DNA from: Lysobacteraceae bacterium
GTDB taxonomy: Bacteria > Pseudomonadota > Gammaproteobacteria > Xanthomonadales > Xanthomonadaceae
Assembly (NCBI GenBank): GCA_027483045.1
Contig: JAIXVL010000103.1
Span: 1 to 46,961 of the forward strand
Direction of reading: 5' to 3'
Length of the DNA stretch: 46,961 nucleotides
Both the position numbers and the translations under genes were made by a program. The notes beneath the pieces are model-generated. The model did no database searches, was not told where the DNA came from, and saw nothing but the letters and a program-made list of their open reading frames with translations. How positions within the stretch are numbered: the stretch's first letter is position 1; each line of letters starts with the position of its first letter. Shown piece after piece: positions 1 through 46,961 of this stretch.

Positions 1-44
1 CGCTGAGCATTCAGCGAAATCGTATTGGTGTTGATGATGCTCAT
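1..44 (-). CDS. fliC: Flagellin, N-terminal fragment (gene runs off the window)
   Basis: Only the first 14 codons are inside the window. They read MSIINTNTISLNAQ, the conserved flagellin N-terminus (typically M-x-x-I-N-T-N-x-x-S-L-N-A-Q), which forms part of the D0 helix that packs in the filament core. The ATG is at 44-42, preceded by a clear AGGAG ribosome site. A sigma-28 type promoter lies upstream at 143-169, as expected for a late flagellar gene. It follows flgL on the same strand, the usual place for a flagellin gene in polar flagellar clusters. Which flagellin paralogue this is cannot be told from the fragment. Confidence 0.85.
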   Translation of the reverse strand, partial: MSIINTNTISLNAQ

Positions 45-142
45 TGACGTGATCTCCTGGTCGGATGGTTCGCCGGTCTAGCCTAGGAACTGGCCGGGGC
101 CGCGGTGATGGGCCGTGACCCGGGCTCCCGCTGCTGTAACCA

Positions 143-169
143 GTAACGGCGTCCGTCGGGGAAGCTTTA
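143..169 (-). promoter_or_regulatory. Sigma-28 (FliA) type promoter of the flagellin gene
   Basis: On the minus strand the -35 element TAAAGCTT (169-162) is followed by exactly 11 bases and the -10 element GCCGTTAC (150-143). The FliA consensus is TAAAGTTT-N11-GCCGATAA. The -10 and the next four bases (GCCGTTACTGGT) are identical to those before flgM in this window, which supports both calls. The promoter sits about 100 bases before the flagellin start codon. Confidence 0.8.
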
Positions 170-194
170 GCCCCCCTCCGCCAAGAGATGTGAA

Positions 195-1418
195 TCAGCG
201 CAAGTAATTGAACAGCGACAGGCTGGCAATGCGCTGAAAGCTTAGCTGTGCCGCGTCCAAAGCAGTGCTTTGCTGGGCCAAACGACTGGCCGCCTCGGCC
301 ACATTGACGTCACGCAAGTCGGAAAGCGTGGACTTGAGAGTGACCGAAGTGGCCTCACGCAGCGCCTGGGCTTCGTCCACGCCCGAGAGGCGCGCGCCGC
401 CCGCAGCCCGCTTGTCGACGAAGTGGTCTTGGGCGGCCGAGATGTTGGAAAGCCCCACGAAAATCGCGTTCTGCTGGCGCACGCGCTCGGTCACCGTGGT
501 GGCCGGGGTCTCCAAGGCGGTGGCCAGCGCATCGATGGTGGCGAAGATGTCTTGCGGCGCAGCGGGCTCCACCACAAACACGTCGCCGGTGGCCGGGTCG
601 CCATTGAGCCGAAGCTGCAGGCCCTCAAAGGTGATGGTATCGCCCGGCGCGTAGGTGCCGGTTTGGGCAGGCACGAGGGGCGCGCCGCCAGCGTCTTGGA
701 TCACGTACGTGGTGGGCGAGGTAAAGGCAATGCGATAGCCCACGCTGCCGCCCGCGGCCCAAACAGCACTATCCACCACGCCAAAGGTGCCGAGCAGGCC
801 AGTACCGACATTGGTGGGGAACGCGGAGGCCCGAACCCGACCATCGCCGGTGGGCACGCGCATCCACACTTCGCTACCCGGCTCCGCGTCTTGTAGCGCC
901 AGCGAGGGCGCCACTTCAATGCGGCGCTGAGTTTGGTCACCCACGTAGGTCACGCCCGCAGCGGCATCCACAAAGGGCGGGCGGTCGTCTTGGGTGCCGC
1001 CGAACAGATAGCGGCCGGCAGCATCAGCACCGTTGGCAATGCCCAGCAGACCATCGCGAATCTGCCGCAGCTCACGCGCAATCGAGGCGCGATCGCTGGC
1101 ACTCAAGGGCGCGTTGGCTGCTTGAATGGTGAGCTCTCGGATGCGCTGCAAGGATTCACCGGCCTCGGCGAGATTGCTTTCCTGCAGGTTCAATCGATTG
1201 GCCAAGACATTGGCATTGAGGTCGAAGCGCTCCAGCTCGGCCAATGAACGGTCGATGGCCAAGGCCGCACCCGCCGCCAACGGATCGTCGGCTGCCGTGT
1301 TGACGCGGCGACCGCTGGAGATCTGGCTTTGTGTGTCGACCAACTCGGACTGCCGACGCAGCAGCTGCGCGACCGTGCTTTCGTACAGCGTGTTGCTAGA
1401 GATGCGGTTCAAGCTCAT
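195..1418 (-). CDS. flgL: Flagellar hook-filament junction protein FlgL (HAP3)
   Basis: FlgL forms the second junction ring between hook and filament, outside the cell. The 407-residue protein starts with a flagellin-like N-terminal helix (residues about 1-60, containing SSGRRVNTAADDPLAAG, typical of FlgL and flagellin) and ends with a flagellin-like C-terminal helix (TALDAAQLSFQRIASLSLF). The variable middle would form the surface domains. It lies 13 bases after flgK and is presumably co-transcribed from flgI. Length is normal for FlgL. Its place after flgK separates it from the flagellin gene, which starts after it with its own sigma-28 promoter. Confidence 0.95.
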   Translation of the reverse strand: MSLNRISSNTLYESTVAQLLRRQSELVDTQSQISSGRRVNTAADDPLAAGAALAIDRSLAELERFDLNANVLANRLNLQESNLAEAGESLQRIRELTIQAANAPLSASDRASIARELRQIRDGLLGIANGADAAGRYLFGGTQDDRPPFVDAAAGVTYVGDQTQRRIEVAPSLALQDAEPGSEVWMRVPTGDGRVRASAFPTNVGTGLLGTFGVVDSAVWAAGGSVGYRIAFTSPTTYVIQDAGGAPLVPAQTGTYAPGDTITFEGLQLRLNGDPATGDVFVVEPAAPQDIFATIDALATALETPATTVTERVRQQNAIFVGLSNISAAQDHFVDKRAAGGARLSGVDEAQALREATSVTLKSTLSDLRDVNVAEAASRLAQQSTALDAAQLSFQRIASLSLFNYLR

Positions 1419-1431
1419 GTCATCTCATCCG

Positions 1432-3315
1432 TCAGCGGCGAACCGCAGCAAGGAAGGTCTGGAATACATCGTTGGAAATCGAGATGACCTGCGCAGCGGC
1501 CTGATACGCCTGCTGAAAACGCAGCAGATCGGCCGCTTCCTCATCCAGATTTACACCGGAGAGTGATTCGCGCTGCTGTACCAAAGACTCATCGATGGCC
1601 GTCTGACTGGTGAGCGAGAACGTGGCTTCGCGCGCCGCCGAACCGATACGCGTGGTCAACGATCCCAGCGTGTCATTCATGGAGTTCGCGCCACCACCCA
1701 GGATGCGGCTGTCGTCCAAGTTGGCCCAGGCGCGCATATTGGTGTTGTCGCTGGAGTTGGCTGTGTTGGCCCCCACGCGGAAGACATCGCCGGTACGCGG
1801 CACGCCGTCCAACACCAAACGCCACCCGTTGGCGTTGATCGCCGCACCTGGCGTGTAGGCGGTGGCGGGTCCGCCGTTCAAGCTGTAGCTGGTGGGCGTG
1901 AGGAATTGCAACGTGGCGGGCGTGGCCAGGTTGGGGTCGTTGGGGTTGATCACATCCAGTGACACCACGCGTCCCGCGCCTAGGTTGGTGAGGTCGGCGC
2001 TAGGGCGAATACGGCTTGCTGCAGCAATGCGATTCGGGTCGTTGGTCGCCAACGAAAGGTCGCGCGCCGCATTGCTGGTGGGCTCAATCAGGAAGCGGTC
2101 GTTTGCAGCAGGAGCGCCCGAAACCACCACCGAGATACCGTTCGCCACGAATGGGCTGGCGATGGTGCCGAGCCCGGTCAGGGTGACCGGCACACCGTCT
2201 TCGGCGCGGCGCGCAGTCCAATTGGCGCCATCAAACCGAAATTCGAGAGGCGCACCATCCAGCTGGCTGATGTCGCTTACGGTGACTGCCAAATTGCCGG
2301 TGCCGGTGTTGTTCTGATTGGGCAGCGGAGCGGGTGCCAACAAGGCGAAGAAATTGCCGCCCACATTGCCATTCAAGTCCAAGCCGCTGGCACTGGTGCG
2401 GTTGACCGAGTCGGTCAGGGCCGTGGCAATGCGACCCAACTCCGCTCGATTGGCATCCACCAAGTCGGCGCGCGCACTGAGTGCGCCGCCCAGCTGCCCG
2501 CCCACACTGCCGGGACCCAGACGCACGGTTCCCGTAGTGGACTGCAAGGCAAGAATGTTGCGATCCGGGCGATAGTCGTCGCGCACGGTGGTGAAGCGTG
2601 AAGCCGTGCTGCCCACCACCAATGGCTGCCCACCCGCAGTGAACACGTTGAGTGAGCCGTCTTCCTGCGGCACGGTGGTCACGCCGGTCAGTTCCGCGAC
2701 TTGATTGATCAGGCGATCGCGCTGATCGAGCATGTCGGGCGAAGCATTACCCGGGCCCGCGCGGCTGACTTCGATATTGAGGCGGGCAATCTCCGTCGTC
2801 AGGCGATTCACTTCTTCCGCGCCGCCTGCAAGCCGCGCATCAATCTCGTTGTCGATCTGCTCCAAGCCCTGCTGCAACAAGTCGAATCGCGAAATCAAGG
2901 CCTCGGCGCGACCCAACAATTCGGTGCGAGCGGCTTGCGAGGCTGGCTCAGCCGCCACGCCTTGCGCGGCGTCGAAGAACGCCGACCAAGGACGCGCCAA
3001 ACCCGTAGTCGAGTCGGTAAAGAGTTGATCGATGCGGTTCGAGAAGTTATCGGCCACCTGAAGACGACCCACTTCACCGCGACTGTCGAGAAGGCGGTTG
3101 GTCACCAGCGAATCGGAGAGCCGCGTGATGCTATCGACACGCACGCCGGCGCCAACGTAAACACTGCGCGGGCCTTCGCCGGGGCGATTCACCAACTCCA
3201 CGCGCTGACGCGTATAGCCCTCGACAGTGGCGTTGGCGATGTTGTGGCTGGTGGTGTTCAGTGCGCGCTGGAAAGCCAGCAGCGCGCTCGTACCATTACC
3301 AAGAATGCTGGGCAT
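1432..3315 (-). CDS. flgK: Flagellar hook-associated protein FlgK (HAP1)
   Basis: FlgK makes the first junction ring on the distal end of the hook. The 627-residue protein has the expected N-terminal rod/hook-like motif (ALNTTSHNIANATVEGYTRQ, residues about 17-36) and the C-terminal coiled helix (VNLDEEAADLLRFQQAYQAA) that packs in the axial core. The middle is a long beta-rich region typical of the family. The start ATG shares one base with the flgJ stop codon (TAATG), so translation is probably coupled to flgJ. flgL follows after 13 bases. Confidence 0.97.
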   Translation of the reverse strand: MPSILGNGTSALLAFQRALNTTSHNIANATVEGYTRQRVELVNRPGEGPRSVYVGAGVRVDSITRLSDSLVTNRLLDSRGEVGRLQVADNFSNRIDQLFTDSTTGLARPWSAFFDAAQGVAAEPASQAARTELLGRAEALISRFDLLQQGLEQIDNEIDARLAGGAEEVNRLTTEIARLNIEVSRAGPGNASPDMLDQRDRLINQVAELTGVTTVPQEDGSLNVFTAGGQPLVVGSTASRFTTVRDDYRPDRNILALQSTTGTVRLGPGSVGGQLGGALSARADLVDANRAELGRIATALTDSVNRTSASGLDLNGNVGGNFFALLAPAPLPNQNNTGTGNLAVTVSDISQLDGAPLEFRFDGANWTARRAEDGVPVTLTGLGTIASPFVANGISVVVSGAPAANDRFLIEPTSNAARDLSLATNDPNRIAAASRIRPSADLTNLGAGRVVSLDVINPNDPNLATPATLQFLTPTSYSLNGGPATAYTPGAAINANGWRLVLDGVPRTGDVFRVGANTANSSDNTNMRAWANLDDSRILGGGANSMNDTLGSLTTRIGSAAREATFSLTSQTAIDESLVQQRESLSGVNLDEEAADLLRFQQAYQAAAQVISISNDVFQTFLAAVRR

Positions 3316-4385
3316 TACAGGCCTCCAATGCCGCCAGCGAACATCGTGTTGCGCACGGCGGGGCCGCGCGCGTCATCGATGTCGAGGCGTGCCAGTGCAC
3401 GTTCCAACGTGGGGCCATGCGCGATGGCTTCGATTTTTCGTGCATACGCCGGGTCAGTGGCGTAACCCGCGCGCTGCAGGCTTTGCGCAAAGCCACGGAT
3501 ATCGCTGCCGGCGTTCAAGGCTTCTGCGTAGCGCGGGCTTTTCTTCAGCAATGCGGCGTAGTCAGCAAAGCTCTGCTCAACGCCCTCATAAGCGCGGAAG
3601 CTGGCCTGCTCCATGCGGAATTCGCCATTGACGAATTCCTGCGTTTGCGTAGCGACTTTCTCGCCCTGCCAGCGGCCAGTGGCCTTGATGCCGAAGTAAT
3701 TGTTGGCGGTCTCGCCCTGCGCGCGAATGGTGCTGCGCCCCCAGCCGGTTTCGAGTGCGGCCTGCGCCACGATGGCGCGAGGATCGACGCCCAATTCGCG
3801 CCCAATCTTCTGCGCATGGGGCCAAATTTTTTCCACGAAGGCTTCGGCGCGATTCGCCGTCGGGCGATCTTCGGTCCCCACCACTGCCGCTGCGGCCTTC
3901 GCGGGCGTGCGCTGCACTGCCGGCGATAGACGCGGCACGTCTTCGGCGGCAATCCAGTTTTCGCGGGCCACCGGCGCACTGCGGGCGGCCAGCAATTCCA
4001 GAGGCCGCGCACTGAGCGGGCGCGCGTATTCAGTGAGCGGCAACATCGGCGCTGCAGGTCCGGTCTTCGCCCGGTTCAAGGGCAGCGGGCCTTCGGGCGC
4101 TGCGGGCACGGCGCCGCCATTTTGCTGCGAGAGCTGCCGCGCAATCATCGGGGCCAAGCCCAGACCACGGCCTTCGGTCAGCGATTTGGCGATCTGCTCG
4201 TCGTACAGATCACGAAACTGCCCCGCAGCACCGGGGAACATCGAATCGCCCTGCACCGTTTCGCGCATCTGCTTGATCATCATCTGCGCGAACAGGCCTT
4301 CCATGTCGCGCGCGACCTTGTTGATCTGCGCGGCATCGCTGGCCGTCGGCGCTTGCAGTGGAATGGGCTGGGAGTTCACGCGCAT
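3315..4385 (-). CDS. flgJ: Flagellar rod-capping protein / peptidoglycan hydrolase FlgJ
   Basis: FlgJ caps the growing rod and cuts peptidoglycan so that the rod can cross the wall. The 356 residues show two parts. The N-terminal rod-binding domain (about 10-110) contains ARDMEGLFAQMMIKQMRE. The C-terminal glucosaminidase domain (about 195-345) contains AQAALETGWG with the likely catalytic Glu, then NNYFGIKA and later SFRAYEGVEQSFADY. This is the dual-domain form found in gamma- and betaproteobacteria. The linker (about 115-190) is rich in Pro and Ala. It starts 9 bases after flgI and its stop overlaps the flgK start by one base. Confidence 0.96.
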   Translation of the reverse strand: MRVNSQPIPLQAPTASDAAQINKVARDMEGLFAQMMIKQMRETVQGDSMFPGAAGQFRDLYDEQIAKSLTEGRGLGLAPMIARQLSQQNGGAVPAAPEGPLPLNRAKTGPAAPMLPLTEYARPLSARPLELLAARSAPVARENWIAAEDVPRLSPAVQRTPAKAAAAVVGTEDRPTANRAEAFVEKIWPHAQKIGRELGVDPRAIVAQAALETGWGRSTIRAQGETANNYFGIKATGRWQGEKVATQTQEFVNGEFRMEQASFRAYEGVEQSFADYAALLKKSPRYAEALNAGSDIRGFAQSLQRAGYATDPAYARKIEAIAHGPTLERALARLDIDDARGPAVRNTMFAGGIGGL

Positions 4386-4394
4386 GGCGGCGGC

Positions 4395-5537
4395 TCAGAT
4401 GATTTCCAGCTCGGCGCGCAAAGCGCCGGCCTGCTTCAAGGCTTCGAGGATGGCGATCAAGTCGCCGGGTGCGGCGCCCACTTCGTTGACCGCACGCACA
4501 ATCTGATCGAGCGAAGTGCCGCCCTTGAACAGGAACATGCGCGAGCCGTCTTGGGTGGCGGTCACGGTGGATTGCGGCACGGCCACCGTCTCGCCGCCAC
4601 TGAAGGGTTCGGGCTGGCTCACCGCTACGTTCTCGGTGATGGTGACGGTGAGCGAGCCATGCGAGACCGCTGCCGGCAGCACCTGCACGTTGGAACCGAT
4701 CACCACGGTGCCGGTACGCGAATTCACGATGACCTTCGCGGCCATCTCGCCGGGGTCGAGCGTCAGGTTCTCGACGCGCGCCATAAAGGCCACACGCGCG
4801 CCCGGATCGGTCGGCGATTGCACCTGCACGGTGCCCGCATCGATCGCATTGGCCGAGGCTTCGCCGAAGGCTTTGTTCAGGGCTTCGACCATGCGACTGG
4901 CCGTGGTGAAGTCGGCCTGATGCAGATTGAGGGTGAGGAACCCGCCCGCGCCGCTCTGTGCCAAGGCATCGGGCAACGCGCGTTCAACAATCGCGCCATT
5001 GGGAATTCGGCCGGAACTCGGCACATTCACCGACACCCGCGAGCCATCGCTGCCCTGCGCGCCGAACCCGCCCACCACCAGATTGCCTTGTGCGATCGCA
5101 TAGACCTGGCCATCGGCGCCTTTCAGCGGTGCCATCAACAAGGCGCCGCCACGCAAACTCACGGCGTTGGAGATCGACGACACCGTGACATCAATGGCTT
5201 GGCCGGGCCGAGCAAACGCCGGTAGCTCGGCATGAATCGCTACGGCGGCGACGTTCTTCACCTGCGGGTTGATGCCGGGCGGAATCGTCACGCCCAGCTC
5301 GTCCAGCATGTTCTTCAAGCTCTGCGTGGTGAACGGCGATTGGCTGGTGCGGTCGCCGGTACCGTCCAAGCCCACCACCAAGCCATAGCCAATCAGCGGG
5401 TTTCCGCGCACGCCCTCGACTTGAGCCAGATCTTTGATGCGCTCGGCAGCAGAAACGGGCGCGACAAAGCCGGCCGAAAGCAGCGCGGTGGCGGCCAGCA
5501 GCGCGGATAGGAACCAGTGACAAACAGGACGGTGCAT
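4395..5537 (-). CDS. flgI: Flagellar P-ring protein FlgI
   Basis: FlgI assembles the P ring around the rod in the periplasmic peptidoglycan layer. I place the start at the ATG at 5537 (MHRPVCHWF...), giving 380 residues with a signal peptide ending near [13 protein letters not shown] ribosome site GGAGAG lies 6 bases before it. Family motifs include [29 protein letters not shown] and, near the C-terminus, [21 protein letters not shown] (shown here in parts). An upstream in-frame codon at 5594 would add 19 residues before the signal peptide and overlap the promoter, so I reject it. A sigma-54 type element at 5578-5594 serves this gene directly. Confidence 0.95.
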
Positions 5538-5577
5538 TTGGGTCTCTCCAGCGGTATCGGCCGCTCGGGCAGGAACT

Positions 5578-5594
5578 TGCAAGTCCCGGGCCAA
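5578..5594 (-). promoter_or_regulatory. Sigma-54 type promoter of flgI
   Basis: On the minus strand TTGGCCCG (5594-5587), four bases, then TTGCA (5582-5578) match the -24/-12 consensus TTGGCACG-N4-TTGCA with one mismatch. The -12 element lies about 40 bases before the flgI start codon. This fits flgI-J-K-L being a separate unit here, because an opposing gene lies between flgH and flgI. Confidence 0.72.
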
Positions 5595-5717
5595 ACTCGG
5601 GTGTGACGCGCTGAAAGCGGCTTGCTGACTCGGAGCCGGGCGGTTTTCCTACACAACAGGCGGAAATTGCGGCGCAAGGTCGCGGCGAGTCACCCACCCG
5701 CCCAACGGAGAACCCCC

Positions 5718-6488
5718 ATGCGTCCCTCGTCCCTCGCCCCCGCCACTCGGCTTTTCTTGGCCGTCCTTGTTGCCCTCGGCGCCACTGGCACCCTTGCCGC
5801 CCCTACACGCTCGGCTCCGCCCTCGCTTACGGCTGAACTTACCGACGATGACGTGGGCGATGCCGCCAGCTTTGGTCGTGGCGCCAACTGGTTGGGTCTG
5901 GTCTCAGGCTTCATTGAACTCGATGCCGATTGCAGCCCAATCACGCCGACAGACCCGCCGCGGACCAACTGCGTCGTGCTTAACCCGGCCCCGGCGGCCA
6001 CCAGCTTCGATCGCCCGGACCTGGACGTCATCACCCTGCCCGGCAAAAGCACCAAGAGCCTGCTCTGCCACTGGCAAACGCCGATCGCCAACGTCATCTC
6101 GCGCAACACGACCGGCGCAAATGCGAACGCGCGCATTTCCATTCGCCCGTACTACCGCATTGAAAGCGAAGTACTGGCCGACCCCACCCTGATCAACCCC
6201 GTGACGGGACTGCCCTTCGCCGGGTCCTTCGAGCAGAGCCTGACGGCGATCAACGACCTGCAAACCCTGTCGCCCGGACACTCCCAGAGCCGCCTCTACA
6301 CCTTCACCCGTACCTGCATTGGCGGTGTCATCAGCCGCAGCTTCTTGGTGCAGTCCTTGGGCCTTACTGACGAACAGGCCAAGCAGTTCTTCCGTAAGCC
6401 CATCACCATTCGCTATGGCTTGCGTGGCACCGCGCAACTGGTCGAGTTCGCCACCATCAATGTGGGTACGCGATTCCTTGGCGACTAA
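5718..6488 (+). CDS. Secreted protein of unknown function inside the flagellar cluster
   Basis: I do not recognise this 256-residue protein. The start at 5718 is supported by GGAG nine bases upstream and by the signal peptide that follows at once (basic start, hydrophobic ATRLFLAVLVALGATGTLA, likely cut after the Ala pair near residue 27). The mature part has four Cys, in the contexts DADCSP, TNCVV, LLCHW and RTCIGG, which could form two disulfides. It has no membrane segment after the signal and no motif I can name. It lies on the plus strand between flgH and flgI, against all neighbours, 36 bases from the flgH stop. A periplasmic or extracellular role is inferred from the signal peptide only. 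Confidence 0.75.
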   Translation: MRPSSLAPATRLFLAVLVALGATGTLAAPTRSAPPSLTAELTDDDVGDAASFGRGANWLGLVSGFIELDADCSPITPTDPPRTNCVVLNPAPAATSFDRPDLDVITLPGKSTKSLLCHWQTPIANVISRNTTGANANARISIRPYYRIESEVLADPTLINPVTGLPFAGSFEQSLTAINDLQTLSPGHSQSRLYTFTRTCIGGVISRSFLVQSLGLTDEQAKQFFRKPITIRYGLRGTAQLVEFATINVGTRFLGD

Positions 6489-6524
6489 CCCGCTTCGCGC
6501 CAGTCGGGCTCGCGACGCTTGGCT

Positions 6525-7223
6525 TCAGTTCGGAAACCAAGCGCCGTTGAAGAAGCGATCCAGCCAGCCCATCGCGTTCGAGCGCGCGACCGGGCCGCGA
6601 CCGCCGTAAACGATGCGGGCGTCTGCCACGCGATTGCTGGCCACCGTGTTGTCGGGGCCGATATCGGCGGGGCGAATGATGCCCTGCACCTGGATCAGCT
6701 CATTGCCCTGATTGAGCGTGAGCTCTTTGCTGCCTTGAACGACCAAGTTGCCATTGGGCAGCCGCTGCACCACCTGCGCAGTCAGCGTGCCGGTGATCTG
6801 GTTGCTCTGCGTGGAGTTGCCGTCGCCCGCAAAGTCGCGGCTGCTGGTGAGTGAGTTATCCAGAATGTCTTGGCCGCTCACCGTCACCGGCGCACCGAAC
6901 ACCGTGCCCGAGGTGGTGTTGGTCGATTCTTTGGTAATCGCTGTATTGGCTCGCGTGCTGGCCTGCGTGCGCTCGCTCAAGGTGATGGTCACGATGTCGC
7001 CCACTTCGCGTGCCTTGCGGTCGCTGAACAAACGCATTCCCGGCCCTTCGCGATAAATGGCGCCCGAGGTGGGCACGGCGGTGGGCTGTACCGGCACCTG
7101 CATCACGCTTAAAGGCGCCAGCGGCTGCACATCCCCGCGCACGGTCGCCCAGCAACCGGACAACAGCGCAGTAGCCGAAGCAAGTGCTGCCATGCGGGCA
7201 AATTGGGAAAGCAAGCGGTTCAT
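6525..7223 (-). CDS. flgH: Flagellar L-ring lipoprotein FlgH
   Basis: FlgH forms the L ring, the outer-membrane bushing of the flagellar rod. The 232-residue protein has a lipoprotein signal peptide with a clear lipobox (ALLSGC, Cys at about residue 24) so it should be lipidated. The family core motif RLFSDRKAREVGDIVTITLS is present at about residues 65-85, and the ring domain continues to a C-terminus with the conserved GRGPVARSNAMGWLDRFFNG pattern (given in short). It lies 29 bases after flgG and is the last gene of the flgBCDEFGH unit, because the next gene downstream is on the other strand. Confidence 0.96.
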   Translation of the reverse strand: MNRLLSQFARMAALASATALLSGCWATVRGDVQPLAPLSVMQVPVQPTAVPTSGAIYREGPGMRLFSDRKAREVGDIVTITLSERTQASTRANTAITKESTNTTSGTVFGAPVTVSGQDILDNSLTSSRDFAGDGNSTQSNQITGTLTAQVVQRLPNGNLVVQGSKELTLNQGNELIQVQGIIRPADIGPDNTVASNRVADARIVYGGRGPVARSNAMGWLDRFFNGAWFPN

Positions 7224-7252
7224 GAGATTTCTCGCTGCACGTGTTCGGCGGA

Positions 7253-8038
7253 TTACACGTTGTTGTTGAGGTAGCTCAGCATCTGGTCGGTGGTGCTGAT
7301 GGCCTTGGCATTCATTTCGTAAGCGCGCTGCGTTTCGATCATCGTCACCAGCTCTTCGACGGTGTTGACGTTCGAACTCTCGAGTGAGCCCTGCACCAGC
7401 AACCCGATACCGGCCTGGCCCGGCGTACCGGCCTGTGCGGGGCCCGAGGCGCCGGATTCGAGGTAGAGGTTTTCGCCCTTGGCCAACAAACCGGCGGGGT
7501 TCACGAAATCGGTGAGGGTGAGCTGCCCGACTTCTTGCGGTGCGCTCTGGCCGGCGATCTGCACCGTGACCGTTCCGTCGCTACCAATCGAAATGGCCTG
7601 CGCGCCCTCTGGAATCTGGATGCCCGGCTGCACGGTGTAACCCGAGTTGGTCACCAGCTCGCCCTGCGCATTGATCTGAAAACTGCCGTCGCGCGAATAG
7701 GCTTCCGTGCCGTCGGGCAACAAGACTTGGAAGAAGCCGCGACCGTTCACGGCCACATCAAGCGCGTTCCCGGTTTGCAACAAGTTGCCCTGAATATGCG
7801 ACTTGGCCGTACTAACCACGCGCACACCGGTACCCAACTGCAAGCCCGAGGGCAGATTGGTTTGCTGCGAACTTGCGCCACCTGGCGCACGCACTTGCTG
7901 ATACAGCAGGTCTTCGAAGCTGGCGCGATCGCGCTTGAAGCCGGCCGTGTTCACGTTGGCCAGGTTGTTGGCCACCACCGACATGCGCGTTTGCTGCGCG
8001 TCGAGGCCGGTCTTGGCAATCCACAGGGCGGGGTTCAT
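7253..8038 (-). CDS. flgG: Flagellar distal rod protein FlgG
   Basis: FlgG builds the distal rod. The 261 residues are normal length for the family. The N-terminal motif [20 protein letters not shown] followed by [20 protein letters not shown] is characteristic, as is the C-terminal [20 protein letters not shown] motif of the rod/hook family. The middle contains the hook-like domain region ([20 protein letters not shown]). It lies between flgF (24 bases upstream) and flgH (29 bases downstream) on the same strand. Confidence 0.97.
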
Positions 8039-8062
8039 GGCGGTACTCGCTGTTCGAAAGGG

Positions 8063-8809
8063 TTAGCGCGCGCGCAACAGCGCGTTGGAGGCTTGAGCGT
8101 TTTCGTCACCGCTACGGATGACTTTCAAATTCATTTCAAACTGTCGCGACAGGCTGATCATCTGCACGAGTTGCTCGGTGGGATTGACGTTGCTGCTTTC
8201 CAGCACGCCGCTCATCAATACATTGCCCGTGGCCTGCGTGGCGGTCTCTTCTTCGGGCAGACGAAACAGACCGTCTTCGCCGCGAGAAAGCTTGGTCGGG
8301 TCGGTCTGCACTACGCCGATGCGCGCCACGTTCTGCGCTTGGCCGCCGGCCTCGCCCTGCGGAACGATCGACACGGTGCCATCGCCGCCGATCGACAGGC
8401 TTTGGAATGGCGGAATCGCAATCGGTGCGCCGGAATCATCGAGCACCGGCTGGCCGCGGCCGTTGGTGAGTCGCCCGGTGGCGTCCAACTTCAAATCGGT
8501 TGCGCGGGTATAGGCGGTCTTGCCGCCCTTGTCGCCCACGGCCATCCAGAGGTCGGCGCCATTCAAGGCGAAGTCGAGTGGATTGCCGGTGGTTTGCAAG
8601 CTGCCTCCGGTGGCGTCGAAGCCACCGATGTCGCCCATCGTGTACGTGCGCGACTTCACTCCTTCGCCTGGCGAGGCGAAGGCTTCGGTGGCGTGCAGCA
8701 GCGCCTTGAAGCCGGTGGTGCCCACGTTGGCCAAGTTGTGCGACACCGCGGCCTGCGCACGCAGGCTGGCCTGCGCACCGGTCATTGCGACGTAGAGAGC
8801 CTTGTCCAT
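8063..8809 (-). CDS. flgF: Flagellar proximal rod protein FlgF
   Basis: FlgF is a proximal-rod subunit. The 248-residue product starts with MDKALYVAMTGAQASLRAQA and VSHNLANVGTTGFKALL, and ends with the axial-protein motif SSNVNPTEQLVQMISLSRQF. It carries the short middle domain expected for FlgF (GNPLDFALNGADLWMAVGD). It lies 38 bases after flgE and 24 bases before flgG. Its order between flgE and flgG matches the standard flgBCDEFGH arrangement. Confidence 0.96.
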   Translation of the reverse strand: MDKALYVAMTGAQASLRAQAAVSHNLANVGTTGFKALLHATEAFASPGEGVKSRTYTMGDIGGFDATGGSLQTTGNPLDFALNGADLWMAVGDKGGKTAYTRATDLKLDATGRLTNGRGQPVLDDSGAPIAIPPFQSLSIGGDGTVSIVPQGEAGGQAQNVARIGVVQTDPTKLSRGEDGLFRLPEEETATQATGNVLMSGVLESSNVNPTEQLVQMISLSRQFEMNLKVIRSGDENAQASNALLRAR

Positions 8810-8847
8810 GGTGGTACTCCCGCTTCAGTGCGCGTCGGTTACACCGA

Positions 8848-10071
8848 TCAGCGCAGGTTGATGATCGTCTGCTGGATCTGATCGTTGGTTTGAATCATCT
8901 GTGCGTTGGCTTGGAAGTTGCGCTGCGCGACGATCATGTTCACCAGCTGCTCGGTCAGTTCGACGTTGGAGCTTTCAAGCGCACCCGACTGGATCAGACC
9001 AAAGTCAGAAGTACCCGCAGCGCCGCGACGCACATCGCCCGATTCGAAGGTTTGCGACCAGGCGTTGTCGCCAAGGTTCTGCAGGCCTTGCGAGTTGGGG
9101 AACGTGCTCATCGCAATCTGGCCCAAGGGGTCGGCCACGCCGTTTGTGTAGCGGGCAAACACCACGCCCTCTTGCGACACTTCAATGCCCACCAGGCGCC
9201 CAGTGGTGTAGCCGTTCTGGCGCAAGTCGTTAATCGCGAATCGCTCGCCGTACTGCGTTGACGAGCCCACGTTCAGAGTAAGGGTTAGCGCAGCAGCGCC
9301 CGTGGTCGGGGTGTAAGCCGGCAGGGTCAGAAGGCCGGTGGCCGGAGCCGTCAATGCGCCTTGGTTGTCGTACTGCAGCGTTTGCGCGGCGCCGACGGCG
9401 GTGCCATCGATGTAGTTGTGCAACGCCCATTGATTGGCGGTCGCCGTCTTCACGTAGTAGAGCGTGTGCACATGGGCGACACCCAAGGAGTCGTAAACCG
9501 TGACGGAAGTGCTGTGGTTGAACGTGTTGGTGTCGTTCGGGTCGAAGGGCGCAGCCGCCGGAACCGCACCGTTTGCAGGCAGGTTCGATCCAACGATGAC
9601 ATCGGTAGTCGCCAAAGGCGCGTTGTCGGTGGTGATGAGCTGCAGATCCTGCAGGCGACCCGTTTCAAAACTGGTTGAGCTTCCCGCCACCGGCGGGAAC
9701 ACCTGTAGGCGTGCGCCAGTCGGGTTCACCACGTAACCGTCGCGGTCCAACTGAAAGTTGCCGGCGCGCGAGTAAACGCTCGTGCCGTTGTTGTTCAAGG
9801 TAAAGAAGCCGCCACCAGAAATGGCCACGTCAAGATTTCGGCTGGTGAACTCCACGCTGCCTTGAGTGAACTGCTGGGTGATGCCGGTGACGCGCACGCC
9901 GGAACCGGTCGTGTTGCGCGCGGTGCCGAAAATCGAGGCTGCGTAAAGATCGCCGAACTCGGCGCGACCTTCTTTGAAGCCCGAGGTCGAGACGTTGGCG
10001 ATGTTGTTGGATGTCACTGAGAGGTTGGTCGTTGCGGCAGCGATGCCGGAGAGCGCGGTGCGGAAAGTCAT
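8848..10071 (-). CDS. flgE: Flagellar hook protein FlgE
   Basis: FlgE is the subunit of the flagellar hook, the universal joint outside the cell. The 407-residue protein begins MTFRTALSGIAAATTNLSVT, continues NNIANVSTSGFKEGRAEFGD, and ends with NVELTEQLVNMIVAQRNFQA and NAQMIQTNDQIQQTIINLR. The length and the internal hook domains (SVTVYDSLGVAHVHTLYYVK) fit FlgE rather than FlgF or FlgG. It follows flgD after 38 bases. Confidence 0.97.
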   Translation of the reverse strand: MTFRTALSGIAAATTNLSVTSNNIANVSTSGFKEGRAEFGDLYAASIFGTARNTTGSGVRVTGITQQFTQGSVEFTSRNLDVAISGGGFFTLNNNGTSVYSRAGNFQLDRDGYVVNPTGARLQVFPPVAGSSTSFETGRLQDLQLITTDNAPLATTDVIVGSNLPANGAVPAAAPFDPNDTNTFNHSTSVTVYDSLGVAHVHTLYYVKTATANQWALHNYIDGTAVGAAQTLQYDNQGALTAPATGLLTLPAYTPTTGAAALTLTLNVGSSTQYGERFAINDLRQNGYTTGRLVGIEVSQEGVVFARYTNGVADPLGQIAMSTFPNSQGLQNLGDNAWSQTFESGDVRRGAAGTSDFGLIQSGALESSNVELTEQLVNMIVAQRNFQANAQMIQTNDQIQQTIINLR

Positions 10072-10109
10072 GACGAGGCTCCTGCGAAATGGGGTAGCGC
10101 GTTAGCAAA

Positions 10110-10793
10110 TCAGCCGAGGCGGCGAATGGCGGACAAAGGCGCCGTGCCCAGTCCTCGAAGGTTGAGCATCAAGCCCTGAGGATCGAGGGTGACGCTCTCG
10201 ATCGGAGCCATGGCCCCAGTGCCCACGGCCTGGGCATTTCGGCCCTCACCAAACACCGCACGCATGCGATAGGTATCGGCTGGCATGGCTTGGCCCTGCT
10301 CGTTCACACCATCCCAGCGGAAGGCCACATCGCCTGCGCCTTGGGCTTGCACTTGCAAGCGGCGTACCAAGGCACCGTTGGCGGTGGTGATCTCGATGGT
10401 CACTAGGCCGGAAGACGGGGCGGCGGCAACACCTTCTGCAGTGAAGGCGCCAGGCACATTCGGGTCGGCAGCCAGGGCCAAGCGATTGGTTTCAATCAAG
10501 GCGTTGCGTCCAATCAAGGACGCGCCGCGCAGCGCCTGATCGCTATTCATGGCCTCTGCCATGCCATCCAGCGAACCGCGCAGATCGCCCACACCCTGCG
10601 CGGTCGACATTTGCGCCATCTGGCTCACGAATTCGGCATTCGAGAGAGGCTTGAGCGGGTCTTGGTTCTTCAACTGCTCGGTCATCAAGCGCAGAAAATC
10701 GGCCTGCGAAAGATCCGATTTGCCCATGCGACTCTGCGCGCTGGTGTTGCTGGTGAGCCCAATGCCATTGGCAATGGAGAGATCGAAAGACAT
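10110..10793 (-). CDS. flgD: Flagellar hook-capping scaffold protein FlgD
   Basis: FlgD caps the hook while FlgE subunits polymerise and is then discarded. The 227-residue protein has the conserved N-terminal motif LSQADFLRLMTEQLKNQDPL followed by KPLSNAEFVSQMAQMSTAQG (residues about 27-66), and a C-terminal beta domain with GDVAFRWDGVNEQGQAMPAD typical of the FlgD Ig-like/FlgD_ig region. It lies 20 bases after flgC and 38 bases before flgE on the same strand. Confidence 0.96.
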   Translation of the reverse strand: MSFDLSIANGIGLTSNTSAQSRMGKSDLSQADFLRLMTEQLKNQDPLKPLSNAEFVSQMAQMSTAQGVGDLRGSLDGMAEAMNSDQALRGASLIGRNALIETNRLALAADPNVPGAFTAEGVAAAPSSGLVTIEITTANGALVRRLQVQAQGAGDVAFRWDGVNEQGQAMPADTYRMRAVFGEGRNAQAVGTGAMAPIESVTLDPQGLMLNLRGLGTAPLSAIRRLG

Positions 10794-10813
10794 GGCGAAC
10801 TCCTACGGCGCGA

Positions 10814-11221
10814 TCAGCGACCGATCATCAAAGTGGCAAGCGCAAGCTCGCGGGCGGAATTGAGCACTTCAACGTTGGCTTGGTAGCCACGCGAAGCTGA
10901 AATGAGGTTCACCATCTGCGCCACCGGATCAACGTCGGGGGCATAGACATAGCCTTCGGCATCGGCCATCGGATGGCCCGGCTCGTAGCGTTTGATTGCT
11001 GCTTTATCGACCGGGTCAACGCCCTTCACTTGCACCGTCGTCAGGCCCACCTGGCCGCGCAGCACCTGGCTTTCGAACGTCGGCTCAATGGGCTTGTAGG
11101 CCGTCTCGGGCGTGCTGCCCACGCTGTCGGCGTTCGCCAGGTTCGAGGCAATCGTGTTCAGTCGTACCGACTGCGCGGAGAGCGCCGAGCCGGCCACATC
11201 AAAAATGGGAAGGTTGCTCAT
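10814..11221 (-). CDS. flgC: Flagellar proximal rod protein FlgC
   Basis: FlgC is a proximal-rod subunit. The start is the ATG at 11221 (MSNLPIFDVAGSALSAQSV), giving 135 residues, normal for FlgC. The reading frame is open further upstream but that part runs through flgB and has no rod-protein similarity. Motifs are LNTIASNLANADSV near the N-terminus, YVYAPDVDPVAQMVNLISAS in the middle, and SRGYQANVEVLNSARELALA near the C-terminus. It lies 11 bases after the flgB stop codon. Confidence 0.96.
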   Translation of the reverse strand: MSNLPIFDVAGSALSAQSVRLNTIASNLANADSVGSTPETAYKPIEPTFESQVLRGQVGLTTVQVKGVDPVDKAAIKRYEPGHPMADAEGYVYAPDVDPVAQMVNLISASRGYQANVEVLNSARELALATLMIGR

Positions 11222-11232
11222 GGCGTTTCCCC

Positions 11233-11646
11233 TTACTGCCCGGTGATCGCGGTCATGAGGCCGCGAACCCGTGATTCGAAGAAGGTGAGCGAGGCGCGGT
11301 ACTCCAGCACCGCGCGACCAAAGGCCGCGTTTTCGGTTTCGCTGTTGACCGTGTTGCCGTCCAAGCTGGGCTGCAGGCCCGGCCGGGTGGTGACATAGCT
11401 GCGGTAGTCGGGCGCGCTGCCCAGCGACTGCGAGAGAATGGATTCGCCGCCCGCAGCGGAACGCGTGCTCACGCGGCGCGATTGGTCTTCTGCACCCGCC
11501 AAGGCGCGCTGGAAGTCGAAGTCCTGCGCCTGAAAACCAGGCGTGTCGGCGTTCGCGAGGTTCGAGGACAACACTTTGAGGCGCTGCTCCCGCAGAGGCA
11601 GGGACAGGGCAGAAAGTCCAAATGGGTTGTCGAAGGGCGAGGCCAT
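11233..11646 (-). CDS. flgB: Flagellar proximal rod protein FlgB
   Basis: FlgB is the first rod subunit, next to the MS ring and export gate. The 137-residue protein carries LREQRLKVLSSNLANADTPG and FQAQDFDF near the N-terminus and the C-terminal pattern AVLEYRASLTFFESRVRGLM. It is the first gene of the flgBCDEFGH unit. A very good sigma-54 type promoter lies 34 to 50 bases upstream (11680-11696) and a GGAG ribosome site lies about 8 bases before the ATG at 11646. Confidence 0.96.
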   Translation of the reverse strand: MASPFDNPFGLSALSLPLREQRLKVLSSNLANADTPGFQAQDFDFQRALAGAEDQSRRVSTRSAAGGESILSQSLGSAPDYRSYVTTRPGLQPSLDGNTVNSETENAAFGRAVLEYRASLTFFESRVRGLMTAITGQ

Positions 11647-11679
11647 AAGGCGCTCCGGCGGTCGGTTGCCCGGAGCAGG

Positions 11680-11696
11680 TGCAAGCGGCGTGCCAA
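11680..11696 (-). promoter_or_regulatory. Sigma-54 type promoter of the flgBCDEFGH unit
   Basis: On the minus strand TTGGCACG (11696-11689), CCGC, then TTGCA (11684-11680) match the -24/-12 consensus exactly. The element lies 34 bases before the flgB start and after the cheV stop, so it drives flgB and not cheV. In polar flagellar systems such promoters are normally activated by FleQ/FlrC-type regulators; no such gene is in the window. Confidence 0.88.
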
Positions 11697-11743
11697 AGCC
11701 GTTGCAGAGCGGGGCGGCGGCTCACGCCGGCGCCCGAAAAGCC

Positions 11744-12679
11744 TTAAGCCATCGCTTTTTGCACCGATTCCACGCGGGCGAGGACTTTCTCGGCCAGCTC
11801 ATTGGCCGAGTACTTCGCCACAAAGGCATTGGCCCCCACGCGCTCCACCATGGCGTTGTTGAACACGCCGGACAGCGAGGTGTGCAGCAGCACGAACAGG
11901 CTGGCCAAGTTGGGGTCGCGGCGGATTTCCGTCGTGAGCGTGTAGCCGTCCATCGAGGGCATCTCAATGTCGGAGATCACCATCGCGTAATGCCGGCCCA
12001 CATCGATGCCCTCAGCCGCCAATTGCTTCAGGTGCTCGATGGCCTGACGGCCGTCGGAAAGCAGGGTCGACGAAACGCCCAATTGGTCGAGCACGCCGCG
12101 GATCTGATTGCGGGCCACGCGCGAGTCATCGGCCACCAGAATGCGCACCGGCTCGCCATCGGCACCGGTTTTCAGGCGCTGTTCGATGGACTGCAGCATC
12201 TTGGCGCCGGTGGCATCGGCCAGCACCGATTCCAGATCGATCACTTGAATCAGCTCGCCCGCATAGCGCGTCACGGCGGTCAGGTAGCTATCGTCCACGC
12301 CCAATTCCGGCGGCGGGCGAATGTCTTCCACCGCAATGTTCACGATGCGGTCCACTTCCGCCACCAAGAAGCCTTGGACCGAGCGGTTGAACTCGGTCAC
12401 CACCAAGTACGGCGGGTCCAGATGGCGCTCTGGGTAGCGCACCGCGGTGCCCAAATCGAGGATAGGCACCGAGCGGCCGCGGATATCGGCCGCACCGACA
12501 AAGCCGGGCGGCAGGCGCGGAATCGGAAAGAGTGGCGGCCGACGCAGCACTTCCTGCACCTTGAACACGTTCACGCCAAAAAGCTGACGTCCGCCCAAGC
12601 GAAACAGCAAGAGGGCCAGCCGGTTGTGGCCGGCCAAGCGGGTGCGCTGGTCAATGCGGTTGAGCAGATCACGCGACAT
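11744..12679 (-). CDS. cheV: Chemotaxis coupling protein CheV (CheW-REC)
   Basis: CheV couples receptors to CheA and has a receiver domain that tunes adaptation. From the ATG at 12679 (MSRDLLNRIDQRTRLAGHNR) the protein has 311 residues. The CheW-like domain spans about 20-160 (FRLGGRQLFGVNVFKVQEVL, RGRSVPILDL). The REC domain spans about 180-305 with ILVADDSRVARNQIRGVL, the phospho-acceptor Asp in VISDIEMPSMDG, Thr in LLHTSLSG and Lys in FVAKYSANE. A GTG at 12703 is a possible earlier start, adding 8 residues. It lies upstream of flgB on the same strand, a common arrangement; I see no clear promoter of its own. Confidence 0.94.
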   Translation of the reverse strand: MSRDLLNRIDQRTRLAGHNRLALLLFRLGGRQLFGVNVFKVQEVLRRPPLFPIPRLPPGFVGAADIRGRSVPILDLGTAVRYPERHLDPPYLVVTEFNRSVQGFLVAEVDRIVNIAVEDIRPPPELGVDDSYLTAVTRYAGELIQVIDLESVLADATGAKMLQSIEQRLKTGADGEPVRILVADDSRVARNQIRGVLDQLGVSSTLLSDGRQAIEHLKQLAAEGIDVGRHYAMVISDIEMPSMDGYTLTTEIRRDPNLASLFVLLHTSLSGVFNNAMVERVGANAFVAKYSANELAEKVLARVESVQKAMA

Positions 12680-12752
12680 TCTGATCGGGGCGCTTTCGGT
12701 CACAGAGGACAGTCCCTGTCGTTGTCGGCCCGGCTCGCGGCTTCTTGAGTCG

Positions 12753-12774
12753 GTGCCGCGGCACGCGGCTTGCA
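12753..12774 (+). promoter_or_regulatory. Sigma-54 type promoter of flgA, overlapping a palindrome
   Basis: On the plus strand GGCACG (12760-12765), CGGC, then TTGCA (12770-12774) give the -24/-12 pattern with invariant GG and GC in the right spacing. The flgA start codon follows 37 bases later. The perfect 12-base palindrome GTGCCGCGGCAC (12753-12764) overlaps the -24 element; whether it has a role is unknown. Confidence 0.72.
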
Positions 12775-12811
12775 CAGGTTGCCACGAGAACCTTGCTGCA
12801 CGGAGTGACCC

Positions 12812-13561
12812 ATGTCCCGCACCGACGCGCCAACGCCCCTGCCCGCCCCGGCGCCCATGCCGCCGAGGCTGCTTCCTTTGCTGCGCTTCCCGCGGCCACG
12901 GGTGAAGCGTCCGCTGCACGTAGCGCTGACGATCGCGCTCTTGGCGGCCGGTAGCAGCGCCGCACAGGACGGGAGCTTCCAAACGGTCGACTCCATTCGC
13001 CAGGCCGCCGAGCAGGCCTTGGCCAGCCCAGATGCCGAAGTGCAAGCCAGTCTGGACCCGGCTTTGCGCATGCCGCCCTGCGCTTACCCGCTTCAAGCGC
13101 AGGCCATTTCGGCCGTTAATGTCGAAGTGCAGTGCCCGCAGGGCTGGCGTTTGTTCGTGCCGGTTCGCGTGCAGCGGGTTCAGTCGGTGCTGGTGCTGAC
13201 CCAAGCGGTCGCGCCTGGGCAGGCCATCCCCGCCTCGGCCTTGGCGGTGGAACGCCGCGACGCCGGCCGCATGGCGGGCGTTCCGCTCACTGAGCTGGCG
13301 CAGGCCGAGGGCCAAACCCTTCGCCGTGGCGGCCGGGTGGGCCAAGTCATCACCCAAGCGGACCTCGTGGCCGCGATGGTGTTGAAGCGCGGCGAGCCGG
13401 TCACCTTGGTGGCAGGAAACGCTGGCTTTGAAGTACGCATGGCGGGCCGGGCTTTGGCCGATGCCGCCCAGGGACAGGTGGTTCGGGTCGAGAACCTGAG
13501 CTCTCGCCGCGTGCTTCAGGGTGTGGTGGCCGCCCCCGGCGAAGTCCGGGTAGGCCGTTGA
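12812..13561 (+). CDS. flgA: Flagellar basal-body P-ring formation chaperone FlgA
   Basis: FlgA is a periplasmic chaperone needed for FlgI to form the P ring. The 249-residue product begins with an unusually long Pro/Arg-rich stretch (about 30 residues) before the hydrophobic signal segment (HVALTIALLAAGSSAAQ). Start 12812 is chosen because GGAG lies 6 bases upstream; an in-frame ATG at 12857 is possible. The mature part contains the SAF region with VTQAVAPGQAIPASALAVER-like sequence (residues about 125-150), and the family pattern GQVVRVENLSSRRVLQGVV near the C-terminus. It is divergent from cheV and leads the flgA-flgM-flgN group. Confidence 0.92.
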   Translation: MSRTDAPTPLPAPAPMPPRLLPLLRFPRPRVKRPLHVALTIALLAAGSSAAQDGSFQTVDSIRQAAEQALASPDAEVQASLDPALRMPPCAYPLQAQAISAVNVEVQCPQGWRLFVPVRVQRVQSVLVLTQAVAPGQAIPASALAVERRDAGRMAGVPLTELAQAEGQTLRRGGRVGQVITQADLVAAMVLKRGEPVTLVAGNAGFEVRMAGRALADAAQGQVVRVENLSSRRVLQGVVAAPGEVRVGR

Positions 13562-13604
13562 GATGGTGGAGTCAGTTGTGACGCCAGCCTCAAATTCGGG
13601 CACT

Positions 13605-13635
13605 CTGCCCCTTAGCGAAAAAATTTCTGGGGCAG
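13605..13635. repeat. Inverted repeat between flgA and flgM
   Basis: CTGCCCC (13605-13611) and GGGGCAG (13629-13635) are perfect inverted copies with a 17-base loop that contains a run of six A. It lies just before the flgM promoter. It could be a weak terminator for flgA, but there is no T run after the second arm on the plus strand. Confidence 0.35.
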
Positions 13636-13639
13636 GCCC

Positions 13640-13666
13640 TAAAGTCTGCTCAGGCGCGGCCGTTAC
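13640..13666 (+). promoter_or_regulatory. Sigma-28 (FliA) type promoter of flgM
   Basis: TAAAGTCT (13640-13647), an 11-base spacer, then GCCGTTAC (13659-13666) match TAAAGTTT-N11-GCCGATAA. The -10 element and following ACTGGT are shared with the flagellin promoter at 143-169. It lies 39 bases before the flgM start, consistent with flgM being controlled by the sigma factor it inhibits. Confidence 0.82.
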
Positions 13667-13705
13667 TGGTCGTGAGGAACCGAAATCGTTCCGGAGGACA
13701 CGCCC

Positions 13706-14029
13706 ATGACCAACAAAATTGACGGTGGTTCAGCACCAGTCGCACGTCCGGCCCCCGCGCCGGCAGCGTCTGCGGCCGTCGAACGGTCGGGCGCCCCGCG
13801 CGCGCAAGTCATCGCCGAAGTTCAGGCGCCCTCGTCCGACAATGTTCGCCTGACCGGCGAAGCCGAAGCCCTGCGCGTCGTGCAAAAACAAACAAAGGCT
13901 GGTCCGCCGCCGATGGATCTGGCGAAGATCGAGTCCTTGCGTGCGGCTTTGTCGGCCGGCACGTACCGCATTGATCCGATGGAAATTGCGGCACGACTTG
14001 ACGCGCTTGAGCGTCAACTCAGCATTTGA
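13706..14029 (+). CDS. flgM: Anti-sigma-28 factor FlgM
   Basis: FlgM binds FliA (sigma-28) and is exported once the hook is complete, which releases late gene expression. The 107-residue protein has a disordered, Pro/Ala-rich N-terminal half typical of the family, and the conserved C-terminal sigma-binding half: DNVRLTGEAEALR at about 48-60, then LAKIESLRAALSAGTYRIDP and IAARLDALE to the end. GGAGG lies about 8 bases before the ATG. It has a sigma-28 promoter of its own and is followed by flgN after 11 bases. Confidence 0.93.
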   Translation: MTNKIDGGSAPVARPAPAPAASAAVERSGAPRAQVIAEVQAPSSDNVRLTGEAEALRVVQKQTKAGPPPMDLAKIESLRAALSAGTYRIDPMEIAARLDALERQLSI

Positions 14030-14040
14030 AGGACGCCGCA

Positions 14041-14370
14041 ATGAGCAGCCCCGCGCTTGATGCCTTGGAAGCCGCACTGAAAGCCGAGCGCGATGCGCTG
14101 AACGGCCAGGATGTGGAAGCCTTGCTGCGTTCGACGGAAGCAAAAATGCAGGCTTTGCGCGTGGCCGAAGCCAGCGTGATGCCGGCCGACGCATCGGAGC
14201 GCGTGAGCGCCTTGGCCGTCTACAACCGCGAGAACGGCCTTCTGCTCGCGCGTCGTCGCCGTGCGGTGGCCTTCGCCCTGCGGCAATTGGGCCGCACCGA
14301 GAGCGTCGGTTACGACACCCGCGGCAATCGGGCCCACAACGCCTACACGCGGTCTATCGCCGTCGCCTAA
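14041..14370 (+). CDS. flgN: Flagellar export chaperone FlgN
   Basis: FlgN is a cytoplasmic chaperone for the junction proteins FlgK and FlgL. The 109-residue protein is small, helical and charged, with LEAALKAERDALNGQDVEAL near the start and ENGLLLARRRRAVAFALRQL near the end; sequence conservation is low in this family. The call rests on size, helical content and its position directly after flgM. The ATG at 14041 has AAGGA 5 bases upstream; a TTG at 14026 in frame is rejected because it overlaps the flgM stop. Confidence 0.85.
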   Translation: MSSPALDALEAALKAERDALNGQDVEALLRSTEAKMQALRVAEASVMPADASERVSALAVYNRENGLLLARRRRAVAFALRQLGRTESVGYDTRGNRAHNAYTRSIAVA

Positions 14371-14410
14371 GGGTCGGTAGCCTGAGCATCGTCGCTTTGA
14401 CGGTGCACGC

Positions 14411-15673
14411 ATGCCCGAACCTTCCAACGGCCGCTTCTGGCTGCCGAGCCCGCCCAGTAATCCCGAGCTTGTCGCCTTCCTCGAAATGATCGAGGAAGCT
14501 GTGCTCTTGGTCGATCCTGAGCGCGACATTCACTATGCGAACCCAGCGGCCGGCGAACTCGCGCACCGCTTCGCCACCGATCCGGACGACCCCGACAACC
14601 CCATGCCCTTGTTGGCCTTGGTGCCCGACGAGGTGTTCAGCCTCGCTGCGGACGAGCGTTGGGCCGGCGAAGCGCGCGATGCGGATACGGCCCTTGTGCT
14701 GGCCGTGCGCCGCTACCCTTGGATCATCGACGGCGTCGCGGGCCATTTGCTGCTGCTCCGCGATGTCACCGAATCACGCCATCGCCAAGACGAACTGCGC
14801 CGCCGCCACACTGAATTGCAGCAAACCTATGCCCGCCTAGCGGGCGCGCAAGAGCAGCTTCTGCAGTCGGAAAAAATGGCCTCGATTGGTCAGCTCGCGG
14901 CCGGCATTGCGCACGAAATCAACAACCCGATCGGCTACGTGCACTCCAACCTGGTGAGCCTGCGCGACTACACCAGCGGATTGCTCGAGCTCATCGGTGC
15001 GTATGAGCACGCCCTCGCGCCGAAGCTCGACGAAGCAACGCTTGCCACCATCGCTGGAGTGCGTGCGCGCATCGATTTCGATTTTGTATCGACCGATTTG
15101 CCCGAGCTCATCAATGAGTCACGCGAAGGCTTAGAGCGCGTTCGGCGAATCGTGCAGGATCTGAAGGATTTCTCGCATGCCGGCCGCGACGCCGGATGGC
15201 GCCGCGTGGACATTCACAAGGGTTTGGAATCCACGCTCAACATCGTCTGGAATGATCTCAAGTACCGAGCGCGCGTGGAGCGCCATTTGAGTGCGCTGCC
15301 GCTCGTGGAATGCCACCCCAGCGAGATCAATCAGGTCTTTATGAATCTGCTGCTCAACGCCAGTCATGCCATCGGCGAGCGCGGCACCATCGTGCTGGCC
15401 AGCGGCCACGATGAAGCGCAAGACGAGGTTTGGATCAGCATTCGCGACTCAGGGCCAGGCATCGCTGCAGAAGTCTTGCCGCGAATCTTCGACCCGTTTT
15501 TCACTACCAAACCAGTGGGCACTGGCACGGGTTTGGGCCTCTCCATCAGCTACGGCATCGTCAAGAAACACGGCGGCCGTATTGATGTGTCGAACGGCGC
15601 GGAAGGCGGTGCTGTGTTTACCGTGGTGTTGCCGGTGCACCAGCCCGTGCGCGTGGGTAGCGACAACACCTGA
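14411..15673 (+). CDS. Soluble PAS-domain sensor histidine kinase
   Basis: A 420-residue cytoplasmic histidine kinase with no membrane segment. A PAS-like domain (about 20-120, with EAVLLVDPERDIHYANPAAG) is followed by a short coiled coil (121-155) and the dimerisation domain with the H-box AAGIAHEINNPIGYVHSNL, phospho-acceptor His168. The ATPase domain shows the N box (NQVFMNLLLNASHAIGERG), G1 (RDSGPGIAAE), F box and G2 (GTGTGLGLSISYGI). It follows flgN after 40 bases and converges with the response regulator gene at 15684, 10 bases away. No partner can be proved. The neighbouring REC protein is the simplest candidate. Its input signal is not visible. Confidence 0.9.
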   Translation: MPEPSNGRFWLPSPPSNPELVAFLEMIEEAVLLVDPERDIHYANPAAGELAHRFATDPDDPDNPMPLLALVPDEVFSLAADERWAGEARDADTALVLAVRRYPWIIDGVAGHLLLLRDVTESRHRQDELRRRHTELQQTYARLAGAQEQLLQSEKMASIGQLAAGIAHEINNPIGYVHSNLVSLRDYTSGLLELIGAYEHALAPKLDEATLATIAGVRARIDFDFVSTDLPELINESREGLERVRRIVQDLKDFSHAGRDAGWRRVDIHKGLESTLNIVWNDLKYRARVERHLSALPLVECHPSEINQVFMNLLLNASHAIGERGTIVLASGHDEAQDEVWISIRDSGPGIAAEVLPRIFDPFFTTKPVGTGTGLGLSISYGIVKKHGGRIDVSNGAEGGAVFTVVLPVHQPVRVGSDNT

Positions 15674-15683
15674 GGAACGCGGT

Positions 15684-17369
15684 TCACCCCGACAAACTTT
15701 CCCAGGTTCGGAATGCCTCGCGAATGTGCTGGCGCAGGTCTTCCTCGTCCCAAGGCTTGGTCAAGAAGCGATAGATCGCACCGCGGTTGATCGCATCGGT
15801 CACGGTCGCCAAGTCGGTGTAGCCCGAAAGGATCAGACGCACCGTGCGTGGGTACAACTCCTTCACGCGACCCAGAAACTCGGTGCCTGACACATCGTTC
15901 ATGCGCTGGTCCGACACGATGACCTGCACGTCATTGCTGGCCAGCAATTCGAAGGCCTCGGAAACCCGGCTTGCGGTCAGCACGCGATAGCCATCGCGGC
16001 GGAAAACACGCTGCAACGCACGCAGCACGTTCTCTTCGTCATCCACCAGCAGCAGGGTGCGCGACGCAGCGCCCTGCACAAACAACTCGGGCCGCAGGTA
16101 ACGCTGCCGCAGCAGCGGCTCTACCTCCAGCAAAGGCTTGGGCCCGGAGAACAGAAAGCCCTGCAATTGATCGCAATCGGCTCGACGCAAATAGCCCACT
16201 TGCGCTTCGGTTTCGACACCTTCGGCCATGACCTTCAAGTGCATCTGCCGGCCCATGGCGATGATGGCTCGCGCAATCGCCGCTTGTCCTTGGTCTTGTG
16301 CCACTTCGCTAACGAAATCGCGGTCGATCTTGATCTTCGACAGCGGATAGCGCGGCAAGTGCACCAAGCCGGCGCCACCCATGCCGAAGTCGTCCAGAGT
16401 GAGGCCCACGCCGTAACTCCGAAGACGGCGAAGGTGCTCGCGGATGCGCTCCAGATCGCGCAAGAGCGTGCTTTCGGAAAGCTCGATCTCGAACTGGTCG
16501 AAGGCCACATCGGCGCTGGCCAAGCGGTTCTCCAAACGCTCGATCAGGTCGCCCTGAATCAATTGCACCGTGGAGACGTTCACCGCCACGCGCAGGTCGT
16601 CGAAGCCCGCCCGGCGCCAACGCCGCGCATCGGCCACCACGCGATCCAGCACCCAGGCACTGATGCCGGACATGAGGCCCAACTGCTCGGCACGCGGCAA
16701 AAACTGCGGCGGCACGAGAAGCACGCCGTCCGAGCTTCGCCAACGCAGCAGGGCTTCCACACCTGCAATGCGCCCATCTGCAGCATCGACGAAAGGTTGG
16801 TAGTGCAGCTCTAGCTCATCGCGCTCGAGTGCGGCGGCAAGCGATCGTGAAAAACTCGGCAGGTGCCAACCCGCGCCGGGCAGAAGCGCATGACGGCGGC
16901 ACTGGCCCAAGCCCGAGCGCCGCGCCTCCTGCAAAGCCATATCCGCGGCACTGAGCAAGGCGCCCGCAGTGCCACCATCATCGGGATACAAGGCCACACC
17001 CATGCTGCTGGTGAGCTGCAGTGTGTGCGGCGGCACGGCCAGCGGCTCGGCCAGCTCGCGCAGCAAGCGCGACGCGTATGCCTCGGGTGCGCTGACGGCT
17101 TCCGTTTCGGTCGTGACGAGCAACAAGCACGCGCCGCGTTGTCGCCACAGACGCCCTTCCGGATGGGTCAAAGCACGCAAGCGGCTGGCGAAAAGCGCCA
17201 CAGCTTGGCCAGCGACGTCTTCGCCCACGGCATCCACAACGCCCTCAAACTGATCGAGCGCCACGTGCACCAGCAAGAAGGGCGTCGCGCCCGAGATCAA
17301 GCCCTGAAGCGTGGCTTCTTCGGCGCCCAGCCAAGGCAATCCGCTGATGGGGTCAGTGGCTGATGCCAC
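15684..17369 (-). CDS. Response regulator with GGDEF(degenerate)-EAL-REC order, probable c-di-GMP phosphodiesterase
   Basis: The 561-residue product has a GGDEF-like domain first (about 10-160). It lacks the GGDEF signature (LWRQRGACLLLV stands where it should be), so it should not make c-di-GMP. Next comes an EAL domain (about 175-425) that keeps the catalytic signature: GVEALLRWR, NVSTVQL, ELSES, TLDDFGMG, KIDRDFV, AEGVET and QLQGFLFS, so phosphodiesterase activity is likely. A REC domain sits at the C-terminus (about 435-555) with LLVDDEENV, Asp in VSDQRM, and FLTKPW, close to RpfG-type receivers. REC at the C-terminus is uncommon. The GTG at 17369 is chosen because TGAGG precedes it and it lies 4 bases after the upstream stop; GTG 17432 would overlap that gene. 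Confidence 0.88.
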   Translation of the reverse strand: MASATDPISGLPWLGAEEATLQGLISGATPFLLVHVALDQFEGVVDAVGEDVAGQAVALFASRLRALTHPEGRLWRQRGACLLLVTTETEAVSAPEAYASRLLRELAEPLAVPPHTLQLTSSMGVALYPDDGGTAGALLSAADMALQEARRSGLGQCRRHALLPGAGWHLPSFSRSLAAALERDELELHYQPFVDAADGRIAGVEALLRWRSSDGVLLVPPQFLPRAEQLGLMSGISAWVLDRVVADARRWRRAGFDDLRVAVNVSTVQLIQGDLIERLENRLASADVAFDQFEIELSESTLLRDLERIREHLRRLRSYGVGLTLDDFGMGGAGLVHLPRYPLSKIKIDRDFVSEVAQDQGQAAIARAIIAMGRQMHLKVMAEGVETEAQVGYLRRADCDQLQGFLFSGPKPLLEVEPLLRQRYLRPELFVQGAASRTLLLVDDEENVLRALQRVFRRDGYRVLTASRVSEAFELLASNDVQVIVSDQRMNDVSGTEFLGRVKELYPRTVRLILSGYTDLATVTDAINRGAIYRFLTKPWDEEDLRQHIREAFRTWESLSG

Positions 17370-17373
17370 GGCC

Positions 17374-18510
17374 TCAGGACTCAAGCGCGGCAAGCTCGTC
17401 GGCAAGCGCCTGCCAACTCTCGCGCTGGTCACTTAAGCCCAGCGACTCGACCCAAGCTTCGTCCAGCGGCAAATCACTCGCGTGTGCCCACGCGATGTGA
17501 CACGCGCCCACGACGTCCAAACCCTGCTCGCCGGCAAGGGCGGGCGTGGGATGCAAGGCGGCGGCTTCGACCAATGCGCTGGGCAAGCCCCACAAACTCA
17601 GCAGGTACGCGCCCGCTTCCGCATAGGTCGGCCAAAGCGCTTGTTCGGCGCTGGGCTCCAGCCAAGGAAGACGCACATCGGGCAGCATTTGGCCTACACC
17701 CGCCAACAATGCGGCCGTGGCGGCAAGGTCAGCGCGTGGGCCCGGCAACAGGCGCGCTGCAAAGCGCGAGGCCACCAGACTTTGCCGACGCAATTGCTCA
17801 CGTTCCGGCGCCTCAGGCCGCGAGCGGCCCGCACCGAAGATTTCTCCGGCCATGACCAAACGGCGCAACGTGAGATTGCCTAGCCACACCACCGCGGTGT
17901 GAATGTCATCGATGCGCCGCCCGCCGCTGTACATCGCCGAATTGCATAAGCGCAGTACTTTGGCAGCCAGTACGGGGTCGCTCTCCACCAATCCAGCGAC
18001 TTCGCGCGCCGAGACTTCGAGGTCTTCGGTGCGACGCATCAGTTCCAGCGACAACGCAGGCGGCGGCGGCAAACGCCCGATGCGCCCAATCGCTTCGGCC
18101 AACAAGGGGCTTTCCAAGCGCTTGCGCAAGGCCAACACCGCGCGCAAAGAAACCAAAAGCGCCTGGGCGTCGACCGGGTTGTAGAGCAAGCGATGCAGGT
18201 TTTCGAGTGCGGCCAAGCCCGGCGCATCGCGGCCATCGTCGAGCAGCAAGCAACGAATCAGCTTGGGCTGCTCGCGCTTCAACGTACCCAACAAGGCATT
18301 GCCCGAACCATGCGCAAGGCGCGGCTGCACGATGACCGCATCGAACTCCTGCACCGCCACGCGCTCTAGGGCCGTAGCGGCCGTGTCGACCACCGCCATC
18401 GTGGCCGACACACCCAGAGCAGCACTCAGCTCATCGGCCAAGGACGCATCGATGCCGGCGAACAACAGCCGCAACGGGGCTTCAACGGTGGTCGAATCAG
18501 GTGCGCTCAC
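17374..18510 (-). CDS. HDOD-domain signalling protein with receiver-like N-terminus
   Basis: A 378-residue protein. Residues about 8-115 resemble a receiver fold (LRLLFAGIDASLADELSAAL; AVQEFDAVIVQPRLAHGSGN) but the phospho-acceptor region reads VIVQPR, so an Asp is missing and phosphorylation is unlikely. The HDOD domain follows (about 135-340): GRLPPPPALSLELMRRTED, LVESDPVLAAKVLRLCNSAM, YSGGRRIDDIHTAVVWLG. HDOD proteins lack HD metal ligands and act as protein-binding signalling modules. The GTG at 18510 has GAGG 8 bases upstream and is preferred over the far upstream open frame. It precedes the EAL-REC gene by 4 bases and is divergent from a paralogue at 18683. Confidence 0.85.
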   Translation of the reverse strand: MSAPDSTTVEAPLRLLFAGIDASLADELSAALGVSATMAVVDTAATALERVAVQEFDAVIVQPRLAHGSGNALLGTLKREQPKLIRCLLLDDGRDAPGLAALENLHRLLYNPVDAQALLVSLRAVLALRKRLESPLLAEAIGRIGRLPPPPALSLELMRRTEDLEVSAREVAGLVESDPVLAAKVLRLCNSAMYSGGRRIDDIHTAVVWLGNLTLRRLVMAGEIFGAGRSRPEAPEREQLRRQSLVASRFAARLLPGPRADLAATAALLAGVGQMLPDVRLPWLEPSAEQALWPTYAEAGAYLLSLWGLPSALVEAAALHPTPALAGEQGLDVVGACHIAWAHASDLPLDEAWVESLGLSDQRESWQALADELAALES

Positions 18511-18682
18511 ACAGGCCTCGATTGAGCTTTTCGGCACTGTAACAGAGGGCTTGCAAAACGCTGGATGTGCATAAGTGTGATGCAGTGCGCATGAGATCAC
18601 GCACAAGCTGTGACGCTTGGCAGTGATTGGCGGTTAACGCGGATTAGCATGTGTCAACGGCTGCAAAAGTGTTTTCTTGACG
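18511..18682. promoter_or_regulatory. Divergent intergenic region between the two HDOD genes
   Basis: These 172 bases must hold promoters for both HDOD genes, but I cannot assign a convincing sigma-70, sigma-28 or sigma-54 element. The middle (about 18570-18605) has a loose inverted arrangement, TGTGA and TCACG separated by 16 bases, which does not match a CRP/Clp site (6-base spacer). Confidence 0.4.
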
Positions 18683-19774
18683 ATGCGTGTTCTGTTCGCC
18701 ACCTCCGATCCCAACCAACCCGGCGCTGTCGGAGACGCGTTATTGGCGCGAGGCTATGAATGGCAGGTGCTTGCCTATTCGCGCCCTGAGGAAGCCCGTG
18801 AGGTCCTCGCCGATCTGGCCGCCGATGCGGTGGTCGTGGATCTGGCCTTGGACAACGCCGAGGCCCTGCTGCGGCACATGCTGCACACCGCACCGGGCAC
18901 CGCGCGAATGGTGCTGTGCCCCAACGAAACACACGATGTTGCGCTGCGTCTGCTCGCCTTGACCCACGGCATTTTGTCGGCCAAGGACAGCATTGAAGAC
19001 ACTGCCGAGGCGCTGATTGCTTATGCCCGCCTGGCCAAAGGTCTGGACCGCCCCGAGTTGCGCGCCGCCGTCGGCGCCCTGACTCGCCTTCCCGGCGTGC
19101 CCAAGCTCTACATGGCCATCAATCGCGCGCTCGATAACCCCGATGTCGATATCAGCAGCGTGACGCAGATGATCATGGCCGACCCGGTGGTCAGCGGGCG
19201 GGTGCTGCAGCTGGCCAATTCGGCACTCTTCAGCGGTGGACGCCAAGTGAGCAGCATCGCGTTCGCCGTCACACGGCTGGGGCTAAAGACCACGCGCAGT
19301 TTGGTGCTGGCTTCCGAGCTGTACGCCTTGGGTGGTGCCGAGGCCGCACGGGCCGATCGTGTGCGCCAGCAATGCCTGCTGGCGTCTTGGCTTGCGCCGC
19401 GCCTGATGGCCGACCATGTCGACCCCGAAATCGCCAGCACTGCGGCATTGCTCGCCGGTATTGGCCAAATGCTGCCGGAGCTCCTGCTCGACGAGGCCCA
19501 GCCGCTGCCCGATGTGCCGCCCATTGAGGACGAAGCCGCGGCCTATCTTCTGGGTCTGTGGCAGCTGCCCAGCGTGTTGCAGGAGGCCGTGGCTTGGCAG
19601 CGCACTCCGCGCCTATCGGGGGCACGCTTTGGAGTCGTGGGGGCCGTTCACGTCGCCACCGCCTTGGCTTTCGACCGTCCGGTCGACGAGGCCTGGCTGG
19701 AACGCTGCGGCGTGGCCGTTCACCTGCCGGGCTGGCGCGATTTGGCCGACCGAATGGAGCGCAGCGCAGCGTGA
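18683..19774 (+). CDS. HDOD-domain signalling protein, paralogue of the divergent neighbour
   Basis: A 363-residue protein with the same layout as the gene at 17374: a receiver-like N-terminal part (about 1-115; MRVLFATSDPNQPGAVGDAL, DAVVVDLALDNAEALLRHML) and an HDOD domain (about 125-330). Shared blocks are LPGVPKLYMAINRALDN, IMADPVVSGRVLQLANSALF, SGGRQVSSIAFAVTRLG, LLAGIGQMLP and LWQLPS. Here the receiver part keeps an Asp (VVVDLALDN) at the possible acceptor position, unlike the neighbour. The ATG at 18683 is used; a TTG at 18677 is an alternative. No strong ribosome site is visible. The pair probably arose by duplication and may work together. Confidence 0.85.
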   Translation: MRVLFATSDPNQPGAVGDALLARGYEWQVLAYSRPEEAREVLADLAADAVVVDLALDNAEALLRHMLHTAPGTARMVLCPNETHDVALRLLALTHGILSAKDSIEDTAEALIAYARLAKGLDRPELRAAVGALTRLPGVPKLYMAINRALDNPDVDISSVTQMIMADPVVSGRVLQLANSALFSGGRQVSSIAFAVTRLGLKTTRSLVLASELYALGGAEAARADRVRQQCLLASWLAPRLMADHVDPEIASTAALLAGIGQMLPELLLDEAQPLPDVPPIEDEAAAYLLGLWQLPSVLQEAVAWQRTPRLSGARFGVVGAVHVATALAFDRPVDEAWLERCGVAVHLPGWRDLADRMERSAA

Positions 19775-19780
19775 CCCAAT

Positions 19781-19797
19781 AAGGCCTCTCGGGCCTT
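19781..19797 (+). terminator. Possible weak hairpin after the HDOD gene
   Basis: AAGGCC (19781-19786), loop TCTCG, GGCCTT (19792-19797) form a perfect 6-base stem just after the HDOD stop codon. There is only TT after the stem and no T run, so termination is uncertain. Confidence 0.35.
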
Positions 19798-19870
19798 GCG
19801 TGCCTGCACCAAAGCACAGCTATGCTAAGGCGTTGCAGGCGCCTTGGCCTGCGCGTGCTTCGGGGGAAGC

Positions 19871-22114
19871 ATGAGTCTGAAGCGGCAGGCGGAAACAGAG
19901 GACAGTTTGGTGTTCGCCAGCGAGGAGGGCGAAGACCTCTCGACCGATGCTGCCTGCTGGACGGTGCTCGTCGTCGATGACGAACCCGATGTGTATGCCG
20001 CGACTTGCTTGGCGCTGCGCGGGGTAGAAGTTCTCGGACGGCCGTTGCGTTTCTTGCATGCCGAATCCGGCGAGGAAGCCTTCGCACTGCTCAGCCATGC
20101 GCCCGATGTGGCCGTGATTCTGCTCGACGTGGTGATGGAATCCGAAAGTGCGGGCCTCGACTTGGTCGCGCGTATTCGCGGCGAGTTGGGCATGCACAAG
20201 CCACGCATCATTTTGCGCACCGGCCAACCCGGTTATGCGCCTGAGATGCAGGCGATCCGCGATTACGACATCAACGATTACCGCATCAAGAGCGAACTCA
20301 CGCGTACACGCCTGTACACCGTGCTGACAGCAGCTCTGCGCAGCTACCAAACACTCGAAGCGGTCGAGACCAATCGCGCTGATCTCGAGTACCTGCTGAA
20401 TGCTCAGAACGAACTGCTCGCCGCCAACACCATGCCGGCGTTCGCGCTCGGCGTGTTGGAGCGTCTGGCCGGGTTGTTTGGCATGCCGGTGAACGCCGTG
20501 TTTTGCAGTGATGCGCGGCGCTTCCACGATGTCGATGAGAATCGCCGTCGTGTCGTGGCGGCCTTGGGTCGCTATGTGGATTGGTCGTGGCGCCGACTGG
20601 ATTCCTTGGGCGATGGGCCTGAAGTCGAGGCCATCGAGTTGGCCTTCGCCACGCGCCGCACGGTGTTCGCCAACTGCGGCATTGCGGCGTTCTTGCCTTC
20701 GCGAACAGGCTCAGAGGCGGTCGCTTTTGTTGCCGGACAAGCCGACAGTGACGTGCATGACCCGCGCGTGTTCGACATGTTTGTGCAGAACACCACTGTC
20801 GCGGCCGATGGCGTGCGCTTGGTGGAGCGCTTGCGCGATGCCGCCTATGTGGATGGCCTGACCCGTTTGCCGAATCGCTCGGCTCTCGCCGAGACCATCG
20901 ACACCGTGCTGCGGGCGTTGCCCGAAGCGCCGCAGCGTTTGCTGCTGATCGACATCGATCAGTTTTCTGAGATCAACGAAACCTTCGGCGACCGCATAGG
21001 CGACGCATTGTTGCGCGGCGTGGCACAGCGCTTGGAAACGCAGGCCGGAAGCATCGTTCGCGTGGCGCGTGTGGCCAACGACACCTTCGCCGCATTCGGC
21101 CCGCGCGATGCGCTGGTGCCGGGCGAGTGGGCCAAGAGCTTGGATGAACCCTTCGATGTCGAAGGGCTGGAGATTGGTCTCTCAGTGTCGTTTGGTGGCG
21201 TCGAGATTCGTGGCGACTGCGTGAGCGGCGGGGAAGCCATCAAGATGGGTTACTCGGCGCTCAAGCGCGCTAAGCAAACCGGACATCGCTCGGTCGCCTT
21301 CTACTCGCACGAGGTGGCTACCGAAATCAAAGAGCGCACACGCCTGCTGCACGGGCTGCGGTCGGCCTTCGATCAGCAACGCCTGTTCCTGATGTATCAG
21401 CCGCAGGTGGATGCGCGCACAGGCCGCACATTGGGGCTTGAAGCGCTGATGCGCTGGCGCTCCGACGATGGTCGCTTGGTGCCGCCGGATCGCTTCATTC
21501 CGATTGCCGAGCAGTCGGGGCTGATCAAGGACTTGGGCGCATGGGCCATGCGCACCGCCATCCATCGCGCGGCAAGTTTGCGGGCCGCCGGCCAGAGCCT
21601 GCGCATGGCGGTGAATGTCTCGATGAGCCAACTCTTGGTGCCGGAGTTCGAAGTCATGGTGGCCGAGGCCTTGGCCGAAGGTGGCCTGCCCGCGGAATTG
21701 CTTGAAATCGAAATCACCGAGTCGGTCGCCATGCAGTCGCCTGACATCGTTTTGCCCAAGTTGGCTGCGCTAAAGGCTTTGGGCGTGTGTGTCGCCATCG
21801 ACGATTTCGGCACCGGCTATTCCTCGCTGTCGTCGCTCGAAAAGCTTTCGCCTGATCGCCTGAAGATCGACCGCAGTTTTGTCATGGGCTTGGATGCCGA
21901 ACAGAACACCGGCGGCATCGCCGAAATGATCATCGATCTGGGCCGGACCTTGGGCCTAAGCGTGATTGCAGAAGGCGTCGAAACCGCGACCCAACGACAG
22001 AAGCTCGTCGATTTGGGCTGCCATGAGTTGCAGGGCTATCTGTTCTCGCCGCCCTTGGCCTTGGAGAGTCTGCCGGATTGGCTGGAGCGCCATGGCGAGG
22101 GCTTCCCTCTATGA
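19871..22114 (+). CDS. REC-DUF3369-GGDEF(degenerate)-EAL response regulator, probable c-di-GMP phosphodiesterase
   Basis: A 747-residue cytoplasmic protein, first of a four-gene overlapping operon. The REC domain (about 32-165) has VLVVDDEPDV, phospho-acceptor Asp86 in ILLDVVM, ILRTGQPG and a conserved Lys in YRIKSEL. A DUF3369 region follows (about 175-320). The GGDEF domain (about 325-480) has AYVDGLTRLPNRSAL and LLLIDIDQFSEIN but reads RVANDTFAAFG where GGDEF should be, so it is probably catalytically dead. The EAL domain (about 490-740) is intact: GLEALMRWR, NVSMSQL, LEIEITES, AIDDFGTGYSSL, KIDRSFV, AEGVET, LQGYLFSPP. ATG 19871 has GGGGGAA upstream. Probable output: phosphorylation-controlled c-di-GMP breakdown, perhaps driven by the kinase at the end of the operon. 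Confidence 0.92.
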   Translation: MSLKRQAETEDSLVFASEEGEDLSTDAACWTVLVVDDEPDVYAATCLALRGVEVLGRPLRFLHAESGEEAFALLSHAPDVAVILLDVVMESESAGLDLVARIRGELGMHKPRIILRTGQPGYAPEMQAIRDYDINDYRIKSELTRTRLYTVLTAALRSYQTLEAVETNRADLEYLLNAQNELLAANTMPAFALGVLERLAGLFGMPVNAVFCSDARRFHDVDENRRRVVAALGRYVDWSWRRLDSLGDGPEVEAIELAFATRRTVFANCGIAAFLPSRTGSEAVAFVAGQADSDVHDPRVFDMFVQNTTVAADGVRLVERLRDAAYVDGLTRLPNRSALAETIDTVLRALPEAPQRLLLIDIDQFSEINETFGDRIGDALLRGVAQRLETQAGSIVRVARVANDTFAAFGPRDALVPGEWAKSLDEPFDVEGLEIGLSVSFGGVEIRGDCVSGGEAIKMGYSALKRAKQTGHRSVAFYSHEVATEIKERTRLLHGLRSAFDQQRLFLMYQPQVDARTGRTLGLEALMRWRSDDGRLVPPDRFIPIAEQSGLIKDLGAWAMRTAIHRAASLRAAGQSLRMAVNVSMSQLLVPEFEVMVAEALAEGGLPAELLEIEITESVAMQSPDIVLPKLAALKALGVCVAIDDFGTGYSSLSSLEKLSPDRLKIDRSFVMGLDAEQNTGGIAEMIIDLGRTLGLSVIAEGVETATQRQKLVDLGCHELQGYLFSPPLALESLPDWLERHGEGFPL

Positions 22115-24102
22115 GCAAGGCGGCCGTACTCGGCGGTGCCCTTTTTCTGGCCAGTGCCGCGGCAGAGGCGCAACCGAGTGCCGAAGAACTGCTCGATCTC
22201 GATATCGCGCAGTTGCTCGAGTTGCCGGTATCGGTGGCCAGTCGCAGCCAACAACGCAGTGGCGACGCCGCCGCCGCGGTCTACGTGATCGATGCCGCAA
22301 CCTTGCGCCGCTCAGGCATTCAGCGTTTGCCCGATGCCTTGCGCTTGGTGCCCGGTTTTCATGTGGGCAAGTGGGATGCCAATAAGTGGGCCATCTCGAG
22401 CCGCAACAGCATGAGTCGCTTCACCAGCACCATGTTGGTGTTGATTGACGGGCGACCCGCTTACACACCGCTGTTTGGCGGCGTGCGCTGGGAAATCATG
22501 GATTTGCCCATCGATGAGATTGAGCGCATTGAAGTCGTGCGTGGCCCGGGGGGTCCGCTCTGGGGCGCGAATGCGGTGGACGGCATCGTCTCGATTGTCA
22601 CGCGGCACAGCAGCGCCACCTTGGGCGAGCACGCGCTTCTCGCACTTGGAGACGGTGATGTAGAGCGCGTGGGCGAAGCCCGCATCGGCCGAGCCGCCGG
22701 CGATTGGACCTGGCGCTTGAGTACGCGTTGGGTGGATTCAGCACCCGGCCTTCTGCCTGAACCCTCGCGGAGCACGTGGACCGCGCCGCGTGCCGTGGGG
22801 GAAGAGGCGCACGACGAAGGCCTGTTTCGCTCTGCCATGCTGCGCGTGGATAGCGCTAAGGACCGCGACGGTGGCAAGTGGAGCGTGTGGCTAGGCCATC
22901 GCGAAAGCAGCTTCACCGACCAGCGCCTAGTGGGCGGGCAGCCGCGCGACAACCGCAATCAAATCAAGTTGGATTACGCCTCGGCCGAATGGCGAACTCA
23001 GCCTAAAGAGGGGCAAAACCTCGCATTGCGCGGATCCGTGCATCAACTCGTGGTGGGCGATAGCGTTCTTTGGGACGACCAACGCGTGGTGGATGTCGAC
23101 TTTCAGCATGATGGTGTGAGCGGTCGTCACACATGGGCTTGGGGTCTGGGTCTTAACCATTATCGAAGCGACACGCGAACTCCGCCCCGCTTTGCGACTC
23201 CACCGTGCACGGGATGTTTCGGGGCGAACCCACAGGTGGGCACAGATACGAAGCGCAGCTTCTTTGCCCAGAGCCAGACCGCCCTGAACGCGCAATGGTC
23301 GGTGATTCTTGGCGCAAAGCTTGAGGACTCACGCAGCATGCAGTGGGAATGGCAGCCCACGGCGCGCTTGCGCTGGCAGCCCACCGAGCAGCAAACCTTC
23401 TGGAGCAGTTGGACGCGCGCCTTGCGTTCGTCGACGCGACTTGAGCGCGACGGTGCCTTCTTCAATGTGCCCGCCAATCTGGTCACGGCATTCCGTTGCC
23501 GAACCTACGCTGCGGGTGTGTGTGGCATTGGCAATCCAGAGCAAGAACCTTGGGTGGTCGACGTCGCCGAACTGGGCTGGCGCAACCAGATCACGCCGAG
23601 CATTGCGTTCGATGTTGCGGCGTTCCGAAGCGACTATTCCAACCTAGCGGGGCTACCGGGCGACCGCATTCGCGAGCGCGTGCAGGGCGTTGAGGTCGTG
23701 GCGCAATGGGCGCCGAACGCGCAGTGGGCCGTTAACGCCTCGGCTACACGGCATCAAGGGCGCGATCGCTTCATCGGCTCGGCGTTAACTGCAGACAGCA
23801 TCTTCCTGCCGGAGCTCAATGGTCAGCTGCATGTGCAGTGGTCGCCTCACGCGGATGTGGATGTGGATGTGCGCTGGTGGAAAGAAGGAGCGCGAAACAC
23901 TGCTTCAACGCGCATCGGTCTTCTGCCCGCTTACCACCGCGTCGATTTGCGCTTGGCTTGGCGCCCTGCAAACGCTTGGGAAGCCGCGCTTGCGATTGGC
24001 AATGCCAACGATGATCGGCCGACTGAGTATTTGGAGGGCTTGCGCGTCAATACCGCTGTGCCTCGCAGCGTGACCCTCTCGCTTTCGCGGTCGCTGCCAT
24101 GA
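22111..24102 (+). CDS. TonB-dependent receptor-like outer-membrane protein
   Basis: A 663-residue outer-membrane protein. A signal peptide (about 1-21, VLGGALFLASAAAEAQP) is followed by a plug domain (about 40-165) with SVASRSQQRSGDAAAAVYVI, LPDALRLVPGFHV, MLVLIDGRPAY, the conserved IERIEVVRGPGGPLWGANAV (in part) and DGIVSIVTR. A beta-barrel makes up the rest. No clear TonB box is visible, and the last residues (LSLSRSLP) lack the usual terminal aromatic residue. The ATG overlaps the stop of the phosphodiesterase gene (ATGA), and its own stop overlaps the YfiR gene the same way. Ligand unknown. Such receptors next to YfiR proteins may act as sensors rather than importers; this is inference. 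Confidence 0.9.
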   Translation: MSKAAVLGGALFLASAAAEAQPSAEELLDLDIAQLLELPVSVASRSQQRSGDAAAAVYVIDAATLRRSGIQRLPDALRLVPGFHVGKWDANKWAISSRNSMSRFTSTMLVLIDGRPAYTPLFGGVRWEIMDLPIDEIERIEVVRGPGGPLWGANAVDGIVSIVTRHSSATLGEHALLALGDGDVERVGEARIGRAAGDWTWRLSTRWVDSAPGLLPEPSRSTWTAPRAVGEEAHDEGLFRSAMLRVDSAKDRDGGKWSVWLGHRESSFTDQRLVGGQPRDNRNQIKLDYASAEWRTQPKEGQNLALRGSVHQLVVGDSVLWDDQRVVDVDFQHDGVSGRHTWAWGLGLNHYRSDTRTPPRFATPPCTGCFGANPQVGTDTKRSFFAQSQTALNAQWSVILGAKLEDSRSMQWEWQPTARLRWQPTEQQTFWSSWTRALRSSTRLERDGAFFNVPANLVTAFRCRTYAAGVCGIGNPEQEPWVVDVAELGWRNQITPSIAFDVAAFRSDYSNLAGLPGDRIRERVQGVEVVAQWAPNAQWAVNASATRHQGRDRFIGSALTADSIFLPELNGQLHVQWSPHADVDVDVRWWKEGARNTASTRIGLLPAYHRVDLRLAWRPANAWEAALAIGNANDDRPTEYLEGLRVNTAVPRSVTLSLSRSLP

Positions 24103-24686
24103 GCCTACCGACGAAGCCTTGGACGATGACGCGCTTGCGCAGTTGGCTTGCCATGCTGGTGATCGTCCAGTGCGTGGCGGCATCACCTGCAAACGCGGCA
24201 GGCGCTGCCACCGACGAGTTCGCACTCAAGGCAGCGTTTCTCTACAACTTCACGCGTTTTGTTGAATGGCCGGAGAGCGCCTTTGCGTCGGCGCAAGACC
24301 CATTCCGGATGTGCGTGACTGGCGAAGATCCGTTTGGAAATCGACTGGTGGCTCTGCGCCAGCGCCGCGTTGGCGACCGCGCGATTCGAGTGGAGTACCC
24401 CACCACGGTCGATGCTTTGGGTCGTTGCCAGATGATCTACATCGGCGATGCCACGCCAGCCGATTTGCGTGCTGCTGCTCTGCGGCGCGATCCGACCAGC
24501 ATGCTGACCGTTTCGAGTGACAGCAGCTTCGCGCGGCAAGGCGGCATGGTGGCGCTGGTCACCGAAGCTGGGCGCGTTCGTCTGCACATCAACTTGGTCG
24601 CTGTACGCAGCTCGCCCCTGCGCTTCAGCGCAAAGCTGCTCGAGATTGCCCAAGTGCGTCATGGCGATGCGGGGCCGCAACTGTGA
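24099..24686 (+). CDS. YfiR-family (DUF4154) periplasmic signalling protein
   Basis: A 195-residue secreted protein. The signal peptide (about 11-34, LRSWLAMLVIVQCVAASPAN) is followed by the YfiR signature DEFALKAAFLYNFTRFVEWP at 39-58, a Cys at 72 (FRMCVTGEDPFG), a Cys at 110 (LGRCQMIYIG), and the C-terminal block RQGGMVALVTEAGRVRLHIN followed by SAKLLEIAQV. In Pseudomonas aeruginosa YfiR holds the cyclase YfiN in check through its periplasmic domain and is redox-controlled by Cys. The first Cys pair seems kept here, while I see no second pair. Start ATG overlaps the receptor stop; the stop overlaps the kinase start, so this product and the kinase are coupled in translation. Confidence 0.92.
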   Translation: MSLPTKPWTMTRLRSWLAMLVIVQCVAASPANAAGAATDEFALKAAFLYNFTRFVEWPESAFASAQDPFRMCVTGEDPFGNRLVALRQRRVGDRAIRVEYPTTVDALGRCQMIYIGDATPADLRAAALRRDPTSMLTVSSDSSFARQGGMVALVTEAGRVRLHINLVAVRSSPLRFSAKLLEIAQVRHGDAGPQL

Positions 24687-26662
24687 AGCAATGGTTGCGT
24701 GCGCGCTCCATCCGATCGCGCCTGATGCTGGTGATTGGCACGGTGGTGTTTTTTGCGATTAGCACCTTTGGTGGCCTGGCTTTGGTTTCGGAGCAGCGTG
24801 CCGCGCGAGAAACATTGTCGGCCGAGCAAGGCGCCTTGGCCGCTCTGGTGGCCAACCGCAGCGGTGCCGCTTTGGTGTTCGGCGATCAGGCCTTGGCGCA
24901 AGAAAACCTTGATGCTCTAGGCGCGGTGCCCCATGTGCAGAGCGCCTGTTTGTACGACAGCGCCCAACAGTTGTTTGCTGGGTTCTCTGCTGAACGAGCA
25001 AGCACGAAATGCCCCGAGCTGCATGGTCAGGACGCTGCACTGCTGAACGGTGACTCGCTCACCGTCGAAGTGCCTGTCGTGCTCGACGATACCGTCGGCA
25101 CGCTTGTTCTTATGAGCAGCTTGCAGCCCCTGCGCGAACGACTGGGCGAGCAGGCGCGCACGTGGGCAATTACCGGCACCATCGGCGGCGCCTTGGCCCT
25201 GCTGTTAGCGGCATTGCTTGAGCGACTGATCTCTGGCCCGATTCGCCGCGTGAATGCAGTGGCCGAGTCGGTCAGCCGAGGTGGCGATACGGGCCTGCGA
25301 GCGCCGGTCGAAAGCCGGGATGAAGTTGGAAAGCTCGCCGATGCCTTCAACCGCATGCTCGACCGCTTAGACGAGCAAACCCAACGTCTGAAGCTGCAGG
25401 CGGAGTACAACGAGGTCCTGTTCCAACGCTCGCCCTTGCCTGTGCTAGTGATTGATCCAGCGCTCGGACATTGCGTCGATTGCAACGATGCCGCCGTCAC
25501 CATCTATGGCTTCAGCACGCGGGAAGAAACCCTAGCAACCAGTGCGGCCGATGTTTCTACCGAGCTGCAATACGACGGTACGCCCTCGGCCGAAGCCATC
25601 GTGCCGCGCGTGCAAGCCGCACTTGCTGGTGTGCCGCAGGTATACGACTGGCGCCATCGCCGCCTGGACGGAAGCGAGTTTGACGCCGAGGTTCATCTCG
25701 CGCGCTTCGGCCCCGACGAAGCCCCTCTGCTTCTGACGAGTCTGTTCGATGTCACCGAACGCAAACAGACGGCAGCGCAACTGACGCGGTTGAACGAGGC
25801 GCTCGAAACCCGTGTTGAGGAGCGCACGCAGCAACTGGCCAATTCGAATCGCGAGCTTTCCGACACCATTAGTCGTTTGCAATTGGCACAAGGCGAATTG
25901 GTGCGCAGCGAGCGATTGGCGTCTTTGGGCTCGCTGGTGGCCGGCGTGGCGCACGAGTTGAACACACCTCTGGGCAGCGTGCTCTTGGTGGCCACGACGC
26001 TTGGCGATGGTTTGGAAGACTTGCGCCGACAGCTAGAAAGCGGCGAGCTGAAGCGCTCCGCATTGCAGAGCTTTCTTGCTCAGCAGTCCGAGGCGCAGGC
26101 CCTTATCGTGCGCAATGCGCGCCGTGCCGCCGAGTTGATCGGGCGCTTTAAGCAAGTGGCCGTCGATCAAACCTCGGAGCAACGTCGTCGCTTCGACTTG
26201 GGCGAAGTCGTGAACGAAGTGCTTGGCACCTTGCAGCCACGCATTCGCAAGACACCGCACCAAGTGATTGTGGAAGTGCCCGACGGCCTGCAGATGGACA
26301 GTTATCCCGGCCCACTGGGGCAAGTCATCACCAATCTGGTGTTGAACGCCATCATTCACGGCCTGCAGGACGATGCGGGTGTGGTGCGAGTTATCGCGCG
26401 CGCCGTGGGCGACACCGACATTGAGCTGCAGGTTTGCGACAACGGCGTGGGCATTCCTGCCGAGAATCTGCCGCGCATTTTCGATCCCTTCTTCACCACC
26501 AAATTGGGCGAGGGCGGCAGCGGCTTGGGCCTGCACATTGTTTACAGCTTGGTGCAACGCAGCTTGGGCGGGCAAATCGGCGTGGACAGCAAGGTGGGGC
26601 AAGGCGCGCAGTTCTTTGTGCGTTTGCCGCGCTCGGCGCCGCAGGCGGAACAGGCGGAGTGA
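24683..26662 (+). CDS. Membrane histidine kinase with YfiN-like sensor (CHASE8-HAMP-PAS-HisKA-HATPase)
   Basis: A 659-residue kinase. TM1 at about 14-35; a periplasmic domain (36-160) with ALAALVANRSGAALVFGDQA and an AL..VPHVQSACLYD pattern, like the CHASE8 domain of YfiN; TM2 at about 162-183; HAMP (184-236); PAS (245-360, LFDVTERKQ at its end); coiled coil (361-405); HisKA with H-box GVAHELNTPLGSV, His424; and HATPase (about 540-655) with NLVLNAIIHGL, CDNGVGIPAENL, FDPFFTTK, GSGLGLHIVYS. The start is GTG at 24683, overlapping the YfiR stop (GTGA). YfiN itself ends in GGDEF; here the output is a kinase. Its likely input is the adjacent YfiR protein and its likely target the REC domain of the first gene (inference). 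Confidence 0.92.
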   Translation: MKQWLRARSIRSRLMLVIGTVVFFAISTFGGLALVSEQRAARETLSAEQGALAALVANRSGAALVFGDQALAQENLDALGAVPHVQSACLYDSAQQLFAGFSAERASTKCPELHGQDAALLNGDSLTVEVPVVLDDTVGTLVLMSSLQPLRERLGEQARTWAITGTIGGALALLLAALLERLISGPIRRVNAVAESVSRGGDTGLRAPVESRDEVGKLADAFNRMLDRLDEQTQRLKLQAEYNEVLFQRSPLPVLVIDPALGHCVDCNDAAVTIYGFSTREETLATSAADVSTELQYDGTPSAEAIVPRVQAALAGVPQVYDWRHRRLDGSEFDAEVHLARFGPDEAPLLLTSLFDVTERKQTAAQLTRLNEALETRVEERTQQLANSNRELSDTISRLQLAQGELVRSERLASLGSLVAGVAHELNTPLGSVLLVATTLGDGLEDLRRQLESGELKRSALQSFLAQQSEAQALIVRNARRAAELIGRFKQVAVDQTSEQRRRFDLGEVVNEVLGTLQPRIRKTPHQVIVEVPDGLQMDSYPGPLGQVITNLVLNAIIHGLQDDAGVVRVIARAVGDTDIELQVCDNGVGIPAENLPRIFDPFFTTKLGEGGSGLGLHIVYSLVQRSLGGQIGVDSKVGQGAQFFVRLPRSAPQAEQAE

Positions 26663-26667
26663 AGCGC

Positions 26668-27003
26668 TTACCGCTTTCGAAGCAGGCGACGCCACCACGG
26701 CAGAGCACGCCGCTTCGGCGCTGAGGGTGCCAGAGGCGTTTCCGGCAAATCGGGGCGCACCAAATCACTCTCGGCCAAGGCCTGCGCCCAGGCGCCGTCT
26801 TCAAGATGAAGTTCGACGCGCCAATCACGCAATTGCCGCGCGACGCGGTACACCGCATCGTGCCCCGCGCGACGTTCGGGCTTGAGCAGAACTTCGGCCG
26901 TACGGCGTTTCAACTCGCGGTCGGTGCAACGGGCCATCGCTGTCTTGAGCGCTTGATCATCGGCGCCAAAGCCAAGACCTAAGCGGCTGTACAAATCACG
27001 CAT
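26668..27003 (-). CDS. Degenerate J-domain-like protein (no HPD)
   Basis: A small 111-residue protein. The first 70 residues align by eye to a J domain: LYSRLGLGFGADDQALKTAM resembles helix I and II, and AEVLLKPERRAGHDAVYRVA resembles helix III-IV (EVL.DPEKRR.YD). The HPD tripeptide needed to stimulate DnaK is absent (MARCTDREL in its place), so it cannot be a normal J co-chaperone. The C-terminal tail is basic and ends in RALPWWRRLLRKR. Its start overlaps the preceding J-domain gene by 8 bases, so they are co-translated. It may modulate or compete with the neighbour; that is inference. Confidence 0.75.
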   Translation of the reverse strand: MRDLYSRLGLGFGADDQALKTAMARCTDRELKRRTAEVLLKPERRAGHDAVYRVARQLRDWRVELHLEDGAWAQALAESDLVRPDLPETPLAPSAPKRRALPWWRRLLRKR

Positions 27004-27754
27004 CGACGTCGTCCTTCAACACGGCCCACGCCTGCTGCACGGCATGGAACTGCGCACTCGCGGCAGCCAGAGCGTCTGGACTCGCACTCAGCTGGCGGTC
27101 TGGATGGAACTGGCGCGAGAGACGTCGCCACGCCGCCTTGATGGCAATCGGCGCGGCATCGGCTTTGAGCATCAGTGTCCGAAGTGCCTCATTGCGCTTT
27201 TCGTCCTGCTGGCGCGCCACATCGGCGTGACCCGCCCGTGCACGGGCCTGCGCGGCGCGCGTATCAGCCAGGGTTTCCGCATTCTGAAAATACGACGGGT
27301 CGGACAGGTCGGCCGGCGCATCGAATTCGATTCCCAGCACGGCCTCGAAGCGCTCGCGCAACGCGCTCTCGGGAGCGGACAGCAAATCGGAAAGAAAGAT
27401 CAGCGCATGACGCTCGACTTCCGAGATGCGCCCATCGGCACCGGCCACGCGAATGAACATGTCCAACAACGACTCGGTGCGCTTGGGCGAGCGTTGGCTG
27501 CGAACAAAACGGAATAGGCGCGGCAAGTCGCGCGGCATCGGGTCGGCCTCGAAGGCCGCGACCATGTCGTGCAGCGGCACGCCTTCCGGTTCGTGCGTGA
27601 GCACCGAACCCACTTCATGAAACTCGCGCGGATCGAGCGGCCCATCGAGCATCGCCAGCCACATGGCGGTTGCGCGCACGCTGTCGGCCATGCGCTGCGG
27701 ACTGTCTTGCAGGCGCTGAACTAGACTTGGAGCGGACTCTACCGCGCCGTGCAT
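26996..27754 (-). CDS. TerB-like / J-domain co-chaperone (DjlA-like, soluble)
   Basis: A 252-residue protein. The middle part (about 85-140) resembles a TerB/DjlA N-domain (LLDMFIRVAGADGRISEVER, HALIFLSDLL) and the C-terminus (about 190-250) is a J domain with AIKAAWRRLSRQFHPDRQLS containing the HPD motif and FHAVQQAWAVLKDD. DjlA has the same TerB-then-J order but begins with a membrane segment, which is lacking here, so this is a soluble relative. It follows the unknown gene at 27761 after 6 bases and overlaps the degenerate J gene downstream. It should act with DnaK on unknown clients. Confidence 0.82.
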   Translation of the reverse strand: MHGAVESAPSLVQRLQDSPQRMADSVRATAMWLAMLDGPLDPREFHEVGSVLTHEPEGVPLHDMVAAFEADPMPRDLPRLFRFVRSQRSPKRTESLLDMFIRVAGADGRISEVERHALIFLSDLLSAPESALRERFEAVLGIEFDAPADLSDPSYFQNAETLADTRAAQARARAGHADVARQQDEKRNEALRTLMLKADAAPIAIKAAWRRLSRQFHPDRQLSASPDALAAASAQFHAVQQAWAVLKDDVDA

Positions 27755-27760
27755 CGTGCG

Positions 27761-28510
27761 TTACGCCACGCTATCGGGATTGAGCAGAAGCTCGGCCAGC
27801 CATGATTCGCCGCGCTCCAACAGCTCGACGGGCGTGTACTGCCAACCGGTCACGATCATCGCTTCGGCAACGGCGAACTCGCGCTGGCCTTTGCTGAAAA
27901 CGCGTTGGCCTGCCTTGACGAGTTCAAGCACAAACGCGGGCGGCGGAACTGCATCGGGGTCTCCTGCGCCCGCCACCACACTGGCCACACCGTCTACCGC
28001 GCTGGTGCCATGGCCCTGCATCAAGGCCTCGATGCGCGACAGTGCGGTGGCCTGTGCATCGCCGCTATCGGCGATATGTGGCACCGCCGCCGCCAATGCT
28101 TTGCACACGGTGCTGAGCTGGCCAGTGGCCTTCATGCGCGCCAGCTTGGCTGTGCCCGCATTCGTTTCGGCCGCCTCCAAGTCTTGCTTCAAGCGATCAA
28201 TTTCGGCGTTGGCATCTACGAAAGAACCCGCATCCAACAGGCGCAGTACTTCTTTCTGCAGATCGGCGTAAAGCGCCGGGTGGCTCGACTTCAAGTTACG
28301 CGCAGCCATTTGCCATGCGTAAGCGACTTGTTGGCCCGTGCGCTCTGCGGGGCGCGGTGGGCCGTCGGGCCGGTCGGGCTGCGGCGTGCTGGTGAGCACC
28401 GAGAGCGCAGCATCAAGCCGTTGGCACAACTCGGTCTGGTCAAAGTTACGCAGCGACTTCCGCAGTTCAATGCGGCAGTCGATAAGGAGAGGGCGCATGG
28501 GTAGGTCCAT
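27761..28510 (-). CDS. Protein of unknown function upstream of J-domain genes
   Basis: I do not recognise this 249-residue protein. It has no signal peptide and no membrane segment. It looks mostly helical, with a charged stretch (about 95-130: EIDRLKQDLEAAETNAGTAK) likely to be coiled coil, and Ala/Gly-rich linkers around 160-180. The start at 28510 is uncertain because no ribosome site is visible. An in-frame ATG at 28498 is an alternative. TAGAAT lies 6 bases before the first ATG, so a leaderless transcript is possible. It is the first gene of a three-gene set with two J-domain-type proteins, which suggests a chaperone-related role but nothing more. Confidence 0.7.
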   Translation of the reverse strand: MDLPMRPLLIDCRIELRKSLRNFDQTELCQRLDAALSVLTSTPQPDRPDGPPRPAERTGQQVAYAWQMAARNLKSSHPALYADLQKEVLRLLDAGSFVDANAEIDRLKQDLEAAETNAGTAKLARMKATGQLSTVCKALAAAVPHIADSGDAQATALSRIEALMQGHGTSAVDGVASVVAGAGDPDAVPPPAFVLELVKAGQRVFSKGQREFAVAEAMIVTGWQYTPVELLERGESWLAELLLNPDSVA

Positions 28511-28551
28511 GGGGAGATTCTAGCCCGCGCGTGTTGCGATGCGGCGCGGCA

Positions 28552-29148
28552 TCAGCGCCGGTGGCCGCCCACTTCGACGAAGGTCAGGAACTCCGCTCGC
28601 GTGCGGGCATCTTCACGGAAACTGCCACGCATGGTGGAGGTCACCATGCTGACACCGCGGGTATGCACGCCGCGGGTGGTCATGCACTCATGACTGGCCT
28701 CGATGACTACGCCAACGCCACGCGGCTGCAGCACCCGCTCGATGCAGTCGGCGATCTGCGCGGTCAGCTTTTCTTGCACCTGCAAGCGGCGCGCGTAGGC
28801 CTCGACCACGCGGGCCAACTTGCTAATGCCCACCACTTTCCCGCCAGGCAAATAGCCGATATGGGCCTTGCCGATGATGGGTGCCAAGTGATGCTCGCAG
28901 TGGCTTTCGAAGGGAATATCGCGGAGCACGACCATTTCGTCGTAGCCCTCTACTTCTTCGAAGGTGCGGGCCAAGTAGGCATCCGGGTCGAGCGCGTAAC
29001 CGCTGAACCATTCGTTCCAAGCCGCTGCCACACGCTTTGGCGTATCCAGTAACCCCTCGCGCTTCGGGTCATCACCGGCCCAGCGCAGCAGGGTACGAAC
29101 CGCAGCTTCGGCTTCGGTACGCGTTACGGGGCTTGCGTCATCGCTCAT
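28552..29148 (-). CDS. folE: GTP cyclohydrolase I FolE
   Basis: FolE converts GTP to 7,8-dihydroneopterin triphosphate, the first step to tetrahydrofolate and pterins. The 198-residue protein shows [20 protein letters not shown], the zinc site [20 protein letters not shown] (Cys and His ligands), [20 protein letters not shown], and the C-terminal [20 protein letters not shown] with the second Cys ligand. Length is normal for bacterial type IA enzymes. It lies 41 bases upstream of the unknown gene at 28510. A pterin link with phhA elsewhere in the window is possible (phenylalanine hydroxylase needs a pterin) but the genes are 11 kb apart. Confidence 0.96.
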
Positions 29149-29225
29149 GGGGAGATGCGGTGGTTTTGGGGGTGGGACGGCTGACGCTACGCCGATTCAT
29201 GTTCACGGCGCGGCAAACCATGATG

Positions 29226-30464
29226 TCACGCGGGGCGGCGCACCGAACGCGTGGCGCGCTCGGCCATCACCCAGGCCAAACCCAGTAGGCAGGCCGAGAA
29301 CAAGAAGGAAGCGCCCGGCAAGTAAGCCGGCGGGTGGTCGCCGATGAACAGTCGAAAGATGCCGGTAAACAAGAACGGTCCAAAGATGCCCGCAGTGGCC
29401 ACCAAGGACGAGAGCGACCCCTGCAATCGACCCTGCTGCTCGGGCTCGACCCGCTGGGTGATCAGGCTCTGCAGCGAGGGCCCGGCCAAGCCCCACAAGG
29501 CCATGAAGGGGATGGCACCCAAGAACCACGCGCCGGTGGGTGCGAGCCCCATCCACGCAAAACCCACGATTCCGCAGGCCAAACCGATGGCCACAGCGCG
29601 ACGCTCACCCAACTTCGGTACCAAGCGCTTCACCAGCAAGGCCTGCACCAGCGCATTGCAAACGCCCACCAAGCCCAAGGTGAGGCCGACATCCAGCTCA
29701 CTCCAACCGTAGCGGTAATCGGTATAGAGCACGTACACGCTGGGCAGCACGTAGTGCGCCATTTGGCCAAGGAACACCACGAAGGCCAATGCCAGGACGC
29801 CGCGGTGTTCGCGCAACAACAGCAACGCACCCAGAGGATTGGCGCGCTTCCAGTCGTAGCGCGTGCTGCGCTTCTCGACGGGTAAGGATTCGGGGAGAAC
29901 GAAGTAACCGTAAAGGAAGTTGCTCAGCGAAAGCCCCGCAGCCACCCAGAACGGCAAGCGGATATCGATCTCGCCTAGCACGCCACCCAAGGCCGGGCCC
30001 AACACAAACCCGATGCCGAATGCCGCACCCAACATGCCAAACGCACCAGCGCGTTGCGCCTGCGGCGTGATGTCGGCGATGTAGGCATTGGCCGTGCTCA
30101 AGGATGCCGAGGTGAGGCCCGCCAACACGCGCCCGATGAAGAGCAGGGGTAAGGTGCCGACCACGGCCATCAAAATGAAATCGAGGCCCAAGCCCAGATT
30201 CGACAACAGCACCACCGGGCGCCGTCCGAAGCGATCAGAGAGAGCGCCTTGCAGGGGCGAGGCCAAAAACTGCGTGAGCGCGAATACGCTGCCGAACACG
30301 CCCACCCACCACGCCGCGGTTTCGGTCGAGCCGCCGACAAATTCCTTGATGAGGTGCGGCAGCACCGGAATGATCACGCCGATCGCGAGGATATCGAGCG
30401 CCACTGTGATCCAGATAAACACCAGCCCCGCCTTACGCGGCGGATGTGCAACAGCGTCGTTCAC
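29226..30464 (-). CDS. MFS drug exporter of the TetA (DHA1) type
   Basis: A 412-residue inner-membrane protein with 12 predicted membrane segments. The MFS motif A between TM2 and TM3 (GALSDRFGRRPVVLLS) and the TM5 motif (FGIGFVLGPALGGVLGE) are those of TetA-type proton-coupled antiporters. The start region is FIWITVALDILAIGVIIPVL, which also matches TetA proteins. A repeat of the first half is seen in VKRLVPKLGERRAVAIGLAC. It is a chromosomal relative and there is no TetR-type regulator next to it, so tetracycline resistance should not be assumed; the substrate is unknown. It lies alone between folE and the PNPOx-like gene. Confidence 0.9.
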   Translation of the reverse strand: MNDAVAHPPRKAGLVFIWITVALDILAIGVIIPVLPHLIKEFVGGSTETAAWWVGVFGSVFALTQFLASPLQGALSDRFGRRPVVLLSNLGLGLDFILMAVVGTLPLLFIGRVLAGLTSASLSTANAYIADITPQAQRAGAFGMLGAAFGIGFVLGPALGGVLGEIDIRLPFWVAAGLSLSNFLYGYFVLPESLPVEKRSTRYDWKRANPLGALLLLREHRGVLALAFVVFLGQMAHYVLPSVYVLYTDYRYGWSELDVGLTLGLVGVCNALVQALLVKRLVPKLGERRAVAIGLACGIVGFAWMGLAPTGAWFLGAIPFMALWGLAGPSLQSLITQRVEPEQQGRLQGSLSSLVATAGIFGPFLFTGIFRLFIGDHPPAYLPGASFLFSACLLGLAWVMAERATRSVRRPA

Positions 30465-30520
30465 GCGGGCAACCTTTCAGAGAGGGCGGCAGTGTAGCGC
30501 CCCGGCCTTACGCTGCTGCC

Positions 30521-31135
30521 TTAGGGCACCAACCACTGGCCGGACCAAGGCGAGTTTCCGGCGCGACTGAAACGCGCCCGGCGATGACCATCAAACGCCA
30601 GATGCAGCCACTCGATGCGCTGCAACTGCACCGTCACCACCGCGAAGTTGGCCCGGCCTGCGGCGCTTTCCGATTCATTGGGACGCTGGGTGCTCAGGTG
30701 CTGCGGCAAACCACTCGCGGCTTGCTCCACCCCGGTGCCCGGCGCCGGACTGGCGAGGTAGCAGCGCCGCGACATTAAGCCCGTGCGCTTCCATGCCAAA
30801 TCCGCCACGGCATCATCGGTGTGCCGCGTGGCACGGCCTTCGGCGCGAATCTGCACGCTCTGCCCAAAGAAGCACAGGGAAACGCGCGGATCCCGCTCTA
30901 GCTCACCCCATTTTTCACTGCGGCGATCGGTGTGAAATCCGAGCACGCCGCGTTCGCGGTCAACTTGGCGCATCACCACATAGCGCGCTGTTGGTCCGCG
31001 TGCTGCGCTGGTGGCCAGAACGCCTTGATGAAACGGTGAGTGCCGCAGACGTTGGCCCTCCGCCAACAAGGCCCAGCAGCTGTCGAGCACTGCGGTCAGG
31101 GTGAGCGAGGGAGTCGGCGTAGCGCGCATGTCCAT
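30521..31135 (-). CDS. PNPOx-like FMN-binding split-barrel protein (Alr4036 type)
   Basis: A 204-residue protein of the pyridoxamine-phosphate-oxidase-like fold. Visible patterns are ATSAARGPTARYVVMRQVDR, LGFHTDRRSEKWGELERDPR (the FMN-binding region), VSLCFFGQSVQIRAEGRATR, and the C-terminal FDGHRRARFSRAG...W. It lacks the full PdxH C-terminal signature, so it is not a safe call for vitamin B6 synthesis. The start is uncertain: ATG 31135 is used; ATG 31129 is close by, and an upstream GTG at 31186 would add 17 unlike residues. Neighbours are not functionally linked. Confidence 0.78.
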   Translation of the reverse strand: MDMRATPTPSLTLTAVLDSCWALLAEGQRLRHSPFHQGVLATSAARGPTARYVVMRQVDRERGVLGFHTDRRSEKWGELERDPRVSLCFFGQSVQIRAEGRATRHTDDAVADLAWKRTGLMSRRCYLASPAPGTGVEQAASGLPQHLSTQRPNESESAAGRANFAVVTVQLQRIEWLHLAFDGHRRARFSRAGNSPWSGQWLVP

Positions 31136-31234
31136 GAGCAAAGTGAACCGCAAATCAGGTGGTAAGGGTGAGAAAGCGTCGGGCACACGCCATCGTGAGG
31201 CGCATGTTCACACGACAGGCGCTGCGGACGCGCG

Positions 31235-31636
31235 ATGCTGACACGCATGTCCCTGCGTCCACCACATTCGGCCCTGCTCGAAGTCTTCTACGACGGGGGC
31301 TGCCCCGCTTGCCGTCGCGAAATGGCCCACTACCGCGTGCAACGGGGCGCGGAGGATGTGGTCTTCACCGACGCAGCGAAGAACCTGGCACGGCTGGCCG
31401 AGGTGGGTCTTGCCCCCATGGCCGCCATTGCCACGCTGCATGCCTTGGACGCCAAGGGCACATGGCACATCGGCGTGCCCGCGTTTCGCGAGCTGTGGTT
31501 GTTGCTGCCACGTTATGCCGGCTGGGCCAGACGGTTCCGTTGGCTCATCGATTCAAGGGCGCTCGCGTGGGCGTACGCCACCTTCTGTCGATGGCGTTTG
31601 CCTAGGCGCTGCCGCGATGGCGCCTGCCCTGCCTAA
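31235..31636 (+). CDS. DCC-family thiol-disulfide oxidoreductase-like protein (DUF393)
   Basis: A 133-residue protein with the family signature near the start: EVFYDGGCPACRREMAHY (D-G-x-C-x-x-C, about residues 16-33). The rest fits DUF393: a short acidic block (VVFTDAAKNLARL), LHALDAKGTWHIGVPAFREL, and an Arg/Trp-rich C-terminus (FCRWRLPRRCR). These proteins have a thioredoxin-like start, but substrates are not known. The start may be at 31247 (MSLRPP) instead of 31235; neither has a strong ribosome site. It converges with the RlmI-like gene, whose stop is 4 bases away. Confidence 0.85.
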   Translation: MLTRMSLRPPHSALLEVFYDGGCPACRREMAHYRVQRGAEDVVFTDAAKNLARLAEVGLAPMAAIATLHALDAKGTWHIGVPAFRELWLLLPRYAGWARRFRWLIDSRALAWAYATFCRWRLPRRCRDGACPA

Positions 31637-31640
31637 CGGC

Positions 31641-32807
31641 TTAATCCAGTACGCGGCAGAACGCGGCCTTCAAGTAGCGGCTTTCCTGCACATGCGCCAG
31701 CCACGGGTGGTCGGCGCCCGCACCTGCCACCTTGATGATCTGCAGCGTGCGATTGGCGTAGAAGGCCGCGCGACGCAACATATCAAGGAACTCTTCTTCG
31801 CTCACCAAGCCGGTGCACGAGAAGGTGGCGAACAGCGCGCCCGGCTTGCACACACCCAGCGCTAGCTTGTTCATGTCGAGGTACTTCTTGAGCGCCGGAA
31901 TCACCTGCTCGCGATCGCGGGTCATCTTGGCGGGATCAAGAATCACCACGTCATAGTGCTCGCCGCGGGCCGCTGCTTCGCGTAGCCAAGGAAAAATGTC
32001 GGCCTGAACAAAACGCGGGCGCACACCGTTCAACTTGGCATTGCCTTTGGCAATCTCGATCACTGCTTCATCGATATCCACACCAAGCACATCGGCGGCA
32101 CCGCGCGCGGCTGCATACACGGCAAAGCCACCGGTGTTGCAGCACAGGTCGAGCACGGTCTTGCCTTCCACCTGCTGCGACAACCACTCGCGGTTATCGC
32201 GCTGGTCGGCAAAGAAACCGGTCTTGTGCGCGCTGCCCGGGGCGGCACGGAACTTGATGCCGTACTCGGTGATCACGGCAGGCTTCGGAATGTCTTGTTC
32301 GTGCAGATCGAAGCTTTCCTGCTTCTGCACGTGCTCATCGGCGTACCAGTAGAAGCGGCAACCGGGGAACTGCGCGGAAAGCGCCGAGAAGATCCACTCG
32401 CGATGGCGGAAAGCACCGGCCGAGAAAAACTCCACCACCACTAAATCAGCGTAACGATCCACCACAAGACCAGAGATGCCATCGCCTTCGGAATGCACCA
32501 CGCGCCAAGCATCACTCACCGAATCGAGTTTCAGAATGTCGCGGCGCAAGCTGACCGCAGCGGCGATCTTCTGGTGGAACCAGGCTTCGTCAATCGCCTC
32601 GTCGGGGTCGGTAGTGAGCACACGGAGCGCAATGCGCGAGTGCCCGTTGTAGAACCCTCGACCACACCATCTGCCATCGCGATCGTAGATCTCAACGATG
32701 CTGCCGGGACGCGGCTTTGTCGGCGGCTTGTCCACCATCTTCTGGAAAATCCAAGGATGGCTGGAGCGGCGTTCAATCTTCAGGCGGACGGCAGTGTTTT
32801 CGTTCAT
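31641..32807 (-). CDS. rlmI: RlmI-like 23S rRNA (cytosine-C5) methyltransferase
   Basis: A 388-residue class I SAM-dependent methyltransferase. An N-terminal PUA-type domain (about 5-85, HPWIFQKMV; PGSIVEIYDRDGRWCGRGFY) precedes a RlmI-type middle part and the SAM domain: HKTGFFADQRDNREWLSQQV, motif I VLDLCCNTGGFAVYAAARGA, VLGVDIDEAVIEIAKGNAKL, motif IV DPAKMTRDREQV (DPPK is more usual) and FSCTGLVSEEEF with the catalytic-type Cys. E. coli RlmI makes m5C1962 in 23S rRNA; the exact site here is inferred. The ATG at 32807 follows TACAAT by 6 bases, with no clear ribosome site. Confidence 0.87.
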   Translation of the reverse strand: MNENTAVRLKIERRSSHPWIFQKMVDKPPTKPRPGSIVEIYDRDGRWCGRGFYNGHSRIALRVLTTDPDEAIDEAWFHQKIAAAVSLRRDILKLDSVSDAWRVVHSEGDGISGLVVDRYADLVVVEFFSAGAFRHREWIFSALSAQFPGCRFYWYADEHVQKQESFDLHEQDIPKPAVITEYGIKFRAAPGSAHKTGFFADQRDNREWLSQQVEGKTVLDLCCNTGGFAVYAAARGAADVLGVDIDEAVIEIAKGNAKLNGVRPRFVQADIFPWLREAAARGEHYDVVILDPAKMTRDREQVIPALKKYLDMNKLALGVCKPGALFATFSCTGLVSEEEFLDMLRRAAFYANRTLQIIKVAGAGADHPWLAHVQESRYLKAAFCRVLD

Positions 32808-32829
32808 GCCCACATTGTAGCCGCGCGGA

Positions 32830-33981
32830 CTAGGACGCGACTTCCACCCGGTCACGACCAGCCGCTTTGGCCCGATACAGCGCTGCGTCCGCCCGGCTCA
32901 GCAATTCGTGCAGTGGTTCGCTTGAACTCCTGCCCTCGGCGACCCCGATGGAGACCGTGAGCTTGATCGTCTCGCCAGCCAGATACAGCGGCGCTTCGCA
33001 AACCGCTTCGCGCAGGCGTTGGGCGAGCTGCTTGGCCGCATCCACATCGGTGTTGGGCAAGAGCAGAACAAACTCCTCGCCACCCAAACGGGCAATCACA
33101 TCGGTGGCGCGGGCGTGCACGCGCAGGTGGCTTCCCAGCCAACACAAGGCTTCATCCCCTGCCGCATGGCCCAAGCGATCATTAATGGCCTTGAAGTGAT
33201 CGGCATCTACCATCAGGGCCGAGATCGGGTGCTCGCGATCACGGAGCAAAGGTTCGGCCAATTCATCCAATCGTCTGCGATTCGGCAAGCCTGTGAGTGG
33301 GTCGCTGTTGGCGGCATCGCGCAACTCCGCTTGTAAGCGCGTTCCCACCATCAGGACGAACCCGAAGGCGCCGCCCAAAGGCGAAAGCGTTGCCAGCAGG
33401 TGCAGGCCCATTTGCAAGGGATGCAGTTCCAAAGCGGATTGAACTGGCTGCCCGAAGACTTGATTGAGTGCGCGAGCGACCAAGACCGCAGTGGGAAGCA
33501 GCAGAAAGAGCGCGACGACACGATACGTGCGTGGCCAATGCTTTGGCCCGCGACGCCACATCACCCAAACGGAATCGAGCGCGATCCACGTCAGCGCCAC
33601 AGTGACGATCACAATTCGTGCGCTGAGGTTTTCCCAGGCGTAGAGGAAGATCGCCGCGCCCGCGAGCAGCACGAGAAGTAAGCCCACGTCACGGCGACGC
33701 GCGTAGGGCTCACCGAAGTAGCGGCGCAGAGCGCGATTCATTTCGATGAAGGCCCACAGCAGCAAGCCGTTGGCCATCACCACCGAAAAGGCATCGGGAA
33801 TGCTGCCACGCTCGGCATATAGCACCCAGCCCGCGCCCTGATACACCAAGGCCAAGGCCCAGTGGCGCAACAGCGCCTTCAGTGCAGGAGGCGAGCCCTC
33901 GCTGACATAGGCAATGACCGCCGCCATGAGCAAGCACAGTGCGGTCGCCACCAACATCAATGTCTTCAGATCCAGTGTCAT
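32830..33981 (-). CDS. Membrane diguanylate cyclase (intact GGEEF)
   Basis: A 383-residue protein. The N-terminal 215 residues hold about six membrane segments (for example TLMLVATALCLLMAAVIAYV and VGLLLVLLAGAAIFLYAW). The GGDEF domain (about 218-375) has ANSDPLTGLPNRRRLDELAE, ISALMVDADHFKAINDRLGH, then RATDVIARLGGEEFVLLLPN: the active-site GGEEF is intact and RATD at five residues upstream is a match to the RxxD inhibitory site. It should make c-di-GMP from two GTP, with product feedback control. AAGGGGAC lies about 4 bases before the ATG. It is the only clearly active cyclase in the window, against two phosphodiesterase-like proteins. Confidence 0.93.
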   Translation of the reverse strand: MTLDLKTLMLVATALCLLMAAVIAYVSEGSPPALKALLRHWALALVYQGAGWVLYAERGSIPDAFSVVMANGLLLWAFIEMNRALRRYFGEPYARRRDVGLLLVLLAGAAIFLYAWENLSARIVIVTVALTWIALDSVWVMWRRGPKHWPRTYRVVALFLLLPTAVLVARALNQVFGQPVQSALELHPLQMGLHLLATLSPLGGAFGFVLMVGTRLQAELRDAANSDPLTGLPNRRRLDELAEPLLRDREHPISALMVDADHFKAINDRLGHAAGDEALCWLGSHLRVHARATDVIARLGGEEFVLLLPNTDVDAAKQLAQRLREAVCEAPLYLAGETIKLTVSIGVAEGRSSSEPLHELLSRADAALYRAKAAGRDRVEVAS

Positions 33982-34064
33982 GCCGTCCCCTTGGCTTCAT
34001 TGTGGGCAAAAGCGCCACGCTGCGTCACGCTTGAATGACGCCAAGGCGCCCCCACCCTTGCCGG

Positions 34065-34877
34065 ATGGAAACGCCTGTACCCGTCTACGACAGCGCCGCC
34101 TTGGCGCGCAGCCATCGGCAAAGAGCCGCCGATGCCCTGTTCGCCAGCCTCGCGTTTGTGGCCCTGCTCGGCGTGGTGCACTTCGCCAGCTTTGCGTGGC
34201 CGTCGCTGAGCGATTGGGGTGTGGTGCCGCACACCTTGCTTGGGCTGGTCGGCATCCTCACTGCGCCGCTATTGCATGCCGACTGGGGCCATCTGGGCTC
34301 CAACGCCGTTGGGCTGGTGGTGCTGGGCACCTTGCTGGGCGCTGTGTACCCGAAGTCGGCGGGTCGCATCGTTCTGCTCGGCTGGATTGGCGCAGGCGTG
34401 TTCACTTGGTTGATCGGCCGACCGTCGAATCACATCGGCGCATCGGGCTTGGTGCACACCCTCTTCTTCGCGCTGTTTGCGTTGGCCGTGCTGCGTCGCG
34501 ATCGCCCAGCGCTGGTGGCAGCCTTCGTGGCGATGATGCTGTTTGGCGGCATGCTGCTCACCGTGCTGCCGCAAGAGCTGCGCGTGAGTTGGGAAATGCA
34601 CGCGGGCGGCGCACTGTCTGGCCTGATGGCCGCATGGTGGTGGCGTCATCGCGACCCGCCGCCGCCACGCCCTCGCTACTCGTGGGAGATCGAAGAAGCC
34701 GAGGCGGAAGACGCCGCGGCACAGCGCGCGCTGGAGCAAGCCACCTTCGAGCCCCCGCGCCCTGAGGACGTGCCCGTGCTATGGGTGCGCCGCGAGGAAC
34801 AGCGTGGACAGGTGTTGGAATTTCGACCGCGCCCACCTGCATCGCCCTCAAGCGGAAGCAGGGATTCCAACCCCTAA
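34065..34877 (+). CDS. Rhomboid-family intramembrane serine protease with long C-terminal tail
   Basis: A 270-residue membrane protein. About six membrane segments cover residues 20-195. The family motifs are seen in order: LLHADWGHLGSNAVGLVVLG (HxxxN in L1/TM2), the Ser motif NHIGASGLVHTLFFALFALA (GASG, catalytic Ser) and the His in WEMHAGGALSGLMAAWWW (catalytic His). After TM6 there is a cytoplasmic tail of about 70 residues rich in Pro, Glu and Arg (ending near PRPPASPSSGSRDSNP) that most rhomboids lack. The start at 34065 is preferred; an ATG at 34035 is in frame. It is divergent from the diguanylate cyclase gene. The substrate is unknown. Confidence 0.88.
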   Translation: METPVPVYDSAALARSHRQRAADALFASLAFVALLGVVHFASFAWPSLSDWGVVPHTLLGLVGILTAPLLHADWGHLGSNAVGLVVLGTLLGAVYPKSAGRIVLLGWIGAGVFTWLIGRPSNHIGASGLVHTLFFALFALAVLRRDRPALVAAFVAMMLFGGMLLTVLPQELRVSWEMHAGGALSGLMAAWWWRHRDPPPPRPRYSWEIEEAEAEDAAAQRALEQATFEPPRPEDVPVLWVRREEQRGQVLEFRPRPPASPSSGSRDSNP

Positions 34878-34889
34878 TGCACGCTGCGT

Positions 34890-36146
34890 TTAGTCGGTGC
34901 GCAGCGCGGCGATTGGATCAAGCTGTGCGGCTTGGCGTGCCGGATAAACGCCGAAACCAAGACCCACCACGGTGCACGCGAACACGGCAGAGATGAGCGG
35001 CAGAAACGCCCACGCCACCTGCCAGCCCGCCAATGCGGCAATGGCATAGGCCAGCACAGCACCAAACACCACGCCCAAAATCGAGCCCGCCATGCAGATG
35101 GCGGCCGCCTCGCGCAGGAAGCGCGCAATGATGTCTTCCTGACGCGCACCCAGCGCGCGCAGCAAGCCAATCTCGCGACGACGCTCCAGCACGTTGGCCA
35201 GCATGATGTTCATGATGCCGATGCCGCCCACGAGCAAGGACACCGCAGCAATGGCGGCCATGACCACGCGAAAGATCTGCTGCGTTTGCTGATGCTGACG
35301 GAAGAGCTGCGCCGGCACGACCAAGCGATAGTCCTTCGCACCGGCGTGGCGTTGATCGAGCAAAGAGGACAACGCACGCGCACCGCTTTCGATGCCCTCC
35401 GGAGCTTCGAGTTTCACCAGCAAGCGATCGAGTTCGTCTTGCATCGGGTTCGAAGCGAAACGATTCAGCGCCGCTGACAAGGGCACGAAGACACGATTGG
35501 TTTCCAGACCCAGCTGCACACCCTCGAAGGCCTCTGCCGACAGGTCGCGATCCGCGAGCACGCCGACGACGCGCATCCAGACATGGTTGACCTTGACCTG
35601 TTGGCCCACCGCATCGCCCTTTGGAAACAGGTCGCGCGCGGCTTGATGCCCCAATACAGCCACCGCGGCAATGCGCTGCTCATCGCGATCTTCGAACACG
35701 CGCCCTTCTGCCACTTCCAAAGACGACAGAGCGAAGAAAGATGGCGTCACGCCAAAGGCTTGCGCGTCGGAAGCGGCATGGTCGCTACTCACGCTATCGG
35801 TGCGAATGGCCTTCTCTGCCGCACTGGCCACTGCCCCAGGAACGATGCTCAGCGCCGCTTCGGCGTCGGCGCGCGTGAGGCCAAGACTGCGCTCGCGCAG
35901 TTCGCGCAAAGCCGTTTCATCGGTGGGCGCAGTCGCTTCCACGACCAGATTGTTCAGACCCAAACCTTCGACCAGACGCAGAGCTTCGCGGCGGCTGCCC
36001 TCGCCGACGGCTTGCATCGCCACAATCGAGCCCACGCCAAAAATGAGACCCAAGAGCGTGAGCCCCGTGCGCAACTTGCGTCGCGCCAGTTCATCGAAGG
36101 CTTCAATCCAACCCGCCCGATCAAGCAGCATCTCGCGACGAATCAT
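34890..36146 (-). CDS. ABC export permease of the MacB/FtsX type
   Basis: A 418-residue inner-membrane protein with the MacB/FtsX layout: TM1 near residues 25-50 (RKLRTGLTLLGLIFGVGSIV), a large periplasmic domain (about 55-285, with RDLFPKGDAVGQQVKVNHVW), then three membrane segments at the C-terminus with AIAAVSLLVGGIGIMNIMLA, RRREIGLLRALGARQEDIIA and GVYPARQAAQLDPIAALRTD. There is no fused ATPase domain; the ATPase is the first gene of the operon at 39337-40014. The start overlaps the stop of the preceding adaptor gene (ATGA). Together with three adaptors it should pump a molecule out of the periplasm or inner membrane; substrate unknown. Confidence 0.93.
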   Translation of the reverse strand: MIRREMLLDRAGWIEAFDELARRKLRTGLTLLGLIFGVGSIVAMQAVGEGSRREALRLVEGLGLNNLVVEATAPTDETALRELRERSLGLTRADAEAALSIVPGAVASAAEKAIRTDSVSSDHAASDAQAFGVTPSFFALSSLEVAEGRVFEDRDEQRIAAVAVLGHQAARDLFPKGDAVGQQVKVNHVWMRVVGVLADRDLSAEAFEGVQLGLETNRVFVPLSAALNRFASNPMQDELDRLLVKLEAPEGIESGARALSSLLDQRHAGAKDYRLVVPAQLFRQHQQTQQIFRVVMAAIAAVSLLVGGIGIMNIMLANVLERRREIGLLRALGARQEDIIARFLREAAAICMAGSILGVVFGAVLAYAIAALAGWQVAWAFLPLISAVFACTVVGLGFGVYPARQAAQLDPIAALRTD

Positions 36147-37402
36147 GCGCCACGCTCCGGTCGGCCACGGCGACGCTCAGGCGTCGTTTCCTCTGTCGCC
36201 GACGATGCAGCGGAGGACTCGGAAGTGAGCAACACCGTGTCGCCCGCCTGCAGACCTTCCGTCACTTCAGAACGCGCGGGACCACGCACACCTAAAGTCA
36301 CTGATCGTTTCTGCGGCTCGCCATCCACGAGGATTTGCACGTACACGGCGTCACCATCGCTGCGCAAAGCCAGATTCGGCACCGTCAGCGCCTCGTCGGA
36401 TTGCTTCATCACCACGCGCGCAGCGAAGGCTTGGCCCGGCACCCAGCGCTCACGCGTCGCCAATTCGGCAGGAACACGTGCCTTGAAGGCCAAGAACTTC
36501 ACGGGGCTCTGCCGCGATGCGGCGCGCGGCGCACTGGCCACCCAACTAATCGTGCTCTCGAATTGCTTTTCCGGTTGACCCATCGGCTGCAACAGCACGC
36601 GCTGACCGACGGCCAAACCCTGCGACTCGATTTGGGGAAGGCTCAACTCCACTTCCAGCGCCGAGGTATCCGGCAGGCTCGCGAAGTCATTGCCCGCCCA
36701 CATCTGTGCGCCCAGCTGCGGCTTCTCACCGCTCCAGTCGGCATCCAGCACGAACACGCCGTCATGCGGCGCCTTCAGTTCCAGCGCAGCGAGATCTGCC
36801 TTCCGTGTATCGACATTGGTGGCCACCGTGCTGCGCTGCGCCGCGAGGACATTGAGCTCCGCGCCACCGCGCTCCGCGGTTTGGCCCTGCCGCCAATCCA
36901 GGACCTCGCGCTTTTCGCCCAGATAGCGCTCGTCCGCTACGGCATCAAGCACCACATTGCGAGCAATCGCTTCAAAGTCGGCTTTGGCATAACGCTGGGC
37001 AATGGCCAGATCGCTTTGCACCTGAGCCAAATCAACATCAAGGCGGCCACTGCCCACGTCCAGCTCCGCTTCTTTTGCAGCGCGCGACAAGGCATTTCGC
37101 TCAAGGTCGAGCAGCGCCTTATCCAGTTCCAACTGGGTTTGTTCGGCACCGAAACGCGCCACCACATCGCCGGCCTTCACCACGCTGCCATCGGCCGCCA
37201 TCCAAACCAGCTGCCGCTGTGACCATTGCGTGCCAGGCACCATGAGCGAGGTGGCTTTGGCCGCCTTCAACTCACCCTGCGCGGCCACCGAGAAATCCGC
37301 AGGCCCAAGGGCCAAAACTTCTTGCGGTGCGGCAGGCTCACCGTCGCTGCTGCAGGCATTCAAAAACAATAGGCCAAAGACGGCCAAGGCGATTCGACTC
37401 AT
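36143..37402 (-). CDS. HlyD/MacA-type periplasmic adaptor, lipoprotein (third of three)
   Basis: A 419-residue periplasmic adaptor. It has a lipobox signal (FGLLFLNACSSDGEP, Cys at about 17), so it is probably lipid-anchored. Features are a barrel-sandwich part with VKAGDVVARFGAEQTQLELD, a helical hairpin of about 80 residues (KALLDLERNALSRAAKEAEL to RYAKADFEA), LELKAPHDGVFVLDADWSGE, a beta-barrel domain (EVELSLPQIESQGLAVGQRV) and a membrane-proximal end. The C-terminus is Arg/Glu rich. Start and stop overlap the neighbouring genes by four bases (ATGA). It differs from the two other adaptors by being a lipoprotein. Confidence 0.9.
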   Translation of the reverse strand: MSRIALAVFGLLFLNACSSDGEPAAPQEVLALGPADFSVAAQGELKAAKATSLMVPGTQWSQRQLVWMAADGSVVKAGDVVARFGAEQTQLELDKALLDLERNALSRAAKEAELDVGSGRLDVDLAQVQSDLAIAQRYAKADFEAIARNVVLDAVADERYLGEKREVLDWRQGQTAERGGAELNVLAAQRSTVATNVDTRKADLAALELKAPHDGVFVLDADWSGEKPQLGAQMWAGNDFASLPDTSALEVELSLPQIESQGLAVGQRVLLQPMGQPEKQFESTISWVASAPRAASRQSPVKFLAFKARVPAELATRERWVPGQAFAARVVMKQSDEALTVPNLALRSDGDAVYVQILVDGEPQKRSVTLGVRGPARSEVTEGLQAGDTVLLTSESSAASSATEETTPERRRGRPERGA

Positions 37403-38373
37403 GGGGCTTCTCCGACTGCATCGCCTTGAGCGGCGGCCTGCAGGCTCACACTGACCGCTTGGCCGGGACGCAGGCCTTGGGTATTGCCTTGAATATCCAG
37501 CTCCACGTCCACCACGGGAATGGGCTGTCGCCGTGATTTGCTGCGCACCGAAGCGCCCACGCGTGTCACCACCGCATCGAACTGCCGCCCTGCACCACCT
37601 TCAACGCGCACCGTCGCCGCCTGACCTTCGCGCACGCGGAACAGATCACGCTCCGTTGCGGTGGCACGCACCACGAGGGTGGCAGGGTCTGGAATCTCGG
37701 CCACCGATTGGCCAACGAATACCTGCGTACCCACTTCGAATCGCTCACCGCGCCACCCACTGCGCACCACCAGCACGCCATCGCGCGGCGCCTTGACCTG
37801 CAATTGCCCCAAGGCGGTAGCCAACATTCCAGCTTCGGCGCTCAGTTGCGTGACTTCCGCTTCGACCAAAGCACGCTCGGCACGTCGTTGCTCAGCGCGC
37901 GCGCGCTCACGTTGCTCAATCAAGGGCTGTCTTGCTTCTGCACGCTGGCGCTCTGCCACCAGCTTCTTGTAGTCGACCGATCGCAAGAGCTCGGCGGGCT
38001 GTTCGGCTTTGCGCGTGGCCTTCGCCAACTCGGCGCGCTGTTCCTCAATGCTCAGCGTTTCGGTGCGCTCGCGCTCGGCAAGGTCGAGCAGCAACCGTTC
38101 CAACTCGCTGCGCTTTTCATTGAGCTTGCTTTGCGCTTCCACCAAGCGGCGCTGCAGGTCGCCTGCGTCAAACGCGACGACGACCTGATCCTTCTTCACC
38201 GCAGAACCGTCAGGCAGCAGCTGCGTGATCTGGTACTGCCATTGACCATCGACCGATGGCGGGCTGATGGAAACGCTTTTCTCGGCGGCAATCTCACCTT
38301 CCAAACGCAGGGTTTCGGCACTCAGTCGCAGAGGTACGGCACTCAGGGCAAGAAGCAGCAAGGCGACCTTCAT
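37399..38373 (-). CDS. HlyD/MacA-type periplasmic adaptor (second of three)
   Basis: A 324-residue adaptor starting with a short signal peptide (MKVALLLLALSAVPLRLSAE). The ATG at 38373 has GGAG 8 bases upstream. The order of parts is typical: an initial barrel half (LEGEIAAEKSVSISPPSVDG, AVKKDQVVVAFDAGDLQRRL), a long helical hairpin rich in Glu, Arg and Gln (about 85-175), then LQVKAPRDGVLVVRSGWRGE, the beta-barrel region (TLVVRATATERDLFRVREGQ, ATVRVEGG) and the C-terminal portion (VVDVELDIQGNTQGLRPGQA). It overlaps the adaptors on both sides by 4 bases. Confidence 0.9.
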   Translation of the reverse strand: MKVALLLLALSAVPLRLSAETLRLEGEIAAEKSVSISPPSVDGQWQYQITQLLPDGSAVKKDQVVVAFDAGDLQRRLVEAQSKLNEKRSELERLLLDLAERERTETLSIEEQRAELAKATRKAEQPAELLRSVDYKKLVAERQRAEARQPLIEQRERARAEQRRAERALVEAEVTQLSAEAGMLATALGQLQVKAPRDGVLVVRSGWRGERFEVGTQVFVGQSVAEIPDPATLVVRATATERDLFRVREGQAATVRVEGGAGRQFDAVVTRVGASVRSKSRRQPIPVVDVELDIQGNTQGLRPGQAVSVSLQAAAQGDAVGEAP

Positions 38374-39353
38374 GGCGTCGCTCCTGCATCGGCGGCCAGC
38401 GCCACTTCGACACGAGCACTCATTCCGGGCCGCAGGGGCACACCGGGCTCCGTCGGCAAGGCCACATCCACCACAAAGTAGCGACCACGCCCCCACTCTG
38501 CCTTCGGCTCCGGCGCGCCGGAAATCGCTGCGATGCGGCCCTCAATGCTGCGGCCGGGCAAGGCATCAAAGGACACCGCAACGGTCTGCCCGGTCTTCAA
38601 GCCGGGGCGATCAACGTCCAAAGCAAACGCGCGCACGGCCAAGGCACCGGCGCCAATCACTTCGCCGATCACATTGCCGGGATTCGCCGACAGGCCTTCT
38701 TGGTAGCGCTGCCCGCTCCACGGGTGGAAACCAAAGATCACCGTACCGGCGCGCGTGGCGCGCTGTTCCGCGCGTGAGATCTGGTGCTCGGCAAAACGCA
38801 GGTCTGCGGCCAGTTGGTCAATCTCCAAAGCGCCGTCGCGACGACGACGCGAGACCGCTTCCTGCGCCGCCGCGCTTTCGCGTTGCTTCAATGCATGCTC
38901 GCGCTGCGCGCGCTGCTGCTCGCCCTGATAGCGGTCGTAATCGATACGGGCTACATAGTCCGCTGGAATCGCCGCATCGACATCGGCTTTGGCCAAAGCC
39001 GCCACGGCATCGACAAGAGCAAGGTCCGCATCGATGCGGAGCACGTTCAGCTCAGCCACTTCTTTGTCGATGCGCGCTTTGGCCAGCGCAATCTGACTCT
39101 TGAGCGTGGTGATCTGGCTCAAGGCAGCACCCGGATCAATGCGCACCAGCACATCGCCAGGTTTCACGGCCGTGCCGTCGGGCACCAGATAGCGCAGCAC
39201 CACAGGTGAGGAATTCGACATCGGCGTGTACACCGATTCGGCATCAGTGGAGCGCACGGCACCGGAAAGCAGAATGGTTTGCGCCCAAAGCGCCGGCGCG
39301 AACAACAGCGCGCCAATGGCCGGAAGCGCGGCAAGCTTATTGGCGTTGGTCAT
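38370..39353 (-). CDS. HlyD/MacA-type periplasmic adaptor (first of three)
   Basis: A 327-residue adaptor with an N-terminal signal peptide (ALPAIGALLFAPALWAQT). It contains the barrel-sandwich pattern LRYLVPDGTAVKPGDVLVRI, a helical hairpin (about 75-165), RAGTVIFGFHPWSGQRYQEG, and the beta-barrel part LDVDRPGLKTGQTVAVSFDA. Its start overlaps the end of the ATPase gene by 17 bases, and its stop overlaps the next adaptor gene by 4. It is similar in shape to the second adaptor, but sequence similarity by eye is low, so recent tandem duplication is not obvious. Confidence 0.9.
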   Translation of the reverse strand: MTNANKLAALPAIGALLFAPALWAQTILLSGAVRSTDAESVYTPMSNSSPVVLRYLVPDGTAVKPGDVLVRIDPGAALSQITTLKSQIALAKARIDKEVAELNVLRIDADLALVDAVAALAKADVDAAIPADYVARIDYDRYQGEQQRAQREHALKQRESAAAQEAVSRRRRDGALEIDQLAADLRFAEHQISRAEQRATRAGTVIFGFHPWSGQRYQEGLSANPGNVIGEVIGAGALAVRAFALDVDRPGLKTGQTVAVSFDALPGRSIEGRIAAISGAPEPKAEWGRGRYFVVDVALPTEPGVPLRPGMSARVEVALAADAGATP

Positions 39354-40014
39354 GATCGATCCTCCCGTCCTTGAGGCGCACCTGACGCGGCGCTTCTGCG
39401 GCCAAACCCATGTCGTGCGTCACCATCACCACCGTCTGCCCAGCCGCATTCAATTCGCGCAGAAGATCGAGAATGTCGGCAGCGCTTCGCGAATCCAGAT
39501 TGCCCGTAGGCTCATCGGCCAGCAGCAGGGCAGGATTCAAGACCAAGGAGCGCGCAATCGCGGCGCGCTGCATTTGTCCGCCCGAAAGCTCGGATGGCCG
39601 GTGGTGCGTACGTTCGCCTAACCCTACGCGCTCCAGCAGTTCGCGCGCTCGTGTTGGCACATCGTGCCCCGGCGCAACGCGCGAGAAGCGCAGCGGCAGC
39701 AAGACGTTCTCCAGCACCGTCAGGCGGGGCATGAGATGGAAGCTCTGAAAAACGAAACCGATGCGCTGGTTGCGTGCATCGCTGAGTGCGGCGTCATCCA
39801 AGCCCGCCACGTCCACGCTTTCCAGCAAGTAGCGGCCCTCGTCGGGGCGGTCCAAGCAGCCCAGCACATTGAGCAGGGTGGATTTGCCCGAGCCCGACGA
39901 TCCGGTGATTGCCACGAATTCGCCGCGATCAATGTGCAAGCTCACGCCGGCCAGGGCCTGCACAGTTTGGCCGCCCGTTCGGTAGCGGCGAATGATGTTT
40001 TCGAGTTCGATCAT
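39337..40014 (-). CDS. ABC transporter ATPase of the MacB/LolD type
   Basis: A 225-residue nucleotide-binding protein. It shows the Walker A GSSGSGKSTLLN, Q loop (FVFQSFHLMPRLTVLENVLL), signature SELSGGQMQRAAIARSLVLN, Walker B ALLLADEPTGNLDS and the switch His in MVTHDMG. This set is typical of the LolD/MacB/FtsE group. The ATG at 40014 (MIELENIIRRY) gives the normal N-terminus; an upstream ATG at 40074 adds 20 unlike residues. No strong ribosome site is visible. It is the first gene of the five-gene export operon and lies 85 bases after the Lrp-like gene. Confidence 0.93.
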   Translation of the reverse strand: MIELENIIRRYRTGGQTVQALAGVSLHIDRGEFVAITGSSGSGKSTLLNVLGCLDRPDEGRYLLESVDVAGLDDAALSDARNQRIGFVFQSFHLMPRLTVLENVLLPLRFSRVAPGHDVPTRARELLERVGLGERTHHRPSELSGGQMQRAAIARSLVLNPALLLADEPTGNLDSRSAADILDLLRELNAAGQTVVMVTHDMGLAAEAPRQVRLKDGRIDHDQRQ

Positions 40015-40099
40015 GGAGAGCGAGGATGCCGATAGGGGCGTGATGGTTGCAGCGACGTCGCTTATTCCACCCATGCGCTTGCGACGCGCAGAGGGCGCG

Positions 40100-40546
40100 T
40101 CACTTCACCGCGCGCAGCACAAAGCTCGAGTTGACATCGGCCACTTGCCCGCCGGCCAGAAGCCGGTCGAGCAAGAACTTCGAAAAGTGGTCGAGGTCAC
40201 GCACCAGAACTTCAATTAGATAGTCCATGTCACCGGTTAATGCGTGGCAGCGCACCACTTCGGTCCAGGCATTGATGTCTTCCGCGAAGCGAGCGATGTC
40301 GGCCGCACCGTGGCTCTTCAGTTGCACGCGCACAAAGGCGCGCAGACCGAGGCCCATGCGCGCGGCGTTCAATTCGGCGCGATAGCCGGCAATCACGCCA
40401 TCGGCCTCTAAGCGCTGCACGCGACGCAGGCAGGCGGAGGGCGAGAGCTTCACCTGCTCGGCTAACTCCACATTGCTCAGGCGGCCATCCTCTTGGAGCT
40501 CCTTCAAAATGGCGAGATCGGTGCGGTCGAGTTCGGGTTCGCGCAT
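40100..40546 (-). CDS. Lrp/AsnC-family transcriptional regulator
   Basis: A 148-residue DNA-binding protein. The HTH domain covers about 1-60 (LDRTDLAILKELQEDGRLSN and LAEQVKLSPSACLRRVQRLE), followed by a RAM/AsnC ligand domain (about 70-140) with VRCHALTGDMDYLIEVLVRD, the amino-acid-binding region of Lrp proteins. ATG 40546 has AGAGGA upstream; a GTG at 40567 is an alternative. The gene is divergent from phhA with a 129-base gap holding an inverted repeat and a direct repeat, so control of phhA in response to an aromatic amino acid is the natural guess. It could also affect the ABC operon downstream on its own strand. Confidence 0.92.
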   Translation of the reverse strand: MREPELDRTDLAILKELQEDGRLSNVELAEQVKLSPSACLRRVQRLEADGVIAGYRAELNAARMGLGLRAFVRVQLKSHGAADIARFAEDINAWTEVVRCHALTGDMDYLIEVLVRDLDHFSKFLLDRLLAGGQVADVNSSFVLRAVK

Positions 40547-40580
40547 CTTGAGGTCCTCTGGCGTCACTTCTGTGCATGAT

Positions 40581-40628
40581 TATTGCGCCGTTACGGCTTT
40601 TGTGTGCAACTTTGCAAGCCTATTGCGC
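40581..40628. promoter_or_regulatory. Candidate Lrp-type operator between the Lrp-like gene and phhA
   Basis: The palindrome TGCAA-CT-TTGCA lies at 40605-40616. It is flanked by two direct copies of TATTGCGC at 40581-40588 and 40621-40628, exactly 40 bases apart, near four helical turns. This fits the multi-site binding of Lrp-family proteins, but the sites are predictions only. Confidence 0.45.
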
Positions 40629-40675
40629 GCCCAAGCACGTAGATTGTGCCGCTGAACCCCTGTGGCCCAACCCCC

Positions 40676-41566
40676 ATGAACGCCGAAGCGAAACGAGTCG
40701 AGCACCTGATGACCGACAAGGGCTATGTGCCCGTGTACACCACGTCGGTCATTGAGCAGCCCTGGTCCAGCTACAGCGCCACCGACCACGACGTTTGGGC
40801 GCAGTTGTTCCGTCGTCAGCGGGAGCTCTTGGTCGGTCGCGCCTATGGCGAGTTTCTGCGCACTCAAGACGCCATGGGCATGGGCGAGGACCGAATCCCC
40901 AAGTTCGATGAACTGAATCGCATGCTGCGCGCACGCACCGGTTGGGAGCTAATCGGGGTGGAAGGCCTGTTGCCCGAACTCACCTTCTTCGAGCATCTCG
41001 CCAACAAGCGGTTCCCGGTGACGTGGTGGATTCGCAAGCCTGAGCAGCTCGATTACCTGAGCGAGCCGGATCTGTTCCACGATCTGTTCGGCCACGTGCC
41101 GCTATTGATGAACCCGCTGTTCGCCGACTACATGCAGGCCTACGGGCAAGGCGGGCTGCGTGCGCACGGGTTCGGCACCGAGGCGCTGGCGCAACTCACG
41201 CGCCTCTATTGGTACACGGTGGAGTTCGGCCTGATCCGCAACGCCGACGGCTTGCGCATTTACGGCGCCGGCATCCTGAGTTCGAAGGGCGAGTCGATTC
41301 ACTGCCTCGACTCAGTCGCCCCGAATCGCATCGGCTTCGATTTGGAACGCGTGATGTGCACGCGCTATCGCATCGATACCTTCCAGAAAACTTACTTCGT
41401 CATCGACAGCTACGAGCAACTGATGCGCGCGAAGCAAGTGGATTTCGCGCCCATCTACGCGCGCCTCGCTGAGCGACCCGGCATTGCTGCGGGCCATGTG
41501 CTGGATCGCGATCACGTGTTCAACCGTGGAACAGGTGAAGGCTGGTTGCTCGACGGCGACGTCTAA
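40676..41566 (+). CDS. phhA: Phenylalanine 4-monooxygenase PhhA
   Basis: PhhA hydroxylates phenylalanine to tyrosine with a tetrahydropterin and O2, using a non-haem iron. The 296-residue protein has the family core from about 95 on: GLLPELTFFEHLANKRFPVT, the iron ligands in DLFHDLFGHVPLL (two His) and in LYWYTVEFGLI (Glu), and GAGILSSKGESIHCLDSVAP. It ends normally. ATG 40676 is used; a GTG at 40646 in frame is less likely. It is divergent from an Lrp-family regulator and converges on mnmE, whose stop lies 4 bases away. Confidence 0.96.
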   Translation: MNAEAKRVEHLMTDKGYVPVYTTSVIEQPWSSYSATDHDVWAQLFRRQRELLVGRAYGEFLRTQDAMGMGEDRIPKFDELNRMLRARTGWELIGVEGLLPELTFFEHLANKRFPVTWWIRKPEQLDYLSEPDLFHDLFGHVPLLMNPLFADYMQAYGQGGLRAHGFGTEALAQLTRLYWYTVEFGLIRNADGLRIYGAGILSSKGESIHCLDSVAPNRIGFDLERVMCTRYRIDTFQKTYFVIDSYEQLMRAKQVDFAPIYARLAERPGIAAGHVLDRDHVFNRGTGEGWLLDGDV

Positions 41567-41570
41567 GCCG

Positions 41571-42950
41571 CTACTTTCCGATACAAAAGCTGCTGAAGAT
41601 GTTGCCGAGCAAGGCATCGGCGCTCACGCGACCGGTGATCTCGCCAAGGGCGTCCTGCGCTTGGCGCAGGTCTTCAGCGGCCAACTCGCCCTGCCGTGCC
41701 TGAAGTTGTGCCGCCGCATGCTGCAGATGCTCACCTGCACGGGCAATCGCTTCCACATGGCGCGCGCGGGCGCTGAAGGCGCCATCTAAACCATCGCCCA
41801 GGCCTGCCGCGTCGCGCAGCGCATCGCGCACCCGCTGCAATCCTTCGCCGCCCTTGGAAGAGAACCAGACATGCTGGCCATCCACACGTATCTCCGCGTG
41901 GTCTGCGCGGCCCGTCAGGTCGGCATGGCTATGCAGCCAGAGTGTCGGCGCTCGGGTTCCATGATGGCTTTCGAGCAAATTGCGGAACGCCGCTTCGCTC
42001 TCGGCATTTAAGCGGCCGATCGCGTGATCAGACTCACGATCATCCACCACAGCGAGCACCAAGTCGGCACGCTCCCATTCGCGGCGTGCGCGACGAATGC
42101 CTTCGGCTTCGACTACATCATCGGTGTCTCGCAAGCCCGCGGTGTCGACCAGCAGTAGTTCCAATCCATCAATGCGGACGCTTTCGCGCAGCACATCGCG
42201 CGTGGTGCCAGCGACCGGCGTGACGATGGCGCGCTCGGTGCCGGCTAAGGCGTTCAACAACGAGCTCTTTCCTGCATTGGGCGCACCCACAATCACGACG
42301 TGCAAGCCGTCGGTCAGACGCTGCCCACGCAAGGCGTCGCGCTGAAGCTCGGCGTGCAGTGCTTCGACATTCGCCAAGCGCCGACTGAGCTCCGGCGCCG
42401 CAAGGAAATCGATTTCTTCTTCAGGGAAATCAATCGCGGCTTCAACGAACACACGCAGTTCAGTCAGTGCATCCACAAGCGCATGGACGCGTGCGCTGAA
42501 CACGCCATCCAAAGAACGGCGGGCAGCACGAACGGCGGCGTCAGAACGTGCCGCGATCAAATCAGCAATCGCCTCGGCTTGCGCCAAACCGATCTTGCCT
42601 TCCAGAAAAGCCCGCTCCGAGAACTCGCCGGGTCTCGCGGCGCGGGCACCCAGGGCAATGCAGCGCTGCACCAGCGTGCTCAAGAGCAGCGGACTGCCAT
42701 GGGCCTGCAACTCCACGACGTGTTCGCCGGTGAACGAATGCGGTGCGACAAAACCCAGCAGCAAACCATCGTCGATCACGCTGCCATCGGCGTCGCGAAA
42801 GCGCACATAGCGCGCACGGCCATGCTCAGGAGCGCGCTGGGAAAGTGCTTCGGCAATCGAGAAAGCCTTAGGCCCTGAGAGGCGCAAAACGCCAATGCCG
42901 GCCGCACCGGCTGCGGTTGCAATGGCCACGATGGTGTCGCGATCAGTCAT
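41571..42950 (-). CDS. mnmE: tRNA modification GTPase MnmE
   Basis: MnmE works with MnmG to put the cmnm5 group on wobble U34 of certain tRNAs. The 459-residue protein has the folate-binding N-domain (about 1-120, FVAPHSFTGEHVVELQAHGS, GEFSERAFLEGKIGLAQAEA), the G domain (about 215-380) with G1 GAPNAGKSSLLN, G2 AIVTPVAGTTRDVLRE, G3 VDTAGLRDT, and the C-terminal LLGNIFSSFCIGK with the Cys of the CIGK end. Its normal neighbour yidC is upstream, separated by an intrinsic-terminator-like hairpin. TAGGGT lies 6 bases before the ATG. Confidence 0.97.
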   Translation of the reverse strand: MTDRDTIVAIATAAGAAGIGVLRLSGPKAFSIAEALSQRAPEHGRARYVRFRDADGSVIDDGLLLGFVAPHSFTGEHVVELQAHGSPLLLSTLVQRCIALGARAARPGEFSERAFLEGKIGLAQAEAIADLIAARSDAAVRAARRSLDGVFSARVHALVDALTELRVFVEAAIDFPEEEIDFLAAPELSRRLANVEALHAELQRDALRGQRLTDGLHVVIVGAPNAGKSSLLNALAGTERAIVTPVAGTTRDVLRESVRIDGLELLLVDTAGLRDTDDVVEAEGIRRARREWERADLVLAVVDDRESDHAIGRLNAESEAAFRNLLESHHGTRAPTLWLHSHADLTGRADHAEIRVDGQHVWFSSKGGEGLQRVRDALRDAAGLGDGLDGAFSARARHVEAIARAGEHLQHAAAQLQARQGELAAEDLRQAQDALGEITGRVSADALLGNIFSSFCIGK

Positions 42951-42964
42951 GTTCGCACCCTACC

Positions 42965-42997
42965 GAAAACAGCAAGGCCCGCACATGCGGGCCTTGC
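42965..42997 (-). terminator. Rho-independent-type terminator after yidC
   Basis: GCAAGGCCCGCA (42972-42983) and TGCGGGCCTTGC (42986-42997) form a perfect 12-base stem with a 2-base gap (CA). On the minus strand it is followed by TGTTTTC, a short T run. It lies between the yidC stop (43021) and the mnmE start (42950), so mnmE should have its own promoter. Confidence 0.75.
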
Positions 42998-43020
42998 AGG
43001 TGTGTCGCAAAACCTAGGTC

Positions 43021-44768
43021 TTACTTCGCTTTGGTCACCGCGGTTGCATTGGTGCTTTCACCATAACGCTTGGTCATCCACCACTGCTGGGCCAAGCCCA
43101 ACAGACCGTTGGTGAACCAGTACAGCACCAAGCCAGCGGGGAAGAAGGCAAACATCACGCCAAACACCACAGGCATCCACTGCAGCACCTTCTTTTGCAC
43201 CGGGTCCATGCCTGGGCTGGGGGTGAGTTTCTGCGTGGCCCACATCACTGCCAAGTTCAATGCCGGCAACACGAACCACGGATCCGGCGCGGTCAGGTTG
43301 TCGATCCACAAGGCCCAAGGCGCCTGGCGCAATTCCACCGATTCCAGCAGCACCCAATACAAGGCAATGAAGATCGGAATCGGCAGCAGCATCGGCAGGC
43401 AGCCGCCCAGAGGATTGATCTTCTCCTTCTGGTACAGCTCCATCATGGCCTGGTTGAACTTGACCTTGTCTTCGCCGTAACGCTCTTTCAGCTGCTCCAA
43501 ACGCGGCGCCACGGCGCGCATCTTGGCCATGCTCTGGTACTGCTTCGCCGAAAGCGGGTACAGCAGCAACTTCAGAATGACGACGATGCCGATGATGGCC
43601 CAGCCCCAGTTACCGAACAGGGCGTGCAGCCAATCGAGCACCCAGAACAGGGGCTGCGCGAGGAAGCTGAAAATGCCGTAATCCAAGGCCAAAGGCAGCG
43701 TGGGCTCAATGGCCTTCATCGGTGCCTGGAGCTTCGGGCCGACCCACAGAGTCAAGTCAACGTTGGCCTGCGCACCCGGTGCCACGGTGGTGGCTTGGCC
43801 CACACTGCGAATCGCAAAGCGCTGGCCGTCGAAGGCTTCGAGCGAGTAGCGATGCGCCTCACCCTTCGGCGGCAACCACACCGACGCGAAGTGATGTTGG
43901 AGCATCGCAATCCAGCCGCCTGTCACGTCCTTGTTCAAGGGGCCATCAGCGACAAAATTGTCGAACTTGCGCTTCTCGAAATGGTCTTCGTTGCTGTACC
44001 AGGCCGAGCCCACAAAGCTGAAGCTTTCGGGGTTCGTGAACATGGCGTGCTTCGGAGCCGGCGGCGGCGGTACGCGCAGCAGCTGCTGGTAGAGGTTGCC
44101 CACGAAAGGCGCGGTGCCTTGGTTGATCACCTCGTGACGCACACCAATGGCGTAGCTGCCGCGCGTGAAGGTGTAGATCTTGCGCACGGTGAGACCCGTG
44201 GTCGCATCACGCCAAACCAGCGGCACATCGATGCTTTCCTGGCCCTCCGCCAAGGATAGTGACTCGGCACTGGCTTCAAAGGTGTAATCGCTGTCGGTGC
44301 CAGGCGCAGCGCCCGTCGCGGTGATCCAGCCGGTCTGGGCGACGTCGAGCTTGCTGGGCTCGTTGTTGAGCAACACCACGTTCGGGCTGCCCTCCGACGT
44401 GTCGACCGGATACTTCAGCAGTTCCGCGAAGGCCAGCGTGCCGCCTTTGCTGTCGATGCGAAGACGCAGCACATCGGTCACCACTTCCAGCTGGCGCCCG
44501 TGGCCAGACCGTTCGCGGCAGCGAGCGGAGCAGCGGAAGCCTCGACACCCGGCGCCATCGGCGCAGGCAGCGAGGAAGCAGGCGGCGCAGTCACACCGGG
44601 CAAAGCGTCTGCGCTAGGCGCCGGTGCCGCAATGGGCGCGGCACTCACAGGCGCGGATGCCACCGGCGGCGGTGCCGGCGGAGTGGCAGTGAACTTGGTC
44701 CACTCAAACGCAAGAAGGATCGCAACGGCGACCCAAGCAAAAAGCAGAAAAGCGCGGTTCTGGTTCAT
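43021..44768 (-). CDS. yidC: Membrane insertase YidC, interrupted by a one-base frameshift
   Basis: YidC inserts inner-membrane proteins. As given the gene is split. The first part (44768 to about 44496) encodes MNQNRAFLLFAWVAVAILLA (TM1), then a Pro/Ala-rich linker, and stops after WKW at 44478. The second part (44484 down to 43021) continues as VTDVLRLRIDSKGG, the P1 periplasmic domain, and the C-terminal five-TM core (GGCLPMLLPIPIFIALYWVL, VLQWMPVVFGVMFAFFPAGL). Adding one base near 44496 joins them as ATGRQLEVVTDVLRL and gives 582 residues, normal for YidC. Since 1748 bases plus 1 is a multiple of three, a single lost base explains it. A sequencing error is most likely because yidC is essential. 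The start overlaps the rnpA stop (ATGA). Confidence 0.9.
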
Positions 44769-45247
44769 TCGGGCACTCGCCCCGAGGCGCTGTTAGGCGC
44801 GGGGCTGTCGATATGGGGCGGGAGGGAGTCGGGGTTGCTAGGTTCGGCAGCAAGCATCGCGCTGGGCGCGATTTTGCCGGTCGGCGCTACTGGCGGCAAC
44901 GCCCGCAAGCGCTGCCAAAGAAGGTCGAGATCGGCGCGAATCGCCGCGCGATCCAAGGCGCCGGCGCTCACGCGCGCGACGATGATGCAGTCGCCGTGTG
45001 GCAATGAAGCGTACGTCAGACGAAAGGACTCTCGGATTTGCCGCTTGATGCGGTTTCTGACGACCGCGTTCGGGCTGACTTTGCGCGAGACCGCCATCCC
45101 CAAACGACAAAAGCCCCCATCGCGCATGTGCAGATGGAGGCTGAAGTGGCGCGTCGAGACACGCCGATGGTCAGCAAAGGCCTGGCGGTACTCGCGCCCT
45201 GTTCGGACGCGAACCTCCACCGGAAAGCGGGCGCGTGGGCCACGCAT
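44765..45247 (-). CDS. rnpA: Ribonuclease P protein component RnpA
   Basis: RnpA is the protein subunit of RNase P, which makes tRNA 5' ends. From the ATG at 45247 the product has 160 residues. The core (about 1-110) has VRTGREYRQAF, the conserved RNR-type motif GMAVSRKVSPNAVVRNRIKR and QIRESFRLTYASLPHGDCII. About 40 extra Pro/Ser/Ala-rich residues extend the C-terminus (PPHIDSPAPNSASGRVPE), longer than the usual 115-130 residues. It lies 22 bases after rpmH, and its stop overlaps the yidC start. The yidD gene often found between rnpA and yidC is absent. Confidence 0.95.
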   Translation of the reverse strand: MRGPRARFPVEVRVRTGREYRQAFADHRRVSTRHFSLHLHMRDGGFCRLGMAVSRKVSPNAVVRNRIKRQIRESFRLTYASLPHGDCIIVARVSAGALDRAAIRADLDLLWQRLRALPPVAPTGKIAPSAMLAAEPSNPDSLPPHIDSPAPNSASGRVPE

Positions 45248-45269
45248 GCCGGCGGCAAGGCCGGGGTCG

Positions 45270-45410
45270 TTAAGCGCAGAGGCGCTTGCGGCCCTTCGCG
45301 CGGCGACGAGCAAGAATCTTGCGGCCGTCGACCGTTGCCATGCGGGCACGGAAACCGTGGTCGCGGGCACGCTTGAGGTTGCTGGGCTGGAAAGTGCGCT
45401 TGGTAGCCAT
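45270..45410 (-). CDS. rpmH: 50S ribosomal protein L34
   Basis: A 46-residue ribosomal protein, [20 protein letters not shown] followed by [20 protein letters not shown] and RKRLCA, a close match to L34 over its whole length. The ATG is at 45410-45408 and the TAA at 45272-45270. A good sigma-70 type promoter lies upstream at 45444-45472. It is the first gene of rpmH-rnpA-yidC and is divergent from dnaA. Confidence 0.98.
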
Positions 45411-45443
45411 GCGTCACCGGTTCTTGTAAGGAAAAGAGGCGGG

Positions 45444-45472
45444 AATTTACGGTATCGCTTGCGCCGCGTCAA
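45444..45472 (-). promoter_or_regulatory. Sigma-70 type promoter of rpmH-rnpA-yidC
   Basis: On the minus strand TTGACG (45472-45467), a 17-base spacer, then TAAATT (45449-45444). The -10 lies 33 bases before the rpmH ATG, giving a short leader. Its -35 lies 12 bases from the -35 of the opposing dnaA promoter. Confidence 0.75.
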
Positions 45473-45484
45473 GCGAGATCGTGC

Positions 45485-45514
45485 TTGGCGGACTCACGGC
45501 CGCAAGGCTAGACT
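45485..45514 (+). promoter_or_regulatory. Possible sigma-70 promoter of dnaA
   Basis: TTGGCG (45485-45490), an 18-base spacer, then TAGACT (45509-45514) on the plus strand. It lies about 72 bases before the dnaA ATG. A DnaA box lies just downstream, which would allow self-repression. Confidence 0.5.
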
Positions 45515-45529
45515 GACCCCCCATCCCAC

Positions 45530-45538
45530 TTATCCACA
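45530..45538. promoter_or_regulatory. DnaA box upstream of dnaA
   Basis: A perfect consensus DnaA box TTATCCACA on the plus strand, downstream of the likely dnaA promoter and 47 bases before the start codon. Such a box commonly serves autoregulation of dnaA or initiation at a nearby origin. Confidence 0.85.
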
Positions 45539-45539
45539 G

Positions 45540-45557
45540 CCGCAACATCTGTTGCGG
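45540..45557 (+). other. Hairpin in the dnaA leader
   Basis: CCGCAAC (45540-45546), loop ATCT, GTTGCGG (45551-45557) make a perfect 7-base stem in the likely dnaA 5' leader, directly after the DnaA box and 28 bases before the ATG. No known element matches it, and a role is not established. Confidence 0.5.
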
Positions 45558-45585
45558 TGGCGGGCTATTCCCTTTGCAGAGCTCC

Positions 45586-46932
45586 ATGGACACCGCTTGG
45601 CCCCGCTGCCTTGAACGCCTAGAAACCGAGTTTCCGGCCGAGGACGTGCAAACGTGGCTCAAGCCTTTGCACGCCGAGGCGCGTGCGGACGGCCTAACCC
45701 TCTACGCGCCGAACGCCTTCGTGGTCGACACCGTCCGCGAGCGCTACCTCGTGCGCATCCGCGAGCTGTTGGCGCACTACGCCGGCGAGCCACTGAATGT
45801 GCAGGTGATCCTCGGCAGCATGTTGCGCGCGCCCGGCAGCGGCCGAGAACCCGGCAGCGCCCCGCTAGCGGTTGCGCCCGCCTTCCCGACGCGGTCGGAC
45901 CTGCCCGAGATCGCCAGCAACGTCGACCCGGCTTACACCTTCGAGAACTTCGTCGAGGGCCGCAGTAACCAGCTCGGCAAGTCGGCGGCCCTCCAGGTGG
46001 CCCAGAACCCGGGCCGGGCCTACAACCCTTTGCTGCTTTATGGGGGCACCGGACTCGGCAAGACCCACCTGATGCATGCCGCTGGCAACCTGATGCGCCA
46101 GCTCAACCCGGGCATGCGCGTGCTGTACCTGCGCTCCGAGCAGTTCTTCTCCGCGATGATGAAGGCGCTGCAGGAGAAGTCGATGGACCAGTTCAAGCGG
46201 CAGTTCCACACCGTGGACGCGCTGCTGATCGACGACATCCAGTTTTTCGCCGGCAAGAACACCACGCAGGAGGAGTTCTTCCACACCTTCAATGCGCTGT
46301 TCGACGGCAAGCAGCAGATCATCCTGACCTGCGACCGCTACCCCCGCGAAGTCGAGAACCTCGAGCCGCGCCTGAAATCGCGCTTGGGCTGGGGGCTGTC
46401 GGTGGCGATCGAGCCGCCAGATTTTGAAACTCGCGCCGCGATTTTGAGCGCGAAGGCGGAGGCACGCGGTGTGGCCCTGCCGACCGACGTCGCGCTCTTG
46501 ATCGCCAAGCGCATGCGCTCGAACGTGCGCGATCTGGAAGGCGCCTTGAACACCTTGGCGGCTCGCGCCAACTTCTTGGGCAAGCCCATCACCGGTGACT
46601 TCGCCCAGGAAACGCTTCGTGACCTGTTGCGTGCTCAACAACAAGCCATTTCCATCCCGAACATCCAGAAGGCCGTGGCAGACTACTACCAGCTGCGCGT
46701 GGTTGATCTTTTGTCGAAGCGCCGTACCCGCTCCTTGGCGCGACCACGGCAGCTGGCGATGGGGTTGGCGAAGGATTTGACCGAACACAGCCTGCCGGAG
46801 ATCGGCGATGCGTTTGGCGGGCGCGACCACACGACGGTGCTGCATGGCTGCCGGGTGATTCGCGAATTGATGTTGACCGACGGCAAACTGCGAGAAGACT
46901 GGGACAAGTTGGTGCGGAAACTGACGGAGTAA
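45586..46932 (+). CDS. dnaA: Chromosomal replication initiator DnaA
   Basis: DnaA binds DnaA boxes at oriC and opens the origin. The 448-residue protein shows domain I (about 1-85, [20 protein letters not shown]), a short variable domain II, the AAA+ domain (about 115-330) with the Walker [38 protein letters not shown] (Walker B) and the arginine-containing [20 protein letters not shown], and domain IV (about 350-448) with the signature [20 protein letters not shown] 45586 is used; a TTG at 45574 is in frame. It is divergent from rpmH. Confidence 0.98.
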
Positions 46933-46945
46933 GCGTGGGGTAGCT

Positions 46946-46954
46946 TGTGGATAA
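46946..46954. promoter_or_regulatory. DnaA box just after dnaA
   Basis: TGTGGATAA on the plus strand is the reverse complement of the consensus TTATCCACA. It lies 14 bases after the dnaA stop codon, 7 bases from the end of the window. With the box at 45530 it suggests that oriC lies in or next to the region after dnaA. Confidence 0.8.
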
Positions 46955-46961
46955 CTTTGGA

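Follow-up and report, generated by a model that had tools for sequence, protein, structure and literature searches.

A YfiR-linked sensor kinase operon with a candidate REC-phosphodiesterase output in a Silanimonas-type genome

We analyzed a 46,961-nt stretch of DNA (the window; contig JAIXVL010000103.1 of assembly GCA_027483045.1) from a member of the Lysobacteraceae with a Silanimonas-type genome, in a genus that includes Silanimonas sp. LE19-41.2B. From position 19871 to position 26662 we found four consecutive forward-strand reading frames, all open, at the coordinates and in the order given by an earlier note that was made from the letters alone:

19871 to 22114, forward strand: gene 1, response regulator REC-DUF3369-GGDEF-EAL with a degenerate GGDEF (ANDTF), predicted c-di-GMP phosphodiesterase (domain search, residue check, first gene in 8/8 genus genomes)
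22111 to 22114, forward strand: overlap of gene 1 and gene 2, ATGA
22111 to 24102, forward strand: gene 2, TonB-dependent receptor, plug and barrel (domain search, NCBIfam NF053590)
24099 to 24102, forward strand: overlap of gene 2 and gene 3, ATGA
24099 to 24686, forward strand: gene 3, YfiR/DUF4154 periplasmic protein (domain search, NF053591, predicted fold)
24683 to 24686, forward strand: overlap of gene 3 and gene 4, GTGA
24683 to 26662, forward strand: gene 4, CHASE8-HAMP-PAS-HisKA-HATPase_c sensor histidine kinase with a GTG start (domain search, residues, motif, model)

Every junction is a 4-nt overlap, exactly where the earlier note had placed them. The same note held that the four proteins are made in step, which is an overstatement; 4-nt overlaps are frequent in bacterial operons, and here they suggest translational coupling and no more. 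Its list of proteins stands for the receptor, the YfiR protein and the CHASE8-HAMP kinase; however, its description of gene 1 as REC-EAL was too simple, as the protein also carries DUF3369 and a degenerate GGDEF domain, and the kinase has an additional cytoplasmic PAS domain.

In gene 1, Pfam models identified the domains Response_reg, DUF3369, GGDEF and EAL. The REC match scores 29.3, slightly below the gathering score of 30.2; nonetheless, the key residues are there, with Asp36/Asp37, Thr117 and Lys140 all in place, and Asp86 is the correct phospho-acceptor, as had been proposed. The GGDEF signature is replaced by ANDTF, which makes cyclase activity of gene 1 unlikely, and all six EAL motifs that we examined are intact (EALMR, AVNVS, EITES, DDFGTG, KIDRSF and AEGVE). 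These residues predict that gene 1 is a c-di-GMP phosphodiesterase and not a cyclase. A paralogue of gene 1 in the same genome (contig C156, L144:1121-6138) has the same REC-DUF3369-GGDEF-EAL architecture and overlaps a dCache-HAMP-PAS kinase gene by 4 nt, and DUF3369 receivers adjoin kinases in further genomes too (L145, L147). In one locus of the genus (L083, genome G276), gene 1 is interrupted by a frame break, which may reflect assembly error or decay.

Gene 3 matches DUF4154 (YfiR/HmsC-like, PF13689) with 138 bits and passes the cut-off of the YfiR-like model NF053591 (128.5 bits against 125). When we predicted its fold from 19 sequences, the best PDB matches were all YfiR, with TM scores of 0.69-0.78 on target length. 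Cys72 and Cys110 align with Cys71 and Cys110 of Pseudomonas aeruginosa YfiR, and positions 160, 162 and 183 are hydrophobic (V, L and I) as in YfiR; the second disulphide of that protein (C145-C152) is absent, positions 145 and 152 both being Ala. Gene 4 comprises CHASE8, HAMP, PAS, HisKA and HATPase_c domains and is homologous to the NF053592 family, which it matches below threshold (153.3 against a cut-off of 194). Its predicted sensor is a PAS/Cache-like domain flanked by two long helices, and residues 62-66 read AALVF (AA[LV][LVI]F across the genus), the counterpart of the AAVVF motif at which YfiR was proposed to bind YfiN (Malone et al., PMC3375315). The kinase retains the active-site His424 and the ATP-binding N and G boxes, so that an active-site histidine kinase adjoins a REC domain with a full phospho-acceptor set.

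Gene 2 has a Plug domain and a TonB_dep_Rec barrel, and it is a homologue of the TOL_0244 receptor family that scores below threshold (NF053590, 340.6 bits against a cut-off of 645). Our domain search found no N-terminal STN signalling domain of the FecA-type transducing kind. Conservation of the gene order in relatives, on which the earlier note had staked its proposal, is complete for part of the operon: the REC-phosphodiesterase, yfiR and kinase genes are adjacent in 8/8 available genomes of the genus, where each of the 19 junctions between genes is an overlap of 1 or 4 nt, whereas the full order including the receptor is kept in only three of the eight (the window genome, G275 and G277). 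In the five receptor-less genomes, we found no close copy of the receptor anywhere in the genome. An OmpA-type or YfiB protein as a substitute outer-membrane partner was considered and rejected, as no OmpA-type gene lies beside the operon in the seven genus genomes checked. The absence of the receptor from five of eight genomes indicates that the core works without it or through an unlinked input. Thus, the phosphodiesterase, YfiR and kinase form the invariant unit of this genus, with the receptor as an optional input.

The surroundings of the operon contain further genes:

14411 to 15673, forward strand: histidine kinase gene converging on the GGDEF-EAL-REC gene
15684 to 17432, reverse strand: degenerate GGDEF (RGACL)-EAL-REC protein with a C-terminal receiver, 2.4 kb upstream of the operon
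17374 to 18606, reverse strand: HDOD protein, diverging from the HDOD gene that follows
18677 to 19774, forward strand: HDOD protein, whose end lies about 96 nt from the start of gene 1, a position conserved in 5/7 other genus loci

Because this conserved forward-strand HDOD gene ends so close to gene 1, gene 1 may not head the transcription unit. A scan for sigma-70 promoters gave no hits and is uninformative in this GC-rich organism. The earlier note had called gene 1 the only REC protein, which is correct within the operon, where it is the sole receiver and from which it is never parted in the genus; nearby, however, the GGDEF-EAL-REC protein is a second candidate acceptor. Its presence near the operon in five of the seven other genus loci, together with the lack of a REC gene next to the kinase at several loci outside the genus, would fit a kinase whose main partner is another regulator (this one, or an unlinked one) and a gene 1 that is controlled otherwise. 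In contrast, the GGDEF-EAL-REC gene has its own converging kinase gene, and at L083 and L086, where gene 1 is present, we did not find it next to the operon. The overlap of gene 1 with the operon recurs in all eight genomes, and gene-1-like proteins adjoin kinases elsewhere. We therefore regard a different main partner as improbable.

To follow the arrangement outside the genus, we gathered loci by similarity to YfiR or to the kinase sensor and not by c-di-GMP genes, and compared 39 loci in which YfiR lies beside a CHASE8 kinase with 40 control histidine kinases (nine genomes, same searches). The co-occurrence that the earlier note had asked to be searched for was borne out for the receptor, YfiR and CHASE8 kinase: this trio recurs across several phyla, and 32/39 YfiR-linked CHASE8 kinases have a TonB receptor gene on their own strand within 4 kb, as compared to 2/40 controls (Fisher p=5e-13). 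In 14/39 loci, a REC-containing GGDEF/EAL enzyme adjoins or is fused to the kinase, as compared to 4/40 controls (p=0.008), and in 10/32 after related loci were dropped (p=0.035). The association with REC-GGDEF/EAL enzymes outside the genus is thus modest; 25 of the 39 loci have no REC-c-di-GMP enzyme next to the kinase, and most outside systems have single-domain receivers, hybrid kinases or no adjoining receiver.

Several of these loci differ in how the output is attached. Two Steroidobacter loci (L075 and L081) have a receptor, YfiR, a kinase and a plain REC-EAL protein, L075 in the window's gene order; an apparent YfiR-kinase fusion at L075 was rejected, as it consists of two genes bridged by a run of N. 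In L095, L097 (domains by Pfam) and L102 (domains by home-made HMMs), a single chain carries CHASE8-kinase-REC-REC-HPt-REC-GGDEF-EAL, with a TonB receptor and/or YfiR upstream. An additional locus from another family (L143), which we examined in full because DUF3369 adjoins its YfiR, reads receptor-YfiR-kinase-REC/DUF3369-REC/kinase. At further loci, YfiR lies directly beside a CHASE8-GGDEF-EAL protein, and on the YfiR tree this direct output corresponds to four changes, at least two of them forced by strong branches. Within one supported YfiR clade, the GGDEF-EAL of L106, which is reached through a kinase and REC, is 55-58% identical to those of L109, L111 and L116, which are fused to CHASE8, so the same switch and type of enzyme are connected in two ways, with or without a phosphorelay between them. 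Separately, a 1789-aa CHASE8 kinase beside YfiR (L108:3640-9006) has three REC and four HPt domains together with a class III adenylate/guanylate cyclase domain, which implies that cAMP or cGMP may be a further output of the YfiR switch.

A simple account of the operon would be that it groups separately acting envelope and c-di-GMP genes with no signalling chain. Overlapping genes are frequent in compact operons, and the receptor can be lost, as such a grouping would allow. However, the conservation in 8/8 genomes, the fused relays, the comparison with control kinases and the retained YfiR-binding motif all speak against it, and we consider it very improbable. The earlier note had instead proposed a relay from an envelope signal through YfiR, the kinase and a phosphorylated REC domain to c-di-GMP. 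All context comparisons fit this proposal (the synteny, the Steroidobacter sets, the comparison with controls, the fusions and the paralogue pair), except that the receptor is not obligatory. Taken together, synteny, co-occurrence, fusions and the AALVF motif mean that the relay is well supported by context, and we hold it to be somewhat probable that receptor, YfiR, kinase and REC-phosphodiesterase would form such a chain, a YfiR-controlled two-component system with c-di-GMP breakdown as its output.

We infer every binding and transfer step, the role of the receptor and the sign of the output from sequence, synteny and predicted structure. In the periplasm, YfiR would bind the CHASE8 domain of the kinase through the AALVF helix and lock it in a single state, in the way that it acts on YfiN. 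The receptor, where present, would supply the input from the outer membrane: its state, ligand-bound or transporting, would set the amount of free YfiR available to the kinase, in a role like that of YfiB. Release of YfiR would allow autophosphorylation at His424; the phosphate would then pass to Asp86 in gene 1 and alter the phosphodiesterase activity of the EAL domain. Phosphorylation activates many REC-EAL enzymes, and EAL is the only intact catalytic domain here; on these grounds, phosphorylation of gene 1 would be expected to activate EAL and lower c-di-GMP, a sign opposite to that of YfiN; that release of YfiR lowers c-di-GMP is a guess.

We tentatively suggest that the TonB receptor may replace YfiB as the outer-membrane gate of a widespread YfiR module, so that nutrient or siderophore capture would be sensed by YfiR and passed on by phosphorylation to the phosphodiesterase, with a sign opposite to YfiN. 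A less likely alternative to the full chain is that YfiR and the kinase drive the REC-phosphodiesterase while the receptor is an uptake protein with co-regulated expression or cargo only, and YfiR itself senses the envelope or redox state. The latter is consistent with the loss of the receptor in five of eight genus genomes in which the other three genes stay, with the lack of an STN domain in our search, and with the retained Cys72/Cys110, which match the YfiR cysteine pair. In contrast, no other neighbour is as constant outside the genus as the receptor, and at one locus (L104:7228-14028, receptor-YfiR-receptor-YfiR-kinase-REC) two receptor-YfiR pairs lie ahead of a single kinase, a duplication that suggests the pair as the input unit. 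The receptor, YfiR and CHASE8 distances are correlated as well (after thinning, Mantel r is 0.34-0.52 with p at or below 0.003, species descent being uncontrolled).

Kinases beside EAL/GGDEF response regulators are known from Legionella (Lpl0330-Lpl0329) and Xanthomonas (RavS-RavR), and this pairing is shared with the operon described here; to our knowledge, YfiR, CHASE8 and TonB receptors are not involved in either system. The closest relatives on the sensing side are YfiBNR (TpbB) of Pseudomonas aeruginosa and DgcN/YfiR of E. coli, in which a periplasmic protein of the YfiR family is likewise found next to an inner-membrane CHASE8-HAMP receptor. The operon resembles YfiBNR in having AALVF for AAVVF, a c-di-GMP output and an outer-membrane partner. 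In contrast to YfiBNR, where a GGDEF cyclase is on the same chain as the sensor, we find a PAS-HisKA-HATPase_c kinase and a separate REC-phosphodiesterase; the neighbour is a TonB receptor instead of the Pal-like YfiB; and the c-di-GMP sign is predicted to be possibly opposite. The three linked NCBIfam models (NF053590 for the TOL_0244 receptor, NF053591 for the TOL_0243 YfiR-like protein and NF053592 for the 'YfiR-like protein-associated' kinase) cover the same three neighbouring genes, although in the window only YfiR lies above its cut-off and the REC-phosphodiesterase is outside the trio.

Divergent Yfi systems in which the GGDEF domain of YfiN is swapped for GGDEF-EAL, HPt or sensor histidine kinases were reported in silico from distant bacteria, and the YfiR-YfiN sensor was termed a modular core; YfiB is usually missing from such systems (Malone et al., 2012, PMC3375315). 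The main text of that paper makes no mention of TonB, and its passages on these systems describe neither a receptor gene nor a REC-phosphodiesterase as dedicated partner, unlike the operon here. In the open-access literature, we found no paper that pairs a TonB receptor with YfiR or that describes a REC-phosphodiesterase as partner of a YfiR-kinase. The suggestion that no system of this layout had been described thus holds for TonB input combined with a dedicated REC-phosphodiesterase output, for which we found no account; it does not hold for the kinase output on YfiN-type sensors, already reported in silico in the 2012 paper, nor for the trio, which NCBIfam models. Novelty is limited to that combination.

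YfiR is known as a cyclase switch. In the loci compared here, the same switch and sensor are linked, depending on the lineage, either directly with a cyclase/phosphodiesterase, with a phosphorelay on a single chain, or with a kinase and a REC-phosphodiesterase that are separate proteins, and a TonB receptor is the usual outer-membrane neighbour. Direct stimulus-to-kinase demonstrations for REC-type c-di-GMP enzymes have been described as rare (PMC8846402). If the relay is real, it would offer a testable case of an outer-membrane event that is read by YfiR, and of kinase inputs that feed REC-type c-di-GMP enzymes.

Follow-up and report, generated by a model that had tools for sequence, protein, structure and literature searches.

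In the YfiBNR system of Pseudomonas aeruginosa, as in the YfiR-DgcN-YfiB system of Escherichia coli, a DUF4154 protein, YfiR, is encoded upstream of, and overlapping with, the gene of a CHASE8 inner-membrane sensor that carries a c-di-GMP-producing GGDEF domain. The locus described here belongs to a Lysobacteraceae bacterium (GenBank assembly GCA_027483045.1, contig JAIXVL010000103.1, positions 1 to 46,961, hereafter the window, i.e., the whole stretch of DNA that was analysed) and has the same two partners, but its sensor is joined to HisKA and HATPase domains instead of GGDEF. It raises the question of whether YfiR-type inhibition may control phosphorylation, that is, whether the sensor is a swappable module, as was originally predicted from the DNA. 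Our preferred reading, with a probability of about 0.65, is that YfiR would restrain the kinase, which in turn would control a c-di-GMP phosphodiesterase in trans.

The operon and its proteins

The four genes of the operon follow the order regulator, TonB-dependent receptor, YfiR and kinase, the kinase being the last, and consecutive genes overlap by four bases (ATGA, ATGA and GTGA; Table 1). In the last of these overlaps (GTGA, 24683-24686), the GTG start of the kinase overlaps the stop codon of YfiR and, consequently, the translational coupling put forward in the original prediction can fairly be expected. The YfiR gene has a DUF4154 match of 138 bits (Pfam) and passes the NCBIfam model NF053591 (YfiR_like_TOL0243; 128.5 against a curated cut-off of 125). 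A single CHASE8 match and a single DUF4154 match were obtained in the window's genome (313 contigs, completeness 93%), and the two of them fall at this locus. No yfiB gene, coding for an OmpA/Pal-like lipoprotein, was seen in the operon, where the genes upstream code for the TonB-dependent receptor, the regulator and the HDOD protein, and the list of open reading frames up to position 34000 holds no same-strand OmpA-type frame downstream of the kinase.

Table 1. Features of the YfiR-kinase locus (positions in the window; aa, amino acids of the kinase)
Feature	Position	Strand	Basis and remarks
HDOD protein	18677..19774	+	97 bp upstream of the regulator; may open the operon, although its membership is uncertain
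REC-DUF3369-GGDEF(degenerate)-EAL(motifs intact) response regulator	19871..22114	+	Pfam and motif inspection
TonB-dependent receptor	22111..24102	+	ATG at 22111, then a signal-peptide-like stretch; ATGA overlap with each neighbour
YfiR-like periplasmic protein (DUF4154; NF053591)	24099..24686	+	Conserved cysteines C72 and C110; model agrees with solved structures of YfiR
CHASE8-HAMP-(PAS)-HisKA-HATPase sensor histidine kinase	24683..26662	+	GTG start, 659 aa; open reading frame list and Pfam
CHASE8 periplasmic sensor domain, aa 42-143	24806..25111	+	Pfam; AlphaFold2 model with extracytoplasmic PAS/Cache-like fold
AALVF, aa 62-66	24866..24880	+	Counterpart of YfiN AAVVF, proposed YfiR-binding site; F66 invariant
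HAMP domain, aa 179-230	25217..25372	+	Pfam
HisKA, aa 415-475, phospho-acceptor H424	25925..26107	+	Pfam and sequence inspection
HATPase_c, aa 544-650	26312..26632	+	Pfam

The presence of a YfiN-type sensor on a histidine kinase is confirmed. Hydropathy places transmembrane helices at residues 10-28 and 161-179, with a periplasmic part of about 29-160 (36-160 had been proposed), and the CHASE8 domain (PF17152), sitting between them as is characteristic of this family, reaches 62.3 bits against a Pfam cut-off of 27, in agreement with the CHASE8-like character first ascribed to the NRSGAALVFGD stretch (aa 58-68). The announced order of transmembrane helix, HAMP, PAS, HisKA and HATPase was also recovered, with a weak PAS at aa 244-359, where every PAS model stays under its cut-off, and a HisKA of 25.7 bits in the protein scan, just under the cut-off of 26.9; the same HisKA is marked over the cut-off (30.7) in the whole-genome scan. 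The HATPase_c domain is over its cut-off (88.5 bits) and H424, the DHp histidine, lies within HELNTPLG, identifying the protein as a histidine kinase, in which boxes N, G1, F and G2 are also present.

In the regulator, the EAL motifs are intact (E533-A-L, EITES, DDFG and EGVE), while the GGDEF signature reads RVAND. This protein is predicted to be a c-di-GMP phosphodiesterase without cyclase activity, and its D95 is the likely phospho-acceptor. It adjoins the YfiR-kinase pair in all eight genomes of the genus that were searched (the window, L095 and L126-L131), being split into two open reading frames in one of them (L126), and a TonB gene stands between regulator and pair in three of the eight and is missing in the other five. 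We thus consider the regulator the probable partner, and output, of the kinase. A weak HisKA match in the same orientation also adjoins the other DUF3369 gene of the window's genome (C156).

Comparison set

Of 398 genomes of the order, 99 have a CHASE8 match and 38 a DUF4154 match at E 0.001, and NF053591 was searched in 369 genomes of the class (58 with a match); one added scan of genome contigs gave 21 loci. HMMs iterated from the window's own proteins were then used to annotate the window together with 161 loci drawn from these searches, and Pfam agreed with this home-made annotation on the six relatives checked. The possibility that the REC labels were an artefact of the home-made model was rejected, as Pfam confirmed them on L091, L199, L146 and L225.

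Once two duplicates were dropped (L226 and L227, of L128 and L127), 118 adjacent YfiR-CHASE8 pairs were left, and their outputs are 44 kinases, 40 hybrid kinases, 4 single proteins with kinase and GGDEF-EAL, 22 GGDEF-EAL, 6 GGDEF and 2 classed as "other". These last two (L149, cut by a contig end, and L232) were excluded from the output comparison, and L100, on a short contig, was left out of the trees. An apparent YfiR-CHASE8-kinase fusion, L239, was rejected because a stretch of N in the assembly makes up the join; this locus was kept out of the trees and distance tests, yet it remains one of the 84 kinase-type pairs, and one of the 34 that have a linked regulator (see below).

YfiR lies upstream of the CHASE8 gene in 115 of the 118 pairs, which come from several phyla. 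There are 13 CHASE8 genes without an adjacent YfiR, and 19 of the 102 annotated loci listed have, by our count, YfiR, usually beside a TonB receptor, without any CHASE8 gene; YfiR is, therefore, not always accompanied by CHASE8. When viral contigs were scanned with the kinase, 24 loci were found that match only its kinase core (best identity 32-33%) and have no YfiR-CHASE8 system. The plasmid scan gave 162 records, all below 60% identity, six of which (from Azospirillum) cover at least 80% of the query.

Contact residues and structure

The patch A66-A67-V68-V69-F70 of YfiN has been proposed to bind YfiR (Malone et al. 2012, PMC3375315). Its counterpart in the window is A62-A63-L64-V65-F66, and AAVVF is found at the same place in E. 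coli DgcN; the E. coli control genome, moreover, matches both CHASE8 and DUF4154, and these two results agree with the statement that YfiN carries the same sensor on a GGDEF domain. The phenylalanine of the motif is present in 114/114 YfiR-paired sensors, and its column is the sole invariant one among the 52 aligned. Among nine CHASE8-like sensors from loci without any YfiR, it is likewise kept in four, a point against the preferred reading, and AAxxF in none; four more sensors, whose YfiR is at another place of the locus or on a contig that is broken, all keep it. On the YfiR side, the C71/C110 pair of the P. aeruginosa protein has its counterpart in C72 and C110, while the second cysteine pair (C145/C152 by alignment) is absent and the central F162 is replaced by leucine. 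Among YfiRs of kinase type, 64% have phenylalanine at the equivalent of position 162, compared with 93% of those of cyclase type.

AlphaFold2 models of the sensor (aa 1-187) and of the window's YfiR have mean pLDDT values of 92.6 and 91.3, respectively. In the former, F66 occupies the turn between a long helix (10-65) and a second one (69-81); judging from the order of the helices, this would be the membrane-distal side. A phmmer search of the sensor against PDB sequences gave no match, and its likeness to extracytoplasmic PAS/Cache domains (WalK, the LapD homologue CdgS9, CitA and DctB) was found through fold comparison; with the periplasmic domain of LapD (CdgS9, 4u64), WalK and CitA, model comparison indicates the same fold (VIA Z 11.0, 11.5 and 10.8), at a sequence identity of about 10-14%. 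CHASE8 has been placed in a CACHE-like clan (PMC8846402). The window's YfiR matches P. aeruginosa YfiR weakly by sequence (best E 0.008) and is confirmed by its fold, all the P. aeruginosa YfiR entries in the list of matches ranking first (E 1e-7). The periplasmic domain of LapD is also governed by a periplasmic protein.

The fold of YfiR also resembles that of substrate-binding proteins (5z6v and others), which raises the idea that YfiR is not an inhibitor but a ligand-bearing co-receptor that would activate the kinase on binding CHASE8, as some periplasmic binding proteins do. The sign of control is not readable from sequence, and in five loci YfiR is directly fused, via a coiled coil and a transmembrane helix, to GGDEF or a histidine kinase, making a free repressor impossible there. 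Nevertheless, we consider such activation unlikely, as YfiR acts as a repressor in P. aeruginosa, where the system has been characterised, and the residues proposed for the contact are conserved.

Exchange of sensor and output

The output attached to YfiR and the sensor varies between histidine kinase, hybrid kinase, GGDEF and GGDEF-EAL. The tree of YfiR alone is poorly supported and, thus, switches between kinase and cyclase outputs were counted on YfiR plus CHASE8 (252 columns, 114 pairs). The best tree requires 12 of them, a number that falls to five when branches under SH-aLRT 80 are collapsed, and to two at SH-aLRT 95.

Distance correlations were obtained in two sets. Among 59 kinase pairs with a TonB gene, the distances of YfiR correlate with those of CHASE8 (rho 0.483) but not with those of the HATPase of the same protein (-0.007), the difference having a bootstrap range of 0.35 to 0.60, and CHASE8 and HATPase, although they belong to one chain, correlate at just 0.133. 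The second set comprises 28 pairs with an adjacent EAL-bearing regulator, or 21 once the window's genus and one other were thinned (thinned values in brackets). In this set, the highest correlations are those of HATPase with REC, 0.519 (0.590), and of YfiR with CHASE8, 0.441 (0.434), as against 0.316 (0.190) for CHASE8-HATPase, 0.083 (-0.050) for YfiR-REC and 0.071 (-0.102) for YfiR-HATPase. Two blocks co-vary, YfiR with CHASE8 and the kinase core with REC, and the join consequently falls inside the kinase.

The values of the first set led us to reject the view of the kinase as an ordinary orphan beside an unrelated YfiR. A related explanation is that both genes are neighbours by chance, or for purely historical reasons, and do not interact. 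The recurrence of 118 adjacent pairs over several phyla, nearly always in the same order, together with the fact that YfiR tracks CHASE8 and not the HATPase, makes it very improbable.

The proposal that the sensor is swappable thus gains comparative support from the output switches and from YfiR tracking CHASE8 instead of the kinase core. The idea itself, however, had already been published: Malone et al. (2012, PMC3375315) described divergent systems with GGDEF-EAL, HPT or sensor kinases in the place of GGDEF, in which YfiB is usually absent and the contact residues are retained, and called the core "highly modular". As NCBIfam models for this neighbourhood also exist, the notion of a swappable sensor must be regarded as a published hypothesis, and the original interpretation, taken as a whole, is partly supported; it overlooked two further members of the operon, the c-di-GMP response regulator and the TonB receptor.

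Linkage of kinase forms to c-di-GMP

A same-strand REC-(GGDEF/EAL) gene within 5 kb accompanies 34 of the 84 kinase-type pairs and none of the 28 cyclase-type pairs (p 8e-6, a value that ignores kinship). The difference is maintained when genera are counted (23/58 against 0/20, p 4e-4) and when the comparison is limited to pairs flanked on each side by 4 kb of contig or more (30/68 against 0/22). An EAL neighbour was found in 21/58 kinase genera, compared with 7/67 other HisKA places (p 1e-3). The latter serve as an outside control and come from seven of these genomes, with a slightly different distance rule (same-strand EAL within 6.5 kb) and a table that covers the best HisKA matches only. 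An independent-pairs test of kinase output against c-di-GMP regulator could draw on only two supported pairs.

As a general observation, kinase and regulator genes are commonly adjacent, which weakens arguments drawn from their linkage.

In four loci (L104, L105, L108 and L199), sensor, kinase, receivers, GGDEF and EAL form a single chain (CHASE8-HAMP-HK-REC-REC-REC-GGDEF-EAL); the fusion in L199 was checked by Pfam, which found an Hpt there too. On the other hand, 50 of the 84 kinase-type pairs have no REC-(GGDEF/EAL) gene within 5 kb, some of their contigs being short. It is conceivable, then, that YfiR controls the kinase but that the main target is an unlinked regulator (e.g., a transcription factor), the EAL regulator being a bystander or the partner of another kinase. 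The many homologous loci with only a stand-alone REC protein nearby, or none, would agree with this, as would the weakness of the HisKA match and its type, which may admit several partners. We hold it to be quite unlikely, given the coupled operon, the linkage of the regulator throughout the genus, the co-variation of kinase and receiver and the natural fusions.

More tentatively, and at slightly less than even odds, these data would suggest that c-di-GMP was kept when cyclases gave way to kinases. Two blocks, one formed by YfiR and CHASE8 and the other by the kinase core and REC-GGDEF/EAL, would have been joined in the HAMP/linker, so that a periplasmic repressor came to control a c-di-GMP enzyme by phosphotransfer. 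If this were true, a one-protein switch would have become a catalytic, and possibly sign-inverted, relay.

Proposed mechanism

Under the preferred reading, in which YfiR restrains the kinase, periplasmic YfiR would bind the tip of CHASE8 at the AALVF patch, by analogy with YfiR-YfiN, and hold the kinase in one state, with either the kinase off or the phosphatase on. An event in the envelope, in which the TonB-dependent receptor of the operon or the redox state of the C72/C110 pair would probably be involved, would then remove YfiR; as most TonB-bearing loci have other outputs as well, the role of the receptor is a guess. The change would travel through the second transmembrane helix and HAMP to HisKA/HATPase, and H424 would phosphorylate the operon's REC-DUF3369-GGDEF-EAL protein at D95, thereby altering the activity of this protein as a c-di-GMP phosphodiesterase. 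The signal would thus still end in the second messenger used by YfiBNR, although through phosphotransfer in trans and perhaps with the opposite sign.

Relation to known systems and significance

The locus shares with YfiBNR the AAxxF motif, the first cysteine pair and the YfiR fold. It differs in its output, in having a TonB-dependent receptor gene instead of yfiB, in the added regulator and in a YfiR that lacks the second cysteine pair and has leucine for F162. Its arrangement is, in general terms, that of the YfiR-YfiN[PAS] core with kinase output of Malone et al. (2012), with synteny (the GTGA overlap) and contact residues (AALVF) kept except for the F162 change. The passages of that paper describing this core name no cognate c-di-GMP response regulator, of which the window's operon has a probable one, and the word "TonB" does not occur in its main text.

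The same three gene types are also brought together in the NCBIfam TOL_0243/TOL_0244 neighbourhood (NF053591, the TonB receptor NF053590 and NF053592). Because the kinase (153.3 bits over aa 9-230 for NF053592, HK_near_YfiR_like, against a curated cut-off of 194) and the receptor (340 against 645 for NF053590) stay under the cut-offs, the locus is a divergent member of this recognised kind. Among open-licence PMC titles and abstracts, none was found on an operon of YfiR, kinase and c-di-GMP regulator, or on YfiR paired with a TonB receptor; likewise, the two-block co-variation, the preference of kinase forms for c-di-GMP regulators and the operon itself were not met in the open-licence PMC literature searched.

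The modularity of the YfiR-sensor core has been an in silico proposal since 2012, and this four-gene operon, in which a single YfiR, kinase, likely target and outer-membrane receptor are coupled, offers a small natural object on which to test it. If YfiR controls phosphotransfer, periplasmic repressors would govern two-component systems as well as cyclases, and chimeras of CHASE8 and kinases would become usable tools. Additionally, the tendency of the kinase forms, and not of the cyclase forms, to have a neighbouring c-di-GMP regulator predicts the output of many uncharacterised loci.

Genomic neighbourhood of the operon

Among the eight genomes of the genus, the TonB-dependent receptor gene is present between the regulator and YfiR in the window and in the comparison loci L127 and L130, and the same interval is devoid of it in the remaining five (L095, L126, L128, L129 and L131). 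HDOD genes, found next to the operon in the window (see table), also adjoin the regulator in 6/7 of the other genomes of the genus, with none seen beside it in L126. The second DUF3369 gene of the window's genome (G000) would form, together with the adjoining weak HisKA match on its strand, a further kinase-DUF3369 pair.

Features in the window, its genome and the comparison loci
Feature	Location	Strand	Remarks
HDOD gene	window 17374-18606	-	adjoins operon; in divergent orientation to neighbouring HDOD gene
HDOD gene	window 18677-19774	+	adjoins operon; in divergent orientation to neighbouring HDOD gene
Regulator as two ORFs, REC-DUF3369-GGDEF and EAL	L126:10922-13161	-	one genus genome; gene split or assembly error
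Second DUF3369 gene	G000:C156:2384-4062	-	weak HisKA match adjoining, same strand
YfiR (DUF4154)-TM helix-GGDEF	L134:1012-2691	-	single chain, no CHASE8
YfiR (DUF4154)-TM helix-GGDEF	L136:8618-10318	-	single chain, no CHASE8
YfiR (DUF4154)-TM helix-hybrid kinase	L135:9609-11906	+	single chain, no CHASE8
YfiR (DUF4154)-TM helix-hybrid kinase	L224:7709-10429	-	single chain, no CHASE8
YfiR (DUF4154)-TM helix-hybrid kinase	L225:179-2884	+	single chain, no CHASE8

CHASE8 and YfiR in other arrangements

In L104, L105, L108 and L199, a single protein of about 1660-1730 aa carries, in this order, CHASE8, HisKA, HATPase, three receivers and GGDEF-EAL, with additional Hpt and PAS domains in L199. In other loci, YfiR itself is fused to output domains (L134, L135, L136, L224 and L225), where it would be a built-in sensor. 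All five fusions have a long linker, which is coiled-coil-like in L134 and L225, the two sequences inspected.

YfiR genes also adjoin TonB-receptor genes with no CHASE8 protein nearby (e.g., in L151, L153, L161, L188, L191, L211, L213 and L217), and some of these neighbourhoods occur in multiple copies per genome. This pattern suggests that YfiR and this TonB-receptor family constitute a unit of their own.
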